From Sutcliffiella horikoshii (lineage in GTDB: Bacteria; Bacillota; Bacilli; Bacillales; Bacillaceae_I), in the NCBI RefSeq assembly GCF_019931755.1, contig NZ_CP082918.1, forward strand, positions 3,638,001 to 3,702,000: a stretch of 64,000 nucleotides of DNA. The letters are read 5' to 3'. The position numbers and the translations under genes are program-made. How positions within the stretch are numbered: the first letter of the stretch is position 1; each line of letters opens with the position of its first letter. Below the pieces are notes generated by a model. That model saw only the letters and a list, made by a program, of their open reading frames with translations. It had not been told where the DNA came from and made no database searches. Positions 1 to 64,000 of this stretch are shown here, piece after piece.

Positions 1-2334
1 TCCTTGCTCTTTCAATTCTTGTGTGGCTTCATTAACTGCATCCACTTCATCCGTAAATGTGATATCCTGGATGCCATCCGGGATAACCATGTTTAATGTA
101 GCAGTTGTGTTTACACCGATGAAACCGATTTGTTCTCCGCCAACTTCCAAAATTTCATATGGAGGCAAGAACGTTTCACCACTGTCTTTCCATACACAGT
201 TGGCACAAACATTCGGGAAGTTCATCCCTTCATAGCCTTCTGTACCTTTTCCTTCTGGATGGTCCCCACCGTTTACCATACGTAAGAACTCTGTTGTACC
301 TTCATCAAACTCATGGTTACCAACAGTACCGATGTCAAATCCAATTTCATTCATAATTTCTACAACAGGCTCGTCCTGAAGCAACGCTGCAACCGGAGAG
401 CTTCCACCAATCATATCACCTGCATGCATAATCAGTGTGTTAGGGTTCTGTTCTCTCCGGTCTTTTAAATACGCAGATACATAATCCATACGGCCTGCTG
501 CTGCAACACCATAATCTTCTGCCAAATCATACGTTTGATCTATTTTACCGTGTAAATCATTCATTCCTATAAGCTGGACAGATACAAGCTCTCCAGGATT
601 AGGTTCTTCTTCTCCACCGTCGTCCACCGGAGTGTAACCTGCTGCAATTGCATCTGCTTCATTCCAGAAGAATACACGTTTCTCAACAGGAACATCTTCC
701 CATTCTGTAGGTTGTACATATTCTTTTGTATCTGAGTTTCCAACTGGCTTTGTTAAAGGATTTCCTTCGTAGCGGGCACGGAAAAATGTCGGTAGCTCCA
801 ATAATGGATCTGCTGCATTCCAAATTCCTTTGCCAGCATCTTTCGCTTCTTTCACCGCAGTTTGGAATTCGTTGTACTCATTTTCCGGTCCAACCGGATG
901 GATAAAGTACGTTACCGCATATCCTTCTCTAACCATTTCAAGGTTCGTGTTCAGTCTATCTTCCTTGCGTAAAACTTGAGCTAGTAATCTACCATAGTTG
1001 TCAGTAGGCTCTTCGCCCACTTTCAGTATTACTTCATCCCCTGGTTGAAGGAGAGTCTGCATATAAGCAGTCGCTTCATTTCCTTTATCTTTTTGGTTCT
1101 GATCAAGATCATTTCTTACAGAATGATAGGTTTCCGGCGTATCAATATTCACATAACGTACGCTTTGGGAACCAAATAACGGAGAAGTAATACGGATCGT
1201 ATCGCCATCCGTTACACGCTCTACTACCGCCGGATATTCACCTGCTGCACTTGGTGGTTCAGGTTGCTCTTCAGCCAATACGATATCGGAAGCTTTTCTA
1301 GGCAAAATTTGATACGTATTGTATTGACTAAGGATAGCGGTAATCTCATACCATTTTCCTTCTTCTAATGCATCAATAGCATTAGTACCTTCCATAACAC
1401 GTAACGTTGTGGAGTTAAAATCACTGTCAGTCAATGTTACATTGTACCCGCCACCAGCCGGTGTAGATGGCTTGCTGGAAACATAACCTGTAACTGTAAC
1501 AAGCTGGCCCTCTAGAGGTTCAGCAACAGTTGCTGTTTGTAATTCTTCAATTGTAATTGGTGTTGGAGCTGGAAGTGCTTCGTTTTCAGCTAAAATTTCA
1601 ATGCCATTAGTGTTCGGCATAATTTCAAGCAAGCCGTTATATTCCGCTATCTTCCCTCTAACCTCTACCACTTGACCTTCTACTAGATTTGGAAAGCCTG
1701 ATAGACTATTAGAAAACAAATTGATTCCTGCTGTTTCATCTTGTATGTAAGTAGATAGTTTCCCACCGCCGATTGCTGCATTGTCTGCTGTGACAACACC
1801 TTGGACGATTACTTCTTGTCCTACATTTTTAGTTCGTGCTTCTTCTAGAGTGATAAGTTCTGGTTCTGCTGGAGGTTCAGGCTCTTGGCCGCCATCGATG
1901 ATGGTGTAATCAGTTGGGCTTCTTAGGCCTGGTACACTGAAGTATGCTGCTAATGAACCTGTAATTTGTATTTTTGCGTGGTGATTACCTGGATTATCAA
2001 CTAAATTTAATCCACTACGGATGGATCCGCTAGGTAGTTGAACAGGTAACATCTTGGAGAAGTCTGTTTCAGTTGGTGAATCTGCTATAGCTAAGTTTGT
2101 GGCAGTGGTAAATGGAGCATCTAAATCATAATTGGTTCCGGAAATCACCGTCCCCACTATATACCCCTCTACAGTCGCAGTCCCGCTATTATTAGCTATA
2201 GCTTGCTCGACTGTAATAGCAGTTGACTGCTCTTCTGCTGCATAAGTTGTCAAGTTCATAGCTGGCAAAAGATTAGAGAATGTTAATATGAAAGCTAATA
2301 GAATCATGACAACTCTTTTAGAATGATGTCGCAT
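1..2334 (-). CDS. yhcR: Secreted multidomain nuclease / 5'-nucleotidase, YhcR-like (3' end beyond window)
   Basis: The reading frame is open from an ATG at 2334 (SD AAAGGAGGA) to the window edge, 778 codons, so the C-terminus is missing. An N-terminal signal peptide (about residues 1-28) ends near TTYAAEEQ. Next come OB-fold/DUF6359-like modules (about 30-345), a staphylococcal-nuclease-like domain (about 365-500; VTDGDTIRI, NIDTPE, YGRLLAQV) and the start of a calcineurin-type 5'-nucleotidase domain (from about 580; MNDLHGKID, HAGDMIGGSSP, VGNHEFDEG). This order matches Bacillus YhcR, a wall-anchored sugar-nonspecific nuclease, so it probably degrades extracellular nucleic acids and dephosphorylates the nucleotides. 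The sortase motif expected at the C-terminus cannot be checked. Function is inferred from architecture. Confidence 0.88.
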   Translation of the reverse strand, partial: MRHHSKRVVMILLAFILTFSNLLPAMNLTTYAAEEQSTAITVEQAIANNSGTATVEGYIVGTVISGTNYDLDAPFTTATNLAIADSPTETDFSKMLPVQLPSGSIRSGLNLVDNPGNHHAKIQITGSLAAYFSVPGLRSPTDYTIIDGGQEPEPPAEPELITLEEARTKNVGQEVIVQGVVTADNAAIGGGKLSTYIQDETAGINLFSNSLSGFPNLVEGQVVEVRGKIAEYNGLLEIMPNTNGIEILAENEALPAPTPITIEELQTATVAEPLEGQLVTVTGYVSSKPSTPAGGGYNVTLTDSDFNSTTLRVMEGTNAIDALEEGKWYEITAILSQYNTYQILPRKASDIVLAEEQPEPPSAAGEYPAVVERVTDGDTIRITSPLFGSQSVRYVNIDTPETYHSVRNDLDQNQKDKGNEATAYMQTLLQPGDEVILKVGEEPTDNYGRLLAQVLRKEDRLNTNLEMVREGYAVTYFIHPVGPENEYNEFQTAVKEAKDAGKGIWNAADPLLELPTFFRARYEGNPLTKPVGNSDTKEYVQPTEWEDVPVEKRVFFWNEADAIAAGYTPVDDGGEEEPNPGELVSVQLIGMNDLHGKIDQTYDLAEDYGVAAAGRMDYVSAYLKDRREQNPNTLIMHAGDMIGGSSPVAALLQDEPVVEIMNEIGFDIGTVGNHEFDEGTTEFLRMVNGGDHPEGKGTEGYEGMNFPNVCANCVWKDSGETFLPPYEILEVGGEQIGFIGVNTTATLNMVIPDGIQDITFTDEVDAVNEATQELKEQG

Positions 2335-2594
2335 TTGTTTTCCTCCTTTATAATGGTTGGATGTCGTACTTTCCCAATATACTTGAGCTGTGTAAATGCA
2401 TTGTTGTCTGACGGTAAAGTAATTGTAAAAATTCTAACAACTCCAACTTTATTATGAAGTACAGACATCAAAGAGGACATACGACATATTAACCTAATTT
2501 GCTACACTTTATAGTTCAAAAGTTTTAAAAATAATCAGAATAATAGGCTTTTTGTCACATTGTGGTATATATTACTAAAAAATATATAAGAAAA

Positions 2595-2626
2595 ACCGTT
2601 TCCTAAGCAAAATCCTAGGAAACGGT
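2595..2626 (-). terminator. Intrinsic terminator of the lipoprotein gene
   Basis: An 11-bp perfect stem (2595-2605 with 2616-2626) is followed on the minus strand by a T run (2591-2595). It lies just past the stop codon of the lipoprotein gene. The rest of the 2335-2637 gap is AT-rich and holds the leader of the YhcR-like gene; I see no other gene in it. Confidence 0.85.
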
Positions 2627-2637
2627 CTTATCTATAA

Positions 2638-3915
2638 CTAATGATTTTTCAATTCCAGTACTTCTTTTTCAATCTCAACTGTTAGTGTATCTCCTTGTAA
2701 ATCCACTATTTGGAAGGTCAATGTTTTCGGAAAGTCTTTTACTTCTTTATAATCTTCCAATGCATCCTCTACCATTAATGTAATGGTGTTCTTTTCTGCA
2801 TCATGTTTCCACGAACCCATATAGGTCAAAGTTGTACCTGCTGTATAGTCGTTAATGGAATAGCTCGCGAACTCTTCTTCCTGCAGACTCAACCCATAAT
2901 ATACATCTTGGTCGGTGACAACACTCCATAATTCTTTTAATTCAGCAGGAACTTTTTCTGAACTATCTTTAGCGGTGTCAGCTTCCTCTGTTGAAGCCGA
3001 ATCTGGATTTGCAGTTCCTTCTTTTACATAATAGAATGTGTTTAACGTATCTACATCCAACAGCTGTAATGTGTCATCATGAAAAGCCTGAATGTCCATC
3101 GTCATGGTGCGCAGTCCTTCTCCATGTTCAAAGCTGAGAGTCTGACGGAGGTAATCATACGACCAGATACCTTCAATGCTTGGAGTGGACTCGCCATTTG
3201 CGTATCCCTCATAATTACCGTCTTCATATAGCTGAATTCCCATTTGGAAGGTACCATCTTCCTGATACGTGCCCCACTTTCCAACGAGCTCGTTTCCATC
3301 TTCTGAAACATTCAAGAGGACACTGTCACGATCGATTCCCGCATTTTTATCTAAGTCTTTAAGATCTTGAGTAGTAATGGTTCCATCTCCCACGGGATAA
3401 GCATACGTCAGCGACAGCAAAGCATTCGCACGACTGAGCAACAGCTCTCCCTTTTCCACATTTTCTGCACCTGTATTGATATGTGTGAGATCCTCCTTGC
3501 TTAGCGCCTCCCTCATGATGCCCAGATACACTTGAAATTCTACCATCGCTTCCTCATACACCTGATCCGCATCCGCATAGACTTCAGGAGGTTCCAACGC
3601 CACCAACTCTCTTGTTAAAAGCTCCATGCTATCAATCTCTTCATAGAGTGCATCCAGCATTTCTTGATCGATTGTTTCCGCTTCTTGTAAATCCTTTAGC
3701 GTCTGACCAAGCTTTTCATAAAACGCTTTAGTCTTATCAAGAACCTCCACCTCATACTCTTCCTTGCTTACCGGGTTAACTTCCACATTCGCTTCCGCTA
3801 CTCCCTGTTTATATCCGTTTTCAAATCCTTCTTTAAAATCAGCCACTGCCTGACAACCCGTAAGTGTAAATGTTAGTATCCCAATTCCAACAACCCTTCC
3901 AATTTTCACTCTCAA
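2638..3915 (-). CDS. Putative lipoprotein of unknown function
   Basis: I do not recognise the family. The likely start is a TTG at 3915: GGAGG lies 8 nt upstream, and this start gives a compact lipoprotein signal peptide (MRVKIGRVVGIGILTFTLTGC, lipobox LTGC). An upstream in-frame ATG at 3928-3930 has no SD. The protein (425 aa) has a helical, acidic N-terminal half rich in Glu and Leu (about residues 30-190) and a beta-rich C-terminal half with two similar-looking segments (GKWGTYQEDGTFQMGIQLYE and MGSWKHDAEKNTITL). It is probably anchored on the outer face of the membrane. It stands alone with its own terminator. Confidence 0.75.
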   Translation of the reverse strand: MRVKIGRVVGIGILTFTLTGCQAVADFKEGFENGYKQGVAEANVEVNPVSKEEYEVEVLDKTKAFYEKLGQTLKDLQEAETIDQEMLDALYEEIDSMELLTRELVALEPPEVYADADQVYEEAMVEFQVYLGIMREALSKEDLTHINTGAENVEKGELLLSRANALLSLTYAYPVGDGTITTQDLKDLDKNAGIDRDSVLLNVSEDGNELVGKWGTYQEDGTFQMGIQLYEDGNYEGYANGESTPSIEGIWSYDYLRQTLSFEHGEGLRTMTMDIQAFHDDTLQLLDVDTLNTFYYVKEGTANPDSASTEEADTAKDSSEKVPAELKELWSVVTDQDVYYGLSLQEEEFASYSINDYTAGTTLTYMGSWKHDAEKNTITLMVEDALEDYKEVKDFPKTLTFQIVDLQGDTLTVEIEKEVLELKNH

Positions 3916-3993
3916 CCATTGTTCCTCCATCTCATTTTTTAATATCTAGTTTCACCCTTTCCCTTTTTCCATTAAATAGAAACTTATCCAATT

Positions 3994-4019
3994 AAAAAAA
4001 GCACACAATAAGTGCGCTT
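3994..4019 (-). terminator. Terminator after the SDR gene
   Basis: On the minus strand AAGCGCAC pairs with GTGTGCTT across a 5-nt loop and is followed by seven Ts. It sits directly after the stop codon of the SDR gene at 4021. Confidence 0.75.
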
Positions 4020-4020
4020 C

Positions 4021-4779
4021 TTAGAGAAATTCTTTTATATCATAGACTCTTCCGTTTTCAACCGTACTTGAAGATATTAGATTTATCATTTTCTCAGCCA
4101 CAAACGACGGACTTCTTAATTGACCCTCTTCATGATAGTTTTTGAATGTCTCCAAATTGCTGAAGTCCTTTTCATCTGAGCTGCGAATGACTCCTTGCAT
4201 GTCCGTATCCATAATTCCCGGTGAAAAAGAAAGAATGGTTGTCGGATGTGCAGCTTGACTTTGCTCTAATCCTATCGATTTCGTAAACATATCAAGTCCC
4301 GCCTTTGTCGTGCAGTAAGTGTTCCAGCCGTGAATCGGGCGGTTGGCAGCACCGGAGCTAATATTGACGATTACCTTTTTGCAACTCCATTCCTCCGTAA
4401 GCCGGATAAATTCGTTGGTCATCAGCATCGGTGTGAGGAGATTAAGGTGAACTGCCTTCGTCATGGAGGCCTCATCCGCTTTCCCCGCAGGCTTAATTGG
4501 ATCGACCATTCCGGCGTTGTTGATCAAATAAACACCTTCTGCTTGACCGTCTTTCTCTATTTTAGATAGAAGATATTGCACAATTCCCGTTACTCGTTCA
4601 TGCTTGCTTAAATCCTCTTGTAAAAACGTGAATTCCGCTCCACTCTCTTTTGCAGCGAGTTCCAAGTCCTTATTTTCACTTCTGGCAATACAAATCAGAT
4701 GATGGTTTTCTTTTAACAGTAATTTTACTGTGGCCTCTCCAAGTCCTTTGGAAGAGCCTGTTACGATAAAATAGTTCAT
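4021..4779 (-). CDS. yueD: Short-chain dehydrogenase, benzil reductase-like (YueD type)
   Basis: A 252-aa NAD(P)-dependent Rossmann-fold oxidoreductase. TGSSKGLGE (residues 7-15) is the TGxxxGxG nucleotide-binding motif, NNAG is at 87-90, and Ser141/142, Tyr155 and Lys159 form the catalytic set. The sequence resembles the Bacillus (S)-benzoin-forming benzil reductase / YueD group, which reduces diketones in the cytosol; the physiological substrate is unknown. It ends at its own terminator and lies 15 bp downstream of the M50 peptidase gene, so the two may be cotranscribed. Confidence 0.85.
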   Translation of the reverse strand: MNYFIVTGSSKGLGEATVKLLLKENHHLICIARSENKDLELAAKESGAEFTFLQEDLSKHERVTGIVQYLLSKIEKDGQAEGVYLINNAGMVDPIKPAGKADEASMTKAVHLNLLTPMLMTNEFIRLTEEWSCKKVIVNISSGAANRPIHGWNTYCTTKAGLDMFTKSIGLEQSQAAHPTTILSFSPGIMDTDMQGVIRSSDEKDFSNLETFKNYHEEGQLRSPSFVAEKMINLISSSTVENGRVYDIKEFL

Positions 4780-4794
4780 TATTACACTCCCAAT

Positions 4795-5250
4795 CTATCT
4801 GTTTTTTACTAGTTTGATGAGCGAAGACGCAACCTGCCAGCCATCCGAACATTTTTCTCCCAATTTAAATGGAATAAGATTGACGATGCCAATCCAGAGG
4901 CTGAAATAAACGAACAAGGCAGAAAAGGAAAACTGAAAGGGGGTCCAAAAAGGTAGAACAAGTAGGATTGATAATATGTTAAAGAGTGGACCACCAATGG
5001 AAATCCAGGCAATTTCTTTATGGGATAACTCCCTTGTCAGATCATTGCTGGAGTATCCTCCTAAAAAAGGTATAATGTTAATCCTTATCTGTGTACCCTT
5101 TAGATTAAAGTCCGCAATCTTTGGACCTATGCCAATCCCGATCTCCGTTTTTTTCACCTTATGAAGTTTTGCCATACTCACATGGCCAGCCTCGTGAATC
5201 AGGTGGACAAGTGGTACGACAACGTAGAAAAACATCAATGTATCAAGCAT
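4795..5250 (-). CDS. Small M50-family membrane metalloprotease-like protein
   Basis: 151 aa with several hydrophobic segments. HLIHEAGHVSMAKLHK near residue 17 carries the HExxH zinc motif inside a membrane helix, as in site-2-protease/M50 proteins. The second hallmark of the family (an Asp in a C-terminal membrane motif) is not obvious; SDGW near residue 136 may stand in for it. No PDZ domain is present. Substrate unknown. The gene is followed by the SDR gene with a 15-bp gap. Confidence 0.7.
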   Translation of the reverse strand: MLDTLMFFYVVVPLVHLIHEAGHVSMAKLHKVKKTEIGIGIGPKIADFNLKGTQIRINIIPFLGGYSSNDLTRELSHKEIAWISIGGPLFNILSILLVLPFWTPFQFSFSALFVYFSLWIGIVNLIPFKLGEKCSDGWQVASSLIKLVKNR

Positions 5251-5327
5251 ACCAAAGCAACCTTCTTTTTAAGTCGTTGGTTTTATTATACATGAGCAAC
5301 CAGCTGTATTGGAGGAATTTGGTGTAG

Positions 5328-5368
5328 AAAAAAAACTCCTGTAGGGGTCAGACCCCTACAGGAGTTTT
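5328..5368 (-). terminator. Strong terminator of the sulfur operon, containing the GGGGTCAGACCCC palindrome
   Basis: A long perfect hairpin (AACTCCTGTAGGGGTC with its complement, about 5334-5366) has As on the left and Ts on the right, so it could stop transcripts from both sides. It lies downstream of the TauE gene, which ends at 5404. Its tip, AGGGGTCAGACCCCT, recurs at 6242 and 6315. Confidence 0.85.
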
Positions 5369-5403
5369 CATTTTAGTCTCGAATACACTAATGTTATACC
5401 TTA

Positions 5404-6186
5404 TTAGATTATATCCAACCAGATTTTTATGGTAGTTGCTAAAATCAATAATGCCAAAATCCATTGCAACACTTTCGTATTTAACTTCTGTCCAAGTTTT
5501 GCGCCAATTGGGGCCGCGATGATGCTGGCGATGACCATAACGATTGCTGGTACCAATAGCACCTGGCCTGTCGTAATCTTCCCGACGGTACTACCGATAG
5601 AGGAGATAAATGTGATTGCAAGTGAAGTCGCTATCGTCATACGTGTTGGGATTTTTAATACAACAAGCATGATTGGTACGAGCAAGAATGCCCCTGCCGC
5701 TCCGACAATACCGGAGCCGATACCAACGATGAACGCTAGGACAGCAGCAAGCGCCTTATTAAAGGTAACTTGATCTAACGGTATGTCATCAATACCTTTT
5801 TTAGGAACGAACATCATAATAACAGCTATAAGTGCAAGAATACCGTAAACCATGTTAATACCTTCCGCGCTCATAAGGCGGGATCCATATCCTCCAATAA
5901 AACTACCAATCAGGATACTTATTCCCATATAAATGATAAGATCTTTATTTAAATAGCCGCCTTTGCGGTAGGCCCATACACCTGAGATGGTTGCGAAAAA
6001 CACCTGAACCGCACTGACACCTGACACCTCATGAGCCGTGAGCGCAGTAAGACCAAGCATCGGTGGAATATACAAAAGCATTGGATACTTAATAATCGAA
6101 CCACCAATACCAACCATCCCCGACACAAACGATCCTATGAAACCTATCGCAAACAAAGCTACAAGCCACATAATATCAAATTCCAT
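5404..6186 (-). CDS. yrkJ: Sulfite exporter TauE/SafE family membrane protein (YrkJ-like)
   Basis: About 260 aa with roughly eight membrane helices and the family pattern [15 protein letters not shown] near the N-terminus, repeated as [16 protein letters not shown] in the second half. It probably exports a sulfur oxyanion such as sulfite or thiosulfate made by the operon. The start at 6186 is preferred because AAGGAGGG lies 7 nt upstream; an earlier in-frame ATG at 6204 would put the SD inside the coding sequence. It is the last gene of the sulfur operon, behind a 158-bp gap filled with palindromic repeats. Confidence 0.88.
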
Positions 6187-6205
6187 AAAGCATCCCTCCT
6201 TCAAG

Positions 6206-6330
6206 GTTGAGGGGGTTTCGACACGAATGCCAAAACTCCTAGAGGGGTCTGACCCCTCATCTAAACTTTTTTAAATATTGATCCGCCCTTCGACACGAAG
6301 GGCGGAATTCCTTTGAGGGTCTGACCCCTC
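6206..6330. repeat. Two tandem palindrome-bearing repeats between the TauE and MBL genes
   Basis: Two related units carry CGACACGAA, then an AACTCC/AATTCC-like stretch, then GAGGGGTCTGACCCCTC (6242-6258) or GAGGGTCTGACCCCTC (6315-6330). A third copy of the core forms the tip of the terminator at 5345-5359. These are probably extragenic palindromes that fold in the operon mRNA. Confidence 0.6.
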
Positions 6331-6344
6331 TTCACAAATATTTT

Positions 6345-7472
6345 TTATCCGTGCACCGCGCAACGGTTTGGACCGATTTCCATGTCGCGTTGTTCGTCTT
6401 CGGTTGGGTTGATTTTGCCCATGTTTAGTTGGCGGATTTCTTGGTATGCGTTTGGTTGTGGTGGCAGGTTTTCGGAAACGAGTTTGCGGAATTCCGCTTC
6501 GTCTTCGATGTTTAGGCCTGCATTGTTTTCAAACAAATCGCCTAGACGTGCTGCCACTAGGCCACCTTCGCCTACTTCGGACATTGTACCGAAGTGAGCC
6601 GGCAATACCATTAGATCCTCAGACAACTCTTTGTAACGAGAATAAAGTGTTTCGCGTAAATCTGCTACCCAGTCTTCCGCTTTTCCTGCTAGGTCAGGTC
6701 GACCAATGGATTCTACGAACAAGATGTCACCACTTAACAAGAAACGGTTATCCACGACGAAAGATGTACTTCCGATTGTGTGACCCGGAGAGTAGATCGC
6801 TTGCACAGCAACCTTCGTTGTACCAACGGTGATTTCCACTCCGTCTTCAAGAGCTGCGTAATCAAACGTTACTTCTTCTGCATCCTTTGGAGGTAACCAG
6901 TACGTTGCATTTGTTGCTTCACGAAGCATGCGTCCACCTGAAATGTGGTCGGCATGCAAGTGTGTGTCCGCCACATGTACCACTTTCAAACCTTTCGCTT
7001 CAGCAAATGAAATGTACTGATCCACCATACGTGTGGAGTCAATGATCATCGCAGAACCATCAGATTCAACTAGGTAACTTAAGCAGCCTTTTCCGATACG
7101 AACGAACTGCCACAGCGTACCGCCATCCGTTAAATCTGCCACCTTAACTGGCTCCAAGTACTCACTCCAAGCTTTCATTCCACCTTGCAAGTAAGAAACA
7201 TTTTTCACGCCAGCTTCTACTAGCATTTCCCCAACAAAGATAGAAGAACCCTCTTTCGCACATACAACTAACACATTTTCAGATGGAATTTGGTCTAAGA
7301 TTTCTTCTACCCCATCCATCAACTCAAAGTAAGGTACATTCTTATGCTCAACAGATGCGCCTTCAATTTTCCAATCAGCAAATGCATCTTCGTTTCGCAC
7401 ATCTAAAATAAATAATGATTCATTAGCCAAAATCTTTTTCGTTACATCTTTTGCAGTCATTGCGTTTAACAT
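6345..7472 (-). CDS. yrkH: Rhodanese–metallo-beta-lactamase fusion, probable persulfide dioxygenase (YrkH-like)
   Basis: 375 aa in two domains. A rhodanese-like domain (about 1-110) has Cys71 in VVCAKEG as the candidate sulfur-carrying residue. An MBL-fold domain (about 115-345) has the metal motif HxHxDH (His171, His173, Asp175, His176) and later SPGHTIGS and [10 protein letters not shown] proteins of this kind oxidise glutathione or low-molecular-weight thiol persulfides to sulfite. The domain order is the reverse of staphylococcal CstB as I recall it, and matches YrkH. It lies between the TusA-rhodanese gene and the TauE exporter gene, which fits sulfite production followed by export. Confidence 0.88.
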
Positions 7473-7479
7473 GAATAAA

Positions 7480-7493
7480 TACCCCCTATGGTA
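7480..7493. promoter_or_regulatory. CstR-type operator-like palindrome in front of the MBL gene
   Basis: TACCCCCTATGGTA matches the TACCCC-N-GGGGTA palindromes found upstream of the operon. It overlaps the SD region of the MBL gene, so binding there could act as a roadblock or control an internal promoter. One half is degenerate. Confidence 0.5.
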
Positions 7494-7520
7494 TAATTTA
7501 TTTTAAAAAAATTTATAGTT

Positions 7521-8072
7521 TTAAGCTGTAGGACCTTCCCACTTGCTCATTCCTGGAACAACATTTTTCACATTCGTAAAACATAGTTCTGTTAATTTCT
7601 GAGCTGCCATATCACTGCGGCTTCCTGTACGGCAAATAACATATGTTTCTTTTTCTTTGTCTAATTCAGCAATTCCGCCTTCTAAGTCACCTAATGGAAC
7701 GGAAACTGCACCAGGAATGTGTCCGAATGCATACTCGGCTGGTTCACGGACATCCAATACAGTAATGCCTGCTTCTAATTTTGCAGCCAACTCTTCGTTT
7801 GTAACTACATGAGGATAGTTTTGTTCTTCTTTTTCCTCTTCTGATCTTGCTTTACGGATATAATGTTTCAGTACATCGCCTTCTTCAAGCGTTCCTAAAT
7901 ATTGATGGCCGATTTTATCTGCCCATGCTTTAATATCCGCCTTTGAACCTTTATCTGTTGCTAATACTTCCAATACTTCTCCAGATTCAATCTGGTCGAT
8001 CGCCTTTTTCGTACGCACGATCGGCATAGGACATGCCAACCCTTTTGCATCTACAGTCAAGTTTACATTCAT
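7521..8072 (-). CDS. yrkF: TusA–rhodanese fusion protein (YrkF-like)
   Basis: 183 aa. The N-terminal TusA-like sulfur carrier domain (1-75) has the CPxP motif at Cys14 (GLACPMPIVR). The C-terminal rhodanese domain (about 88-183) has its active-site Cys147 in CRTGSRS. The fusion should pass persulfide sulfur from the rhodanese to the carrier site. It sits third from the end of the operon, between a single-domain rhodanese and the MBL enzyme. Confidence 0.9.
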   Translation of the reverse strand: MNVNLTVDAKGLACPMPIVRTKKAIDQIESGEVLEVLATDKGSKADIKAWADKIGHQYLGTLEEGDVLKHYIRKARSEEEKEEQNYPHVVTNEELAAKLEAGITVLDVREPAEYAFGHIPGAVSVPLGDLEGGIAELDKEKETYVICRTGSRSDMAAQKLTELCFTNVKNVVPGMSKWEGPTA

Positions 8073-8103
8073 CAGTAGGTCATCTCCTTTTATGAAAATA
8101 ATG

Positions 8104-8400
8104 TTATTCTACGTTACCTTCCCACTCGAGCATTCCGCCAACCATATTGATGACGTCAAAACCTTGGGCTGCCAAGAACATAGAGGCCTTCCCACTTCTT
8201 CCACCTGAACGGCAGACCATGAAATGTGTTTTAGACTTATCGATATCTTGCGTGCGGAACTCCAATAAACTTAACGGGATGTTCACCGCTTGTGGGATCT
8301 TCCCTGCAGCCACTTCCTCTGCTTCACGTACATCAATAATAGATACCTGCTCGCCAGCAGCAAGCTTTGCTTCTAATTCCTGTGGTGTAATCTCTTTCAT
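8104..8400 (-). CDS. Single-domain rhodanese-like sulfurtransferase
   Basis: 98 aa, one complete rhodanese domain. Asp and Arg of IIDVREAEE and the active-site loop CRSGGRS (Cys63) are present. It is cytosolic, with no signal or membrane segment. It probably transfers sulfane sulfur to one of the TusA carriers encoded next to it. Confidence 0.88.
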   Translation of the reverse strand: MKEITPQELEAKLAAGEQVSIIDVREAEEVAAGKIPQAVNIPLSLLEFRTQDIDKSKTHFMVCRSGGRSGKASMFLAAQGFDVINMVGGMLEWEGNVE

Positions 8401-8427
8401 GTTTGACAGCTCCTTTTCTATTTAAAA

Positions 8428-8784
8428 TTACCAGGCATTCATGCCACCTTTTACATTTGCAAGCTTTGTGAATCCTGCTTTTTTCAATTGTTTCACGGCT
8501 GCATTGCTGCGCATACCGCTTTGACAAATCACAATAGTCTCTTTGTCTTTAGAAAGTTTATTCATGTTGTTTCCAATGGTGTTCAAAGGGATATTCTGAA
8601 ACTGTCGAATGTGATTCCCTTTGTATTCCATTGGTGTACGAACATCAATGAATTGTTTGTTCTTGTCGTTTAATTCCTGTTTCAAATCAGCCGTTGTTAT
8701 CTGACGTACTCCGGCAGTCGGTTTCATTCTGCTGATCAGAAAAACCACTGCCAGCCCCATTAAAATATAAGGAAGAAACTCCAT
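8428..8784 (-). CDS. Membrane-anchored rhodanese-like protein
   Basis: 118 aa. An N-terminal hydrophobic helix (about residues 3-19) is followed by a rhodanese domain with FIDVRTPMEY and the catalytic loop CQSGMRS (Cys87). The anchor would place the sulfurtransferase at the inner face of the membrane. It lies 14 bp after the DsrE-like gene. Confidence 0.87.
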   Translation of the reverse strand: MEFLPYILMGLAVVFLISRMKPTAGVRQITTADLKQELNDKNKQFIDVRTPMEYKGNHIRQFQNIPLNTIGNNMNKLSKDKETIVICQSGMRSNAAVKQLKKAGFTKLANVKGGMNAW

Positions 8785-8798
8785 CTAGCCACACCCCT

Positions 8799-9275
8799 TT
8801 AGATGAATAAGTTCACATTACCTTCAGAAGCATCGCCTAAATATGCGCCAACCCCTGCGTACTCGATTCCGTCAATCATCTCTTCGTGCTTCAAGCCAAG
8901 TAAGTCCACTGTCATTTGGCAGCCAACAAGTTTAACATCTTGCTCTTTCGCCATTTCAATCAAGCTCGGTAAAGACTGCACATTATGCTTTTTCATGATG
9001 CCTTTAATCATTTTCGGACCCATGCCGGCCATGTTCATCGTAGATAATGGCAACTTGTTAGCTCCGCGTGGCATCATTTTGCCGAACATTTTTTCAATAA
9101 AGTTTTTCTTAACTGGAACAAGCTCCTCTTTACGAAGTGCATTCAAGCCCCAGAATGTGTGGAAAATCGTTACTTCGTGATCATAAGCTGCAGCACCGTT
9201 AGCAATAATATAAGCTGCCATCGCTTTGTCATAGTCACCGCTGAAAAGTACAATCGTTGTTTTTTTCTTTTCCAT
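8799..9275 (-). CDS. yrkE: DsrE/DsrF-like sulfur relay protein (YrkE-like)
   Basis: 158 aa of DsrE/DsrF/DrsH-like fold. Near the C-terminal third, VKLVGCQMTVDLLG places a conserved Cys at 119, the position that carries persulfide in this family. A flexible Met/Lys-rich insert (about 57-95) is typical of the longer DsrE2-like members. It is the second gene of the sulfur operon, after the small TusA. Confidence 0.85.
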   Translation of the reverse strand: MEKKKTTIVLFSGDYDKAMAAYIIANGAAAYDHEVTIFHTFWGLNALRKEELVPVKKNFIEKMFGKMMPRGANKLPLSTMNMAGMGPKMIKGIMKKHNVQSLPSLIEMAKEQDVKLVGCQMTVDLLGLKHEEMIDGIEYAGVGAYLGDASEGNVNLFI

Positions 9276-9315
9276 GATAAGATCCTCTCCCTTTGTTTTT
9301 TTGTTTTATTTGTCG

Positions 9316-9543
9316 TTACGCTTTTTTAATATAGAAAGTAAATACGTCGTTTTCTTCTTTCATGTCTAATAGCACGTTTCCAGTTGCTTTGCACCATGCA
9401 GTAAGGTCAGTCTTCGCACCCTTGTCTGTAGAGATAACCTCTAGAATCTCACCGCTGTTCACTTCATTTAAAGCTTTCTTCGTTTTCACCAATGGCATTG
9501 GGCAAGCTAATCCTTTTGCGTCTAATACTTTGTTTACATTCAT
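9316..9543 (-). CDS. yrkI: TusA-family sulfur carrier (YrkI-like), first gene of the operon
   Basis: 75 aa, a stand-alone TusA-like protein with GLACPMPLVKTKKAL; Cys14 of the CPxP motif carries the persulfide. Its N-terminus closely resembles that of the TusA domain of the fusion gene at 7521, so the two are probably paralogues. It is preceded by a strong SD and by the operator array at 9566-9764. Confidence 0.9.
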   Translation of the reverse strand: MNVNKVLDAKGLACPMPLVKTKKALNEVNSGEILEVISTDKGAKTDLTAWCKATGNVLLDMKEENDVFTFYIKKA

Positions 9544-9565
9544 GTTTTATTCCTCCTATTTTTGT

Positions 9566-9764
9566 TACCCCTGGGGGTATATTGTAAGTTAAAAAAATAT
9601 AGTTGATATTTTTATACCTGGTAGGGTATATTTTACTTCAAAAAAATACGGGTTGATCTAAATACCCTTAGGGGTATAATAACATATAAAAAAATATGAT
9701 GCAACCTTCCATTCAAATACCCTAGTGGGTATCTATAACTTTATAATATACCACTCAGGGTATA
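9566..9764. promoter_or_regulatory. Array of five CstR/CsoR-type operators
   Basis: Five palindromes of the form TACCC(C)N(n)GGGTA stand in about 200 bp: 9566-9579 (TACCCCTGGGGGTA), 9613-9630, 9662-9677 (ATACCCTTAGGGGTAT), 9717-9732 (ATACCCTAGTGGGTAT) and 9747-9764. This form is typical of CstR/CsoR binding sites. They lie between the repressor gene (stop at 9784) and the operon start (9543), and overlap or flank at least two promoter-like sequences. Confidence 0.8.
9676..9704 (-). promoter_or_regulatory. Second sigma-A-like promoter of the sulfur operon
   Basis: TTGCAT (9699-9704) and TATTAT (9676-9681) are 17 bp apart on the minus strand. The palindrome at 9662-9677 lies at the expected start point. 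Confidence 0.55.
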
Positions 9765-9771
9765 TTATCAA
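9743..9771 (-). promoter_or_regulatory. Sigma-A promoter with operator inside the spacer
   Basis: On the minus strand TTGATA (9766-9771) and TATTAT (9743-9748) are 17 bp apart. The spacer contains most of the palindrome at 9747-9764, so repressor binding would block the promoter. Confidence 0.65.
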
Positions 9772-9783
9772 GTACTTTTTTTA

Positions 9784-10053
9784 CTACCTGCTTTTAATAA
9801 GAAGATCAACCGCTTGTTGTACCATTTCGCTAGTCTCTTCACCTTTTAGTACATTTTCTCGAACGCATTGCTCCAAGTTTGTACTAACGATGACGCCAAT
9901 GGCACGTTCAATTGCAGTAGTTGCTGCATTTAACTGCGATACCACATCTCGGCAATCTTCACCTTGCTCCATCATATGAAGAACTCCTCTGATTTGCCCT
10001 TCAGCACGTTTCAAACGATTCTTCATTTGGTTTGTGTATTCCATAGCAGACAT
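9784..10053 (-). CDS. cstR: CstR-type persulfide-sensing repressor (CsoR/RcnR family, YrkD-like)
   Basis: 89 aa, all-helical CsoR/RcnR fold (NRLKRAEGQIRGVLHMMEQGEDCRDVVSQL). Cys34 and Cys63 are present. The His expected next to the second Cys in copper-sensing CsoR is replaced (STNLEQC), the pattern of persulfide-sensing CstR. It should repress the adjacent sulfur operon until persulfides crosslink the two Cys. An operator at 10102-10119 suggests autoregulation. The ATG at 10053 is only 3 nt from AGGAGG; a second ATG at 10044 is 12 nt away and is the alternative start. Confidence 0.88.
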   Translation of the reverse strand: MSAMEYTNQMKNRLKRAEGQIRGVLHMMEQGEDCRDVVSQLNAATTAIERAIGVIVSTNLEQCVRENVLKGEETSEMVQQAVDLLIKSR

Positions 10054-10101
10054 GCACCTCCTGTTGAAAATGATGTAGTAACAATGTCTATGCTCATATA
10101 T

Positions 10102-10119
10102 TATACCCCTTAGGGTATA
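10102..10119. promoter_or_regulatory. CstR-type operator upstream of its own gene
   Basis: TATACCCCTTAGGGTATA is a near-perfect palindrome of the same family as the array at 9566-9764, 49 bp before the repressor start. Confidence 0.75.
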
Positions 10120-10273
10120 TTGTCAACCCTTTTAAAAAGAATTCTTTTTCTTCCTTATTATATAAAATGCTGTTAGTTAGAATCATTTATACCAATACAA
10201 TGACACCTCCTTTTAATAAAATCGTTTCAACAAACACCTATTTGTGGTAGGATTATTCTTGTATATTAATTAG

Positions 10274-10311
10274 CGAAACGTTTCGATTCAATGTTTTTGT
10301 AAGCGCTTTTT
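10274..10311 (+). promoter_or_regulatory. LacI-family operator and cre-like site upstream of GH35
   Basis: CGAAACGTTTCG (10274-10285) is a perfect palindrome of the motif that recurs before most sugar genes in the window. TGTAAGCGCTTTTT (10298-10311) resembles a CcpA cre site but lacks the final CA. Both lie within 64 bp of the GH35 start. Confidence 0.7.
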
Positions 10312-10337
10312 ATTTTACATTAAGGGGATGAAAAGAC

Positions 10338-12758
10338 ATGATTGAAATTAAAAATAAACAGATACTCATAGATGGAGAACCTGTACTTATTATGTGCGGA
10401 GAAATACATTACTATCGGTTGGAACGGAAAGAATGGCAGGATCGCATCAACAAACTGAAGGATGCAGGCTGTAATGCGGTCGCAACATATATCCCATGGT
10501 TGTGCCATGAACCAGTTGAAGGACAGTTGGATCTTGATGGCCGCACTCGACCTGAATTGGATTTGGGTGCATTTATCGACCTTTGTGCCGAAAATGATTT
10601 ATATTTCTTTGCCAGACCAGGCCCGTTCATTATGGCAGAGATGAAAAATGAAGGGATACCTCATTGGGTATCTAAGAAGCACCCGGAAGTTGTTCCAGTC
10701 GGTTGGGATGGAAATGCAGCAACAACACCAACACTCGATTACTTGGCTCCAAACTTTTTAAAAGAAACAAAAAAGTGGTATGAGGCAGTGATGGCAGTAA
10801 TCGCTCCCCGCTTGCACACAAACGGCGGCAATATTATTGGAGTACAGCTTGATAATGAAATCGGGATGCTATCTTGGGTCAGCAACTGTCCAGATTTGAC
10901 AGAGCAGTTGTTGGAGGACTTTTCTCGTTGGTTAAATGAGAAATACGAAGAGACAGAGTTAAAGGAACGGTATCCAATTAATCTGCATGATGCATCCGAG
11001 AGAATCACTGGTATCCGCTCTCCAAAAGAAAAGTATGCAGCCGAATTGATGCGCGACCTTGGCCATTACATGAGAGATCGCTTTGCACGCTATGTTGCTA
11101 TTTTGCGCGATTATGCTGAAGAGTTCGGTGTGAAGGATGTTCCATTCATCGTCAATATTCATGGAACAGGCGGCGGCCGCGGATTAACGTATCCGATTGG
11201 TATCTCCCAGCTTTATGAATCCTACACCCAAAGTGAGGGGTATATGTCTGGTTCAGATATTTACTTTGGAGACTTGGATATGGAGTCATTCCAAGATCTT
11301 TACTTGATTAATGGTTTTATGGACGCCGTGCACAATCCTGATCAGCCTTTGACTAGCGTCGAATTTAACTGTGGCGATGGCAACTTTGGGGAAACATATG
11401 GCGGTCGCTATGACGTTTCCGCAGCCGATTTTAAAACAAGAATGTGTATCGCACAAGGAAATCGTCTGATCAACTATTACCTATTTACCGGTGGCTATAA
11501 CTATAAGATGGATGAAGCAGCAGGCGACGGGAACGGCCGAATCGCATCTACGGGAAAACGTCACGGTTTTGCAGCACCGGTCAATCCAGAGGGCAAGCTC
11601 AACTACACATTCCCTCGCATGGCCTGTTCCATCAAAACGATGATGGCAGTCGGCGACAAACTTGCCGCAATGGACGAAGACAGAGATTCGGTGGCATTTG
11701 CGTTCATCCCAGACTATTACATGACTGAATACCGTTATCCTGAAAGCATGAAAATGCGGGATATCGTTGATAATATTACGATGCACCGCGGAGCAGGCGC
11801 TTGGGAAATTGTTGCCCGTGCCATGCTGCTTGGAAGCTACCGTTTCAGTTCCGTGGATGTGCAAAATAAAGAATTGGACCCGCAAGTAACCAAGGCGCTT
11901 GTGCTGCCTTCTGCACGCTATATGGACAGAGAGGTTCAGCTGAAATTGGTGGAGTATTTAAAGCGCGGTGGAGGAATTCTGTTATACGGTGAGGTACCGA
12001 CTTTTGATATGGAAGGGAAACCTTTTACTGCACTTGCAGATGCACTTGGCGTGAAACCTTTAGGTGTAACATTCAATGAGCATGGTCGCTTTATGTCATT
12101 AACAGCAGACGGATGGGCAGCTGAACGACCTGAAATTCGCACTTATTTTGCACAGACATTTGAGCTTGGTTCAAATGCAGAAGCCGTCATGCGTGTAACG
12201 GAATCGGATGATGTATGTGGTTTTGACGCGAAGGTTGGCGAAGGTCGTGCCATCGTGCTTTCTACCGCTTACCGTTGCGATATCGACCTTTTCAAAACAG
12301 CACTGGAGCGACTTGGTGCGGTTGCAGGCCTAACTCATGATTGCGATTACCATGGAATATTCTCGACTTCTGTATCTAGTGGTGATGAGCGTTTTATTCA
12401 TCTTTTGAATTTGGATGGTTTTGAAAAGGAAATTCAGGTTCGTTTAGACGGTGAAAAGCTCTTGGGAGGCCGCACGTTCACCCTTCAAAGCAAGGACGGC
12501 GTGATGCTTCCTGTGAATGTATCCTTGGAGAAACCCGGAGTGAAAGTAGTTTATTCGACTGCTGAAATTATGGAGGTTACCGCTGACTCCATTGCCTTCC
12601 GACTGACACAAAGCAGTGACAGCATTCTCTTGGAAATAAACAGGGGTGTAGTGGAGCATGCTGATTATAATGTGGAAGAGGTTGATTCTTCAAAAGTATT
12701 GATTACTTCTAAAAAACATGGAAAAATAGATGATCATTTAGTGGTTAATTTCAAATAG
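10338..12758 (+). CDS. Glycoside hydrolase family 35 beta-galactosidase-like enzyme
   Basis: 806 aa, cytosolic (no signal peptide). The N-terminal GH35 barrel begins GEPVLIMCGEIHYYRL, with AGCNAVATYIPW and FFARPGPFIMAE. The likely acid/base is Glu174 (GVQLDNEIGM) and the likely nucleophile Glu342 (TSVEFNCGDGNFGE). A Rossmann-like middle domain (about 500-640) and a C-terminal beta domain follow. GH35 enzymes remove terminal beta-galactose; the true substrate here may be another imported oligosaccharide. It is the only sugar gene on the plus strand, with its own GAAACGTTTC operator and terminator, so it belongs to the same regulon as the minus-strand genes. Confidence 0.88.
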   Translation: MIEIKNKQILIDGEPVLIMCGEIHYYRLERKEWQDRINKLKDAGCNAVATYIPWLCHEPVEGQLDLDGRTRPELDLGAFIDLCAENDLYFFARPGPFIMAEMKNEGIPHWVSKKHPEVVPVGWDGNAATTPTLDYLAPNFLKETKKWYEAVMAVIAPRLHTNGGNIIGVQLDNEIGMLSWVSNCPDLTEQLLEDFSRWLNEKYEETELKERYPINLHDASERITGIRSPKEKYAAELMRDLGHYMRDRFARYVAILRDYAEEFGVKDVPFIVNIHGTGGGRGLTYPIGISQLYESYTQSEGYMSGSDIYFGDLDMESFQDLYLINGFMDAVHNPDQPLTSVEFNCGDGNFGETYGGRYDVSAADFKTRMCIAQGNRLINYYLFTGGYNYKMDEAAGDGNGRIASTGKRHGFAAPVNPEGKLNYTFPRMACSIKTMMAVGDKLAAMDEDRDSVAFAFIPDYYMTEYRYPESMKMRDIVDNITMHRGAGAWEIVARAMLLGSYRFSSVDVQNKELDPQVTKALVLPSARYMDREVQLKLVEYLKRGGGILLYGEVPTFDMEGKPFTALADALGVKPLGVTFNEHGRFMSLTADGWAAERPEIRTYFAQTFELGSNAEAVMRVTESDDVCGFDAKVGEGRAIVLSTAYRCDIDLFKTALERLGAVAGLTHDCDYHGIFSTSVSSGDERFIHLLNLDGFEKEIQVRLDGEKLLGGRTFTLQSKDGVMLPVNVSLEKPGVKVVYSTAEIMEVTADSIAFRLTQSSDSILLEINRGVVEHADYNVEEVDSSKVLITSKKHGKIDDHLVVNFK

Positions 12759-12776
12759 TAAGCTACAAAGAGCTGT

Positions 12777-12823
12777 CCAGGTACCTTTTTTCTTCAATTG
12801 AAGTTTGGTATCTGGGCATTTTT
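12777..12823 (+). terminator. Terminator of the GH35 gene
   Basis: CCAGGTACC (12777-12785) pairs with GGTATCTGG (12807-12815), with one G-T pair; the loop contains a small AATT palindrome. TTTTT follows at 12819-12823. Confidence 0.75.
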
Positions 12824-12836
12824 GTTGTGAATTAGT

Positions 12837-12941
12837 CGAGTTCGTGCGGAAACCGGGTGAGTTGATGCCAAAATGATGCGAGTTCGTGCCAAACCCCCCC
12901 GAGTTCATGCCAAAACCCATCGAGTTCATGCCGATTTCCAA
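12837..12941. repeat. Five tandem 21-bp repeats (consensus CGAGTTCATGCCAAAACCC)
   Basis: Units begin at 12837, 12858, 12879, 12900 and 12921, exactly 21 bp apart. GAGTT and TGCC/TGCG are conserved and the rest varies. On the minus strand the phase would encode a heptapeptide repeat (GFGMNS-like), but there is no SD for such an ORF. There are no unique spacers, so this is not a CRISPR array. It lies between the convergent ends of GH35 and the isomerase gene. Confidence 0.8.
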
Positions 12942-13000
12942 AATCCATCAAAAAAACAGGCAACCTCCCATACTCCGGCGGCCACCTGTTACAAAAAACA

Positions 13001-13759
13001 TTAAATTTTCTCCATCATCCCTTGCAGGTTCCCAATACTCACACGCAAGCTGTCCAAAGGATTCCCCGGACATACGTCCTGCTCGATGATATACCATTTC
13101 ACGCCGTTCTCTTCTCCCCAACGCAATACCGGTGCAAAGTCGATGACTCCTGTACCTACTTCGGCAAAGCTTCCTTCCTCACCGGCAGCCATATCTTTCA
13201 TATGTAATGTAGGAACACGGCCAGCTAATGGTGACAAGAAATCCAGAACATCATGACCTGCTTTCGTTACCCAATAAACATCCAGTTCGGCATGGATCAA
13301 GTTATCGGCACTTGGCTCAAGTATGTACTCCAAGACTACCTTGCCGTCAATTTCCTTATGAAACTCGAAATCATGGTTATGATAGCTGATGGTGTACCCG
13401 TCTTTTTTCAATACAGCAGCAAGCTCGTTCAACTCAGCCTTCAAAGAAACATAATATTCCTCCGTACGGTCCTCTTCTACCACATAAGGCATAATAAGGT
13501 GCTTTGTACCAAACAGTTCCGCTTCATCCAACACGGCAGGAAGCTCGTTGCGTAATCGATCCAAACCTATGTGCATACCGGCAACGGATAACCCTAATTC
13601 CTTCAGTGCTGCGGCAATTTCTTTTGGGTCATAGCCATAAAGTCCCGCCATCTCTACTCCAGCGTAGCCCATTTCTTTTAGCTCTTTTAGTACTCCAATA
13701 AAATCTTTTTCCAATAGGTCACGTACAGTATAAAGCTGTGCTGCAATTTTATGTTTCAT
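13001..13759 (-). CDS. Sugar phosphate isomerase/epimerase (xylose-isomerase-like TIM barrel)
   Basis: About 252 aa of the IolE/YcjR-like AP-endonuclease-2 fold. Visible features are AAQLYTVRDLL near the N-terminus, GVEMAGLYG, YHNHDFEF (metal-binding His/Glu region, near 145) and AELDVYWVTKAG with LHMKDM. Enzymes of this fold epimerise or isomerise sugars and keto-sugars using a divalent metal. The start at 13759 has AAGGTGG 6 nt upstream; the ATG at 13765 abuts the SD. It is the last gene of the minus-strand group with a second isomerase, a Gfo/Idh/MocA enzyme and ThuA, although a terminator lies before it. Confidence 0.85.
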   Translation of the reverse strand: MKHKIAAQLYTVRDLLEKDFIGVLKELKEMGYAGVEMAGLYGYDPKEIAAALKELGLSVAGMHIGLDRLRNELPAVLDEAELFGTKHLIMPYVVEEDRTEEYYVSLKAELNELAAVLKKDGYTISYHNHDFEFHKEIDGKVVLEYILEPSADNLIHAELDVYWVTKAGHDVLDFLSPLAGRVPTLHMKDMAAGEEGSFAEVGTGVIDFAPVLRWGEENGVKWYIIEQDVCPGNPLDSLRVSIGNLQGMMEKI

Positions 13760-13780
13760 CTTCATCCACCTTCCATTTTA

Positions 13781-13814
13781 TAAAAACAAGCAACCAAGAG
13801 TCCCCTTGGTTGCT
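13781..13814 (-). terminator. Terminator between the two isomerase genes
   Basis: AGCAACCAAG (13789-13798) pairs with CTTGGTTGCT (13805-13814), followed on the minus strand by TTGTTTTTA. The isomerase at 13001 would then depend on read-through or a local promoter. Confidence 0.75.
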
Positions 13815-13829
13815 ATATTCGTTATATCC

Positions 13830-14798
13830 TTACACCCACCACATATCAGCAGGTTGTTCTTTGATCAATACAGATTGAAGGTTCGACACCGCGCGTGCAA
13901 AGCCCTCTTCAATCGACATGATTGGGTCTTCATGCTCGATGCTTACTACATAATCGTAACCGTACGTGCGCAGCGCACTCATCATGTCCGACCACTCTTG
14001 AACACTATGACCGCATCCTACAGAACGGAAACTCCATGCCCGGGTTTGCACTTCGCCATATGGCTGCATGTCTGTTAAGCCGTACATGTTCACATTGTCC
14101 TGATCGATGTAAGTGTCTTTTGCATGGAAATGATGGATGGCTCCAGCTTTTCCTAAGATTTTGATTGCTGCAACAGGGTCAATACCTTGCCACCAAAGAT
14201 GGCTTGGATCCAGGTTTGCGCCGATTGCAGGAGATGTTAACTCACGAAGTTTGAGCATCGTGTGTGGCGTATGTACCAAGAATCCGCCGTGCAGTTCAAG
14301 ACCGATTTTGATGTTACGCTCTTCTGCGTACTTCCCTACTTCTTTCCAATAAGGTACAAGCTTTGTTTCCCACTGCCAGGTCAGGACGTCGCCAAACTCA
14401 TTTGGCCAAGGTGCAACAGGCCAGTTTGGTGCTTTTGCATTTTCGCTGTCACCAGGAACACCGGAGAAGCAGTTCACTACTTCAACCCCTGTCAAAGCAG
14501 CAAGATCTATCGTTTTCAACAACGTTTCATGCGATTCTTTTGCAAAAGCCTCATCTGGTGAAATTGGGTTACCGTGGCAGCTGAATGCACTGATTTGCAA
14601 GCCGCGGGAATGGATTTCTTCCATATAAGTATTGCGTGCCCCTTCGTCCTCAAGAAGAGTATCCAGTGGACAATGGTTGTTGCCAGGATAGCAGCCTGTT
14701 CCGATTTCTACTGCATCCAGACCTGCCGCTTTCACATAATCAAGCATTTCCGTGAAAGATTTATTTGCAAAAAGGACTGTAAATACGCCTAGTTTCAT
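13830..14798 (-). CDS. Sugar phosphate isomerase/epimerase (TIM barrel), second paralogue
   Basis: 322 aa of the same fold as the gene at 13001 but a longer, distinct branch. Motifs: GLDAVEIGTGCYPGNNHCP, ISAFSCHGNP, NIKIGLELHGGF (catalytic Glu region), ANLDPSHLWWQG, HFHAKD and VSIEHEDP, which are metal and substrate positions of IolE/YcjR-like epimerases. A good SD (AAGGAG) precedes the ATG. It lies 15 bp after the Gfo/Idh/MocA gene and is surely cotranscribed. Paired with that dehydrogenase it could handle 3-keto-glycosides, as YcjR does with YcjS in E. coli; this is inference from neighbours. Confidence 0.87.
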   Translation of the reverse strand: MKLGVFTVLFANKSFTEMLDYVKAAGLDAVEIGTGCYPGNNHCPLDTLLEDEGARNTYMEEIHSRGLQISAFSCHGNPISPDEAFAKESHETLLKTIDLAALTGVEVVNCFSGVPGDSENAKAPNWPVAPWPNEFGDVLTWQWETKLVPYWKEVGKYAEERNIKIGLELHGGFLVHTPHTMLKLRELTSPAIGANLDPSHLWWQGIDPVAAIKILGKAGAIHHFHAKDTYIDQDNVNMYGLTDMQPYGEVQTRAWSFRSVGCGHSVQEWSDMMSALRTYGYDYVVSIEHEDPIMSIEEGFARAVSNLQSVLIKEQPADMWWV

Positions 14799-14813
14799 AA
14801 GTGTTCACGCTCC

Positions 14814-15851
14814 TTAGTTCAATTCGTTTTGGATGTTGACAATCTTCTTCGTTTCGTTGGATTCAAGCGCTCCTAAAATAACCATCAAGGAGTTCTTTCC
14901 TTCGTTTCCGTCTACAAGTACTTCTTTGTTTTCAAGGATGCTTGTTACAAAATGGTCAATTACATGAGAACCAGTTTGTCCGCCTGCATCATTGCTTTGG
15001 ATTTTGCCTAGCTCGTAGCGAACTGTTTCACCAGTTGCATATTGTACAACTAAAGAGTGAGTCGGATCGTCTTCAAGGCGAAGAACCGCTTTTTCCGCAT
15101 AGATGATCGTCGAGTTATCTTCACGCTTGTAAGACCAGCTAGCAGCAAGTGTTCCAACAATTCCGCTTTCCGTTCTTAACGCGCAAACTGCCGTGTCATC
15201 CACATCTGTGTTTTCTTTTGAAGAAGTTTCGATGAATGCTCCCACTTCCACGATTTCTTCCCCTAAAAGGTAACGCATCAAATCAGACTTGTGGACACCA
15301 AGGTCTCCCATCGCACCGATAAATGCTTCTTCTTTACGGAAGAACCAGCTGTCTTTTCCGTCTACACTCCAGCCTTCTGGTCCAGGGTGGCCGAATGCTG
15401 TGCGGAAGCTATAGATTTTCCCTACTTCGCCGCTTTCGATCAGTTGCTTCGCTTTTTGGTGGGATGGAACAAAACGTTGGTTGTGCGCGATCATCAGTTT
15501 TTTGCCAGATGCCTTCGCTGCAGCAATCATTTCATCCGCTTCTTCTTTAGACGTTGCCATCGGCTTTTCACATAAAACATGCGCTCCAGCTTTGGAAGCA
15601 TAGATGGATACAGGGGCATGCAGGTAGTTCGGTGTGCACACACTCACAACATCCAATTCTTCACGGTCGATCATTTCTTGGTAGCTTTCATATGCTTTCC
15701 CGCCATATGTTTCAACAGCTTGCTCTGCTCGTTCTAAAACAACATCACATAGTGCTACAAGCTCTACATTTGGGTTTGCATGGTACTCCGGTAAATGGCG
15801 GTGTTTAGCGATACTTCCGCATCCTACTACTCCAACTCGTAATTTCTTCAT
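14814..15851 (-). CDS. Gfo/Idh/MocA family NAD(P)-dependent sugar dehydrogenase
   Basis: 345 aa. The N-terminal Rossmann domain shows VGVVGCGSIAKHRHLPEY (dinucleotide site) and CTPNYLHAP, then the family signature CEKPMATS near residue 95. The C-terminal alpha/beta domain carries GDLGVHKSDLMRYLLG with the catalytic-type His. Such enzymes oxidise a sugar hydroxyl or reduce a keto-sugar. Lies 13 bp after the ThuA gene in the same operon. Confidence 0.9.
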   Translation of the reverse strand: MKKLRVGVVGCGSIAKHRHLPEYHANPNVELVALCDVVLERAEQAVETYGGKAYESYQEMIDREELDVVSVCTPNYLHAPVSIYASKAGAHVLCEKPMATSKEEADEMIAAAKASGKKLMIAHNQRFVPSHQKAKQLIESGEVGKIYSFRTAFGHPGPEGWSVDGKDSWFFRKEEAFIGAMGDLGVHKSDLMRYLLGEEIVEVGAFIETSSKENTDVDDTAVCALRTESGIVGTLAASWSYKREDNSTIIYAEKAVLRLEDDPTHSLVVQYATGETVRYELGKIQSNDAGGQTGSHVIDHFVTSILENKEVLVDGNEGKNSLMVILGALESNETKKIVNIQNELN

Positions 15852-15864
15852 TTTGTAATCCCCC

Positions 15865-16587
15865 TTATTTGCTTTTGATTTCTTCTAATGGTTTTGCATT
15901 TCCGTAATATACATCGCCGATTGTTGTCGGTTTTGCCCAGTTAACGGCATTCTTGATAACTTTTTGAACTTTTTCATGATAGTAAGTCGGGTATGTTTCA
16001 TGACCTGGACGGAAGTAGAATACTTTCCCTCTTCCGCGCTTGTATGTGCAACCGCTGCGGAAAACCTCTCCGCCCTCAAACCAGCTTACAAACACTAGCT
16101 CGTCCGGATCTGGAATATCGAAGTGCTCGCCATACATTTCCTCGCGCTCGATATCGATGTGCTCCCCGATTCCTTCTGCGATTGGATGACCTGGAGATAC
16201 TACCCAGATGCGTTCTTTTTCGTCTGCTTCTCTCCATTTCAAGTCACAAGTTGTACCCATCAATGTTTTGAAAATTTTAGAGAAATGACCAGAGTGAAGA
16301 ACGATCAATCCCATTCCGTCTAGTACTCTATTTTTTACGCGGGTGACGATCTCATCGCTCACATCGTCATGCGCTACATGGCCCCACCATAAAAGAACGT
16401 CTGTGTTATTTAGCACTTCTTCCGTAAGTCCGTGCTCTGGCTCGTCCAATGTAGCAGTTGTTACTTCGTAGTCTTCTTCTTTTAGGAAGGATGCGATGGC
16501 ACCGTGGATACCTTCTGGATATACTTCTCTCACTTTTTCGTTTGTTTGTTCATGTCGGTTTTCATTCCATACAGTTACTTTAATCAT
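15865..16587 (-). CDS. ThuA-like protein (trehalose utilization family)
   Basis: 240 aa, a glutamine-amidotransferase-like alpha/beta fold without the usual catalytic Cys triad. [27 protein letters not shown] and the C-terminal [19 protein letters not shown] are typical. Family members act with Gfo/Idh/MocA enzymes on 3-keto-disaccharides in Rhizobium trehalose/sucrose use. First gene of the operon; the palindrome GGAACGTTTCC at 16821 lies upstream. Confidence 0.87.
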
Positions 16588-16627
16588 TGCTTGTTGCTCC
16601 TTTCCTTGCTACCAGTCTATTTGGGTT

Positions 16628-16768
16628 ACACCGCTGCTGATTTCCGCGCCAGGCTTCGCTTTCCGCGGGGCCCTGCTGGAGCCTCCTCGGCAAGCCTGCG
16701 GGGTCTCCACCTAGCGCTATCTTCCGCAGGAGTCTACGCCTTTCGCTCCAATCATCAGCTAGGTTACT
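16628..16768. repeat. Palindromic intergenic element, copy 1
   Basis: A GC-rich element of about 140 bp with CTTCGCTTTCCGCGGGG, GAGCCTCCTCG, TGCGGGGTCTC and GGAGTCTACGCC blocks. It starts GCTGCTGATT and ends AATCATCAGC, which pair with one mismatch. It resembles copies at 22759, 37821, 42598 (inverted) and 46641. Together with the LacI-type palindrome and the terminator of the lacI gene it fills the 16588-17007 gap. Confidence 0.85.
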
Positions 16769-16820
16769 TATATTTTTGCAAAATCTCTAACTCTATTAAT
16801 TTATTGTGGTTGAGCATGTG

Positions 16821-16831
16821 GGAACGTTTCC
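16821..16831. promoter_or_regulatory. LacI-family operator upstream of the ThuA operon
   Basis: GGAACGTTTCC, a perfect palindrome one base pair away from the GAAACGTTTC motif of the other sites, lies 234 bp upstream of the thuA start. Confidence 0.55.
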
Positions 16832-16956
16832 ATATTGCTGTATATGTAACGTCTCATGATAACTCTCCTACATTATAAATGGATAATAAAGCGTTTTCAA
16901 TGTTAAAGTCCGAACTAGATGGTAAAATTCCGACTTCCTTTCGGTGACACCTGACA

Positions 16957-16997
16957 TAAAAAAGAGCATACCCCGTCATAACAGACATGGTATGCTC
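16957..16997 (-). terminator. Terminator of the lacI gene
   Basis: GAGCATACC (16964-16972) pairs with GGTATGCTC (16989-16997). On the minus strand the stem is followed by TTTTTTAT. It lies 11 bp after the stop of the regulator gene. Confidence 0.85.
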
Positions 16998-17007
16998 AAC
17001 ATGTACC

Positions 17008-17994
17008 TTACTTAACCGACTTCCGCTCCACAATCTCGGTAGAAAGATTATAGTAATTTTCGACTGAATCCTCTTTTGCCAACGCTTGGAACACAACATG
17101 TACTGCTAATGCCCCAACTTCATACTTCGGCTGTCTTACCGTTGTCAAAGGCGGACTCACATATTCAGCGAGCTGGATATCATCATAACCAATGATGGAA
17201 ATATCCTCAGGCACGCTGATTTTGTTCTCTTTAAATGCTTGCAGACCGCCGATTGCCATCTCATCATTGGCATAGAAGATGGCTTCTGGAAGCTGGCGTT
17301 GCGCGATCAGCATTTTCGTTGCTCGGTAGCCGCCTTCACGCGTAAAATCACCAGACAGCTTCCATTTGTTCTGGTATTGGATGCCGTGGTCCTTTAAAGC
17401 AGACATATACCCGTCAAAACGCATCTCGTTATCATGGGAGTTCATTGGTCCGCTCACATAGCCGATTTCGCGATGCCCTTTGTTAATCAGGTACTCTGTT
17501 GCCGCATATCCTCCGTGAATATTGTCCACTTCCACTTGATACACAAACTCATGATCAAGTTTTCGGTCAAGCACCACAATCGGGAAGCCTTCGCGGGCTG
17601 ATTCAAATACAATATCATTTGTTATATTATGGGCAAGGATGATCGCACCATCCACCCTTTTTTCTTTTAAAAATTTGGCTGCCGTTGATTGTGCACCACC
17701 AACAGAGCTGCATGCTATCAGGTCATAACCATTTGCCATGGTAACTTCCTGTACCCCTTTGATGAGTTCGGAATAGAATGGTCCAGATAGATCCCTTAAA
17801 ATAAGGGCAATGGTATTCGTCTTTGTTCTTTTTAAATCAGAAGCAAAGCCATTTTTAAAATAGTTCAATTCCCTAGCCGCTTCTTGCACCTTTTTCATCG
17901 TAGCCGGACTGACCTTGTTTACATTATTCAATGCATAGGATGCTGTTGAAACAGCTACTCCGGCCAGCTTTGCCACATCTTTGATTGTTGCCAC
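17008..17994 (-). CDS. LacI family transcriptional regulator of the sugar cluster
   Basis: About 328 aa. The proposed GTG start at 17994 gives the standard LacI N-terminus (ATIKDVAKLAGVAVSTASYALNN, helix-turn-helix and hinge), with GGGGG 9 nt upstream. A longer frame back to 18072 would add 26 residues unlike the family. The periplasmic-binding-like effector domain (about 60-328) has the usual ALILRDLSGPFYSELI, EVDNIHGGYAATEYLI and YDDIQLAEYVSPPLTTVRQP. A GAAACGTTTC palindrome at 18061 indicates autoregulation. It is the most likely reader of the identical sites before the other sugar operons. Confidence 0.9.
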   Translation of the reverse strand: MATIKDVAKLAGVAVSTASYALNNVNKVSPATMKKVQEAARELNYFKNGFASDLKRTKTNTIALILRDLSGPFYSELIKGVQEVTMANGYDLIACSSVGGAQSTAAKFLKEKRVDGAIILAHNITNDIVFESAREGFPIVVLDRKLDHEFVYQVEVDNIHGGYAATEYLINKGHREIGYVSGPMNSHDNEMRFDGYMSALKDHGIQYQNKWKLSGDFTREGGYRATKMLIAQRQLPEAIFYANDEMAIGGLQAFKENKISVPEDISIIGYDDIQLAEYVSPPLTTVRQPKYEVGALAVHVVFQALAKEDSVENYYNLSTEIVERKSVK

Positions 17995-18060
17995 CTTGTT
18001 TAACCCCCTTATGAAGACAAACCACATGTCCAAAAACGACATCTGAATCCGCCCCTGTTC

Positions 18061-18070
18061 GAAACGTTTC
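18061..18070. promoter_or_regulatory. LacI-family operator upstream of lacI
   Basis: GAAACGTTTC, a perfect palindrome, 67 bp before the proposed GTG start. It could serve LacI autoregulation; CcpA sites are similar, so either protein may bind. Confidence 0.7.
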
Positions 18071-18157
18071 AATCACCTATCTCTAGCATAATGTAAACGT
18101 TGCTATTATTCAATAGTTTATAGCTTCCATAGAGGGTTTCTTAAAAGAATATGCTGC

Positions 18158-19273
18158 TTAATTTTTAAACAAATCCTGATTTTCCTGACTCAATCCAAAA
18201 GGCAGGATTTCCGGGCGCGAACAATCATTTTTTATGTGAATATGTTTTCCCTCCACAGAAGACTCGTGGATGGCATGCATTACCTCTAGAACCTGCAAGG
18301 CCATCTGTCCATTTGCTCTGTGAGGTCTGCCGGCTCTGATTGCATGTGCCATATCAGCCGCACCAATCCCTCTGCTGTTATCAGAGTAACCGTACTCCAG
18401 TGGAACTTCCTTAAAATCGTGCTCCCCAAGTTCTCGGACCCGAATTGCACCGCCAAAATTATTCGGATCAGGAACACTTAATGTTCCTTTTGTGCCGTAG
18501 ATTTCCATGCAAGGAAGCTGTGTACCGCCCATCACATCAAAACTTGTAATTAATGTTCCTACCTCTCCATTTTCAAAATCAAGCAAGCCTGTGACATGTG
18601 TTGGTGTTTCCACTTGGATTTGGCGTCCGTAATCTTCTTCTCTTGTTACGGTCCGCTTTTCAAAAGCAGATTGGGTCGAGCCTGTCACTCGTTTAATTGG
18701 TCCCAAAAGGTGGATGAAAGCCGTTAAATAATAAGGGCCCATATCAAACATCGGCCCGCCGCCCTTCTGGTAGTAGAAGTCAGGTGCAGGATGCCAGCCT
18801 TCAGGACCGGCCCCAAGCATGAAACCTGTAGCTGCAACAGGCTTGCCAATAACGCCTTCATCGATTAGTTTGCGGCAGGTTTGCAGCGCACCGCCAAGGA
18901 AGGTATCCGGGGCACAACCAACACGGAGCCCTTTTTTCTCAGCGAGTTCTAAAAGTCTTTTCCCTTCTTCTACTTCTATCGTCAGTGGTTTTTCAACAAA
19001 TACGTGCTTGCCCGCTTCAAGTGCAACAAGTGTCACTTCATAATGTGCTTTAGGAATGGTCAGATTGATGACCATTTCAATTTCCGGATCTGCTAGCATT
19101 TCTTCGACCGTGTAAACTTTCTCCACTTTATACTCTGCTGCCTTCTCTTTCGCACGTTCCAGGTTCAAGTCCGCTACTGCGACAATATCCAAGATGGAAA
19201 ATTTGGTTGGCGCTTCTAAATAAATACCGCTGATCGTACCTGTACCGATGACTCCAACTTTCACTTTTTTCAA
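18158..19273 (-). CDS. Gfo/Idh/MocA family oxidoreductase, second paralogue
   Basis: 371 aa. Rossmann motif [15 protein letters not shown] at the N-terminus, then [28 protein letters not shown] (EKP signature near 95) and [21 protein letters not shown] in the C-terminal domain. The start codon is TTG with GAGGAGAG upstream. It follows the GH94 gene with a terminator-like hairpin between. It probably oxidises the 3-position of a glucoside or a related sugar position. Confidence 0.88.
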
Positions 19274-19294
19274 GATTTTCTCTCCTCACAAAGA

Positions 19295-19324
19295 AATACG
19301 GCGCACATAAATCTACGCCGTATT
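19295..19324 (-). terminator. Hairpin after the GH94 gene
   Basis: AATACGGCG (19295-19303) pairs with CGCCGTATT (19316-19324), followed on the minus strand by TCTTTG. It lies 22 bp before the TTG start of the oxidoreductase gene, so it may be a partial terminator. Confidence 0.55.
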
Positions 19325-19375
19325 CCATATTTAAATTGGTATCTTCCTATTTTACCCTTTTAGTGGGAAAAAAGC

Positions 19376-22300
19376 TTAGATAAATACCTCGATCTTATTT
19401 TCACCTGCAAGCAGAAGCTGGTTTAACTCTTCCTTGCTGATGACAAATCCTCCATCACGATAGCGGTTGGAAACTTTAGCTCCAACAACTACTGTGCCAT
19501 TTACACGGACTTCCTTCTGTTCTTGACCTAACTGGTAAACAAACTGAACATCATGTCCATTTACTTTATAGGTAAAATGCAGCCCGTCAAGATCTGCTGG
19601 TAGTACAGGATCCACTACAAGGTCTCCAGCTTGGAAACGGATACCCAGGCAGTTGGAAATCAATTGGTTCATGTAGATTCCCGGTCCGCTAGAGTAAATT
19701 CTCCAGCCGCCTTTTACTTTTACAGTGCCATCGCGCAGCTTGCCGAATTGTTCTTGTGCTTCGTAACGGTCGTTGAACTGTCCGTCAGAAGAACTGAAGT
19801 AGGCGTTGCTTTGACGGCGTTCCGCGTTTGGCACCGCCTTTTGAATATTGATTGGATTGATGGTATTCAAACCTCTCCATACTTCATCCGTCTTCCCAAG
19901 CTTGGCCATTGCTTCCACATAGCGGATATGTGCATGCACATATTGAAGTCCGATTTCGCGGCCGAAGTTTGCGGCTTGTTCTGCACGCTTAAAGTGAGTG
20001 CTGACACCACCTGCATAGTTTGCCGGACGGTTCATAAGGCGTACGCCGTCAGGGCAGTACAACTCTTTCTTAATCAGCTCAAAATGTGCTTTCGCTTGTT
20101 CTGGTGTCAATAGTTCACTGATCATGCTACGAGTCATCGGCAGCAAACGATAATGAATGCCTGTTTTCGTATCTTCAGGGTGTACCATCAATTCCGGTTT
20201 GTCCTGATCTTCCATGTAGACGAAACCAGGAATCACTTCAGATGCAAGCATGTATTTGTTAAAATCAATTTCAATGCCTTTTGCTAATGCCTTCAGGTCT
20301 GCTGCTTCATCTGTCAATACTTCCTCAAGTGCTTTGGAAAGTGTGTTCAATACTTGATAGGTTAAGGAAACGGTCCAGCTCGATACCATGTATTGCTTTA
20401 ACTGTGCATTTGCCGGCTGAAGCGTGTCATCCCAGTCTCCATCCCCATAGGAGGATAGGAATGTATCATGTAAGAAGTGATCCTTAATGTATTGAATTTC
20501 TTTTTTCGCATGTTCCAACACAGTAGCTTTTTCTTCTGTGAAATGGAAAGCACCACGAACAGTGTAAGGAACCTTTTCTTCTAAAATAGAGTAGTCCTTT
20601 GTAATGGTCAGATAATCACTTAACACTTTTAATGGCCAAACGATGATATCTCCATGGCTTTCTTCACTTTGGATACGATTGTATTGATCGAACATGAACC
20701 ATTGCGGCCAGTTCCCTGTATCCTCATATTGGTGAGTGTACACTTTTTTGATGATTTCCTTCACGCTTTCGTAGTTTTGCGTTGCCATGAAGTATTCCGT
20801 CGGCCCCTGGCATACATCACGCGTTCCCCATGCCGCTCCACCGTACTGCTCAAGGCCATGTGGCACAGAGTAGTGAACAAGCATGTTGTGTGTGTACCAC
20901 CATGCAGTGGCATTCATTTTTTCTAGCTCTTCCTTGCTTTCGCTGCCCAATGACAACTTGAATCCGTTCATCACTTTTTCAAAAAATGCACGGTAACGCT
21001 CTACCTCTGTAGCAAAGTCCGGAGTCGCAAATTCCCTCTCTTCCCCGTGTAACAAGCCTTGAACCGTCATCGTCCAGCTCACTGTTGCTTCTGTTTCCAA
21101 TACGACAAGGGAAGCAGATCCAGGAGTCGTTCCTTCTGCAAGCTTTGTTTCGTCGCTAACAGTAAAGTCCGCGCCTTCCACAGTCAGTTTATAAGCCAGG
21201 TCAGGGTAAACAAGTTTGCTGTCAGACCCTTCCACCGCTGTGAACGTCAGCACTTTGCCGTCCTGTTTCATATCATAAGAAACAACCAGCTCATTGTTGT
21301 TCATGGAGATTTGATTTGTAACAAGGTAGCGATAGTTTTTGCCGTTTTCAGACGTTACCTCTAATTGAATGTCAGGAGAATCTACTACCGTATAGTTTGT
21401 TACCACAATCACATCATCTGCCGTTTTGTAGTACCAGCGAGCATAGTTAAAGCCGATTTCAAACAAAGTAGGCATCGTTAATAGGTTGTACTGTCCTTCC
21501 ACTTCCACATAGATACGCTGTCCGGAAGTTTTCATGACATTTAATGCATTACGGGCATTTGTCATCATCTTATGGAAAGAAGTGTTGCCCACCACAAGCT
21601 GCGAGTTGAAGATTCCGTACATATAAGAAGTGGAGGTGATGATGTTTTCCGTCATTTTGTCATTATTGCCTGACATGATGATATGGCCGTGCGGACGCTC
21701 GACGATAAGCTCTTTTTCTTTTAACACGATATGCTCATACGTATCGGTGAAGAAAGATAGCAATGTGTCCCCTTCCCATTCTTCTTGCTGGCGAACCGGG
21801 AAGTATTTATCCAGTTCTTCTTTTGTAAAAGAAGTTCCGGAAAGCACTCCGGATAGGTTGGCGTTAGCACTAACTTTCTCCAGCTCTTCAGAAGTGTCAG
21901 AAGACAGCCCCTTCACTTCCTCCCAAGCCTGCGCTACCTCCTCTGTAAACTCAAGCTCTGTTACAGCTTCCTGGTGGTTTTCTTTGAAAAGGCCATAAAA
22001 TACGAAGCTTTTTTGTCCATCAAGCACAACCTTTTCCGATTGCAATCCTGTATAAGCAAATTCATATTGATAGATTTCATTGGCAAGCGTTTCTTTTGTC
22101 AACACTTCCGGCTCGTTTGTTTCTTTGTAGGAAAGACCAAAGAATTGGAAACCGTCTGTTGAGTAACCTACTGCTTTTGTCAGGGAACCTTGCTGCAGGT
22201 ATGGAAAACCTCCAGGTTGTGGCTGGTTTTGACGGGAGCAGACAACATAGCCATTTTGCTTGTCTTCAAATACGGTGTGGTCGATGTATTGAGACAGGTA

Positions 22301-22720
22301 GGATTCGTTTGTGCGTACAAGTCCTTTGCTTCCGATTCCAACGTCTTGGCCGTAAACGATATCGATTGTTTGACCGGTGCCATTTACGTTTACATCCCAG
22401 AACCAGATACCTTTTTCTGATAGACGGAAGTTTACGGAATAGGCGATCTCTGCAACTGTTCCTGCCCATTTGATTTCGTTTTGGGAATTGCTCGTGTTGC
22501 TGGTTGATTTTACGCCTAGAAGCGGGTAAGCTTGGATGCCGTTTTCACCGTGAACGCGAAGGTATAGGTTGTTCAGTGCACCGTCGATTGGGTTGGACAT
22601 CCATTGGTTGATCATGATTTCTTTGTGTGTTGCTTCGAAGAGGTCTCCGCTGTTTAGGAAAGTAAAGCGAACATTTCCGGCTTCTATATTGATCTTTTGA
22701 TTGGCTGTTGTTGTTTGCAT
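19376..22720 (-). CDS. GH94 family phosphorylase, 1,2-beta-oligoglucan phosphorylase-like
   Basis: 1114 aa, a very large GH94-type protein whose length and pattern match the 1,2-beta-oligoglucan phosphorylase of Listeria innocua (about 1113 aa). N-terminal beta-sandwich domains (1-600) precede an alpha/alpha barrel with YGGAAWGTRDVCQGP (about 650) and SYGDGDWDDTLQPA (about 755), which holds the expected general acid Asp. It lacks a signal peptide and would phosphorolyse imported beta-glucans to glucose 1-phosphate. The next gene upstream encodes a GH3 beta-glucosidase, the same pairing as in Listeria. Substrate assignment is by resemblance only. Confidence 0.85.
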   Translation of the reverse strand: MQTTTANQKINIEAGNVRFTFLNSGDLFEATHKEIMINQWMSNPIDGALNNLYLRVHGENGIQAYPLLGVKSTSNTSNSQNEIKWAGTVAEIAYSVNFRLSEKGIWFWDVNVNGTGQTIDIVYGQDVGIGSKGLVRTNESYLSQYIDHTVFEDKQNGYVVCSRQNQPQPGGFPYLQQGSLTKAVGYSTDGFQFFGLSYKETNEPEVLTKETLANEIYQYEFAYTGLQSEKVVLDGQKSFVFYGLFKENHQEAVTELEFTEEVAQAWEEVKGLSSDTSEELEKVSANANLSGVLSGTSFTKEELDKYFPVRQQEEWEGDTLLSFFTDTYEHIVLKEKELIVERPHGHIIMSGNNDKMTENIITSTSYMYGIFNSQLVVGNTSFHKMMTNARNALNVMKTSGQRIYVEVEGQYNLLTMPTLFEIGFNYARWYYKTADDVIVVTNYTVVDSPDIQLEVTSENGKNYRYLVTNQISMNNNELVVSYDMKQDGKVLTFTAVEGSDSKLVYPDLAYKLTVEGADFTVSDETKLAEGTTPGSASLVVLETEATVSWTMTVQGLLHGEEREFATPDFATEVERYRAFFEKVMNGFKLSLGSESKEELEKMNATAWWYTHNMLVHYSVPHGLEQYGGAAWGTRDVCQGPTEYFMATQNYESVKEIIKKVYTHQYEDTGNWPQWFMFDQYNRIQSEESHGDIIVWPLKVLSDYLTITKDYSILEEKVPYTVRGAFHFTEEKATVLEHAKKEIQYIKDHFLHDTFLSSYGDGDWDDTLQPANAQLKQYMVSSWTVSLTYQVLNTLSKALEEVLTDEAADLKALAKGIEIDFNKYMLASEVIPGFVYMEDQDKPELMVHPEDTKTGIHYRLLPMTRSMISELLTPEQAKAHFELIKKELYCPDGVRLMNRPANYAGGVSTHFKRAEQAANFGREIGLQYVHAHIRYVEAMAKLGKTDEVWRGLNTINPINIQKAVPNAERRQSNAYFSSSDGQFNDRYEAQEQFGKLRDGTVKVKGGWRIYSSGPGIYMNQLISNCLGIRFQAGDLVVDPVLPADLDGLHFTYKVNGHDVQFVYQLGQEQKEVRVNGTVVVGAKVSNRYRDGGFVISKEELNQLLLAGENKIEVFI

Positions 22721-22758
22721 GATTAAAGTCCTCCTTTAATGGTTGGGCTGCTTATACG

Positions 22759-22890
22759 ACGCAGGTGATTTCCGAAAAAGGCTTCGCTTTCCGCGGGGTG
22801 GCCTTGAGCCTCCTCGGCTTTGCCTGCGGGGTCTCAACATTGCCACTTCTCCCCTGCAGGAGTCTTCGCCTTTTTCTCCAATCACCTGCT
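22759..22890. repeat. Palindromic intergenic element, copy 2
   Basis: Same block structure as copy 1. Its ends are GCAGGTGATT and AATCACCTGC, a perfect 10-bp inverted repeat. It lies between the GH3 and GH94 genes and may act on their mRNA. Confidence 0.85.
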
Positions 22891-22912
22891 AATACTGCAC
22901 TTTCTTTACAAA

Positions 22913-25072
22913 CTACTTATTCAAAACGAACTCTTTTATCGTCAATTCGTTGCTGTTCGGGCCGATCATGGCGTGGAATTTGCCTTTGTCGCTTTGGAAG
23001 GTCAGGTCCGAATGGTAGTAACGGAGCTGATCTTCTGTGATGGTGAAGGTAATTTGTTTTGTTTCACTAGGCTCTAGCCATACTTTTTCATAGCCTTTTA
23101 GTTCTTTAAGCGGGCGGACGATTTCGCCTGAGAGGTCACGGATATAGAACTGAACCGTTTCTTCACCGGCACGCTCACCTGTGTTCGTTATGTTGACTGT
23201 CACATCGATGCTGGAGTCTTCTGTTAAACTCTCTGCTGATAGGCTCACATCGCTGTAAGCAAAGGTGGTATAGCTTAATCCATATCCAAATGGCAATAAA
23301 GGCTCATTTGGGATATCAAGATAATGCGTGACATAGCGTTCCTGCTTGTTTTCGCCTTGGGGGCGTCCCGTGTTGAAACAGTTGTAGTAGACCGGCACCT
23401 GTCCGACAGAATAAGGGAAACTCATCGTAAGTCTTCCAGAAGGGTTCGCCTCTCCGAACAACAGGTCTGCAACGGCTGAACCGGCTTCGGTTCCCGGATA
23501 CCATGCTTCAAGCAATACATCGGATTCAGCAATCACTCCATGTAAATCTAACGGACGACCATTGAAAAGAACCGTCACGACAGGTTTTCCGAGCTCCCTT
23601 ATTTTCGCTACAAGCTTTAATTGTGCTTCCGGCAGGCGGATGTCTGCTCGGCAACCACCTTCTCCGCTCATTTCAGATGCTTCCCCAAGTGCAAGGACGA
23701 TGACATCTGCTTCTTTTGCTGTTTCCACAGCTTTTGTGAGCTGCTCTTCTGTAATCGTTTCGATGTCAGATCCCTGTGCAACCAAAAGGTTCGTTTCAGA
23801 TGTTTTTGCAAGCAGTCCGTCATATACCTGTACTGCGGCTTCCTTTGAACCTTGCCAGGACCAAGGACCAAGCACGTCCCCATTTTTCGCAAAGGGTCCG
23901 ATTAATGCGATTCTTTGTTCTTTATTCAACGGTAGAACCTGGTCATTTTTTAAAAGAACACTAGATTTGATGGCAAGTTCTTTTGCCACTTGGCGGTGTT
24001 CCTCTGACATGATGACTTCTTTTTCTAGTTCTTCGCTCGTACCGCGGTATGGATTTTCAAAAAGTCCAAGTTTGTTTTTCAGGTTGAGAATACGTAAGAC
24101 CGATTCATCGATCAGCGTTTCCGAAAGTTCGCCGCTCTCTACAAGGTCTCCAAGATTTTTTGCATAACAGGCTGTCATCATTTCGATGTCCACCCCTGCC
24201 TCAAGACCTTTTAGGGCCGCTTCTCTTTCGTCTTCTGCAACACCATGTGGAATCAATTCTTTTACTGCGCCCCAGTCGGAGATCATGACACCGTCAAAGC
24301 CCCATTCCTCGCGCAGCAAATCTCTCATCAGCTTTTTGTTTCCCGATGCAGGAATGCCGTCGACCGTGTTAAAAGCAGTCATGACCATCTCACAGCCTTC
24401 ATCAAGTGCAGCTTTGTAAGCTGGCAAATAGGACTCGCGAAGCTGTCTTTCTGACATGTTGACGGTATTATAATCACGGCCTCCTTCTGGTGCGCCGTAT
24501 GCTGCAAAGTGTTTGACGCACGCTGCAACACGGTAAGTGTCATTGGTCAAGTCCTCTCCTTGGAAGCCTCGAACAAAGGCCTTGGCAAAGACACTGTTCA
24601 GATAAGGATCTTCCCCGGTTGATTCCATCACTCGCCCCCACCTTGGATCTCTTACTAAATCGACCATCGGTGCAAACGTGACATGAACACCAGAGACAGA
24701 TGCTTCTTTTGCGGCAATTTCTGCACTCTTTTCGGCAAGTTCTGTATCCCATGAACAACCAATTGCAAGAGGTACAGGAAAGATGGTTTTAAATCCGTGG
24801 ACAATATCTGCCATCATCAGTAGAGGAATTCCTAACCGGTTTTCTGCAAGATGCTCTCGTTGAATATTGGCAACTTCCCATGCTCCTGATGCACCAAGAA
24901 CGGAGCCGCTGTTTTGCACCACGTCATTTGAGATTCCCATATCTTCAAGAGGACCGGTAATTTCTCCATCCCCTGCTGCCCCTTTATAGAAGAATGTTGC
25001 CAATTGCATGAGCTGGGCTATTTTTTCCTCTAACGTCATTTGTTCTAGTAGACTTTCCATGTTTTTAGCCAT
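22913..25072 (-). CDS. GH3 family beta-glucosidase
   Basis: 719 aa, cytosolic. The (beta/alpha)8 domain begins MESLLEQMTLEEKIAQLMQL; the nucleophile Asp is in GVMISDWGAVKE (about 263). A C-terminal alpha/beta sandwich (from about 370) and a fibronectin-III-like domain (about 620-719) follow. It would remove glucose from short beta-glucosides such as sophorose, complementing the GH94 phosphorylase. SD GGAGGTAATTAGGG precedes the ATG. Two GAAACGTTTC/T palindromes upstream suggest its own regulated promoter inside the long minus-strand cluster. Confidence 0.92.
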   Translation of the reverse strand: MAKNMESLLEQMTLEEKIAQLMQLATFFYKGAAGDGEITGPLEDMGISNDVVQNSGSVLGASGAWEVANIQREHLAENRLGIPLLMMADIVHGFKTIFPVPLAIGCSWDTELAEKSAEIAAKEASVSGVHVTFAPMVDLVRDPRWGRVMESTGEDPYLNSVFAKAFVRGFQGEDLTNDTYRVAACVKHFAAYGAPEGGRDYNTVNMSERQLRESYLPAYKAALDEGCEMVMTAFNTVDGIPASGNKKLMRDLLREEWGFDGVMISDWGAVKELIPHGVAEDEREAALKGLEAGVDIEMMTACYAKNLGDLVESGELSETLIDESVLRILNLKNKLGLFENPYRGTSEELEKEVIMSEEHRQVAKELAIKSSVLLKNDQVLPLNKEQRIALIGPFAKNGDVLGPWSWQGSKEAAVQVYDGLLAKTSETNLLVAQGSDIETITEEQLTKAVETAKEADVIVLALGEASEMSGEGGCRADIRLPEAQLKLVAKIRELGKPVVTVLFNGRPLDLHGVIAESDVLLEAWYPGTEAGSAVADLLFGEANPSGRLTMSFPYSVGQVPVYYNCFNTGRPQGENKQERYVTHYLDIPNEPLLPFGYGLSYTTFAYSDVSLSAESLTEDSSIDVTVNITNTGERAGEETVQFYIRDLSGEIVRPLKELKGYEKVWLEPSETKQITFTITEDQLRYYHSDLTFQSDKGKFHAMIGPNSNELTIKEFVLNK

Positions 25073-25107
25073 CCCTAATTACCTCCTCAATCGCATTGCA
25101 CTAATAC

Positions 25108-25183
25108 GAAACGTTTTCACTTAAAAAATGCATAAATATAAGCTTTTCTGTAATAAAATCTATTGCGTTTGTCGAAACGTTTC
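25108..25183. promoter_or_regulatory. Two LacI-family operators upstream of GH3
   Basis: GAAACGTTTT (25108-25117) and GAAACGTTTC (25174-25183) are 66 bp apart, which would allow DNA looping. They lie between the permease stop and the GH3 start. Confidence 0.65.
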
Positions 25184-25226
25184 TATTTATTTCGATAAAG
25201 AGGCCATATTGGCACTCTTTATCCCT

Positions 25227-26186
25227 TTATTCCCCTGCTATACCAGAGCGGTCAACACCTTCGACAAACCAGCGTTGCGTGATTGCATAGACAACAAGCA
25301 TCGGCAGAATCGTCATAACCGTACCTGCCATATTGATACCTTCATTTATTTCAGATGCCTCCCCGCCACTTTGCGGGTACATCTGTTGATAGGTTGCTAC
25401 GAACTTTTGGAGCTCGAGCGGTAAGGTTGTTAATGAGTTACCAAAATAGATCGCTGCCAAATATGTTTCATTCCAGTACCAAACGAAGGAGAACAAGAAC
25501 GAAATGATGATTGCAGGTGCAGCCATCGGAAGCGCCAGCGTCAAGAAAATACGTAAATATCCCGCTCCATCTAACTGAGCTGCTTCTTCAAGCGCTTTTG
25601 GCATCATTTTAAAGAATTGATAGAAAATCAAGATAAAGATTGCACTATTGATTCCTTGTCCAAGTAAGGCTGGGAACAAGAAAGCCTGAATGCTTCCCAG
25701 AATACCAATCTCGTTAAAAAATACATAACGAGGGATGACCGTCACTTGAGGAGGAATGATGAACGTCGCCAATACCAGCACAAACATGGTTCGTTTGAAT
25801 GGAAAGGCAAAGCGTGCAAACCCATAACCAACCACCGCACATACTGCCGTTTGAACGATGGCAGGAATGGCTGTCACATATAGCGATTCCAATAAAGTAG
25901 GCAGGAACTTCAATACCGCATAAGCAGATTGATAGTTATCCAGATAAAGTTGCGTCGGGATCCAGTTTACTAGCGGATTTAAAATGTCATCTAAACTTTT
26001 CAAACTATAAGATATCATATAAAGCAGCGGGAATAAGTATACAAAGCCAATTCCGATCAACAAGCCGTAAATGAATAGCTTATATAGAAGGCCGTCGTTC
26101 CCTTTCATTCCGAAAGCGAGCTTTTTCAACCTGGTCACGATGCCTGTCCCTTTTGGTTTGCGGTTAGTCAGCGATTCGCTTGCCAT
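25227..26186 (-). CDS. Carbohydrate ABC transporter permease (MalG type)
   Basis: 319 aa, six or so membrane helices. The EAA loop motif EEAAQLDGAGYLRIFLTLALPMAAPA is the contact to the ATPase. It pairs with the MalF-type permease at 26201. No ATP-binding subunit is encoded anywhere in the cluster, so the importer probably shares an MsmX-like ATPase encoded elsewhere, as is common in Bacillus. Confidence 0.92.
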   Translation of the reverse strand: MASESLTNRKPKGTGIVTRLKKLAFGMKGNDGLLYKLFIYGLLIGIGFVYLFPLLYMISYSLKSLDDILNPLVNWIPTQLYLDNYQSAYAVLKFLPTLLESLYVTAIPAIVQTAVCAVVGYGFARFAFPFKRTMFVLVLATFIIPPQVTVIPRYVFFNEIGILGSIQAFLFPALLGQGINSAIFILIFYQFFKMMPKALEEAAQLDGAGYLRIFLTLALPMAAPAIIISFLFSFVWYWNETYLAAIYFGNSLTTLPLELQKFVATYQQMYPQSGGEASEINEGINMAGTVMTILPMLVVYAITQRWFVEGVDRSGIAGE

Positions 26187-26200
26187 GATAACGGCCTCCT

Positions 26201-27064
26201 TTAAGCATAATTTTTTCTTCCTCTAACGGTTAACAACGCTACGGAAATACCCAGTGCAACCGCAATCAATAAGAAGTAGATCCATGATAGGGCTGAGGCA
26301 TAACCAAAGCCTGTATTGATTTGAAACATATTTGTTTGGATATGCTCGATGACTGGATTTAACGAGAATATCGAGAATGTCACAATCGTATAAACCGTGT
26401 TTACGACGATCATTGGGAAAATGCTTGGCAGTGTCACCTTCCAGAAGCATTCCCAGTTGGACGCCCCGTCAATTTTGGCAGCTTCATAGACTTGTGTATC
26501 TATTTTTTGCAAGGCTGCCAGGAAAATTAAGAACTGTACCCCGGAGAACCATAAAATAATGATCAGGTTATCCATCAAATACAGGAGAACACTGCTGAAT
26601 AAGGAATCCGCAGAGAGCATCGTTTCAAATATCGCATAGTCCTTGATGGACGGAATGGATGTCACTCCCTGTGAGATTAATTCATTGATAACCGGGCCGC
26701 TCGCAATGATCACCGGCAGAAAGAAAATCATCCGGAAAAAATTACGAAAGCGGATCGGCTGATTCAACAGAATCGCAATGATTAGAGAAAACACAATGAT
26801 GATGGGCACCGATAACACAAGCTCCTGCACGAACGTCAATAGCTTTTGGGTGAACAATGCGTCCACTGTAAAGGCGTCTTTAAAATTATCAAACTTAACA
26901 AAGGTTGTTTGAATGCCCTCGGTGGTAATCCGTACTTTTTGAAAACTTAAGTAAAAAGAATAAAAGAGGGGATAAGCTGTGAATAAGAGAAATCCAAGAA
27001 TCCATGGTGAGATGAACAATAATCCTGTTAGCGAATTCTTTGAGCGCATGGATAGCTGCTTCAT
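26201..27064 (-). CDS. Carbohydrate ABC transporter permease (MalF type)
   Basis: 287 aa with six predicted membrane helices and the EAA motif YEAAKIDGASNWECFWKVTLPSI. It starts 2 bp after the stop of the DUF5696-like gene and runs into the MalG-type gene, so the three are translationally linked. It forms permease pair 2. Confidence 0.92.
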   Translation of the reverse strand: MKQLSMRSKNSLTGLLFISPWILGFLLFTAYPLFYSFYLSFQKVRITTEGIQTTFVKFDNFKDAFTVDALFTQKLLTFVQELVLSVPIIIVFSLIIAILLNQPIRFRNFFRMIFFLPVIIASGPVINELISQGVTSIPSIKDYAIFETMLSADSLFSSVLLYLMDNLIIILWFSGVQFLIFLAALQKIDTQVYEAAKIDGASNWECFWKVTLPSIFPMIVVNTVYTIVTFSIFSLNPVIEHIQTNMFQINTGFGYASALSWIYFLLIAVALGISVALLTVRGRKNYA

Positions 27065-27066
27065 GC

Positions 27067-29328
27067 TTAATTCCCCCCTTCTTTTATGCTAAATGACGTA
27101 GCAGCGACCGTTGTGCCGTCAATGGTAACGTCTGAATCCGTGTAGTTGACGATAATGGATACACCATTTTCATAGACAACTTCTGACACACCTTGTTGAT
27201 GGACAATGCGATCAACAATCGAGCTGTTCTCTACTTTTCCAAGACTTTCTTTCACTTGACTGTATTGACTGATCAATTCTTCTTTCCAACTAGCAAACTC
27301 TGACGTATACAAACCTCTTGAAGGAGTCTTCATTAATAGCTGTGCGGACTCTCTTGTCAGATAAAAGGATGGATATGCACCAAACTCGATCATTCTCAAC
27401 ACTTCTTCCGTTGGATTATGAGAGAAGTTGGAGAAGGTCGCATAATACGGCGTGTAGCCCTTCAAAACAATTTGCAAGAACGGAACGGTGTCCGTCACAA
27501 ACATATAGTTGGAGGAGTACATCGGCATATCTAAGTACTTGTCCATATAACCCCAAGCGTAGTCATTCGGACGATATAAGGATAAATCAATATTTTGCTC
27601 CTGATAATGAGCAAACAGTTCTTGATTCAATTCAATCATCTCTGCCCTTGAAGACGACATGCCTTTATTAAAGTCAGAGAATAGTTTGCTTGCAGTCGTT
27701 TCAACTGCGATATTTTCTACCCCATGATCCTTGAAATCAGCTGCATCTTTTTTGGCAATTTCAAGCGATTTCGCAGGGCTGAGATAATAACTGCTATAGC
27801 CAAAATGATTTTGCGTCATCGGTTGGCCGTTAATTTTCTTGGAAACATCCTTGCTTCCGGAAAAGCCGGATGCGCCGTCAAAAGCAGTCGTGAAGTCTGT
27901 GTGCAAATAGAAAGGAATGTCTTTTTCCTCTAGAGTTTGGATCGTTTCCTCCAAATCCCCTTTACTGCCAACCTTCTTCTCTAACGGAAACTTTTGTGGC
28001 AGCGTTCCCGTCAGGCCGCCTTTTGTCCAGCCTCTTAACACCACATGCAGATTATCCACATCGTTTTGCTCTAACTCTTCTACAAAACGAGGAATGTCTT
28101 GAATCTCAGTCATTTGCTCAACGGAATTCCATATCAGGCCTTTTTTCGTTTCCCCGCCTAAAAGCTCGAGGCGAAGATCTACCTTGTCCTCATTGTTGTT
28201 AGAAAGAGTGCCTTTCTCCTCTAAATGCTGCTGATATCTGTTCGCCATTCCTACATAATCTGCTTCTTCATCAGATAAAAACATGACTTTCTGTTTGATA
28301 TTGAAGTTGTTTTTTTCTTCCTGGTAGACATTAAATCCACCCATGCTCTTACTTGTCGGCTGAAAATAATTAAAGCGATATTGATAGTCTGATGTTACCC
28401 AAAAGAAATCAGTGGATGCCCCAGACGGGTAAGCAAGGATTCTTCCATAGCTTTGGCCTTCCTCAATGAAGGTGATGAAAGCATTTTGCTTTACACCATG
28501 TACGGCACCGTACACAGGAACCGAAATCGTCTGTGCCGGGTATGTGTAAACATCTTCTGTGTTTTTCGGTCTTGTAAAGCCTTCATCTTCTCCATAAATG
28601 GAACCGATGAATGGTGTATCAGAGCGGAAAGCACTCTTTTCAAAACGCATGAGCGCACCGCTTCCGTCCGGAATAAATAAATAACCGGTGATATCATCCA
28701 TATGTGCAGCACCAAGGAATGGATATACTTTCATGGCCACAATCTTATTGTAGGTTCCATCTTGTACGCCTTCATCAGGCACATCAATTACAATGCTTTC
28801 CTCTTCAAGCGTTACGTTCAGCACTACTTCAATGCTAGAACCTCGGAAATCAATCTCCGCGGTAAAGCCGTTGTCGTTTAATTGAATGCTTGGCTTTGTG
28901 TCTTCCGTTAGAATGCTTTCTGTTTTGATGTTTCCGCGACGATCCAAGTAATCAATTGTGAGGGCCGATTGAACCATATCTGTCCATGTATTGTTCAATC
29001 GGTAGTTCTCGGAATTATCAACGCCAGAGTGCCAAATATAGCCCGTTTCTTTGTTCTGAATTTTTATAGCCAGCGACTCTTCTTGCACATACAAGGCAAG
29101 CTTGTCGTTCTCCGTCACCTTTGTAAAACCTTCAAGGCTTCCTTCGGGCAGAGGTTTATTCTCTCCCTCTGGTTGTGTGAACTGATTGGAATCAAAGCGG
29201 AGTGTCTCTTCTCCGAGCTCTGTTTCCACTTCGATATCTTCCAACTCTTCCTTTGATGTCAATGATTCTGCAAAGACAGAAACCGGAAGAATGGCGATAA
29301 GCATAGCGAGCAGAATTTTTTTAAACAC
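27067..29328 (-). CDS. Secreted DUF5696-like protein of the sugar-import operon
   Basis: 753 aa with a signal peptide (MFKKILLAMLIAILPVSVFAES). The start is GTG with AGGAGGTGATTCTCC in front and overlaps the previous gene by 8 bp. The N-terminal part (about 40-280) looks beta-rich (KNEGYIWHSGVD-like, FLFIPDGSGALM) and the C-terminal part (about 390-700) contains alternating strands and helices as in a TIM barrel (DNLHVVLRGWTKGG, PFYLHTDFTTAF). I recall this domain family next to sugar ABC genes in Bacillus and Paenibacillus; it may be an exported glycan-binding or hydrolytic protein. Function not known. Confidence 0.68.
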   Translation of the reverse strand: MFKKILLAMLIAILPVSVFAESLTSKEELEDIEVETELGEETLRFDSNQFTQPEGENKPLPEGSLEGFTKVTENDKLALYVQEESLAIKIQNKETGYIWHSGVDNSENYRLNNTWTDMVQSALTIDYLDRRGNIKTESILTEDTKPSIQLNDNGFTAEIDFRGSSIEVVLNVTLEEESIVIDVPDEGVQDGTYNKIVAMKVYPFLGAAHMDDITGYLFIPDGSGALMRFEKSAFRSDTPFIGSIYGEDEGFTRPKNTEDVYTYPAQTISVPVYGAVHGVKQNAFITFIEEGQSYGRILAYPSGASTDFFWVTSDYQYRFNYFQPTSKSMGGFNVYQEEKNNFNIKQKVMFLSDEEADYVGMANRYQQHLEEKGTLSNNNEDKVDLRLELLGGETKKGLIWNSVEQMTEIQDIPRFVEELEQNDVDNLHVVLRGWTKGGLTGTLPQKFPLEKKVGSKGDLEETIQTLEEKDIPFYLHTDFTTAFDGASGFSGSKDVSKKINGQPMTQNHFGYSSYYLSPAKSLEIAKKDAADFKDHGVENIAVETTASKLFSDFNKGMSSSRAEMIELNQELFAHYQEQNIDLSLYRPNDYAWGYMDKYLDMPMYSSNYMFVTDTVPFLQIVLKGYTPYYATFSNFSHNPTEEVLRMIEFGAYPSFYLTRESAQLLMKTPSRGLYTSEFASWKEELISQYSQVKESLGKVENSSIVDRIVHQQGVSEVVYENGVSIIVNYTDSDVTIDGTTVAATSFSIKEGGN

Positions 29329-31345
29329 GGAGAATCACCTCCTGAATGATTGCTGTTACAAAATCAATAACCTGATCCATCAATACGTAGATGATGAAGC
29401 ATACCAATACGATGATGAGCATACAGAAAATCGTCGTAAAGATGTTTCGTACCGTTCCCCAGAATTCAAAGGCATGAATTTCTTTGATCATGATGAACAA
29501 GATAATCAATGACCATCCCATCATCACTTGCATAAAGAAAACATATAAGAAGTACTCATTAAGCGTAAGCACATTTGACATGAGTGTAATTGGAACTAAC
29601 ATCACAATAATCGGTGCCAACGAATAAATGGTTCCAATATAAATATCCGAGAATCTTCCTTCTCCATCGTTGATCGTGCTGACCAGATAGTTAGAAACGA
29701 TGAAAAGAATGATTGGCAGGAATAATAGTATGAATTCCATGCCGAAATTAATTTGTTCAAGAGAGATACCTCCCCTGAAAATAAATCCTGTAAAATACTT
29801 CATAAATAAAAATTCTGCATACAAGATGATGTAAAGAATGGTTGCAGATAAAACGCTGACCCTTCTCTGTCTTTTAATATAATAGAAGCTGTCTATCGGA
29901 TGACGTAAAAACTTGCCTAAGAATAATAGCTCACTTAAAAGTTTCTTACTTTTAAATGCCTGCCATCTTTTCCTTGCCGGTGCTAAAATCCCTTTCTTTT
30001 TATCTGCAAAAAGCAGGCTCGCTCTAATAGCAAATAATCCAATTAAGATAGCAAAAACAGTGCTTAGGTTCTCATTCATCCACTGGTTCCTGATCTCCCA
30101 GAAGGAATCCGAATATCCTTCCACATTCCCTACCAGTTCAAAGGATTCCAGGGCCGCTTCATATTCCTGCTGCTTGTAATATGCTTCCCCCATTGCGTTA
30201 TGGGCAAGGCCAATGGAAGAATTCATCCGCAACACTTCGCTCCAATATTGCTCACTCTCTATGTAAAGCCCTTGAGCATAGAGGGAGATCCCACCATGAA
30301 GCATTTCTGCAAAAGCTGTTGGCTCCAGCACTTGAACTGTCCCGCGCTCACGGTCTGTAATAAAAACTCTGCCGAGATTATCTGTTGCAACTCCCGAAGG
30401 ATCCATAAACAATCCCAGACGGTTTGTTCCATCGTCTTTTCCGCCAAAAATAAAGAGCAGATTTCCAAAACTATCATACTCATAAATTCTTCCATCTTTA
30501 GCTAAAACAAAGAAATTTCCAAGTGGCCCCATTGCGATATCTTGAAGATTAGTAATCTCGGAAATGTACGGCGATAAAATATTCCCACCGGCAATGTTCA
30601 GCTTTCGAATGACTTCAAAGCTAGTACCGGCTGTAATGGTGTATACAAGCCCTTTTTCATCAATCGCAATGTTAGTAGGCGCAGGCGGCACTTTCAGGAA
30701 CATGCTAGAGCGCTGCTGATCTGTTGTCAGTGCATCCTGGATGACAGACATTAACGATGGTCTTGTACGGTTTACTCCGAAGAATCCGAGAAATGTACCA
30801 TCCTGCCCAACCTGGATGATCCCGTTTGTCGAACCCTCTCCGATAATGTAGAGGTTGCCTCGTTTGTCTACGGTAATCTTCTGTGGTTTATACGGTGTTT
30901 TTGTCCCAAAAAGGGGAGAATCCGGTCTGCCGTATTCTTGGAGCATTTCGCCTTCTTCAGAAAAACGATATACTTTTTCATTTGTATAATCTGCTACATA
31001 TATTTGCTGTTCTTCGTCTACAAAAACCCCCGTCGGCATTTGCAGAATTCCTTCTCCGACTTCTAACAGTTTTCTACCATTCTCATCAAACTTGGTGATT
31101 TTCTTCGTACCGGAATCAGCCACATACACATCGTTGTTCTGATCGATATAGACATCTTCTGGACTGACAATATCATTCGTACTTCCGAAAAGCCCCACTG
31201 GAATATAGGCGGTCTGCGTTTCAATTAGATACCCTTCTGTTGATACCGTCTCTGTATTATATGGAACAGACAGGGCTGCAAAAGATTGCAAAGGAGAAAG
31301 GAGGATTAACCATACAGTCAATAAGCCAATAAAAATGCGCTTCAT
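29321..31345 (-). CDS. NHL-repeat beta-propeller protein with C-terminal YIP1-like membrane domain
   Basis: 674 aa. A signal peptide (1-24) is followed by six or so NHL-type repeats (about 45-345; motifs such as PEDVYIDQNNDVYVADSGTKKI and PTGVFVDEEQQIYVADYTNEKV). A TPR-like segment (about 350-405) and a C-terminal region with several membrane helices (YIP1-like, about 430-674) follow. The propeller would face outside and could bind polysaccharide or the binding proteins. It sits between the two permease pairs. Confidence 0.78.
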   Translation of the reverse strand: MKRIFIGLLTVWLILLSPLQSFAALSVPYNTETVSTEGYLIETQTAYIPVGLFGSTNDIVSPEDVYIDQNNDVYVADSGTKKITKFDENGRKLLEVGEGILQMPTGVFVDEEQQIYVADYTNEKVYRFSEEGEMLQEYGRPDSPLFGTKTPYKPQKITVDKRGNLYIIGEGSTNGIIQVGQDGTFLGFFGVNRTRPSLMSVIQDALTTDQQRSSMFLKVPPAPTNIAIDEKGLVYTITAGTSFEVIRKLNIAGGNILSPYISEITNLQDIAMGPLGNFFVLAKDGRIYEYDSFGNLLFIFGGKDDGTNRLGLFMDPSGVATDNLGRVFITDRERGTVQVLEPTAFAEMLHGGISLYAQGLYIESEQYWSEVLRMNSSIGLAHNAMGEAYYKQQEYEAALESFELVGNVEGYSDSFWEIRNQWMNENLSTVFAILIGLFAIRASLLFADKKKGILAPARKRWQAFKSKKLLSELLFLGKFLRHPIDSFYYIKRQRRVSVLSATILYIILYAEFLFMKYFTGFIFRGGISLEQINFGMEFILLFLPIILFIVSNYLVSTINDGEGRFSDIYIGTIYSLAPIIVMLVPITLMSNVLTLNEYFLYVFFMQVMMGWSLIILFIMIKEIHAFEFWGTVRNIFTTIFCMLIIVLVCFIIYVLMDQVIDFVTAIIQEVILRV

Positions 31346-31363
31346 ACTCTTTTTCTCCCCCTT

Positions 31364-32251
31364 CTACTTGATTCCTGAATGTGCCATCGTATTCATTACC
31401 TGGCTTTGTAAGATGATAAAGATGATTAAATTTGGAATGAACATAATTAAAGATGCCGCTGCCGCCATACCTTGACCCGCTACCGTGTTTCCACTTGTGG
31501 CCGAAGTTAAGGTCGACATGTAAAAGGCAAAGGTCTTCAGATTTTCATTATCAACAAACAATGTCGAGGTTTCCGTGTTATTCCAAACAAGTTGGAAAGA
31601 AAGGATCGCAATGGTTGCAATCGCCGGTTTTACAAGCGGAATGATAATCTTTCGGAAAATTTGATAGTCTGTCGCCCCGTCCATCTGGGCTGCTTCAATC
31701 AATTCGTTCGGTATTTGATCAATAAATTGTTTTACTAGGAAAAGCCCGATCGGCATCGCGATCAACGGAAAAATATGGACAAGGAATGTGTCCAACAGTC
31801 CCACCTTTTCAATCAGCAAGTAACGCGGAATGACGACTGCCGCCGAAACGAACATTAAGGCAAGTGTGTTGATTTCAAAGATGGTTTTCTTTAGTCTGAA
31901 TCGTTTTTTCGATAAGGCATACCCTGCCATCGTACTAATAAGAACAGTGACAAAGACGACGATGAGGGTGATGGAGATACTGTTAAACAAGTAACGGGAC
32001 ATCGGAACGCCCGTTGTGCTTGTGTTATTCATTAAATCAATGAAGTTCTGCATCGTCGGCTTTTGCACAAAAAAGCGCGGTGGATAAGCAAATAGCTCAT
32101 CGATCGGCTTAAAGGCGTGAGAAAAGACAAAGACGATGGGCATAGCCATAAAGATGGCGAGCGGTATTAGAAATGCATAGAACTTTAATTGGCTTTTGTG
32201 AAAACGGTCTGGATTGATTTTCGTTCCATGGAATGCCGACACATCATTCAC
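31364..32251 (-). CDS. Carbohydrate ABC transporter permease (MalG type), pair 1
   Basis: 295 aa with six membrane helices and the EAA motif [26 protein letters not shown]. It follows the MalF-type permease by 10 bp. Two complete permease pairs in one operon suggest two importers, or import of two related oligosaccharides. Confidence 0.92.
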
Positions 32252-32261
32252 TCCCTACTCT

Positions 32262-33155
32262 TTAGTCTTTTTCACCGAATAAACGCCAGGCGATTTTTGA
32301 GAAGATATATACGAATAATAGTAATAGAACGGATATTGCTGCTGCATATCCCATCTCATATCGGATGAAGCCGTAGTCCTCTAAATGGTTGACCATTAAC
32401 TGACCTGCATATTGTGGCGTCGGATTGGCACCGGATAAGGCTACCCCAATCGCACCGGCCTGGAACGTCCCGACCACAGCCATGACAGCTCCGAAAAGCA
32501 TCTGCGGCTTCATGGATGGAATGGTGATATAGATGATTTCTTGGAATCTATTTTTTATGCCGTCAATATAACCAGCTTCATAGATTTCCCTATTGATGTT
32601 CAAAACACCGGAAAGCATCGCAAGAAATCCTACTCCCATGCTCCCCCAAAGGGTAACAACAATCATGATCGTCATTAAGTGATCTGGTGATTGCAGCCAT
32701 TGAACAGGCTCTAAGATGACACCGATTGTGATTAAAAGACTGTTTAAATAGCCTGTCTGATCCCCACTGAAAATGATGGTCCATACAACCGCCATCGCAA
32801 TGCCGGCTGTCATGGATGGGGAATAGATGATAAGCGCCAATACCGTTCGCGGCCCTTTAGAGATTTGAGCAAGCATCCAAGCTAGCAGGAAGGATAAAAT
32901 ATATCCTCCCGGCCCGACGATGACTGCAAACATCAACGTATTCGGCAAGACGCGTTGCATGAAGACTTCATCTTGCGTAAGCACACTCACATAGTTGGCA
33001 AGCCCGATGAAGCTCGGCATCTCAATCGCATTGAAATACGTGAACGATAAAAGAATGGCCACTACCACCGGAATGATGATAAAGGTAAAGAAAAAGATTA
33101 AATATGGTGCAAGAAAGATCGATGTACTTGCATGCTTTTGAAGGCTACTCCTCAT
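32262..33155 (-). CDS. Carbohydrate ABC transporter permease (MalF type), pair 1
   Basis: 297 aa, several membrane helices and an EAA-type loop ([24 protein letters not shown]). Its start overlaps the end of the binding-protein gene by 11 bp, so translation is coupled. Confidence 0.92.
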
Positions 33156-36083
33156 TTTCTTCCACCCAGCTTTCTACTTGTTCAATCGTCGGAATCGGAT
33201 AAGTTTTCACGATTTTTCCATTTTTCATATATCCGAATTCCTCCATCTTCCGCCTCATTTCACGGTCGATAGTCACCACCGCATCATCTACAGCTGAACG
33301 GGTATTTTCCCCGTCAAAGACAACACGGTTCCATACATTACTAATCTCACGTTCTACCATATAGGTGTATGGCGTTTTCGGCACTTCACGTAAATGTTCC
33401 CATTGCGCTAAGATGACTTCTTTATGTTCCTCTGGCCATGGTAATTGCTTAAAGGCGTCAAGATTTGCGGTATTCCACATGTAAGAAGGACCATACATGA
33501 TTTGCAAGGTAGTAGCAAAATCAGTCTGTGTTTCTGTGGACATCCACCATTTCAACACTTGCCATGCTTCGTCCTTATTCTTGCTGCCGTTAAAAATCAT
33601 GCCGGCCTGTCCAGATCCTGTTGCCCATCGTTCCACTTCTCCGTCCTCATTTTCCACTCCAGGATGAAGGGAAATGTCCCACCAGCCGGAGATTTCCGGT
33701 GCTGCAGATGTAAGCTCTACATAAGTCTGGAAATTAGACACACCAATCGGCAAGGTGGAATAGCGGAAATGGTTATAGAAATTCGGCACCTGAAGCGGTG
33801 TGCTATAGATCGTATTCAAATCCGTCATAAGCTGAATGCCGCGGACTGTTTCATCGCTGTCAATCGTCGTACCCATGCCATTCTCTTTATACATGTCCCC
33901 TTGATGTTGATAAATAAATGGAGAGGTAGATTGGAATGGTTTGAATGCCACTGCACCTGCAATAGGCGTGTAGTAATTCAACCCAAAGCGTTGCAGCTCA
34001 GGCAAGACATCTACTACATCCTCCCATGTGTCAGGGACAGGAACATCTAACGTACCTAAAATATCTTTTCTGTAAAATTGAACAAAGAAGTCTTGCGTTT
34101 CCGGCAACCCATATACCTCATCATCAATGATCATTGGCAAGAAGGCACCAGGAGAGAAATGAGCAAGCGTTTCATCAAAATCGTCAAATTCTCTTAAGTC
34201 ATAGGCCGCTCCACGGATAGCAAGTTCATATGGCAACCAGCTACTGATTCCTAGCGCGAGATCCGGCTGACTGTTTGCTGCATTAGCCAAAATCAATTTC
34301 TGCTCAGAAGGCATGATGGAAAATCTCACTTTAATTCCTGTTTGAGGCGTAAAGTTTTGATCCACCATATTTTGCATCAATTCTACATATTGACGTGGTC
34401 TGTTTACCCACACATCCACCACATCATCATCCACTTTTTCCGTTGCTAACGTATTAGACTGGAACGAGTGGAAGAATTTCAGGACAGATTCTTTTGTTTT
34501 CGCGAAAAATCCTAGTTCTGGTTTTGGTAACTTTTCATCACCGTGAATATATATTCGATCCATTATTAATGGCTGTTTTTTCAAATCCAGTGTTGCATTT
34601 CCAAGAAGCTGTGCGACAGAACTGGAGCCTTCTGAAAGCTGAGTCAGTCGTGCTGGAATTTTGTCAGGGTCTGCTGCAAGCTCTCTTAACCGTTCAACGG
34701 CAATGTTGAGCGATACAATCTCCACTGATTCTTTTCCATCACTTAATTCAAGCAGATACTCACTTTCTCCTTCCAGCTTATCCGCCCATGAAGTAAGGTC
34801 TCCTTCAATCTCAGGCATGTACTCGGTAATCCTCCAGCCGCGAGAGCGATCTTGGTTGTTTCCGGTTAATCGTTTTATGGATAGGGAGAGTTGTTCAATG
34901 CCCTTCATCACTTCATCCATTTCGAATAACGTGCGATTTACAGGTGACGCATCACCTTTAAGTGTCAGGGTATTTTTCCCCTTTTCTAGATAAAAATAAT
35001 ACGGTTCCCCGTCTTCGTTGCTAAGCGTTTCATTTACCCAATTTTTCTCCTGTTGGAAAGAATAGCTTTCTACTTCTTCAAAAGGTACCTCTCCATTGAT
35101 CATGACTGTCCGGAACACCGGAAAGCCTGATTGTTTTTCTTGTAAAACTTTCAACGAAATCTGGTAGTAGCCTGCTTCCTCTACTTCCATTTCCCATGTA
35201 GCCGTTTGACCGCTCGTCTCCCATGACTCCCCGCCGATTGCATTCAATAGGCGTTTGTCACGCTCATAAGGGACAACAGATGCATCCTGTCTATTCACAG
35301 GTCTGATAAAAGAGCTGTTCTTCTTCAGCGGGTGCTCCGCTTCGATCGTGATACTGTTTGTTTCTGTGAGATCCCCAGCATGGTTCTCTCTGTATTCTTC
35401 ATATGTAGGGATCGTTCCCACACCGCTCACATATATGTTTCCAAGCAGCATTTCTCCCCGGATGTTCTCTAACGTAATGGTGTTTTTTCCTTCTTTTAAT
35501 TGATACTTCAATGGCCTTGCTTGCAGATGACTAGAATCCTCTGCCTTGATAAAATGCCATTGTTCGATTGGCAGCTGCTCTGGAATAATTTCATCTCCAA
35601 AGCGGTCCTGTTCAAAATCATTTGTTGCACTTTTCCAGTCCTTCGGGAAGGTAATCCTGCGACTTTCAAAATATGGATATTCCCCGTTCACTTTGATAGA
35701 GCCTTCTATCGGAACAATTCCTTCACCAAGAGGATAATAGTCGAAGCCCAGTTCATATAAGCCTTCTTCCTCTACATCCACTTCAATCGTGACGGTATCC
35801 TTGTTTCTCCAAGCATAGACCTATCGCCATACTCCTTGCTTTCTCCACTAGAAAGCAGGCTATTCTCATCAATGGATAAAAAATCAGCGGGAGTGACAAC
35901 GCGCTCGAAATCTTGCGCGTTGCCCTGTCCCACTTCATTCCACTGCTTAAGGATTGATAGATAGCGTGGCTCAATGACTTGTTCTGCCACCTGCTCTAGG
36001 CTCTTCTCTTCATCAGCAAATGCGAATTGGCCTGGTACTAGCAACAGCAGTATTAATGACCAGAACATCATTTTACGTTTCAT
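33145..36083 (-). pseudogene. Extracellular solute-binding protein with carbohydrate-binding modules, frameshifted
   Basis: The ATG at 36083 starts a signal peptide (MKRKMMFWSLILLLLVPGQFAFA), but that frame stops at 35772. The remainder, 878 codons or more, continues in the next frame from about 35825 to 33145. Adding one base near 35818 would join GDRS to YAWRNKDTV and give a protein of about 979 aa. It has CBM-like beta domains (about 100-450; YELGFDYYPLGEG, TLENIRGEMLLGNIYVSG) and a C-terminal extracellular solute-binding domain (about 540-960; VDVWVNRPRQYVELM, GLPETQDFFVQFYRKD). No slippery heptamer is visible, so a recent mutation or sequencing error is likelier than programmed frameshifting. 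If real, the importer has only the lipoprotein at 36118 as binding protein. Confidence 0.78.
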
Positions 36084-36117
36084 ATCTAATCCCCATCCCC
36101 TTCACAGTTGATCCATC

Positions 36118-37494
36118 TTATTGACCAATCGCTTCTTTGCCTTCTTGGTACTTTTGATTTGCTAATTCATTGATTTGTGCCGCATAGTCTTCAATCTTGA
36201 TTTCGCCTCTGACGCTCGCATCAATCAATGCTGCGATATTTGCGTTCGGCTCTTCTCCGATTGCAACGCCGGTTGGTGCTTCCCATCTAGATTGAGCGAA
36301 TCCTGGTACTGTTTTCACAGGTTCCACAATTCCATTCGCCAGATTGTCATATGCTGTACGTAAGCCAGGGATATCCTGAACTTCGAAGAATGCATCCAAT
36401 ACTTCCTCGTCCTGTGTTACAGGCAAGTTGTTCAATGCTTTCTCATGCTCTACTGCCAGATCAATACGTTTTAAGAACCCTTCTTTACCAAAGCTCATCC
36501 ACTTAGCAAAAAGGAACGCTTCTTCTTGATGTTTAGTAGATTTAGAGATTCCCATGAAATCATTTACGATAACCGTTCTTCCGCCAGGAGTTCCAACGAA
36601 GTCCCAATCAAAATCAAGGTTAGTAGAGAAATTTTCCACTGCCCATGTACCATCCCAGTTAAGTCCGATACCACCGCCGGCAAATACTTCTCCAGCATTC
36701 TCGCCATTGAAGTTGGCTTTTTGCTCATCAGACAAATTCTCATAAGAATAACCATTTGTTACAAAGTTGCTTGTAAGATTAACACCAGAAATGAATTCAT
36801 TACTGTTTAGGTGATACTCATCTTCACTGAATGTATACCATCCAATATCTTCATTTACAGAAGAAGGATACCAATCCACAATGGCAAATGGATTATTCAA
36901 CCCAACTACTCCACTGTTCACATTTGTCACGGAACGAACAGATTCCGTAAAGTCATCAACAGAGATGCCATATTCAGGAACATCCAGGTTTGCCTGGTTG
37001 TATAAATCTTTATTTACAAAATAACCAAGGAAATGCTGTGCACTAGGAATTGCATATACTGCATCATTGTATGTAACAGAATCTGTTACAACTTCAGGAA
37101 TGTTTGCAAAGTCTTCATCTTCTGCAGCCAATTCCGTTACATCTAACAACCAGTCATTCGCAAGGCCAGTCGGTACTTGTGATACCATGAAAACGTCAGG
37201 CATCGCATTTGCACTTGCTGCAGAGGAAAGGGAATTATTCCAGTCATCTGTTGAGATCGACTCATCAATTTCTACATCAATGTTAGGATATTTCTCTTCG
37301 AATTCCTCAATCATTAAACGCTCGATGTTATTATCCTCTTCCGTTCCAAGCGCCCAGCTGGCAAACTTAATGGTTACTTGATCTTCGTTGTTACCTTCCT
37401 TCTCCGCGTCATTTGAAGCATTGTTGGAATTACTGCACCCAACTACCAACATGAACGAAGCGGCGATCGCGATCCAAGGTTTCATCAATTTCAT
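36118..37494 (-). CDS. Sugar ABC transporter substrate-binding lipoprotein
   Basis: About 458 aa. The start at 37494 has AAGGGGTG 8 nt upstream and gives a lipobox signal peptide (MKLMKPWIAIAASFMLVVGCSN). An in-frame upstream ATG at 37527 lacks an SD. It has the solute-binding protein family 1 pattern: VTIKFASWALGTEEDNNIERLMIEEFEEKYP near the N-terminus, then DVFMVSQVP, AIPSAQHFLGYFVNKDLY and GGGIGLNWDGTWAVENF. It is the first gene of the long import operon and lies behind a LacI-type operator and a perfect cre site. Confidence 0.9.
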   Translation of the reverse strand: MKLMKPWIAIAASFMLVVGCSNSNNASNDAEKEGNNEDQVTIKFASWALGTEEDNNIERLMIEEFEEKYPNIDVEIDESISTDDWNNSLSSAASANAMPDVFMVSQVPTGLANDWLLDVTELAAEDEDFANIPEVVTDSVTYNDAVYAIPSAQHFLGYFVNKDLYNQANLDVPEYGISVDDFTESVRSVTNVNSGVVGLNNPFAIVDWYPSSVNEDIGWYTFSEDEYHLNSNEFISGVNLTSNFVTNGYSYENLSDEQKANFNGENAGEVFAGGGIGLNWDGTWAVENFSTNLDFDWDFVGTPGGRTVIVNDFMGISKSTKHQEEAFLFAKWMSFGKEGFLKRIDLAVEHEKALNNLPVTQDEEVLDAFFEVQDIPGLRTAYDNLANGIVEPVKTVPGFAQSRWEAPTGVAIGEEPNANIAALIDASVRGEIKIEDYAAQINELANQKYQEGKEAIGQ

Positions 37495-37534
37495 TACCCA
37501 TACACCCCTTAAATATTTTTTATACACCTTTATC

Positions 37535-37654
37535 GAAACGTTTCAATTAGTTCGTAAAAATAAAAAGGGAGATCTACTCAACCTTTTCTACCTGTCTATC
37601 TGCAATTGATACGTTTCACTAACGTCATTATACTCCGTCTTGTAAACGATTACA
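37535..37654. promoter_or_regulatory. LacI-family operator and perfect cre site upstream of the import operon
   Basis: GAAACGTTTC (37535-37544) matches the other regulon palindromes. TGTAAACGATTACA (37641-37654) fits the CcpA cre consensus TGWAANCGNTNWCA at every position. The operon is thus likely under substrate induction plus carbon catabolite control. The rest of the 37495-38018 gap holds a terminator and palindromic element copy 3. Confidence 0.75.
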
Positions 37655-37760
37655 ATATTATTTTCTAAATATTTTCGGAGATTGATAGAATTGATTGAAA
37701 AGTCTTAATACATAAGGGTTTGGTAGGTATTACCTGTGTTTCTATGTTTATGTAGAACGG

Positions 37761-37795
37761 AAAAAAGAACCGATTCTGATTAGTAGAATCGATTC
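37761..37795 (-). terminator. Terminator of the esterase gene
   Basis: GAACCGATTCT (37767-37777) pairs with AGAATCGATTC (37785-37795), with one G-T pair, followed on the minus strand by TTTTTT. It lies beyond palindromic element copy 3. Confidence 0.75.
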
Positions 37796-37820
37796 GATAA
37801 TTTCATATTGTTTCTGTTAA

Positions 37821-37954
37821 ACACCGCTGTTGATTTCCGCAAATGGCTTCGCTTTCCGCGGGACGGTGCTTGAGCCTCCTCGCTGCGCTGTGGGGTCTCA
37901 AGCTACCGTTACTCCCCCGCTGGAGTCTTCGCCTTTTGCTCCAATCAACAGCTA
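37821..37954. repeat. Palindromic intergenic element, copy 3
   Basis: Same blocks as the other copies. The ends are GCTGTTGATT and AATCAACAGC, a perfect inverted repeat that differs from copies 2 and 5 at both strands of the pair. Confidence 0.85.
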
Positions 37955-38018
37955 GAAAGCGGTAATTATTCAACATTCAACTTTAAGAGAACTTATTATT
38001 TCGACTTATAATCACCGA

Positions 38019-38774
38019 TTAAAGTTGTTGTTCGAAGAATGCTAACACATCCTCGATATGCTTGTCCCAGTATCCCCAATCATGGCCGCCGGGACCATCG
38101 GAAAAGGTAAGGTCTAATCCCGCTTGGATGGCATGGTCTCTAAAGCGGGTATTTGCTTCATAGTTATGATCTTCCGTGCCACAGCACTGATATAACTTTG
38201 GAGCTCTTTCTCCTACTCTTGACGCAAGATGATAAAGGTCATCCTCACTTCCCAAAATAGGACGATCGCCGAATATGTATTTGAAATCTCTTGGGAATGC
38301 AGGCAATCGTTCATTGATATCTACAGAACCTGACATGCTTGCTGCTGCAGCAAATTTCTCCGGATTCCTCATGGCGACTTTGAAAGCCCCATAACCGCCC
38401 ATTGAAAGCCCCGCGATAAAGTTTTCCTCTCTCTTATCTGACAACGGAAAAAAGCTTTGAGCAAGTGTCGGAACTTCTTGACTGACAAATTTGTAAAAAT
38501 CATATCCATGTTCCATATCCGTGTAAAAACTTCTCCCAGCAGCAGGCATCACAATCGCCCACCCCATAGCAGAGGCATAACGCTCTATGGAAGTGAATCT
38601 TGTCCAGATGGTATGGTCATCGGAAAGTCCGTGCAGTAAATAGAGGGTAGGGTGTTTCTTTTGTTTTACTTTTGTTGAGACCCCTATTTGTGAATTCGGC
38701 TGTGGCAATAGAACCGTCATGGATGTTGAACATTGCAAAGCCTCCGAGAAAAAATCGCATGTAATTCTAGCCAT
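38019..38774 (-). CDS. Esterase, alpha/beta-hydrolase of the esterase D / EstA family
   Basis: About 251 aa. Nucleophile elbow GLSMGGYGAFK (Ser at about 125) and the C-terminal His in GGHDWGYW; PTLYLLHGLSDDHTIWTRF near the N-terminus forms the oxyanion region. It is cytosolic and acts on short acyl esters, perhaps removing acetyl or acyl groups from imported sugars. The start at 38774 has AAAGGAG 8 nt upstream; a GTG at 38783 abuts the SD. The operator at 38802 puts it in the sugar regulon. Confidence 0.88.
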   Translation of the reverse strand: MARITCDFFSEALQCSTSMTVLLPQPNSQIGVSTKVKQKKHPTLYLLHGLSDDHTIWTRFTSIERYASAMGWAIVMPAAGRSFYTDMEHGYDFYKFVSQEVPTLAQSFFPLSDKREENFIAGLSMGGYGAFKVAMRNPEKFAAAASMSGSVDINERLPAFPRDFKYIFGDRPILGSEDDLYHLASRVGERAPKLYQCCGTEDHNYEANTRFRDHAIQAGLDLTFSDGPGGHDWGYWDKHIEDVLAFFEQQL

Positions 38775-38801
38775 GCTTTTCACTCCTTTATATATGTTTT
38801 T

Positions 38802-38811
38802 GAAACGTTTC
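38802..38811. promoter_or_regulatory. LacI-family operator upstream of the esterase gene
   Basis: GAAACGTTTC palindrome, 27 bp before the esterase start, at a typical repressor position. Confidence 0.7.
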
Positions 38812-38957
38812 GACTACTTATATTATAAAAGGTAGTGAATCCGCTTTCAATAACTTTCCGATAATCACACTTTGTCGAACGTATGTTCTTTACTTTTCAC
38901 TTGTACCAAAATATAATGAGAGAGTAAGTACATACCCATTGAGAAGGAGTGTTGAAA

Positions 38958-39371
38958 ATGAAGCATCATGCTGTACCTTATTTATCATTTAACGGCAATG
39001 CAAGACAGGCACTTGAGTTTTACAAAGAGGTATTTGAAGGAGAAATCAAAGGCATCATGACCTTTGGCGAAGCGGACTTCCCTACTCCACCTGAAGCTGA
39101 CAACCTTGTTATGCACGCGCGTTTTGAAAAAGGAAATCTAACACTGATGGCATCTGACTCATTCCCAGGTCAAACAGTAGAGATTGGTGGCAACGTCTCT
39201 CTCATGCTGGAGATGGAAAGCGAAGAACAGGTTGACACCCTATACGTACGCCTAAGTGAGAACGGAAAAGTATTGATGGAGCTTCAAGACACCTTCTGGG
39301 GAGCACGTTTTGGAAGTGTTCAGGATTCCTTCGGTGTGAAATGGGATTTAAACTATACGAAACCGCAATAA
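38958..39371 (+). CDS. VOC family protein (PhnB/glyoxalase-like)
   Basis: About 137 aa, one PhnB-like vicinal-oxygen-chelate unit pair (AVPYLSFNGNARQALEFYKEVF, then FGSVQDSFGVKWDLNY at the C-terminus). The start at 38958 has AAGGAG 8 nt upstream; earlier GTG and TTG codons are too close to the SD. The substrate is unknown; many homologues are annotated as 3-demethylubiquinone-type or metal-binding proteins without evidence. Confidence 0.87.
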   Translation: MKHHAVPYLSFNGNARQALEFYKEVFEGEIKGIMTFGEADFPTPPEADNLVMHARFEKGNLTLMASDSFPGQTVEIGGNVSLMLEMESEEQVDTLYVRLSENGKVLMELQDTFWGARFGSVQDSFGVKWDLNYTKPQ

Positions 39372-39376
39372 ATTTA

Positions 39377-39412
39377 AAAACGCTTCGGGAGCCATGGAGG
39401 TTCTCGAAGCGT
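39377..39412. terminator. Terminator between convergent genes
   Basis: ACGCTTCGGGAGCC pairs imperfectly with GGTTCTCGAAGCGT. The minus strand has TTTTTAAATTT after the stem, so it mainly serves the DUF962 gene; it may also stop the VOC gene. Confidence 0.7.
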
Positions 39413-39418
39413 CTAAAT

Positions 39419-39727
39419 TCATTTGGGGAGGATTCTTTTACCTGAAATCAGCTCGAATGTTTTTAAGAAAAAACAACTAAAACCGGCATAAAAACCAATG
39501 AGTGGATACCTAAATGATGCTGGCTTATTCTTTTCAAAGTAAAAGTGTCCGATCCAGGAAAAAACATAATGTAATATAGCTAGCACCAGGGTTACCCACC
39601 AATTAATAAATATAAAAATCCAGGCTAAGAAAGCAAAGAGAAAAGCAAAATAGTGAAGAATCTGATTCCATTTGTTCTCATGTGCTTTTTGATATAATAG
39701 CAAATCATTCTTCATTTTTTCTTTCAT
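39419..39727 (-). CDS. DUF962 / Mpo1-like small membrane protein
   Basis: 102 aa with three or so hydrophobic segments and the family motif HYVFSWIGHFYFEKNKPASFRYPL. In yeast the relative Mpo1 is a dioxygenase of fatty-acid alpha-oxidation; the bacterial role is unclear. It starts 6 bp after the SDR gene and is probably cotranscribed. Confidence 0.85.
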   Translation of the reverse strand: MKEKMKNDLLLYQKAHENKWNQILHYFAFLFAFLAWIFIFINWWVTLVLAILHYVFSWIGHFYFEKNKPASFRYPLIGFYAGFSCFFLKTFELISGKRILPK

Positions 39728-39733
39728 ACTAGG

Positions 39734-40465
39734 TTATCCCTCGTAAATCATCTTTCTTGTCATGCCGCCGTCCACGGTAATGTTTTCTCCGTTGACAAAA
39801 TTGTTTTCGGAGTCAGTTAAATACAAGCAAGCCTTTGCAATATCTTCCGGTTTTCCGACTCGATTGGACAGATGTTGTGCATGGTCCTTATCTCTTAACT
39901 CTTCATAATTTTCATTTTGGATCCATCCAGGTGAAATAGCATTCACAGTAATATTCCGCTCACTTAAAGAAGCTGCAAGCGCATGCGTCAGCGCTACAAT
40001 CCCGCCTTTAGTTGCCGCATATGCTTCTGAGTTGGGTTCAGACATCGTTGCCCTAGTGGAGGCGATGTTAACGATAGAACCGCCACTTTTCAAATATTTA
40101 GATGCTTCTTTAGAAGCAATAAACACACTGCGCAAATTCGTGTTGATCACATCATCCCAAGCGTCGACAGTAAGGTCATGCAGTGGAGTAAATCGGGATA
40201 CTCCTGCATTATTTATAAGGATATCGATCTGTTGGAAATGTTCCAGGGTTTTGGTCATAAGGTGTTGTATGTCCTTTTCTTTGCGGACATCGGTTTGGAC
40301 GAAAATGGCATTGTTCCCTAGAGCCTGTTGAAGTGTTTGTCCTGCTTTTTCATCCAGGTCCGCAAGCACCACTTGTGCACCCGCATTTATGTATGCCGTT
40401 GCGATTCCTTTTCCTATTCCGTTCGCCGCACCAGTAACTATTACTGTTTTGTTATGGAAATTCAT
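39734..40465 (-). CDS. SDR family oxidoreductase (glucose-1-dehydrogenase/FabG-like)
   Basis: 243 aa classical SDR: TGAANGIG (11-18), NNAG (85-88), Ser136, Tyr149 and Lys153, ending with the common ENITVDGGMTRKM. It is a cytosolic NAD(P)-dependent oxidoreductase; substrate unknown. It lies 27 bp after the sensor kinase gene, with an SD GGAGG, and is followed by the DUF962 gene. Confidence 0.87.
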   Translation of the reverse strand: MNFHNKTVIVTGAANGIGKGIATAYINAGAQVVLADLDEKAGQTLQQALGNNAIFVQTDVRKEKDIQHLMTKTLEHFQQIDILINNAGVSRFTPLHDLTVDAWDDVINTNLRSVFIASKEASKYLKSGGSIVNIASTRATMSEPNSEAYAATKGGIVALTHALAASLSERNITVNAISPGWIQNENYEELRDKDHAQHLSNRVGKPEDIAKACLYLTDSENNFVNGENITVDGGMTRKMIYEG

Positions 40466-40492
40466 TGAAAGTGCCTCCTTTGAGTAGTATTG

Positions 40493-42046
40493 TTAGCCAT
40501 TACAAGGCAGAATAATATCCACTACCGCCCCACCATTGTTATTATTTTGAATACAAAGCTTACCATTATGAATCTCTTCTACGACACGTTTACAGATCAT
40601 TAATCCCAGGCCATTGCCGTCTTTTTTGGTTGTAAGGAATGGTTGGCCCATTCTGTGCAAAATCTGGTCAGGGAAACCATTCCCATCATCAGTAAAGCGG
40701 ACCAAAAGTTCATTTTCACTATGTGGTCTTACACTGATGGTGAGTTTTCCGTTCTGTTCCACCGACTCCACACTATTTTTCACAAGATTGATAAACACCT
40801 GCTTCATTTGATTGCCATCACTATAGATAGGCTTAACATCCTGAAAGTCGTATAGAATTTCAACATTTTTTATAATGGCAAAGCTCGATAATAATACTTC
40901 TATTTCCCTGATAAGATCACGCACATCATGCCAGTCTTTTCTCTGAACCGTCGGCCTAGACAGAACAAGGAACTCATTGGTGATTTGATCAATCCTTTCT
41001 ATTTCTTTCAACATGATTTCTGGAAAGGCATTACTTGGTCCGCCTTCTTTACTCAGCTGTATAAAGCCTTTTAGAGTAGTAAGTGGATTCTTTATTTCAT
41101 GTGCAACTCCTGCTGCCATTTGTCCTACAATAGCAAGCTTTTCAGCATTTTGAATATAGGATTCGGTTTTCGTATATTCTGTAATATCATGAAGCTGAAT
41201 CAATGTTCCTCGTTGAAAAGAAAAAAAATCTACCAAACATGTTCTTGTCTCGTGTTTATTTTGAAAAATAATTTTGTAATCCTGGATAACTTCTCCTTTT
41301 ACATATAGGTCATGAACACGGCTCAACAACTTTAGTTCATTAATAGTGAAGGGTTCATTTTCATGGGGCAAACCTAAAATGTCCCTAGCTTTAGGATTTA
41401 TTCTAACGATTTCCCTGTTTCCCTCTACCACTATGTAGCCTGTGTTGGATTGCTCCAGCACCATATGGTTCATTTCATCTAAATATCGATTCTTTTCTAG
41501 AAGGTTCAATTCCCTTTGAATCGAATCCACAATCGTTTCCAAAGAAGCCATGATAAGCGGGTTCGCGACCTGCACAAAAGTCATCATCGATATCGTTCCA
41601 ACTACTTGGTTTTTATGATATAGCGGAACACTGTAGCATGCAGTCTGATGGAGAAAGTAATAGAAATGCTCCTCCCCTATTAGCTGTACAGGAATACCAA
41701 GTTCCAGTGCCGCTAAAACAGAGTTAACTCCTGCTTGCGCTTCACTGAATTGGACGCCTTTTTTCAGACCGACCTGATTAACAACCGTATCCTCCATGCT
41801 CGGATCGCCAAGATATTCAATGATATTCCCTTTTTCGTCCGTAACCGCCACAAGTATAGGTATACCTTTACTCTTTTCCAAAAATGTATTCATAAACAGT
41901 CTAATAATAGCTAATGTATCCTTGTATTCACTTTGTATTTCGGACAACTCCACATCCGATAAGCTATTAAAAGTGGGGATGACAAGTGGATCTAATTTAT
42001 TGATATGGCAACGCTCGCGCATCTTTGTTATATATTCTTCTAGCAT
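40493..42046 (-). CDS. Soluble sensor histidine kinase with GAF and PAS domains
   Basis: About 517 aa with no membrane segment. A GAF-like domain (about 50-200) is followed by a PAS domain (about 205-310), then HisKA with VAHEIKNPLTTLKGF (phospho-His) and a HATPase_c domain with NLVKNSVESVEQNGK, TDDGNGFPD and GNGLGLMI. No response regulator is adjacent, which fits a phosphorelay (Spo0A-type) or orphan kinase. The start at 42046 has AAAGGA 7 nt upstream; the ATG at 42079 has no SD and would overlap the promoter of the divergent endonuclease gene. Confidence 0.87.
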   Translation of the reverse strand: MLEEYITKMRERCHINKLDPLVIPTFNSLSDVELSEIQSEYKDTLAIIRLFMNTFLEKSKGIPILVAVTDEKGNIIEYLGDPSMEDTVVNQVGLKKGVQFSEAQAGVNSVLAALELGIPVQLIGEEHFYYFLHQTACYSVPLYHKNQVVGTISMMTFVQVANPLIMASLETIVDSIQRELNLLEKNRYLDEMNHMVLEQSNTGYIVVEGNREIVRINPKARDILGLPHENEPFTINELKLLSRVHDLYVKGEVIQDYKIIFQNKHETRTCLVDFFSFQRGTLIQLHDITEYTKTESYIQNAEKLAIVGQMAAGVAHEIKNPLTTLKGFIQLSKEGGPSNAFPEIMLKEIERIDQITNEFLVLSRPTVQRKDWHDVRDLIREIEVLLSSFAIIKNVEILYDFQDVKPIYSDGNQMKQVFINLVKNSVESVEQNGKLTISVRPHSENELLVRFTDDGNGFPDQILHRMGQPFLTTKKDGNGLGLMICKRVVEEIHNGKLCIQNNNNGGAVVDIILPCNG

Positions 42047-42117
42047 GCTATCATCCTTTGAGACTTGTAGTTTGCTCATACTAAAAAGTATATACTACTG
42101 AGAGTGGAGATGAAACG

Positions 42118-42528
42118 ATGAAGGATTGGGAGGCGGCATATATCGCTGGTATTATTGATGGAGAAGGTAGTATTTTATTAACAAGAATTCACAAAAATGA
42201 ATTTAGACGTCCTTGTATCACCATAGCTTCTACAGATATAGAATTACTAGAATTTGTCCAGAGTATAATCGGTGGTGCAATTGTAAGGAAAAAGAATTAC
42301 AAGCCTACTATCCACAAGAATTCATTTTCACTAAATGTAAAATCAAAACGAGATGTTCTAAACACGTTGAAATGTATTTGTCCATATCTAAGAGTAGAAA
42401 TAAAAAAGCGTAGAGCTATTTATATTTTGGATAACTATGAATTAGTTACAAAAAGAAATGGGAAATATAAGCTAGAAGAGCAGATAAATAAGATTAAATT
42501 TGAAGAGGAATTTTTTAACCTTAAATAA
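42118..42528 (+). CDS. Free-standing LAGLIDADG homing endonuclease
   Basis: 136 aa, one LAGLIDADG motif (AAYIAGIIDGEGSILL, residues 6-21; acidic Asp and Glu present), so it would work as a homodimer. A domain with KSKRDVLNTLKCICPYL and a basic C-terminus follow. SD GTGGAG precedes the ATG. It is not inside the tmRNA intron: it lies 265 bp beyond the tmRNA 3' end on the opposite strand, separated by a terminator and palindromic element copy 4. A target at the intron insertion site of ssrA is the obvious hypothesis (inference). Confidence 0.87.
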   Translation: MKDWEAAYIAGIIDGEGSILLTRIHKNEFRRPCITIASTDIELLEFVQSIIGGAIVRKKNYKPTIHKNSFSLNVKSKRDVLNTLKCICPYLRVEIKKRRAIYILDNYELVTKRNGKYKLEEQINKIKFEEEFFNLK

Positions 42529-42597
42529 GAAAATAGGCGACATGAAGTACCTAATGGAGTTAAATATTTCGTCCTTCTATTGTCGAATGGAACAACC

Positions 42598-42724
42598 TTG
42601 TTGATTGTAGTGGAAGGCGCGTAGACTCCCGCGGGAGGAAGGGACAGGTAAGACCCCGCAACGGAGTGAGGAGGCTTACGGACCGCCCGCAGGAAAGCGA
42701 AGCGCCTGGAACGAAAATCAACTG
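42598..42724. repeat. Palindromic intergenic element, copy 4 (inverted)
   Basis: Reverse-oriented copy: GGCGCGTAGACTCC, AAGACCCCGCAACGGAGTGAGGAGGC and GGAAAGCGAAGCGCC blocks. Its ends, TTGATT and AATCAA, are inverted. It lies between the endonuclease gene and the tmRNA terminator. Confidence 0.8.
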
Positions 42725-42751
42725 AATCTCTTATTTTTAATTAAACAAACA

Positions 42752-42782
42752 AAAGACCACACCAGTGAACAGTGTGGTCTTC
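42752..42782 (-). terminator. Terminator of ssrA
   Basis: AAGACCACAC (42753-42762) pairs with GTGTGGTCTT (42772-42781) around a 9-nt loop; the minus strand continues TTGTTTGTTT. It lies 12 bp after the tmRNA 3' end. Confidence 0.88.
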
Positions 42783-42793
42783 TTACATTAAAA

Positions 42794-43438
42794 TGGAGAC
42801 GGTGGGACGTGCAATTCCATGCTTTCGTCATGGCACTGACTATATCTTGAACCTCAAGGCTGAGGTCCTCTGGCGTATTATGCGAACTAAAATTTTTAGT
42901 TGCTACTGCAACTAGCAGTTCCGCATCCTAGTATTACCACTAATGTGGCAACCTATGAGTCGATACACGGCTGTTGGATTGCTCCACATACCGCTCGGCA
43001 TTGCCTTATCGTAAAAGAACTACGACTTAGGTTTCACCGATAAAGCCAGATTTTCACTTGTATGTTGCCATACAAGGCGACTAATAATTAATCGAACCCA
43101 CGTCCAGAAACATCGCCACTTAAGCATCTACGAGTGTAGTCAATATATTAGTATTTCGCTGACCCTTCCGCCTATTGACTGGCATCCTGGCAGCTAGTCT
43201 GGTTGTGCTCTTCCTTTGACCTCAGACGGCGATCTCCGGCGTAGCCCACTTAGAGTGAGTCCCTGATCCTACCACATGGGCGATGGAGGGAGGAACCGCT
43301 ATAGTCTGTTATTAAGCAGCTAAAGCGAAGTTGTTGTTTTCTTTGCCAGTTATATTGGCGTTGACGTTGATGACGAGGACGATCCCCCCGACTCGCAACC
43401 CAAGCTCGAACTATCCCTGTCGAATCCGTAACGTCCCC
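42794..43438 (-). ncRNA. ssrA: tmRNA (ssrA), interrupted by a group I intron in the T-loop
   Basis: The 5' end GGGGACGTTACGGATTCGAC (from 43438) and the 3' acceptor strand GTCTCC plus discriminator A (42794-42800) pair as in tmRNA; CCA is not encoded. The tag reading frame (43312-43347) gives GKENNNFALAA followed by two TAA codons. The T-arm GTGGG-TTCGATT-CCCAC is split after TTCGAT, and 283 nt are inserted. Without the insert the RNA is 362 nt, the normal Bacillus size. It rescues stalled ribosomes with SmpB, whose gene lies directly upstream on the same strand. Confidence 0.95.
42808..43090 (-). mobile_element. Group I self-splicing intron in the tmRNA T-loop
   Basis: The 5' exon ends in U (UUCGAU) and the intron ends in G, as in all group I introns. 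P1 can form between CGAU-UAA and UUAGUCG with the required U-G pair at the splice site. P2 is a perfect hairpin with GCAA loop (CTTGTATG/CATACAAG). The S strand of P7 is the canonical AAGATATAGTC (42838-42848) and a matching GACT lies upstream (ATCGACTCATAGG). A P9 hairpin (CCATG/CATGG) precedes the 3' splice site. The intron carries no ORF. Removing it restores a perfect 7-nt T-loop. Confidence 0.93.
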
Positions 43439-43572
43439 TCGATTAGAATGTCTCTGTTGAAATTTAAATCAACAAAGAGAAACACAACACGAGGTTCTAC
43501 GGGAAAGATAATCAAGCCAATTAGTTGGCTATTCAATTATCAAAGCGCCGCTGTTATCTTAGCGACATCCTT

Positions 43573-43600
43573 ATTATAGCACACTCACATAACTTTGCAA
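43573..43600 (-). promoter_or_regulatory. Promoter of ssrA
   Basis: On the minus strand TTGCAA (43595-43600) and a perfect TATAAT (43573-43578) are 16 bp apart. The mature tmRNA would start about 130 nt further on, so the primary transcript has a long 5' leader; the leader contains two hairpins (43450-43479 and about 43508-43545). Confidence 0.75.
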
Positions 43601-43627
43601 TTGTAAGTTACTGTAAAAAGAACTATA

Positions 43628-44095
43628 CTATTCCTTTTGACGTTCACGGAACGCTCTCTCAATATCGCGTTTCGCTTCTTTCTTTTTCAAGTCATCACGC
43701 TTGTCGTATTTCTTTTTCCCTTTACCCAGACCGATTAACAGCTTTGCATAGCCATTTTTCAGATAGATTTTCAAAGGTACTAATGCATACCCTTCTTCTT
43801 TTGTAAGACCTATCAGCTGATTGATCTGTTTCTTATGAAGAAGCAGCTTGCGTGTACGAAGCGGATCATGATTGTATCGGTTTCCTTGCTCATACGGACT
43901 GATGTGCAGGTTGTGCAAAAACACTTCACCGTTTTGCACTCGTGCAAAGGAATCCTTCAAGTTGACGCGACCTGCTCGCATGGATTTGATTTCCGTACCT
44001 TGTAGCACCATACCCGTTTCATATGTCTGTTCGATAAAATAATCGTGGTTGGCTTTTTTGTTGGTACTGATAACCTTTCCTGTCCCCTTCGGCAT
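43628..44095 (-). CDS. smpB: SsrA-binding protein SmpB
   Basis: 155 aa. [69 protein letters not shown] and the basic tail [22 protein letters not shown] are diagnostic. SmpB binds the tRNA-like domain of tmRNA and brings it to stalled ribosomes; its binding surface includes the T-arm region that the intron interrupts before splicing. It lies downstream of rnr and upstream of ssrA. Confidence 0.98.
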
Positions 44096-44172
44096 GGCTG
44101 TGTCCCCCTCTCTCTAATATTTCATAGCGGTAGTGAATATTTTACCAAATACACCACCCCTCTACAAGAAAG

Positions 44173-44200
44173 AAGAGCCTTCTCTTGCAAAAAGGCTCTT
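44173..44200 (-). terminator. Terminator-like hairpin between rnr and smpB
   Basis: AAGAGCCTT (44173-44181) pairs with AAGGCTCTT (44192-44200), followed by CTTTCTTG on the minus strand. The T run is weak, so it may only lower smpB expression. Confidence 0.6.
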
Positions 44201-44216
44201 CCCACCCCGAATCTTA

Positions 44217-46598
44217 TCACTTCTTCTTTTTACGCTTCTGTTTCGGCGCATTTTCAAAGAACTTCTTGTTTTTCTTTTTCTTTTTACCAGTGCCAGTCTT
44301 ACCTGTACCTGGCCCCTTAGTCGTCCAGCCAATTTCAAATGTGTAGTCATCGATATTGCTTTCGTCTTTACGCTTTTGACTGCGGCCTTTGGCAGGTTTC
44401 TTGCGTTCGCTCTGGATGACACGTGGTGCACTCTTCGTATCCGGACGGCGAGTACCTTTCATGCCAACTACTTCAAAGTCAATGGATCGCTCATCTTTAT
44501 TTACGTTAATCACACGAACAGTGATTTCGTCTCCGATACGATACACTTTTCCTGTGCGCTCTCCGATCATCGCATAATGACGCTCATCGTAGCGATAATA
44601 GTCATCCGTTAGGTAGCTCACATGGACAAGACCTTCAATCGTATTCGGCAGCTCGACGAACATTCCGAAGTTTGTAACAGAGCTGATGATCCCATCGTAT
44701 TCTTCGCCAATTTTATCAAGCATGTACTCGGATTTTTTCAGTTCATCCGTTTCACGCTCAGCATCCACTGCCCGGCGTTCCATGTTAGAAGAATGCTCAG
44801 CGATTTCAGGGAGCTTGTCGCTCCATTTTTCCTGTGTCTTCGCATCCAGTTTCTTTTGTATCAGGTAGGTGCGAATCAGACGATGAACAATCAAGTCAGG
44901 ATAACGACGAATTGGTGATGTGAAATGGGTATAGAACTCTGTGGACAAACCAAAGTGTCCTAAGCTTTCCTCATCATATTTCGCCTGTTTCATAGAACGA
45001 AGCATGACAGTAGAAACTACCATTTCTTCCGGTTTCCCTTGAACAGCTTCAATGACTTCTTGAAGTGCACGCGGATGAATTTCGTTTCCTTTTCCTTTCA
45101 CCACATATCCGAAGTTTGTGATGAACTCGAAGAAACGTTGCAGTTTCTCCTCTTTTGGATCCTCATGGACACGATAGATGAACGGCACATTCATCCAGTG
45201 GAAATGCTCCGCTACCGTTTCGTTCGCAACAAGCATGAACTCTTCAATCAAACGCTCGGCTACTGAACGTTCCCGAAGAACGACATCCTTAGGTGCACCT
45301 TCTTCATCCACAATCACCTTGGATTCTTTGAAGTCAAAATCAATGGCTCCACGCGTCATCCGTTTTTTGCGAAGGACAGCAGCCAACTCTTCCATTAACT
45401 GAAACATCGGAACCAAGGCTTCATAACGAGACGTTACTTCTTCGTCCTTATCCACAAGAATTTTTTTGACATCTGAATAAGTCATACGTTCCGTTGTCTT
45501 GATGACACTGTGGAAAATCTCATGTTTCACCACTTCACCGGCATTATTAATCTCCATCTCACAAGAAATCGTAAGGCGGTTCACTTTCGGGTTCAACGAG
45601 CAAATACCGTTGGAAAGGCGATGCGGAATCATCGGAATCACACGGTCCACAAGGTAAATACTTGTCCCACGCTCCTGCGCTTCCAAATCAATTGGTGAAC
45701 CTTCCGTTACATAATGCGTGACGTCTGCGATATGAACGCCAAGCTTATAATTGCCGTTGTCCAGTTTCGTCACGGTTACCGCGTCATCCAGGTCTTTTGC
45801 GTCCGCTCCGTCAATCGTAACAATGACCTGGTCGCGAAGGTCACGACGATCACCAAGATCTTTTTCGTCAATTTCATCCGGCGTTGCATTCGCCTGGTCG
45901 AGTACCTCTCTTGGGAACTCCTGCGGCAGGCCATGCTTATGAATGACAGACAAAATATCTACACCCGGGTCATTTTTGTGACCGAGAATGCGGATGACTT
46001 CCCCCTCGGCACTAAGGCGACCTTCCGGATAAGTAACTAGTTTTACAACTACCTTATGTCCTTCCACTGCACCATTGCTGGCACTTTTCGGAATGAAGAT
46101 ATCATTGGCAATTTTTTTGTCGTCTGCAATAACAAAACCAAAACTCTTGCTTTCGGTATATGTACCAACAATCTCCTTGACTCCACGCTCAACTATACGG
46201 ATAACCGTTCCTTCTTGTCTGGAATCACCCGCAGCTTTTCTGCTTACGCGTACAAGAACGATATCTCCGTGCATGGCATTGTTCAGCTCGTTCGGTGGAA
46301 TGAACACATCGTCCATATCCGCTTCTTCCGGCATGACAAATGCAAAGCCTTTGGAGTGACCGATTACTTTTCCTTTGATCAGGTTCATTTTTTCAGGAAG
46401 TCCATAGCGGTTGCTGCGAGTTCTCACAACGAGTCCTTGATCTTCCATAAACACTAGAGCTTTGACGAAATCTTTGAATTCCTCTGAGTCTTTAATTCCA
46501 AAGGCTTGTTCTAACTCTTGTGTAGTTAGTGGTTTGTAGGCTTCTTCTTTCATATAGGAAAGTAATTTATCTACGTGTTGTTGAATTATTTCTTCCAT
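44217..46598 (-). CDS. rnr: Ribonuclease R
   Basis: 793 aa of the RNB family: N-terminal helix-turn-helix-like and cold-shock domains, the RNB catalytic core (about 250-580; [16 protein letters not shown] holds the catalytic Asp cluster), an S1 domain (about 630-710; [28 protein letters not shown]) and a Lys-rich tail. It degrades structured RNA from the 3' end and is needed for quality control of tmRNA-rescued transcripts. It lies in the conserved est-rnr-smpB-ssrA order. Confidence 0.98.
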
Positions 46599-46640
46599 TA
46601 TATATCCCTCCCCTTTTCGGGTTTGTAAAATTACTTTAGT

Positions 46641-46772
46641 ACACCGCTGGTGATTTCCGCTTTAGGCTTCGCTTTCCGAGGGGCGATGCTTGAGCCTCCT
46701 CACTGCGTTGCGGGGTCTCAACCTATCGCTACCTCCCTCCGGAGTCTACGCCTAACGCTCCAATCACCAGCT
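46641..46772. repeat. Palindromic intergenic element, copy 5
   Basis: Same blocks as the other copies. Its ends are GCTGGTGATT and AATCACCAGC, a perfect inverted repeat. It lies between est and rnr. Confidence 0.85.
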
Positions 46773-46808
46773 AGGTTACTTTATTAATTAATATTCTTAT
46801 ATTTAGTA

Positions 46809-47552
46809 TTACCAATCCAACGACTCTAAAAACTCGTATACGTCTTCGTGGAGTTGCTCGCGTTCTTTATCGAGCGTGATGACGTGGCCGGATTCTTCAT
46901 ACCATTTAATTTTCTTTTCGTCCGATTCCACTTCATTGTAAATAATATTGGCACTGTCTGTGTTAATCATATTGTCGTGTCGGGCTTGTACAACAAATGT
47001 TGGAGAATAGATCATGTCTACATTATTCCTCACGTCTGCAATCAATTCCTGCAACGCCTTCAATGTACCCATTGGTGTTTTCTCAAATTCCTTCATTTCT
47101 TGTTCAATCTGCTCCGCATTTTTCCCTTCACGACGTTTAAACTCGCGCGCGTATTCCAAGACACCTTGATACATGATTTCTTCACTCTTGATATACATCG
47201 GCGCACACATAGGCACAATACCCTTCACCGGAACTGTATAACCTAACTTTAAAGAGAAAACTCCGCCCAATGACAGTCCGACGACCGCAATGCTTTCAAA
47301 ACCTTTATCTTTCAAAAACTGGTAGGCTTCCATCACGTCCTCCCACCAATCCTCAGGTCCAGTATGAACCAATTCTTCCGGTGGCACCCCATGTCCTTTA
47401 TACTGAGGCGCATGGCAAGTATACCCTCTCTTCTCCAAAAACCGGCCCATCATCCGCACATCCGCCGAATTCCCTGTAAACCCATGTAACATCAATACCG
47501 CACGATCTCCGCCTTCAAACGTAAAAGGCTTTGGCAGCTTCACTTTCATCAC
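46809..47552 (-). CDS. est: Carboxylesterase (Est/YvaK family)
   Basis: 247 aa alpha/beta-hydrolase. [48 protein letters not shown] resembles Bacillus Est/YvaK; nucleophile Ser in [13 protein letters not shown] (about 94), Asp in [10 protein letters not shown] and His in [11 protein letters not shown]. It hydrolyses short-chain esters in the cytosol. The GTG at 47552 and the ATG at 47549 are both possible starts behind AAAGGA. secG, which precedes it in B. subtilis, is absent here. Confidence 0.93.
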
Positions 47553-47747
47553 GTAAGAACATCCTTTCTTTCACATGTATTTATAGTATGCTACTTTTAA
47601 TTAAATATCAGATATGATTAGTCCGAAAAGAACATTTTACCATAATGGAGAAGGAATAGCTTTATGGGCGCCTGTTTCGAAGGGAGGTTTTCGTTTTAGG
47701 GGGTACTTTATAAAGCATTACGAAAAATGAATGTTTAGTAGGAGAAA

Positions 47748-47935
47748 ATCGACAAAAATAATGTTTTTCTTTTTATTTAAAAAGAGTCGTAATAGGCCAA
47801 TTTACTATTCAAAAACCACTTTTCAAGTCCTGAAATTAACTCCTAAGAACCTTTTATTCCTCAAAGCATTTTTGTAAAATAATTTGACCCATTCGACATT
47901 AATCAGCAACATTCCATATTTAGTTAATTTATAAT
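47748..47935 (+). promoter_or_regulatory. Probable Spo0A-controlled promoter of sinI
   Basis: TTCGACA (47892-47898) is a perfect Spo0A box (TGTCGAA on the other strand) and ATCGACA (47748-47754) matches 6 of 7. A perfect TATAAT follows at 47930-47935, with a poor -35, as in Spo0A-activated promoters. The predicted start near 47942 would give a 190-nt leader that contains the riboswitch. The rest of 47553-48006 is AT-rich with no gene I can support. Confidence 0.6.
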
Positions 47936-48004
47936 GAATTCAGGTTAAGATAAGGACAATCGTATTAATACTAAAGTTTTATGAAGTAACAAATTAATAC
48001 AACA

Positions 48005-48101
48005 GTCAAGGGCAAACTTGTTGAAAGGCAAGGACGCAAAGTCAACAGATCTAAGGTTGTAAAAGAAAAATCCTTTTACTAATTAAGATGGCTGGGCTGC
48101 C
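48005..48101 (+). ncRNA. Cyclic di-GMP-I (GEMM) riboswitch upstream of sinI
   Basis: Matches the GEMM core in order: GGGCAAAC, a hairpin CTTGTT/GGCAAG closed by a GAAA tetraloop, GGACGCAAAGTC (tetraloop receptor), ATCTAAGG, a second stem GTAAAAG/CTTTTAC, and AAGATGGCTGGGCTGCC. Immediately after it CTGAAATA (48101-48108) can pair with TATTTTAG (48114-48121), whose last G is the first base of the GGAGGG SD of sinI. c-di-GMP binding could therefore alter ribosome access. No U-tract terminator is seen. Confidence 0.92.
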
Positions 48102-48132
48102 TGAAATACCAAGTATTTTAGGAGGGAAAAGG

Positions 48133-48273
48133 ATGGAGAAAGTAACGGTTAAAATGACAGAAAATTTAGATAAGGAGTGGGTAGAACTAATTGGTAGCGC
48201 GCTTGAATTAGGTATATCTTCTGCTGAAATCCGAGATTTTTTACATAATAAGGGGCATGTTACATCCAACTAA
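48133..48273 (+). CDS. sinI: SinI-family anti-repressor
   Basis: 46 aa. The sequence (EWVELIGSALELGISSAEIRDFL) is the helix-hook pattern of SinI, which binds the SinR C-terminal helices and frees matrix operons. GGAGGG is 6 nt from the ATG at 48133; an in-frame ATG at 48088 would run through the riboswitch. It is followed by sinR on the same strand. Confidence 0.9.
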   Translation: MEKVTVKMTENLDKEWVELIGSALELGISSAEIRDFLHNKGHVTSN

Positions 48274-48335
48274 CTCTCATTCATTGATTATTCATGCAAT
48301 TTTTGTTCTAAATATCTAACAATCCTTTCGTTATA

Positions 48336-48344
48336 TGCTATAAT
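48336..48344 (+). promoter_or_regulatory. Extended -10 promoter of sinR
   Basis: TGCTATAAT (TG at 48336-48337, TATAAT at 48339-48344) is an extended -10; the -35 is weak. sinR can thus be made independently of the riboswitch-bearing sinI transcript. Confidence 0.6.
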
Positions 48345-48368
48345 AAGCATGATAGGAAGGTGAAAGCC

Positions 48369-48698
48369 ATGATAGGAGAACGAATTAAAAAATATAGAGA
48401 ACAGCGTAAAATGTCTATGTCGGAACTGGCAGAACGTGCTGGCGTTGCAAAATCGTATTTAAGTTCCATTGAGCGGAACCTACAATCCAATCCTTCTGTA
48501 CAATTCTTGGAAAAAGTCTCTTCTGTCTTAGGCGTTTCCGTAAATACTTTGTTGCACGATGAAGAAAACAGCGAAAACGTAGACCAAGAATGGACAATGC
48601 TCGTACGCGAAGCAATGGACTCAGGTGTTACAAAAGAACAGTTCAAAGAATTTCTGGAATTTAATAAATGGAAAATAAATCAGGATACAAAAAAGTAA
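48369..48698 (+). CDS. sinR: SinR, master repressor of biofilm genes
   Basis: 109 aa. The N-terminal XRE-type helix-turn-helix (MIGERIKKYREQRKMSMSELAERAGVAKSYLSSIERNLQSNPS) and the C-terminal SinI-interaction helices (EWTMLVREAMDSGVTKEQFKEFLEFNKWK) match B. subtilis SinR closely. GGAAGG is 8 nt upstream of the ATG; a GTG at 48360 is an unlikely alternative. Its stop lies inside the bidirectional terminator. Confidence 0.95.
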   Translation: MIGERIKKYREQRKMSMSELAERAGVAKSYLSSIERNLQSNPSVQFLEKVSSVLGVSVNTLLHDEENSENVDQEWTMLVREAMDSGVTKEQFKEFLEFNKWKINQDTKK

Positions 48699-48725
48699 GT
48701 GCCACATTGTGCGGCACTTACTTTT
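48691..48725. terminator. Bidirectional terminator between sinR and the phosphoesterase gene
   Basis: AAAAGTAAGTGCC (48691-48703) pairs perfectly with GGCACTTACTTTT (48713-48725). A/T tails on both sides stop the two convergent genes, whose stop codons lie within it. Confidence 0.9.
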
Positions 48726-49689
48726 TTGTTGTAAAGGTAATTACGTTTAATTCAGGTGTATTAAACAGCCTAAACTTCATGAACGGAAGAGTATCGCTGC
48801 TCCCTAAACCTGTACTTACATACTGTTTGATCCCCTTGTATTCCCAAAGCCCCTTCACCCTGTCCTGCGGAGGAAAGAGCCCGCCCCTATCGTAATAGGC
48901 TTCAGGTACAAAAACCGCCCCGTAAAACGGAATCCTAAACTGCCCACCGTGGTAATGCCCTGCCATCAGCAAATCAAATTCTCTCATATTATAGTAAGGA
49001 TCACTGTGAAGCAAATCGATCCTGCGATCTACTACAGGATAATGATTGAGCGCAATTAAAAGATCCTCCTCTTCATTGTCCAACACCAGATTTTCTTTAA
49101 AATTTTCTATTTGCTTTCTTATATAAGGTGTATAACTACCGTCAACTGTGGAATCCCTATATGCCTCTATTCTATTCTCACTTATAATGGAACTTTCGAA
49201 ATCCACAATACGAACTAACGATTCACCAATAGGGAGGGCATAATTAGTCTCAAGAAATCTAACGCCCCTCTCTTCCATTCCTTTGATAAAATCGTGTTTT
49301 TCTATCTTGCCCTGTTTTATCTGATATGGAGCCGGATCCGCATTACCAGGCACGAAAAAGGCATGTTTCTTATTGTTAATTCCTTCAATTAGTTTGTAAT
49401 AAGGGGCATAATTGTTACTTCTTTTGCTATTAAGCATATCTCCAGTAAAAACAACTATGTCATACTCAATGGAATTTATTTTCTTAATCAATCGCTTTTG
49501 ATTCTTTCCAAACTCCTTCTCATGAATATCTGTCACCTGAAGAATTGTAAAATCGTCCAGCACTGGTATAAGATTCTCCATTTCAATTTCTTCATGGACA
49601 ATTTTAATCCGGTTATTATCAATGATTATATACACAATCCAAAATAATAGAAATAATAAAAGTACAATACGCCAATTCACCCTTTTCAT
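48718..49689 (-). CDS. Membrane-anchored metallophosphoesterase (YkuE/YaeI-like)
   Basis: 323 aa. An N-terminal membrane helix (about 7-24) is followed by a calcineurin-like domain with metal motifs LQVTDIHEKEFG, FTGDMLN, PGNADP (Asn replaces the usual His/Glu of GNHE), LNHYPVV and MAGHYHGGQF. It probably hydrolyses a phospholipid or a nucleotide derivative at the membrane. Last gene before the RiPP locus on this strand. Confidence 0.85.
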   Translation of the reverse strand: MKRVNWRIVLLLFLLFWIVYIIIDNNRIKIVHEEIEMENLIPVLDDFTILQVTDIHEKEFGKNQKRLIKKINSIEYDIVVFTGDMLNSKRSNNYAPYYKLIEGINNKKHAFFVPGNADPAPYQIKQGKIEKHDFIKGMEERGVRFLETNYALPIGESLVRIVDFESSIISENRIEAYRDSTVDGSYTPYIRKQIENFKENLVLDNEEEDLLIALNHYPVVDRRIDLLHSDPYYNMREFDLLMAGHYHGGQFRIPFYGAVFVPEAYYDRGGLFPPQDRVKGLWEYKGIKQYVSTGLGSSDTLPFMKFRLFNTPELNVITFTTKK

Positions 49690-49708
49690 TTGAACCTCTC
49701 CAATTTTC

Positions 49709-50725
49709 TTACTTGTTACGCGATTTTCTCTCCAAACCCGAACCCATATAATTCATAACCTCCATTACACTATGTTTGGCAGTATCAAAACTAAAAAATT
49801 GATAATCGAGGAAATCCAAATATTTTTTAAATATATTGGGTTGAGTATCCTTAACAATGGGGTGAGCTTCCCACCACATATTCGTTCGTTTCTTCGGAAG
49901 CGTCATAAGAAAATCAAGATGAGGGAAATGATAAGCAACGATTGATAATGTACGGATTATTCTCTTTAGAGTTTGATGTTGCTTTGCAATAGCATATAGT
50001 TTCTGATAGTCTATTTTGTTGCCCAATACTTCTGCGACCATGATAATATCCAAAAAGTATTTTGGTGAATCCATATTGTGTCTCCAACCGTGGAGGCACA
50101 TGAAATAAAATGTATGAAAGACCGTTAATTCTTTCACATACCTATTTCCTCCAAATGGTAGCGCCTCATTCCAGAAGTCAGCGACATTTAAATTTGATGT
50201 ATTTCCACAAACAAGATCCCAGTGCAGCTCAACTGTCAAAGGAATGAAAGAACCCAGTATGTTCTTACCTAGACTGATGTGGAAGTGATTTTTTATTTGT
50301 TCTTGTTCTATAGTAAAGCCTAAAGACTTCACTATACGGACCGCTTCCGACAGGTCTTTTATATTTACCAGCAAATCGATATCAGACGTTGATCTTGCGC
50401 CTATGTCCCCATAATATTTCTCTGCAAAGTGAGTCCCTTTTAATGGCATTACTTCTATACGATTCTCTTCAAAACTCTCTAGTATTCTAGTTTGCTGATT
50501 CTTGATATATAAGTTCAAAAAAAAGCTTTCCTGATAAAGTTTACTTAATTTTTCCTGGAAGAATAATGGGGTGTTTCCCAGCATACCTTTTTCTTTCAAT
50601 AAATAATATACTTGAGGCGAGAACCCATCTGCTTCTATTACACTTAGAATACTTTCGTACTTACCCTCTTCAGTCAATGGCAGAATAGTTTCTTCATATA
50701 TATTCTTTACAAAAGAAATGCTCAA
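49709..50725 (-). CDS. Nucleotidyltransferase-family protein, RiPP sub-cluster 2
   Basis: 338 aa. GDIGARSTSDIDLLV (about 126-140) has the DxD metal motif of nucleotidyltransferase-fold proteins; EVMPLKGTHFAEKYYG precedes it. Homologues occur in lasso and related RiPP clusters of Bacillales. The start is TTG behind AAGGGGGAAGAACC. It resembles the paralogue at 57102. It may nucleotidylate the phosphorylated peptide or act in self-protection; not established. Last gene of the cluster. Confidence 0.8.
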   Translation of the reverse strand: MSISFVKNIYEETILPLTEEGKYESILSVIEADGFSPQVYYLLKEKGMLGNTPLFFQEKLSKLYQESFFLNLYIKNQQTRILESFEENRIEVMPLKGTHFAEKYYGDIGARSTSDIDLLVNIKDLSEAVRIVKSLGFTIEQEQIKNHFHISLGKNILGSFIPLTVELHWDLVCGNTSNLNVADFWNEALPFGGNRYVKELTVFHTFYFMCLHGWRHNMDSPKYFLDIIMVAEVLGNKIDYQKLYAIAKQHQTLKRIIRTLSIVAYHFPHLDFLMTLPKKRTNMWWEAHPIVKDTQPNIFKKYLDFLDYQFFSFDTAKHSVMEVMNYMGSGLERKSRNK

Positions 50726-50740
50726 GGTTCTTCCCCCTTC

Positions 50741-52549
50741 CTAAGCGAAATGCAGATCTTTTGATTCCTCTTTAAATGTTTGGTTAAGCTTTTTATACAA
50801 CCCCGGTTGCTGCAATAGCTCCTCATGACGTCCATATTGAACAATTTCTCCCTGATCCAGTACTAGTATTAAATCTGCTTGCTGGATGGTAGATAACCGG
50901 TGGGCAATTACAATTGTTGTCCTACACTCCATCAGCTTATCCAATGCTGCTTTTACCTGATATTCGGTTTCATTATCAAGTGCCGAAGTTGCTTCATCCA
51001 ACAAAAGAATTGGTGCATCTTTCAATACAGCCCTGGCAATAGCAATCCTCTGCTTCTGTCCACCAGATAATTTAATTCCTCGTTCCCCAATTTCTGTATC
51101 ATATTCTGCTGATAAGGATTGGATAAATGAGTCAATATTAGCAATCCTAGCCGCCTCTTTCATTTCCTCTTCTGTCACATCAGGCCTGGCAAGCATTAAG
51201 TTTTCCCTAATTGTACCTTGAAAAAGAAAGGTATCCTGGGAGACATGAGCAATGTGACTTCGTAGCTCGGCAATCGTAAACTCCTCGATGCTTCGTCCGC
51301 CTAGAGTGATTTCTCCAGTTTGTGGCCTATAAAAGCACTGTAGGAGATTAAACAAAGTGGATTTACCCGCTCCAGAAGGTCCTACAATAGCGGTCACTTG
51401 CCCTGCCGGTATATGCAAATGGAATCCTTCAAACACTTTTATATGTTCATCATAGCTGAAATGGATATCCTTAAATGTGATAGCTTGCAAGCCCCTTTCG
51501 TTCGGCCTCTTATAATAAGGCAGCTCTTCACAATCAGTCTTTTCCTCCAAAATTGTCACTACTCGTTCCACCGCAGATACAGATCGTTGAAAACCAGCCC
51601 ATTGCCCTGCAAGCTCTGTCAGCGGATAAACGAGATGATTCACAAGCGTCACAAAAATCAACAACGCACCTACCGTCATGACACCTGTTGATACAAAATA
51701 GGCACCCACACAAAGCGTAGCTATATATGTAAAAGAACTGACGAACTGTGAGCCTGAATGAAACCAGCCCCTCAGCTTCGCATTCTTCATTTCCAATGAA
51801 TACAATTCTTGATTTAGCTTCTGATAATTTTGATCCAACAGCCTTTCTAAAGTAAATGCCCTTACAGTTAAAAATCCCTGGAAGGATTCATTTAAAAAGC
51901 CATTCATGCTGGCAACCAAACGATGAATCTCTCTGCCATTATTCCTTAATAAAATTCCAAAAAAGGCACCAGAAATAATTGCCGCCGGGCCAACTAGTAA
52001 ACTAATAACAGACAGCTGCCAATTAATTTGAAACAGAAAAATAAACACTGTCACATAGATTAGGGGAAGATAGATGAAATTGATTAAATTGCTCCCAATT
52101 ACGCCATCAATACTATTAATATCATTTGTAAAGTGAGAAACTAGTTCACCAGAAGAACGGTTTGATGCTGTCGAAGCTGGAATCCTTAAAACATGACGAA
52201 AAACATGATTCTTTAAGTCCTTCTTTACTTCATAAGTAGCAATCGCTTCATAATAAATATAAATAAATCCTGTAACTATACTAATTATCGTAATAGAAAT
52301 ACCTAGTGGAACCAACCAACTAATCTCTTCAAAATTACTCTGAACTGCCGCATCTGCAATATTACCGAAAAACCATGCAAAACCGATGGTCAGCCCTATA
52401 TCTACCAAAAGTAGACCAAGTAAAATCATGTATGCTTTCTTATTCTTTTTAATAAAAGGAGATAATAGCGAAAATGTTTTTTGTATATCTCTCATGGTGA
52501 AATATTGTCTTTTTAGTTCCATTAACTTTGTTTTATAATGTGAGAGCAT
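50741..52549 (-). CDS. ABC transporter (fused permease–ATPase), RiPP sub-cluster 2
   Basis: 602 aa. A six-helix type-1 exporter domain (about 25-320) is followed by an ATPase domain with GPSGAGKSTLFNLL (Walker A), LSGGQKQRI (signature) and ILLLDEATSALD (Walker B). No N-terminal C39 peptidase is present, so the leader must be removed by another enzyme, possibly the S26-type peptidase encoded just upstream. Probably exports the modified peptide. Confidence 0.9.
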   Translation of the reverse strand: MLSHYKTKLMELKRQYFTMRDIQKTFSLLSPFIKKNKKAYMILLGLLLVDIGLTIGFAWFFGNIADAAVQSNFEEISWLVPLGISITIISIVTGFIYIYYEAIATYEVKKDLKNHVFRHVLRIPASTASNRSSGELVSHFTNDINSIDGVIGSNLINFIYLPLIYVTVFIFLFQINWQLSVISLLVGPAAIISGAFFGILLRNNGREIHRLVASMNGFLNESFQGFLTVRAFTLERLLDQNYQKLNQELYSLEMKNAKLRGWFHSGSQFVSSFTYIATLCVGAYFVSTGVMTVGALLIFVTLVNHLVYPLTELAGQWAGFQRSVSAVERVVTILEEKTDCEELPYYKRPNERGLQAITFKDIHFSYDEHIKVFEGFHLHIPAGQVTAIVGPSGAGKSTLFNLLQCFYRPQTGEITLGGRSIEEFTIAELRSHIAHVSQDTFLFQGTIRENLMLARPDVTEEEMKEAARIANIDSFIQSLSAEYDTEIGERGIKLSGGQKQRIAIARAVLKDAPILLLDEATSALDNETEYQVKAALDKLMECRTTIVIAHRLSTIQQADLILVLDQGEIVQYGRHEELLQQPGLYKKLNQTFKEESKDLHFA

Positions 52550-52563
52550 CTTATCACTCCATA

Positions 52564-53007
52564 TCAGGCAGATGTTTTACGTTTCAAATACATTCTGATA
52601 AAGGTGGACATTACAGGGACTGCCTGAACAAAATGTCCCCATACTCTGAAAGATAGATTGTTAGAATCTATCTTCTTATCGTTTCTTTTTATAGATATCA
52701 ACTTTCCTAAAATATGGCTCTGATCAATAGGAGGATCAAATCCAAGATTACCATCACCTTTACAAAAATAACGAGTTTTATCTATTTGAATTAATCGGTG
52801 TGCAACGAAACGATTAGAGGGGGTATAAAAAAGAATGATGTCCATGTTCTTCAGCTTGGAGGAATTACATGAAGAGAACCTGCATATGTCCCCTTCTCTA
52901 ATAAGCGGATACATACTCGTACCGTACGAGGGAAGATCAATCCATCCTCTTTTAAGCAAAACTTCCCTTACGATAGCGACAGGACTATTATCTTTTTCAG
53001 CTAACAT
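52564..53007 (-). CDS. S24/S26-family signal-peptidase-like protease, RiPP sub-cluster 2
   Basis: 147 aa. YGTSMYPLIREGD contains the catalytic Ser31; RFVAHRLIQI provides His70 in place of the usual Lys, as in SipW/ER-type enzymes; CKGDGN resembles the third motif. There is no clear N-terminal membrane anchor. In a RiPP cluster without a B2 protease it is the best candidate for leader removal (inference). It overlaps the PqqD-like gene by 11 bp and is translated with it. Confidence 0.8.
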   Translation of the reverse strand: MLAEKDNSPVAIVREVLLKRGWIDLPSYGTSMYPLIREGDICRFSSCNSSKLKNMDIILFYTPSNRFVAHRLIQIDKTRYFCKGDGNLGFDPPIDQSHILGKLISIKRNDKKIDSNNLSFRVWGHFVQAVPVMSTFIRMYLKRKTSA

Positions 53008-53266
53008 TCTTGATTACTCCACAACTCTCAAGCTGCATGATAAAGTCCTCTATCTCTTCTTTTTGCACAATACCTGAATGTTGATAGTGCCTTTCTAAAG
53101 ATTCCACAATACTCTCCACAGTGTGCGCTTCACGAAGAATAGACCAACAGAATCCTCCTACATGGTTAATTTTCGTTACCGTGAAATTATCCGTATTTAA
53201 AATGATCCACTCGTCATCTAATACAGTAGCTTCACAACCACTCTGTTGAATATACTTATTGCTCAA
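52997..53266 (-). CDS. PqqD-like RiPP recognition element (RRE), sub-cluster 2
   Basis: 89 aa PqqD-type winged helix-turn-helix fold. DEWIILNTDNFTVTKINHVGGFCWSILR and the C-terminal QKEEIEDFIMQLESCGVI are typical. It binds the leader peptide and delivers it to the modifying enzymes. The start is TTG and overlaps the kinase stop (TTGA), so the two are coupled. A second RRE gene is at 58773. Confidence 0.87.
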   Translation of the reverse strand: MSNKYIQQSGCEATVLDDEWIILNTDNFTVTKINHVGGFCWSILREAHTVESIVESLERHYQHSGIVQKEEIEDFIMQLESCGVIKNVS

Positions 53267-54048
53267 GAGATCACCTCCCAGAATTTATCGTTCTTTTGAA
53301 AATATAATTGGTGAACAGGAGTCAGATTAACCAAATTCTTTAACAGTGATACGATCTTTTTCGTATCTTCTGCTTCCTTGGACCAATAAAACACCTTATC
53401 CATCAGTAGGAGAAAGGCATCTGATTTTTTTATGGAATGTTTGTGAATGTCTAAAGATTGTCGGAGCAAATAAATCCCCTCAACAGGTGAATATTCCGTA
53501 AGATTGGTAGGTTTAATCTCACTTCGGAAGGGAGAATGATAAACGGTCGCTTTCCCCTTATCAATTTTTACGATGGCAGCTTCATCCGAAAGAATTGTCC
53601 TTGGCATAGAAAGCTTAGCGGACGTCGATTTCCCAGCCCCAGACTGTCCGGCAAAGATAAAAGCCTTACTTTCATTAACGACGGCGGATGAATGTATCAA
53701 TAATCCCCAATTATGATAGACAATAAAAGAACTGTATAAATTCATCATGGCGTGCTTCAAGGCAAGGTCATCATGAAAGTAAAGTTTAGCTACCTTATAA
53801 TCCCGATCCACAACTATTTGATAATCAGCTCGCCTGAAAATGATGTTTCCATCCTCCCGAAAATGAGCCACCTCATAGTTCAAAAATGATGTTCCATAAC
53901 CACTTTCAAGATAGATCAATAAATCCGGTTTGACTCGTTTATTTCCCTTTGGAATCTCATACTCTTCTCTAAACTTAGATAGAAGATGCATATAGGGACT
54001 GAGAAGTTTAATGTGGTGCTCGCCAATTTTCACCTGCAATGTTTTCAT
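53263..54048 (-). CDS. HPr-kinase-like peptide kinase, RiPP sub-cluster 2
   Basis: 261 aa. Walker A GQSGAGKST (134-142) with the preceding LLIHSSAVV resembles HprK and the lasso-peptide kinase of paeninodin-type clusters. The P-loop stands at the same residue numbers as in the paralogue at 59056, and both are about 40-45 residues after the start of the family-typical core. Known relatives phosphorylate the C-terminal Ser of a lasso precursor; here the adjacent precursor ends in Cys, so the target residue is open. Coupled to the RRE gene by a 4-bp overlap. Confidence 0.82.
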   Translation of the reverse strand: MKTLQVKIGEHHIKLLSPYMHLLSKFREEYEIPKGNKRVKPDLLIYLESGYGTSFLNYEVAHFREDGNIIFRRADYQIVVDRDYKVAKLYFHDDLALKHAMMNLYSSFIVYHNWGLLIHSSAVVNESKAFIFAGQSGAGKSTSAKLSMPRTILSDEAAIVKIDKGKATVYHSPFRSEIKPTNLTEYSPVEGIYLLRQSLDIHKHSIKKSDAFLLLMDKVFYWSKEAEDTKKIVSLLKNLVNLTPVHQLYFQKNDKFWEVIS

Positions 54049-54076
54049 GGATAAGCCGCCTTTTAAAAGTTGATGA

Positions 54077-54102
54077 CAGAGCCAAAAGACAGTTTGGCTC
54101 TG
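54077..54102 (-). terminator. Hairpin between precursor A3 and its kinase gene
   Basis: CAGAGCCAAA (54077-54086) pairs perfectly with TTTGGCTCTG (54093-54102). No T run follows directly, so it could be a partial terminator or an mRNA-end stabiliser that raises precursor expression over the enzymes. Confidence 0.6.
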
Positions 54103-54112
54103 ATTGTTTTAC

Positions 54113-54325
54113 TCAACAATTACCTTTCTTTCTGTGTCCAGGAGGACATCCTCCGCTGCCTGGGGGAGCACCTCCACCTCCTGGCGGACCTCCATTCCCA
54201 TCTCCTGGCGGGCCTGGAATTCGGCCATTTCCAACTCTCGCACCTGGATTCCAGCTTTGGGCAGTTTCAAAGCTAATTGGCTGATGCAACAATACTTTCG
54301 GGGCAACATACACTTCCGTTTTCAT
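54113..54325 (-). CDS. Gly/Pro-rich RiPP precursor A3
   Basis: 70 aa behind a strong SD (AGAGGAGGTGAAGAG). The N-terminal leader (about 1-21: MKTEVYVAPKVLLHQPISFET) has a YxxP-type RRE-binding motif. The C-terminus is Gly/Pro-rich and collagen-like (GPPGDGNGGPPGGGG...) with two Cys, one in GGCPPG and one the last residue. No Asp/Glu lies 7-9 residues after the conserved Thr, so it is not a canonical lasso core. It is transcribed with a kinase, RRE, S26-type peptidase, exporter and nucleotidyltransferase. Coding status is supported by the SD, leader and neighbours, not by homology. Confidence 0.8.
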   Translation of the reverse strand: MKTEVYVAPKVLLHQPISFETAQSWNPGARVGNGRIPGPPGDGNGGPPGGGGAPPGSGGCPPGHRKKGNC

Positions 54326-54344
54326 CTCTTCACCTCCTCTTTTA

Positions 54345-54360
54345 ATTCTTTATTAAGAAC
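54345..54360. promoter_or_regulatory. RiPP-locus palindrome upstream of precursor A3
   Basis: ATTCTTTATTAAGAAC matches the palindrome GTTCTTTATAAAGAAC at 62493 with two mismatches. It lies 19 bp before the precursor start, in its leader. Confidence 0.6.
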
Positions 54361-54365
54361 AACAA

Positions 54366-54380
54366 GACCTCACGGAGGTC
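54366..54380 (-). terminator. Short hairpin after the sub-cluster 1 exporter gene
   Basis: GACCTC pairs with GAGGTC around a 3-nt loop; the minus strand continues TTGTTGTTC. A weak terminator separating the two halves of the RiPP locus. Confidence 0.5.
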
Positions 54381-54395
54381 ATTATATTCAATCCT

Positions 54396-56189
54396 TTAGT
54401 AACTTGCCTGCATCTGACTCTTCAACAATTTACCGAACACACTTTTTCTCTCTTCGGCAAGCTGGCCAAATTCGCCCTTTTGGATGATGAAGCCATTCTC
54501 CAATACAATCACCTGATCAGCATTTCTGATAGTAGATAATCGATGGGCAATAACGATAATCGTCATTTTCCCTTTCAACATCTCCAATGCATGCTGGATC
54601 TTGGACTCATTTTCGGTATCAAGAGCACTTGTCGCTTCATCCAGAACAAGGATGGATGGCTTTCGTAAAATAGCCCTAGCCAACACAAGTCGCTGACGTT
54701 CCCCCCCGGATAGTTTTATCCCCCGGTCTCCGATCACAGAATCAAGTCCATCCGGCAACTTTCTTACAAACTCTGCAGCAGAGGAAAATTCAAGTGCTTC
54801 CCATACCTCATCCTCTGTCGCCCCCGGCTTTACCAACATCAAATTTTCCCTGACCGTTGTATTGAAGAGAAATGGATCCTGTGGTACATAACTTATTGCT
54901 CTCCTAAGGGATACCAGCTTGTCACTTGTAAGTGGAGTCCCGTCTATCAAAATCTCGCCATACTCCGGCTGATTCAAACCCATCAACAAATCTATTAGTG
55001 TACTTTTACCTGCTCCGGATTTCCCCACAACCGCCGTCATTTGATTAGCTGGAATATGCAAATTTATATTATTAAGGGCAAATTCAGGTTGGTCCTTCCG
55101 GTAGCGGAAAAACACCTCTTTACACTCCATGCTTGAATGAACTTCCACCGGTTTGATCTCATTAGCCGTTGCAGTAAATTCCCTCGCATTTCTCGACTCA
55201 TTCTGGATGGCAATTACCGCTTTAAATGCAGGGATGGTCGTTGCCAATTGTTCCAGGGAGCCCTGAATCCCAGCCACCCTTGGCCATAGTCTGGAGAATA
55301 TGACAATAATGAGCATCAACTGCGTGAACTGCGCATTAAAAAGCACCACACCGAGATAGATAAAAACGGCAATTAAGACAGCAGAAGCTATCTTATAATA
55401 CAATTGAGACTTCGTTTTCAATCTCGTATATTCAATCTGTTCATTTTGCATTCGTTCCGTAATGTTCTGATACCAGTCCATTCTCGAGTCTTCCAATGTA
55501 TTACTCTTAATATCTTTGATTCCATTAATCTGATCGGTGATTCCAGACAAATAACTCCGCCCCAAATCATAGTTACGCTTCCCTAGCTCCATGGACCATT
55601 TCAAGAATTTTCGGTTCAACAGAACGAGAAATACTCCACTAAGTAGAATAAAACCTGTAATAGTCGGTGATAACATCAAAGCCAACCCAATCTGAATGAC
55701 TGTAAAAATCAAAGAGGATGCAAACTGCAAAAAGGAGCTTGTGCCTGCACTTGCTCTGGCAACCTCGGTCGTCATAAAATTGATAAGGTCCGATTTACGG
55801 TTTTTGATGAAAAAATTCCAATTCGCATGCAAGAAAGCGTCATAGGTCTGCACCCTTAAATGACGGAAAAAACCTTGCTGAATAATAGCATTGCGAATCG
55901 TAATCTGGCGATGGACAATATTATGAGCCACCACAATCAGCACATAGATTGCCAGTATTCCAGGCAACCCTAAAAACGCTGCAACACTTTCTAAATATTG
56001 CAGGATTCCACCTATTGGGGTCCCTGCAGCTTGAAAATTAATGATCCCAGTCATGTTAATCATCGGAATTAGAAGCAGAATCCCAATTCCATCCAACAAT
56101 CCAATGATCACCATTGAAACCATATTAATATATAGGACTTTCCCTGCGTAATGATGGATCTTTGTTAGGAAATAGCGAAACTCCTTCAT
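54396..56189 (-). CDS. ABC transporter (fused permease–ATPase), lasso sub-cluster
   Basis: About 597 aa. The start at 56189 (MKEFRYFLTKIHHYAG) has AGGAGG 6 nt upstream; a longer frame to 56279 lacks an SD. Exporter-type membrane domain (about 15-320), then GKSGAGKSTLIDLL, LSGGERQRL and ILVLDEATSALD. No peptidase domain. Exports the mature lasso peptide and may confer immunity (LasD-type role). Confidence 0.9.
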   Translation of the reverse strand: MKEFRYFLTKIHHYAGKVLYINMVSMVIIGLLDGIGILLLIPMINMTGIINFQAAGTPIGGILQYLESVAAFLGLPGILAIYVLIVVAHNIVHRQITIRNAIIQQGFFRHLRVQTYDAFLHANWNFFIKNRKSDLINFMTTEVARASAGTSSFLQFASSLIFTVIQIGLALMLSPTITGFILLSGVFLVLLNRKFLKWSMELGKRNYDLGRSYLSGITDQINGIKDIKSNTLEDSRMDWYQNITERMQNEQIEYTRLKTKSQLYYKIASAVLIAVFIYLGVVLFNAQFTQLMLIIVIFSRLWPRVAGIQGSLEQLATTIPAFKAVIAIQNESRNAREFTATANEIKPVEVHSSMECKEVFFRYRKDQPEFALNNINLHIPANQMTAVVGKSGAGKSTLIDLLMGLNQPEYGEILIDGTPLTSDKLVSLRRAISYVPQDPFLFNTTVRENLMLVKPGATEDEVWEALEFSSAAEFVRKLPDGLDSVIGDRGIKLSGGERQRLVLARAILRKPSILVLDEATSALDTENESKIQHALEMLKGKMTIIVIAHRLSTIRNADQVIVLENGFIIQKGEFGQLAEERKSVFGKLLKSQMQASY

Positions 56190-56351
56190 GTAATTCCTCC
56201 TAATCTTATAGGACCTGCCTATTACAATCAGCTTTAACAAAAAATATTTTGAGGCTCTGTTGAGAGAGGGGTTAGGCAATGTGTATAGGTTTTATGTACA
56301 TTTAATACTTCCAAAATCGGTTTTTCCCACGTTTTCATCAGATGTTCCTCC

Positions 56352-56930
56352 TCAGGTCTTCGCGAGTTTTTTTAACGCGTCTACTTTTTTTCTATCATCC
56401 ATTAATTTCTCCACATCAAAGATGACGGCTATCAATGAATTGTTATGACCACTGAACTCTTTCTTTCCCTCAATCGCCAATCCGAACATTATTCTCATCA
56501 TCCGATAAAACTTTTTCTCCATCAAAGCAATATAAAACTTGGGTTGGTAAGTATTGATATGGTCGTCAAACACACGAAAAAAACTCTCAAAGTAACCTTT
56601 TCGCTGGTACTCGGAAGCTAAACAAAGTTTATCAATCTCCCAAACTCTACCTTGATTCTCCTGTATGGCAGGCAGAGTAGAAAATGAATACCTGTTGGGA
56701 CCTTCTACGGAACTATAGTTGTTCCCTGGCGAGTATGGAATAAATTCAATGGTGCCGAATATTGTTTCCCTATTCTTAAAAGGAAATATACTGGAATGAG
56801 ATTGCTTAAGATTATACTTTATTCCATCTGGTGAATAAGGGTCATTGTGCCATTTCTGCTTTCTGCAGACTTTTCCCCACGTCTTTTTAAAGGTTTTAAA
56901 GTCTTTCTTGCTTTCGACCTTTTGGAACAT
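56352..56930 (-). CDS. GNAT-fold acyltransferase-like protein beside precursor A1
   Basis: 192 aa. WEIDKLCLASEYQRKGYFESFFRVFDDHI (about 95-123) is the acetyl-CoA-binding motif A of GNAT proteins. Its ATG follows the stop of precursor A1 with no gap (TAAATG), so they are translationally coupled. It may acylate or acetylate that peptide, which is rich in Lys; this is inference from coupling. It could also be an N-acyl amino-acid synthase of the FeeM type. Confidence 0.68.
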   Translation of the reverse strand: MFQKVESKKDFKTFKKTWGKVCRKQKWHNDPYSPDGIKYNLKQSHSSIFPFKNRETIFGTIEFIPYSPGNNYSSVEGPNRYSFSTLPAIQENQGRVWEIDKLCLASEYQRKGYFESFFRVFDDHINTYQPKFYIALMEKKFYRMMRIMFGLAIEGKKEFSGHNNSLIAVIFDVEKLMDDRKKVDALKKLAKT

Positions 56931-57080
56931 TTAACTTCCCCCTGTTCCTGTTCCAATCTCCTCGCAGTATTCCTCCCACCAATCCTTGATTTTATCCCAT
57001 TTACCTGGATCCTTAACGAATTTATACGTATTCTTCACTTCTAGTATTTCCAAGGCCGGAGTACTCCATTCCTTCTTCAC
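56931..57080 (-). CDS. Lasso-type precursor peptide A1 (unusual core)
   Basis: 49 aa from a GTG at 57080, with AAGGAG 10 nt upstream. The leader VKKEWSTPALEILEVKNT shares the KKxWSxPxLExLxVKxT pattern of precursor A2 and of paeninodin-type leaders. The remainder (YKFVKDPGKWDKIKDWW..., ending EEIGTGTGGS) is Lys/Trp-rich, has one Cys and ends in Ser, the residue that lasso-peptide kinases phosphorylate. With Thr at -2 no Asp/Glu stands at core positions 7-9, so lasso closure is doubtful. It is followed directly by the GNAT-like gene. Confidence 0.75.
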   Translation of the reverse strand: MKKEWSTPALEILEVKNTYKFVKDPGKWDKIKDWWEEYCEEIGTGTGGS

Positions 57081-57101
57081 TTTCTTTCATCTCCTTCGCA
57101 A

Positions 57102-58289
57102 TTAGGTTTTTACAACTGTTTGCCCTTTTGTCTTCCTCCACGCCCACAAAAATGGCCGTAATGGAACGTATAAAAAATGTAGAAATTTTGGCAATGGCAA
57201 TGTTTCGGCATCTTCTGGGAACGGAAATAAACAGCTTAACAAATATAGTGCTTTTTGTTGATACGACATAAGTGAAAACAAATGCTTCCCATGGTAATCT
57301 GAAACATTCTGCGGAACTGGATCTGTATGTAAATTAACCATAGACTGCAAATAAAAGATGGCCTGTTGCGCGAGCTGGCGGGATTTTTTATCTAATAAAA
57401 CCTTAACTTCCATAGGAGTTTCAGAGTTTACCAGATTTTCCGATAAAAGTAGGGCCTGGCCACCAATTCTTTGAAAGTGATACTTGTTAAACAGGTGGAC
57501 AGCCTGATGCCAGTTTACTTCCTGTCCTAAAAGACGTTGGATATCTACCAGCCATCTCAGCCTTGACCAACCATGTCGGGCTCCATGTGTCGCAAGAAAG
57601 AAAAACAGATCCTCTTTTCCCAGCATATATACCGTTTCATTTAAAAGAGAGCTCTTCTTTTTACGGTTCCAAAGGTCGTCAAAACCAGGTTCAAAACTTG
57701 GACCAGGGTTCAAGCGCCAGTGCAGCTCACACTTCACCCCTTTTTCTCGATGAAAATAAGTGACGTGATGATGCCGCCATGTCCAGTCCCCGAGTATGGT
57801 CTCAATATAATCATCCTTCTCATACCCCAGTTGTATAAGCAGCGCTTCCGCATCACCTAAGTTTTCTAAAGGAATTAAAACATCCAAATCACACGATGTT
57901 CTTAAAGAAATATCGCCATATAGCTCTTGCGCAAGTACCGGGCCCTTTAAAAAAATCGTTCGAATATCTTTTGTTAGGAATTGCTGGTTAAGATGGTTCA
58001 TTTCTGCAGTAAGGTGCATCATCTGAAAAGTATTTTGCTGATACATTGCCTTCAGATAACGTAAAACATAATCGGGCACAGAGGGATTATCTATTCGTTT
58101 CAGTTGTTGATATAGTAGAGGAAAGAGACGATGATGTTTGGCAAGTTTAAGGAATGCCTCCCAGTTTACCTTATCAAGGAATTGCTCATATTGAGCTAAC
58201 CAAGCTGTTGTATTTTCTTCCTTTAATACATGAAGGATGAACAGCAGCTCATGAGGAACTTTCGCTAAATTTAGACTCGTTTTTTTCAC
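57102..58289 (-). CDS. Nucleotidyltransferase-family protein, lasso sub-cluster
   Basis: 395 aa. GDISLRTSCDLDVLIPL (about 125-141) has the DxD motif; IRTIFLKGPVLAQELYG precedes it. The start is GTG with GGGAG 7 nt upstream and overlaps the B2 gene by 41 bp. Such genes accompany kinases in paeninodin-type clusters. It is a paralogue of the gene at 49709. Confidence 0.83.
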   Translation of the reverse strand: MKKTSLNLAKVPHELLFILHVLKEENTTAWLAQYEQFLDKVNWEAFLKLAKHHRLFPLLYQQLKRIDNPSVPDYVLRYLKAMYQQNTFQMMHLTAEMNHLNQQFLTKDIRTIFLKGPVLAQELYGDISLRTSCDLDVLIPLENLGDAEALLIQLGYEKDDYIETILGDWTWRHHHVTYFHREKGVKCELHWRLNPGPSFEPGFDDLWNRKKKSSLLNETVYMLGKEDLFFFLATHGARHGWSRLRWLVDIQRLLGQEVNWHQAVHLFNKYHFQRIGGQALLLSENLVNSETPMEVKVLLDKKSRQLAQQAIFYLQSMVNLHTDPVPQNVSDYHGKHLFSLMSYQQKALYLLSCLFPFPEDAETLPLPKFLHFLYVPLRPFLWAWRKTKGQTVVKT

Positions 58290-58746
58290 TTCGCTGCTCC
58301 CTTCCCAATGTTTTGGCGAATTTACCCACCACTGTAAACTGATTCATCACCTCAGCACCGGTAATGTAAAACGGACCTGATCTCAACCACGCATGCGCAA
58401 TGAGCTTACCGTTTTCGTCTTTGCCCGTACCGAGATACAAGGTACTTTCAATATTTCTCTTTTCAAGCATTTTCATGGCCGCCATCGCCTTTACCAGACA
58501 CTGACTTTCCCAGAAAGTGTACTTACTCGTAATATGAACAGCCTGGGAAACAGCGGCAAGTACCTTCTGATCTCTTATTGAAGGTCGTTCAAAAGTCGTC
58601 TCCGTCATATTTGTCCCTAAAGATGGCGCAACGGTAGAAAAAGGAACGCTTTTTAAGTAACGGGCCCAGGCTAAATGGAAGTAGGATTCTACTAATAGTC
58701 TCCTAGTGTTCCAGTCCGCTTCCAGTAACAATTTCAATTTTCTCAT
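58249..58746 (-). CDS. Lasso peptide B2 protease (transglutaminase-like)
   Basis: 165 aa. TFWESQCLVKAMAAMKML holds the catalytic Cys83 and IAHAWLRSGP the catalytic His118, as in B2 leader peptidases of split-B lasso systems. It cuts the precursor leader after Thr-2/X-1. The C-terminal tail is Ser/Lys/Glu-rich. Works with the RRE encoded next upstream. Confidence 0.92.
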   Translation of the reverse strand: MRKLKLLLEADWNTRRLLVESYFHLAWARYLKSVPFSTVAPSLGTNMTETTFERPSIRDQKVLAAVSQAVHITSKYTFWESQCLVKAMAAMKMLEKRNIESTLYLGTGKDENGKLIAHAWLRSGPFYITGAEVMNQFTVVGKFAKTLGREQRSEKNESKFSESSS

Positions 58747-58772
58747 GTTTTGGTCCCTTTCGCCTTGGAAGA

Positions 58773-59063
58773 TTAATTTTGTTTAATAAGCCCTTCTTTA
58801 TGGAGCATTCCAATGAACTCCATCACCTGCATTTCACAAGTCTTCTCATCCACCTCATATTCTTCTTGCAATTGACTAACCATGCCCTTAACGCTGTTAG
58901 GTTCCTGAAGCAGATCCCAAATTGCTCCTCCAACCTCCCCCAGATTGTAATACTTTCCGTTCGCAATACTAAACATCACCTTTTCTCCATCCATATCACT
59001 AATGATGTTTCCTTCCACCTGAGAATATGCACAATCATTTGTCAGAACTAACCCTTTAGCCAT
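58773..59063 (-). CDS. Lasso peptide B1 protein (PqqD-like RRE)
   Basis: About 96 aa. ISDMDGEKVMFSIANGKYYNLGEVGGAIWDLL is the PqqD/RRE pattern that binds the leader KKxWSxPxLE motif. The ATG at 59063 is favoured over the GTG at 59075, which lies in the SD. It overlaps the kinase stop, so translation is coupled. Confidence 0.92.
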   Translation of the reverse strand: MAKGLVLTNDCAYSQVEGNIISDMDGEKVMFSIANGKYYNLGEVGGAIWDLLQEPNSVKGMVSQLQEEYEVDEKTCEMQVMEFIGMLHKEGLIKQN

Positions 59064-59997
59064 TAACCACTTCACCCTTTCTCTCCATACTAGTCAAAAT
59101 AAAGTTCGTTATTTCATTTGCCGTAAAAATAGAGGTCGGCCGCTGTATTCTATAAAAACTCATCTTGTTCACCATCTTAGCGGATGTCTGGAAATGCCAA
59201 TCCATTAACCCAGCTCTTGGTATAAAGAAATTTCGGTATGTATGCTGGAACAACAGATGGAACCTTTCTAATCCAGTAACAGAAGAAAATTGAAGGGCTT
59301 CATCCTCTGTTTTCATCAATTCAAAAACTCCAGCTAATGGGAGTGCCTTGTCGCAAAACTGGGAGTCTACTGGTATCGCAAACTTTGTTTCACGATCAAT
59401 GATCGGACGGAAGTTACTAGACTCCATCCCAAACTCATCTATACTCTCCTGCCACAACTTCTGCTGCGGATAAGCCGGGGTCACCATCGGGATATTATGT
59501 TCGTTGAAAGAAACGGGAATAACATCATCGCTAATTAATTGATATCCCTGCCTTAATAAAGCAGAAGCTGTCGTAGATTTACCCGCTCCAGAATCCCCGA
59601 CTATTGCGTAGGCTTTTCCGTTTATGGCAATGGCACTGCCGTGAAGTGGAAGGATTCTGCGCTGCATAAGAATGGCGCCCATGCATGTGCCAAGCAGGTA
59701 GAGCCTGATGTGGTCTTCGGCAGCTCCTTCATGGGGGCTGACGATGATTTCGTTGCCGTTTTGGATGAGGAAAATGGCTGTGTTATGAACATGGAACATA
59801 CAGAGGTTTTCCTCAACGTGGAAGTATTGGTTAGGTTGTTTTGAGAGGGATTTCCATTTGGGTTGGAGGTTACCTAATTGGATGGAGATGTCCAATGATT
59901 TAGAACCTATATTAGCCCCACTTAGCTCGGGAAGCGCATATTCGCTTTTAATAGTAAATCCGAATGCTTTGTATAAAATATTTAAAGAAGTGGTCAT
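59056..59997 (-). CDS. Lasso peptide kinase (HPr-kinase-like)
   Basis: 313 aa. P-loop GDSGAGKST (134-142), preceded by LPLHGSAI (119 His), as in HprK-related lasso-peptide kinases of the paeninodin group, which phosphorylate the C-terminal Ser of the precursor. Both lasso precursors here (A1, A2) end in Ser, which fits. The gene follows a 362-bp gap that holds two copies of the RiPP-locus palindrome and a stable hairpin. Confidence 0.87.
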   Translation of the reverse strand: MTTSLNILYKAFGFTIKSEYALPELSGANIGSKSLDISIQLGNLQPKWKSLSKQPNQYFHVEENLCMFHVHNTAIFLIQNGNEIIVSPHEGAAEDHIRLYLLGTCMGAILMQRRILPLHGSAIAINGKAYAIVGDSGAGKSTTASALLRQGYQLISDDVIPVSFNEHNIPMVTPAYPQQKLWQESIDEFGMESSNFRPIIDRETKFAIPVDSQFCDKALPLAGVFELMKTEDEALQFSSVTGLERFHLLFQHTYRNFFIPRAGLMDWHFQTSAKMVNKMSFYRIQRPTSIFTANEITNFILTSMERKGEVVNG

Positions 59998-60034
59998 TGA
60001 GATCTCTCCCGTAAAATAATTTCACCAGCTATTA

Positions 60035-60098
60035 GTTCATTATAAAGAACAAAGAATGTAAAAAAAAACACTAATGACTCAATTTCTTTATTAAGAAC
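60035..60098. promoter_or_regulatory. Two RiPP-locus palindromes upstream of the kinase operon
   Basis: GTTCATTATAAAGAAC (60035-60050, one mismatch to the perfect copy at 62493) and TTTCTTTATTAAGAAC (60083-60098, two mismatches). They lie 38 and 86 bp before the kinase start. The remaining gap 60099-60256 is AT-rich; I see no gene. Confidence 0.65.
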
Positions 60099-60256
60099 TA
60101 AAATATGTACTAAATTTAACATTATATATTATGATTGTCAATTATTTTTCTTGTTCAATGGCGAAGCAAAAATAATAAGATACCATTAAGAATGGTTATA
60201 AGAATAAATAATTACAACCTACTATTTTATAAATTATGTTAGACCATTATTTATTA

Positions 60257-60302
60257 CGTAAAATAACCTCTATACATGAAAAAGTATAAAAGTTATTTTA
60301 CG
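60257..60302. other. Long stable hairpin downstream of precursor A2
   Basis: CGTAAAATAAC (60257-60267) pairs perfectly with GTTATTTTACG (60292-60302), and the loop contains a second short stem TATAC/GTATA. No clear T run follows. It may protect the precursor mRNA 3' end or attenuate read-through into the kinase gene. Confidence 0.6.
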
Positions 60303-60358
60303 ATGTTATGTTATTAAACAATATGAAGTTCACATCACACCTAAGAACAGAAGAGTTA

Positions 60359-60490
60359 CTAACTAAATGTTAGCTCGCTCTTTGGTGTATCTTGTGGGAA
60401 ATCGTTGTCTGTAAAATCTCCATCACCTTGTAGCATTGTGGACTTCACGTCAAGCACCTCCAAAAGAGGAATGCTCCAATTCTTTTTCAT
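60359..60490 (-). CDS. Lasso precursor peptide A2 (paeninodin-like)
   Basis: 43 aa, too short for most gene callers, behind SD GGGGAGGTGATTAT. The leader MKKNWSIPLLEVLDVKSTM has the KKxWSxPxLExLDVKxT pattern with Thr at -2. The predicted core LQGDGDFTDNDFPQDTPK... (24 aa) has Asp at position 9, so a Leu1-Asp9 macrolactam is possible, and it ends in TFS, giving a C-terminal Ser for the kinase. Leu at position 1 is uncommon in characterised lasso peptides. It lies 14 bp after the cyclase gene. Confidence 0.88.
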   Translation of the reverse strand: MKKNWSIPLLEVLDVKSTMLQGDGDFTDNDFPQDTPKSELTFS

Positions 60491-60504
60491 ATAATCACCT
60501 CCCC

Positions 60505-62454
60505 TCAATAAAAATTTTTAAGATATCGATAAACAATCAGACTACGCATTAATACCTTATAATCTGGATTTATCGCATATTGCTCATTTGGACCATTATT
60601 CGCCACTGCTAATGCTGCCTTTAGGGTATCTATATTAAAGAATTCCATTACAGCCTTATTATTCAGCATTTCAACTACTTCACTAATGAATTCACCCCAT
60701 ATAGGCTTCATTCTATGGACCCAATCTACCCCTTGCACCCCTTTGATTCTATTATTTAATCTCACTTCGTTAGGTAAGTAGTTTTGAGTTGACCTTCTAA
60801 TTAAGTATCTATCTATTCCATGTTTCACGTATTGTTCTTCAGGTATAGATAAACAAAATTGATAAACGCGCAAATCGTTAGTTGGATCCCTCTTCCACAT
60901 TACGTGTTTTAATGAAAGTTTGGAAGTTAAAGTATTTCCGGCATTCCAAGGAAAAATCCTTTCAAATAATCTTTTTCGCTCTTCTTGTATGCTCGTTGTA
61001 TCAAACCACCCTGTTTCTCCTATACCTACCGATTTCAATTTTTCATATATATTTGTCTGCTTTGCAAATTTCGGATTAATAATTTTCTGTAAGCTGGTTG
61101 ATTGAGCTTTACTTCCTTGATTAAAAATTTGTTCTAATAAAGGAAAGCTTATTCTTGCGAGAATTGGTATATTTCTGAGCCTTTTCCCGCCGCTAACTTT
61201 ACTGTACGAATTTAGTTCATTAACTAGTTTGAACCACTTTAACTTTTTAAGTAATTCAGCATAATAAACTAATGCATTACCCCAAGAAATAGTGTAGTTT
61301 CCTCTATCTCCATTCAGCAAAATTCCTATATCATGTTCTTGAGCACTTTCAAACATACCTTTCAACCAAAATGAATTCTCAAAAAATTTGTATGGCATTT
61401 CCATTATTTCTAACATAGTATCTATTTCTGAATAGGAATTCTTTTCATCAAAACTTAAAAAATTTGGTTTAATACCTCCAACGTGTTTGATAGTTAAATT
61501 AACATACTCACTTTCATTAGCCCGTAAGTAGTGTGGTGTAAAATCTACAAAATCCGTAGTCGGAACGTAACTAAACGTATGGAGTGCTTTTTTTTCTTCT
61601 TGCATATTCCTTACTGCAAAACTGACAACCGATCCTGAATCCAGTCCGCCACTCAATTGGGCTCCAACAGACCTGTGTGTTCTTAACCTTGATTGGACAG
61701 CTTTATTGAAAACATCCTGAAAGGCCTCTACATATTCGTTGTCATTTTTCAGTTTGATTTTTTTGTCAAATGATAACATGCAATACCTTTCAACTTTAAC
61801 TGCTCTATTTGAAACAGTAATAAAATGACCAGGAGGTAACTGAACTATATTCTTTATAGGTGTACTAGAAGCTCCAATTGTATCAATCATTCCAGAGATC
61901 GCCAAATACTCTGCCAACCACTCTTCATCTAATCTTTTACTTACTTCATTTAATGTTAATAACGGTTCTATTACAGAACAAAAAGCGTATTGATGTTTAT
62001 TGATAGTATAATAAAGGGACCTAGTACCAGTGAAATCTCTAGCAGCAAATAACATCTGCTTTCTTTCGTCCCAAATTACAAACGCAAAGTCACCTACCAA
62101 GTGCTTAACTGAGTCTTCTCCCCACTTATGATAAGCAGTTAATATTATTTGACTATCTGGAACTTTTTTTCTTAACTCATTTTTAATTTGCAACTTTTCA
62201 AACAGTTCTTCTCTATTATCTATTATTGCATCAGCAGTTATTGCCAGCTTTTTCTCTTGATCGTAAAATGGAAGTTTTTCGCCAACAGACTCTGGTGTAA
62301 TCCACTGTGCATGAGAACCCATAAAAAGATTGTGTTCAAAAATAGTTCCCACGTCATCTGCATAGTATTTTTTAAGAACCCCCATCATTCTTTGGGCATG
62401 TTCAATAGGAATGGTCCCATTATTTAGGTCATAAATACCAGCAATTGCGCTCAT
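60505..62454 (-). CDS. Lasso peptide cyclase (asparagine-synthetase-like, protein C)
   Basis: 649 aa. The N-terminal glutaminase-like domain starts MSAIAGIYD without the catalytic Cys2, as expected for lasso cyclases that do not use glutamine. The synthetase domain carries the PPi loop SGGLDS (268-273), which adenylates the side-chain carboxylate of the core Asp/Glu. It would form the macrolactam in precursor A2. First gene of the lasso sub-cluster; unusually it precedes its precursor gene. A palindrome at 62493 lies 38 bp upstream. Confidence 0.9.
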   Translation of the reverse strand: MSAIAGIYDLNNGTIPIEHAQRMMGVLKKYYADDVGTIFEHNLFMGSHAQWITPESVGEKLPFYDQEKKLAITADAIIDNREELFEKLQIKNELRKKVPDSQIILTAYHKWGEDSVKHLVGDFAFVIWDERKQMLFAARDFTGTRSLYYTINKHQYAFCSVIEPLLTLNEVSKRLDEEWLAEYLAISGMIDTIGASSTPIKNIVQLPPGHFITVSNRAVKVERYCMLSFDKKIKLKNDNEYVEAFQDVFNKAVQSRLRTHRSVGAQLSGGLDSGSVVSFAVRNMQEEKKALHTFSYVPTTDFVDFTPHYLRANESEYVNLTIKHVGGIKPNFLSFDEKNSYSEIDTMLEIMEMPYKFFENSFWLKGMFESAQEHDIGILLNGDRGNYTISWGNALVYYAELLKKLKWFKLVNELNSYSKVSGGKRLRNIPILARISFPLLEQIFNQGSKAQSTSLQKIINPKFAKQTNIYEKLKSVGIGETGWFDTTSIQEERKRLFERIFPWNAGNTLTSKLSLKHVMWKRDPTNDLRVYQFCLSIPEEQYVKHGIDRYLIRRSTQNYLPNEVRLNNRIKGVQGVDWVHRMKPIWGEFISEVVEMLNNKAVMEFFNIDTLKAALAVANNGPNEQYAINPDYKVLMRSLIVYRYLKNFY

Positions 62455-62492
62455 ACAAAATTCCCACTTTCGTAATTTATAACGCCTTTATG

Positions 62493-62508
62493 GTTCTTTA
62501 TAAAGAAC
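62493..62508. promoter_or_regulatory. Perfect RiPP-locus palindrome upstream of the cyclase gene
   Basis: GTTCTTTATAAAGAAC is a perfect 16-bp palindrome. Related copies precede the kinase operon and precursor A3, so it is probably the operator of a shared, unlinked regulator. Confidence 0.7.
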
Positions 62509-62587
62509 ATCTTGTTTTTATAATACTTGTTATTATTCAGTTCGTCAATATGATCTGAACTATATTCTTTTTATAATATCCGTCTGC

Positions 62588-62880
62588 CAGTGTTGTTGGA
62601 TGAACTGACAGTGGCTAAATTTAAAGCAGACGGCAGTTTTCGAAAGTTAATTCACAAATATCGAAGAATGGATATTAACCGAGCTACCAGAAAACCACGT
62701 GATACTTGTCTTAAAGATTATTGAATCAAGGCTCAAAAGAGCTTTTACCATTTTTTGTTCACAGTTTCCCCCGCGCTAAATTAGGCCAAGCTCAGGTAGC
62801 AGATACCATTTTTAATCGAATTATTCATGTTTCATATCACATTATGGTCGTTGGAGAGATTTCTATTCGGGATCCCTATG
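62588..62880 (+). pseudogene. Remnant of IS21-family helper protein IstB
   Basis: Translating in shifting frames gives VLLDELTVAKFKADGSFRKL, WILTELPENHVILVLKIIES, FTIFCSQFPP and ADTIFNRIIHVSYHI, in the order of the IstB C-terminal half. In-frame stops and frameshifts break it, and no IS ends or IstA were seen. It marks an old insertion at the edge of the RiPP locus. Confidence 0.8.
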
Positions 62881-62896
62881 GATTGGTAGGATCACC

Positions 62897-63022
62897 ATGA
62901 TTCCTATAGAAGTAGAGATTCGTATTGCCAAGCATTTCTTTCATCATTTTCTTCCTAAAGAAGTGATGGAGCAAATCAAAGAACTCCTTCTGCCCCTATG
63001 TTTAGAAGTCAATGAAGATTGA
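62897..63022 (+). CDS. Small ORF of unknown function
   Basis: 41 aa (MIPIEVEIRIAKHFFHHF..., ending CLEVNED), predicted helical. I do not recognise it and its SD is weak (TTGGTAGGATC). It may be a fragment of a gene disrupted by the same insertion as IstB. Confidence 0.4.
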   Translation: MIPIEVEIRIAKHFFHHFLPKEVMEQIKELLLPLCLEVNED

Positions 63023-63107
63023 AGATGAGGAGTTAGATTGGGATGAACTTGTCAGGCAAGCTGTTTTAATTATAGAATCGCGGTTAGAAGGAAAGAGTTT
63101 TAAATAA
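63012..63107 (+). CDS. Small overlapping ORF of unknown function
   Basis: 31 aa (MKIEDEELDWDELVRQAVLI..., ending GKSFK), helical and acidic. It overlaps the previous ORF by 11 bp in another frame, so the two may be coupled or may be one frameshifted gene. A terminator follows. Confidence 0.4.
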   Translation: MKIEDEELDWDELVRQAVLIIESRLEGKSFK

Positions 63108-63114
63108 CTAAGCG

Positions 63115-63148
63115 GCCATCAAAGCAAATTAAATCGATGGCTTTTTTT
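63115..63148 (+). terminator. Terminator after the two small ORFs
   Basis: GCCATC (63115-63120) pairs with GATGGC (63136-63141), followed by seven Ts. The stretch 63149-63385 has no gene I can support. Confidence 0.75.
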
Positions 63149-63385
63149 ACATAATTGTAAGTACTGGCTCCCTTTCATACATTAAGTGGCCCTATCCTCC
63201 GTAATTGGTGGCTCCGAAATCCGCACTGCTGGCTTTTTCCTACCGCAATACTCATCCGTTACCCGTATGAATCAAAATAGCTCTTCTGATTATTCCTAGT
63301 AATGCTAAAAATATTTACCTGATTGTCCAATCATTCTTTTTATTTCTGCATTTAATATTTTAATGAAGCTATGGAGGGATATTCC

Positions 63386-64000
63386 TTGAGTTATAAAATT
63401 CAAATTAGAAGTAGTTTAAAGGGTGATTTACCTTTTTTGGATATTGGCGAATTTTGCTTATGTACAGACACAAAGGAATTATTTATTGGTATAGACAATG
63501 GGAATTTAAAGGTTGCGAATATAGAAGATATTGGTTCTTTAAATGATTTACCCACACTAGATAAGTCTAGTTTAGTCAGTGCTTTTCAGGAGATTTTTGA
63601 AAAAATCCATCTTATTGAGAATCTAGAGATAACATCTAGTAATATTAATGGAAATGTTAGAGTGAATGGAAAAGAAATACCTATTTATGATGATAGTTAT
63701 TTATTACAAGCTCTAATTAAGAAAGCAACCAAAGAACACACCCATAATATACAGGAAATTACAGGAATTTCAATTTCTAACCCAATTGATGGTGAGGTTT
63801 TAATGTATGATTCTACTGAAAATAGTTTTAAGTCTAAAACTCTGCCGAATTTTCAAGCTGGTTCATTAGAAGACTTAACAAATGTAAACACTATAACTAG
63901 TAAACCCAAAACGGGTGATGTTCTATCTTTTAACGGGAATGAATGGTTCCCTACTGCAATAAAATCATATTATATCGATTTAGATTTATGGACTATTAAT
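63386..64000 (+). CDS. Phage-tail-fibre-like protein (3' end beyond window)
   Basis: 205 codons are visible, from a TTG behind GGAGGGATATTCC to the window edge. The N-terminal pattern SYKIQIRSSLKGDLPFLDIG, EFCLCTDTKELFIGIDNGN resembles the N-terminal domain of phage tail-fibre / major tropism determinant-type proteins. A second segment (LEDLTNVNTITSKPKTGDVLSFNGNEWFP) is a repeat common in tail-fibre shafts. It may belong to a prophage or a phage-like surface system past the edge. Confidence 0.68.
   Translation, partial: MSYKIQIRSSLKGDLPFLDIGEFCLCTDTKELFIGIDNGNLKVANIEDIGSLNDLPTLDKSSLVSAFQEIFEKIHLIENLEITSSNINGNVRVNGKEIPIYDDSYLLQALIKKATKEHTHNIQEITGISISNPIDGEVLMYDSTENSFKSKTLPNFQAGSLEDLTNVNTITSKPKTGDVLSFNGNEWFPTAIKSYYIDLDLWTIN

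Follow-up and report, generated by a model that had tools for sequence, protein, structure and literature searches.

Genes at the ssrA locus

The window analysed here, a 64,000-nt stretch of Sutcliffiella horikoshii DNA, carries a tmRNA gene (ssrA) interrupted by a group I intron, with smpB on one side and a free-standing endonuclease gene on the other (Table 1). The intron is inserted at TTCGAT^T, between T-loop bases 6 and 7, and joining of the exons restores the 7-base loop. The 3′ exon comprises the last T-loop base, the 3′ strands of the T-stem and the acceptor stem, and the discriminator A. The Rfam tmRNA model matched ssrA with 150.7 bits. ARAGORN found no tmRNA in the unspliced ssrA stretch or in the whole window, and on the joined exons it reported one tmRNA of 362 nt with the tag GKENNNFALAA. 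This bears out the first-pass annotation, which had claimed that removal of the intron restores a 362-nt tmRNA; its coordinates, boundaries and length of the intron were also correct on re-check. The intron overlaps no ORF of 60 amino acids or more.

Table 1. Features of the ssrA locus, with positions counted from the first nucleotide of the window.
Feature	Position	Strand	Remarks
LAGLIDADG endonuclease ORF, free-standing	42118..42528	plus	136 aa, single motif; convergent with ssrA
Dispersed repeat copy	42596..42728		Between endonuclease gene and ssrA
Inverted repeat AAGACCACAC/GTGTGGTCTT	42753..42781		Between endonuclease gene and ssrA; read by eye
ssrA 3′ exon	42794..42807	minus	14 nt; CCA not encoded
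Group I intron	42808..43090	minus	283 nt; P7.1/P7.2 present
AAGATATAGTC, 3′ strand of P7	42838..42848	minus	Catalytic core; invariant in 23 rows
P2 hairpin, GCAA loop	43057..43076	minus	8 pairs, 100% paired in 23 rows
ssrA 5′ exon	43091..43438	minus	348 nt; tag GKENNNFALAA (Rfam, ARAGORN)
smpB	43628..44095	minus	Upstream of ssrA; looks intact

The covariance search for a group I intron, which the first-pass annotation had proposed as a check, gave a mixed result. The Rfam model Intron_gpI matched the insert over its full length (model positions 1–253) with an E-value of 4.6e-9, but the score of 43.3 bits falls narrowly short of the gathering score of 50 bits. The gathering score is an automatic cut-off and marks no biological feature, and chance would not produce so low an E-value. 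The ssrA introns that Rfam found in relatives scored 35.6–48.3 bits, the range of the window intron.

An RF00023 search of the genome found one ssrA and no second intact copy that would make splicing dispensable. The 22 further matches were short and under the cut-off, and we read them as probable tRNAs. We infer that the intron would splice itself out to give mature tmRNA. Because this ssrA is the only one found and SmpB looks intact, the host can fairly be expected to depend on this splicing.

The endonuclease ORF was absent from the first-pass annotation, which covered only the ssrA intron. Its product matched the Pfam families LAGLIDADG_3 (25.5 bits, cut-off 22.5) and LAGLIDADG_1 (24.4 bits, cut-off 23.1). 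It carries a TxRNGKY motif, and residues E16 and K96, which by comparison with I-CreI we take to be the catalytic positions, were invariant across 28 rows. I-CreI and I-MsoI share its fold over residues 1–136 (124 aligned, rmsd 2.1–2.4) at 16–25% identity. Both are homodimeric enzymes with a single motif, and the window protein likewise has a single motif, but it is shorter and free-standing; I-CreI and I-MsoI are reportedly intron-encoded. The bI3 maturase and the bifunctional endonuclease/splicing factor 1p8k were also among the structural matches. The Pfam domain and the I-CreI-like fold thus predict a LAGLIDADG homing endonuclease. An intron without an ORF and a free-standing endonuclease gene lie side by side, as in a collaborative homing pair.

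The inverted repeat between the two genes is likely to be a shared bidirectional terminator of the endonuclease gene and ssrA. In the window genome this gap is widened by a dispersed repeat of about 130 bp, which has 40 near full-length copies in the genome and 57 matches in total. An element resembling this repeat interrupts the endonuclease gene of one relative (G014, L018/L021).

Fold of the intron

The intron was aligned from 23 homologues together with 16 exon nucleotides on the left and 18 on the right. The named structure, P1–P9 with P7.1/P7.2 and the P3/P7 crossing, formed standard pairs in 95.1% of the cells of the 23 relatives. Changes on both sides occurred in 31 of the 82 pairs, a count reached by none of 500 shuffles (mean 16.9). 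When the structure was slid by 1–3 columns, both-side changes were seen in only 4–9 pairs, a control that leans towards the structure because this was drawn on the window sequence. A weaker measure, the number of further pair types, was matched by 19 of the 500 shuffles. P3 and P7, in the conserved core P3–P8 with its crossing, were paired in 100% of cells; P7 gives no covariation because it never varies. The helix at the tip of P7.2, which was drawn on the window sequence, was unsupported, with 43.7% paired.

The group I fold is therefore backed by covariation, independently of the Rfam score, and the identification of the T-loop insert as a group I intron stands on both the full-length Rfam match and the 23 relatives. 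All rows (23/23) have the 5′ splice-site U-G pair and the 3′ terminal G, both noted in the first-pass annotation, and the P2 hairpin with its GCAA loop recurred throughout (Table 1). P7.1 and P7.2 presumably point to an IA-like subgroup. Neither the window nor its five same-family rows of the alignment encode the CCA end of the tmRNA, which the other 17 rows do encode.

Group I introns in the tmRNA T-loop were reportedly described by Williams in 2002. The description of such introns in the first-pass annotation, as rare and reported in a few bacteria, is now outdated. According to the accessible text of the survey by Nawrocki, Petrov and Williams (2025), 883 of 97,179 tmRNA sequences have the intron form (PMC11915505), and 89 of the 397 genomes of the order searched here matched R1, a 57-position model of the intron 3′ end and 3′ exon built on Bacillaceae. 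The introns of the survey span 21 phyla, predominantly Bacillota, and all lie in the T-loop, most at position 7, with which the window subsite (loop bases 6/7) agrees by our reading of the numbering in the figure legend (PMC11915505). They have in common with the window intron the gene, the T-loop, the U at position −1, the terminal G and the Bacillota majority, and their mean length in the founding set was 293 bp, against 283 nt here (PMC11915505). The window intron is an ordinary member of this known kind. A homing endonuclease gene lies within 36 of the 883 tmRNA introns (situated either in P7.1 or beyond P9 in the 23 founding cases), which is 4.1% as against 54% of archaeal rRNA introns (PMC11915505). 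The accessible text of the survey discusses endonuclease genes within the intron and mentions no partner outside it (PMC11915505), whereas the partner proposed here lies outside.

Linkage of the intron and the endonuclease gene

Endonuclease matches and ssrA introns were compared in several sets of genomes. The searches scored a limited number of initial candidates, so that absences are not absolute. The endonuclease was matched in 8 of 18 genomes of the family, one match being a 27-residue fragment (G012) and one being split over two contigs (G014), and all 8 have the ssrA intron. Among 16 genomes of the genus, 9 have the intron and 7 a perfect intronless T-arm; the endonuclease was found in 7/9 of the former versus 0/7 of the latter (p ∼0.003, ignoring ancestry). 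In the order (397 genomes), 55 genomes have the endonuclease or a remnant of it, 89 have the intron and 48 have both (Fisher value 1.5e-29, uncorrected for shared ancestry).

The place of the endonuclease gene is also fixed. In 39 of the 48 genomes with both it lies at most 2 kb downstream of ssrA, convergent in 39/39 and with a median gap of 81 bp. In five more the distance is 6–43 kb, with side and strand unchanged, in three it is on another contig (G046 being a weak match), and in G157, where it contains stops, it is unlinked. No endonuclease match was found in 41 of the 89 intron genomes, and the intron therefore persists without it. Seven genomes of the order have an endonuclease match and no intron. 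Four of these matches are fragments or weak, and the other three (G130, G274 and G333) form a divergent subfamily, which we rejected as part of the TxRNGKY family since the RNGKY motif is absent. In several genomes the sequence that follows a displaced endonuclease gene shows, by eye, repeated motifs resembling transposon ends. In G313 (L160, 3487–7867) a helicase gene, whose best matches are the PDC-M23B and HamB defence models, and an unmatched neighbour lie between ssrA and the endonuclease gene.

A second collection, partly overlapping the order set, consisted of the best 80 of 173 loci. Of these, 67 adjoin an intron-bearing ssrA, 65 by script and two more by closer inspection: L159, where R1 found the intron at E 1e-9, and L151, where the interrupted T-arm and the core were read directly and R1 gave only E 0.048. 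Rfam Intron_gpI gave nothing at E 0.01 at either locus. At twelve of the 80 loci the examined flank contains no ssrA, and R1 found an intron-bearing ssrA in 11 of these 12 genomes. tRNA genes were rejected as the explanation for the copies away from ssrA; ARAGORN found none at 12 of 13 loci scanned, and at the thirteenth (L155) it found a tmRNA. In the phylum set (398 genomes) the endonuclease was matched in 11. Three of these matches besides the window (L355–L357) are full-length, and the ssrA next to each of them has its T-arm interrupted and is matched by R1. No plasmid relatives were found in PLSDB at E 1e-3.

Endonuclease copies beside intronless ssrA

A single ORF with both motifs was found at 71 of the best 80 of 173 loci. 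Of these two-motif copies 70 are in intron genomes; the exception, L157, is a Clostridium MAG that gave no match to the Bacillaceae-built R1. L155 adjoins an intronless ssrA and has lost the LAGLIDADG motif. Other broken copies lie beside an intronless chromosomal ssrA at L166, with stops, and at L358 and L359, with stops and truncation. In three intronless Sutcliffiella relatives (G005, G008 and G016) only the ribosome-binding site and the first few codons could be recognised by eye. Broken copies beside intronless ssrA are expected if an active enzyme is tolerated only where an intron splits its target. An exception of sorts is L163 in G274, where an intact but divergent relative that lacks the RNGKY motif has an intronless ssrA about 0.7 kb away.

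Two types of intronless T-arm occur in the sister species, GTGGGTTCGATTCCCAC and GAGGGTTCGACTCCCTC. The T-loop of the intronless sister species (L169–L175) reads TTCGATT in 3 and TTCGACT in 4. Since the intron-bearing ssrA genes inspected all have T at that position, some of the TTCGATT alleles may once have carried the intron.

Selection and co-descent

Of the 80 loci, 74 had an open ORF, and 40 pairs with at least 72% identity and dS between 0 and 1.5 were used to estimate dN/dS. The median was 0.12, which places the endonuclease family under purifying selection. These values bear on the reading that the window holds an ordinary, vertically inherited tmRNA intron beside the decaying remnant of an old homing endonuclease that has no present role. 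The degraded copies in relatives G009, G012 and G015 and the lack of any match in the intron-bearing G004 and G006 are what such a history would leave. However, 71 of the best 80 of 173 loci have a two-motif ORF and dN/dS is low, both of which argue against decay, and we regard this reading as unlikely.

Intron and endonuclease distances were correlated (r 0.61, 43 sequences). With SmpB distance held, the partial r was 0.45, a value reached by none of 2000 permutations in a partial Mantel test on those 43 of 66 (65 loci and the window) that had SmpB and an open endonuclease ORF by script. The correlation is compatible with joint movement and also with shared inheritance of a tightly linked pair. 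In a tree of 40 sequences, rooted at the midpoint, the 19 chromosomal endonuclease genes grouped in a single clade with support 0.997, and the linkage of intron and endonuclease is therefore in part inherited.

Phage relatives at tmRNA genes

A viral scan with phage and bacterial members of the family yielded 414 relatives, and the best 80 were analysed; 79 were scored for the motif by script, L215 being excluded. The TxRNGKY motif was present in 22 of the 79, and 19 of these 22 loci lie at a tmRNA gene. Among the strongest 20 (L264–L283) Rfam matched a tmRNA at or beside the gene in 18, with L269 and L277 under the gathering score. L267 has a permuted tmRNA split around the endonuclease gene, as read by eye, and at L275 the gene directly follows tRNA-Ser. 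ARAGORN, the sole scan there, found no tRNA or tmRNA at the motif-bearing L297 and L300.

The contexts of these phage genes vary. At L264, L265, L268 and L269 the gene appears by eye to lie inside a tmRNA intron, in antisense. R1 matched an intron 3′ end beyond the gene at L265 (E 3.7e-6), L268 (E 2.2e-6) and weakly L269 (E 0.0036), and found none at L264; Rfam Intron_gpI gave nothing at E 0.01 at any of the four. The gene lies in the spacer of a permuted tmRNA at L267, L273, L278, L281 and L282, and abuts a permuted tmRNA at L266, L270, L271, L274, L276 and L283. At L272, L279 and L280 it is downstream of a standard tmRNA, and L277 has a weak tmRNA match. The endonuclease at L272, L279 and L280 is apparently intact beside an uninterrupted tmRNA, and the intron is therefore not the only way to live with the enzyme. 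The same 40-sequence tree interleaves intron and spacer contexts among phages; the family thus follows the tmRNA gene and not the intron. In Sphingobium phage Lacusarx the endonuclease gene, annotated as an HNH endonuclease, overlaps the annotated ssrA. At L280 the tmRNA 3′ end, starting from within the T-loop, recurs as an 18-nt copy flanking the gene, and direct duplication was rejected as a general scar of insertion since it was seen at 1 of 20 phage loci. A distant relative with 30% identity in Gordonia phage WilliamBoone (L263, 2480–2977), also annotated as HNH, overlaps a tRNA-Ser in a tRNA cluster.

At the motif-lacking viral loci ARAGORN found no tRNA or tmRNA in the examined flanks (0/57). 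ARAGORN alone was rejected as a control because it named a tmRNA at only 6 of the 20 strongest motif-bearing loci, and the control was therefore redone with Rfam on whole records for 50 of the 57 loci (L336–L342 excluded). A tmRNA near the gene was found in 0/50 and a permuted tmRNA in 0/50; in one record (L308) a standard tmRNA scored above the cut-off, some 22 kb distant from the gene.

This control weighs against the idea that the endonuclease gene is an unrelated passenger at ssrA 3′ ends acting as insertion hot spots. According to the accessible text of the tmRNA survey ssrA is a known island site (PMC11915505), and in G313 other genes, one of them for a helicase, separate ssrA from the endonuclease gene. 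A passenger, however, would hardly keep its orientation in 39/39 genomes with a short gap, nor would its motif-bearing phage relatives among the best 80 of 414 lie at tmRNA genes in 19 of 22 cases, some inside introns or permuted-gene spacers, against 0/50 records lacking the motif; we consider it improbable. That the protein is a maturase which aids splicing of the tmRNA intron and is not, or no longer, an endonuclease is more doubtful still: maturases occur among LAGLIDADG proteins, the structural matches include the bI3 maturase and 1p8k, and purifying selection is strong, but 41 of 89 intron genomes have no copy, six intron-bearing loci have one that fails the two-motif test, and the family also occurs at tmRNA genes without an intron.

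On balance, the distribution favours a distinct LAGLIDADG family, marked by TxRNGKY and dedicated to tmRNA genes in bacteria and phages, that uses any harmless non-coding shelter, be it a T-loop intron, a permuted-gene spacer or a 3′ flank. In Bacillaceae and Clostridia it would lie outside the intron and form with it a two-part selfish system, the intron serving as both cargo and immunity.

Proposed collaborative homing

Because endonuclease relatives turn up at tmRNA genes in many bacteria and phages, the linkage suggests that the endonuclease and the intron, two selfish elements, spread together. To our knowledge, collaborative homing is known only from phages. We propose, with a probability of roughly 0.7, that the intron and the endonuclease form a collaborative homing pair at a bacterial chromosomal tmRNA gene, and that this arrangement is widespread. 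As a homodimer in the manner of I-CreI, the endonuclease would bind intronless ssrA at its T-arm and cut at or near the T-loop, close to the centre of the loop. The T-stem would make the cut site an imperfect palindrome, its two strands serving as hypothetical palindromic half-sites. Repair with the intron-bearing chromosome as template would then insert the intron and, as the 3′ flank is co-converted, bring in the endonuclease gene too. By separating the two half-sites the intron would split the target and so shield the carrier from its own enzyme.

The closest precedent is F-CphI and the psbA intron of cyanophage S-PM2, for which the accessible texts report collaborative homing with cleavage (PMC6083498, PMC3984707). 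As here, a group I intron has a free-standing endonuclease gene next to it; the intron prevents self-cleavage and can be spread by the enzyme (PMC6083498, PMC3984707), which is the logic proposed for ssrA. The phage system differs in that it concerns a protein-coding gene and an Endo VII-type enzyme and in that cleavage was demonstrated (PMC6083498, PMC3984707), whereas in the window a tmRNA gene on the chromosome is paired with a LAGLIDADG protein resembling I-CreI, and cleavage, splicing and homing are predicted from sequence.

What appears to be new is the endonuclease linked to the intron, together with its fixed place and its tmRNA-bound family. A search of the literature on tmRNA and homing endonucleases by titles and abstract openings, with most subscription papers outside its coverage, found no description of a linkage between intron and endonuclease among the papers listed, and the accessible text of a marine phage paper that treats tmRNA mentions no homing endonuclease (PMC9004378). 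A partner outside the intron would explain part of the spread of tmRNA introns despite their few internal endonuclease genes. If true, the proposal would provide a case of collaborative homing that is chromosomal and widely conserved. A ready assay system is at hand, with a single small enzyme, a short T-arm as its target, and sister species of which some have the intron and others lack it. The family members in permuted-tmRNA spacers suggest homing at tmRNA genes independent of an intron.

Elsewhere in the same genome, outside the window, a stretch of less than 2 kb (G000:C1:3798212-3800093) contains three more group I introns that score above the Rfam cut-off (L009–L011). An ORF beside them looks flagellin-like by eye, and these introns may interrupt flagellin genes.
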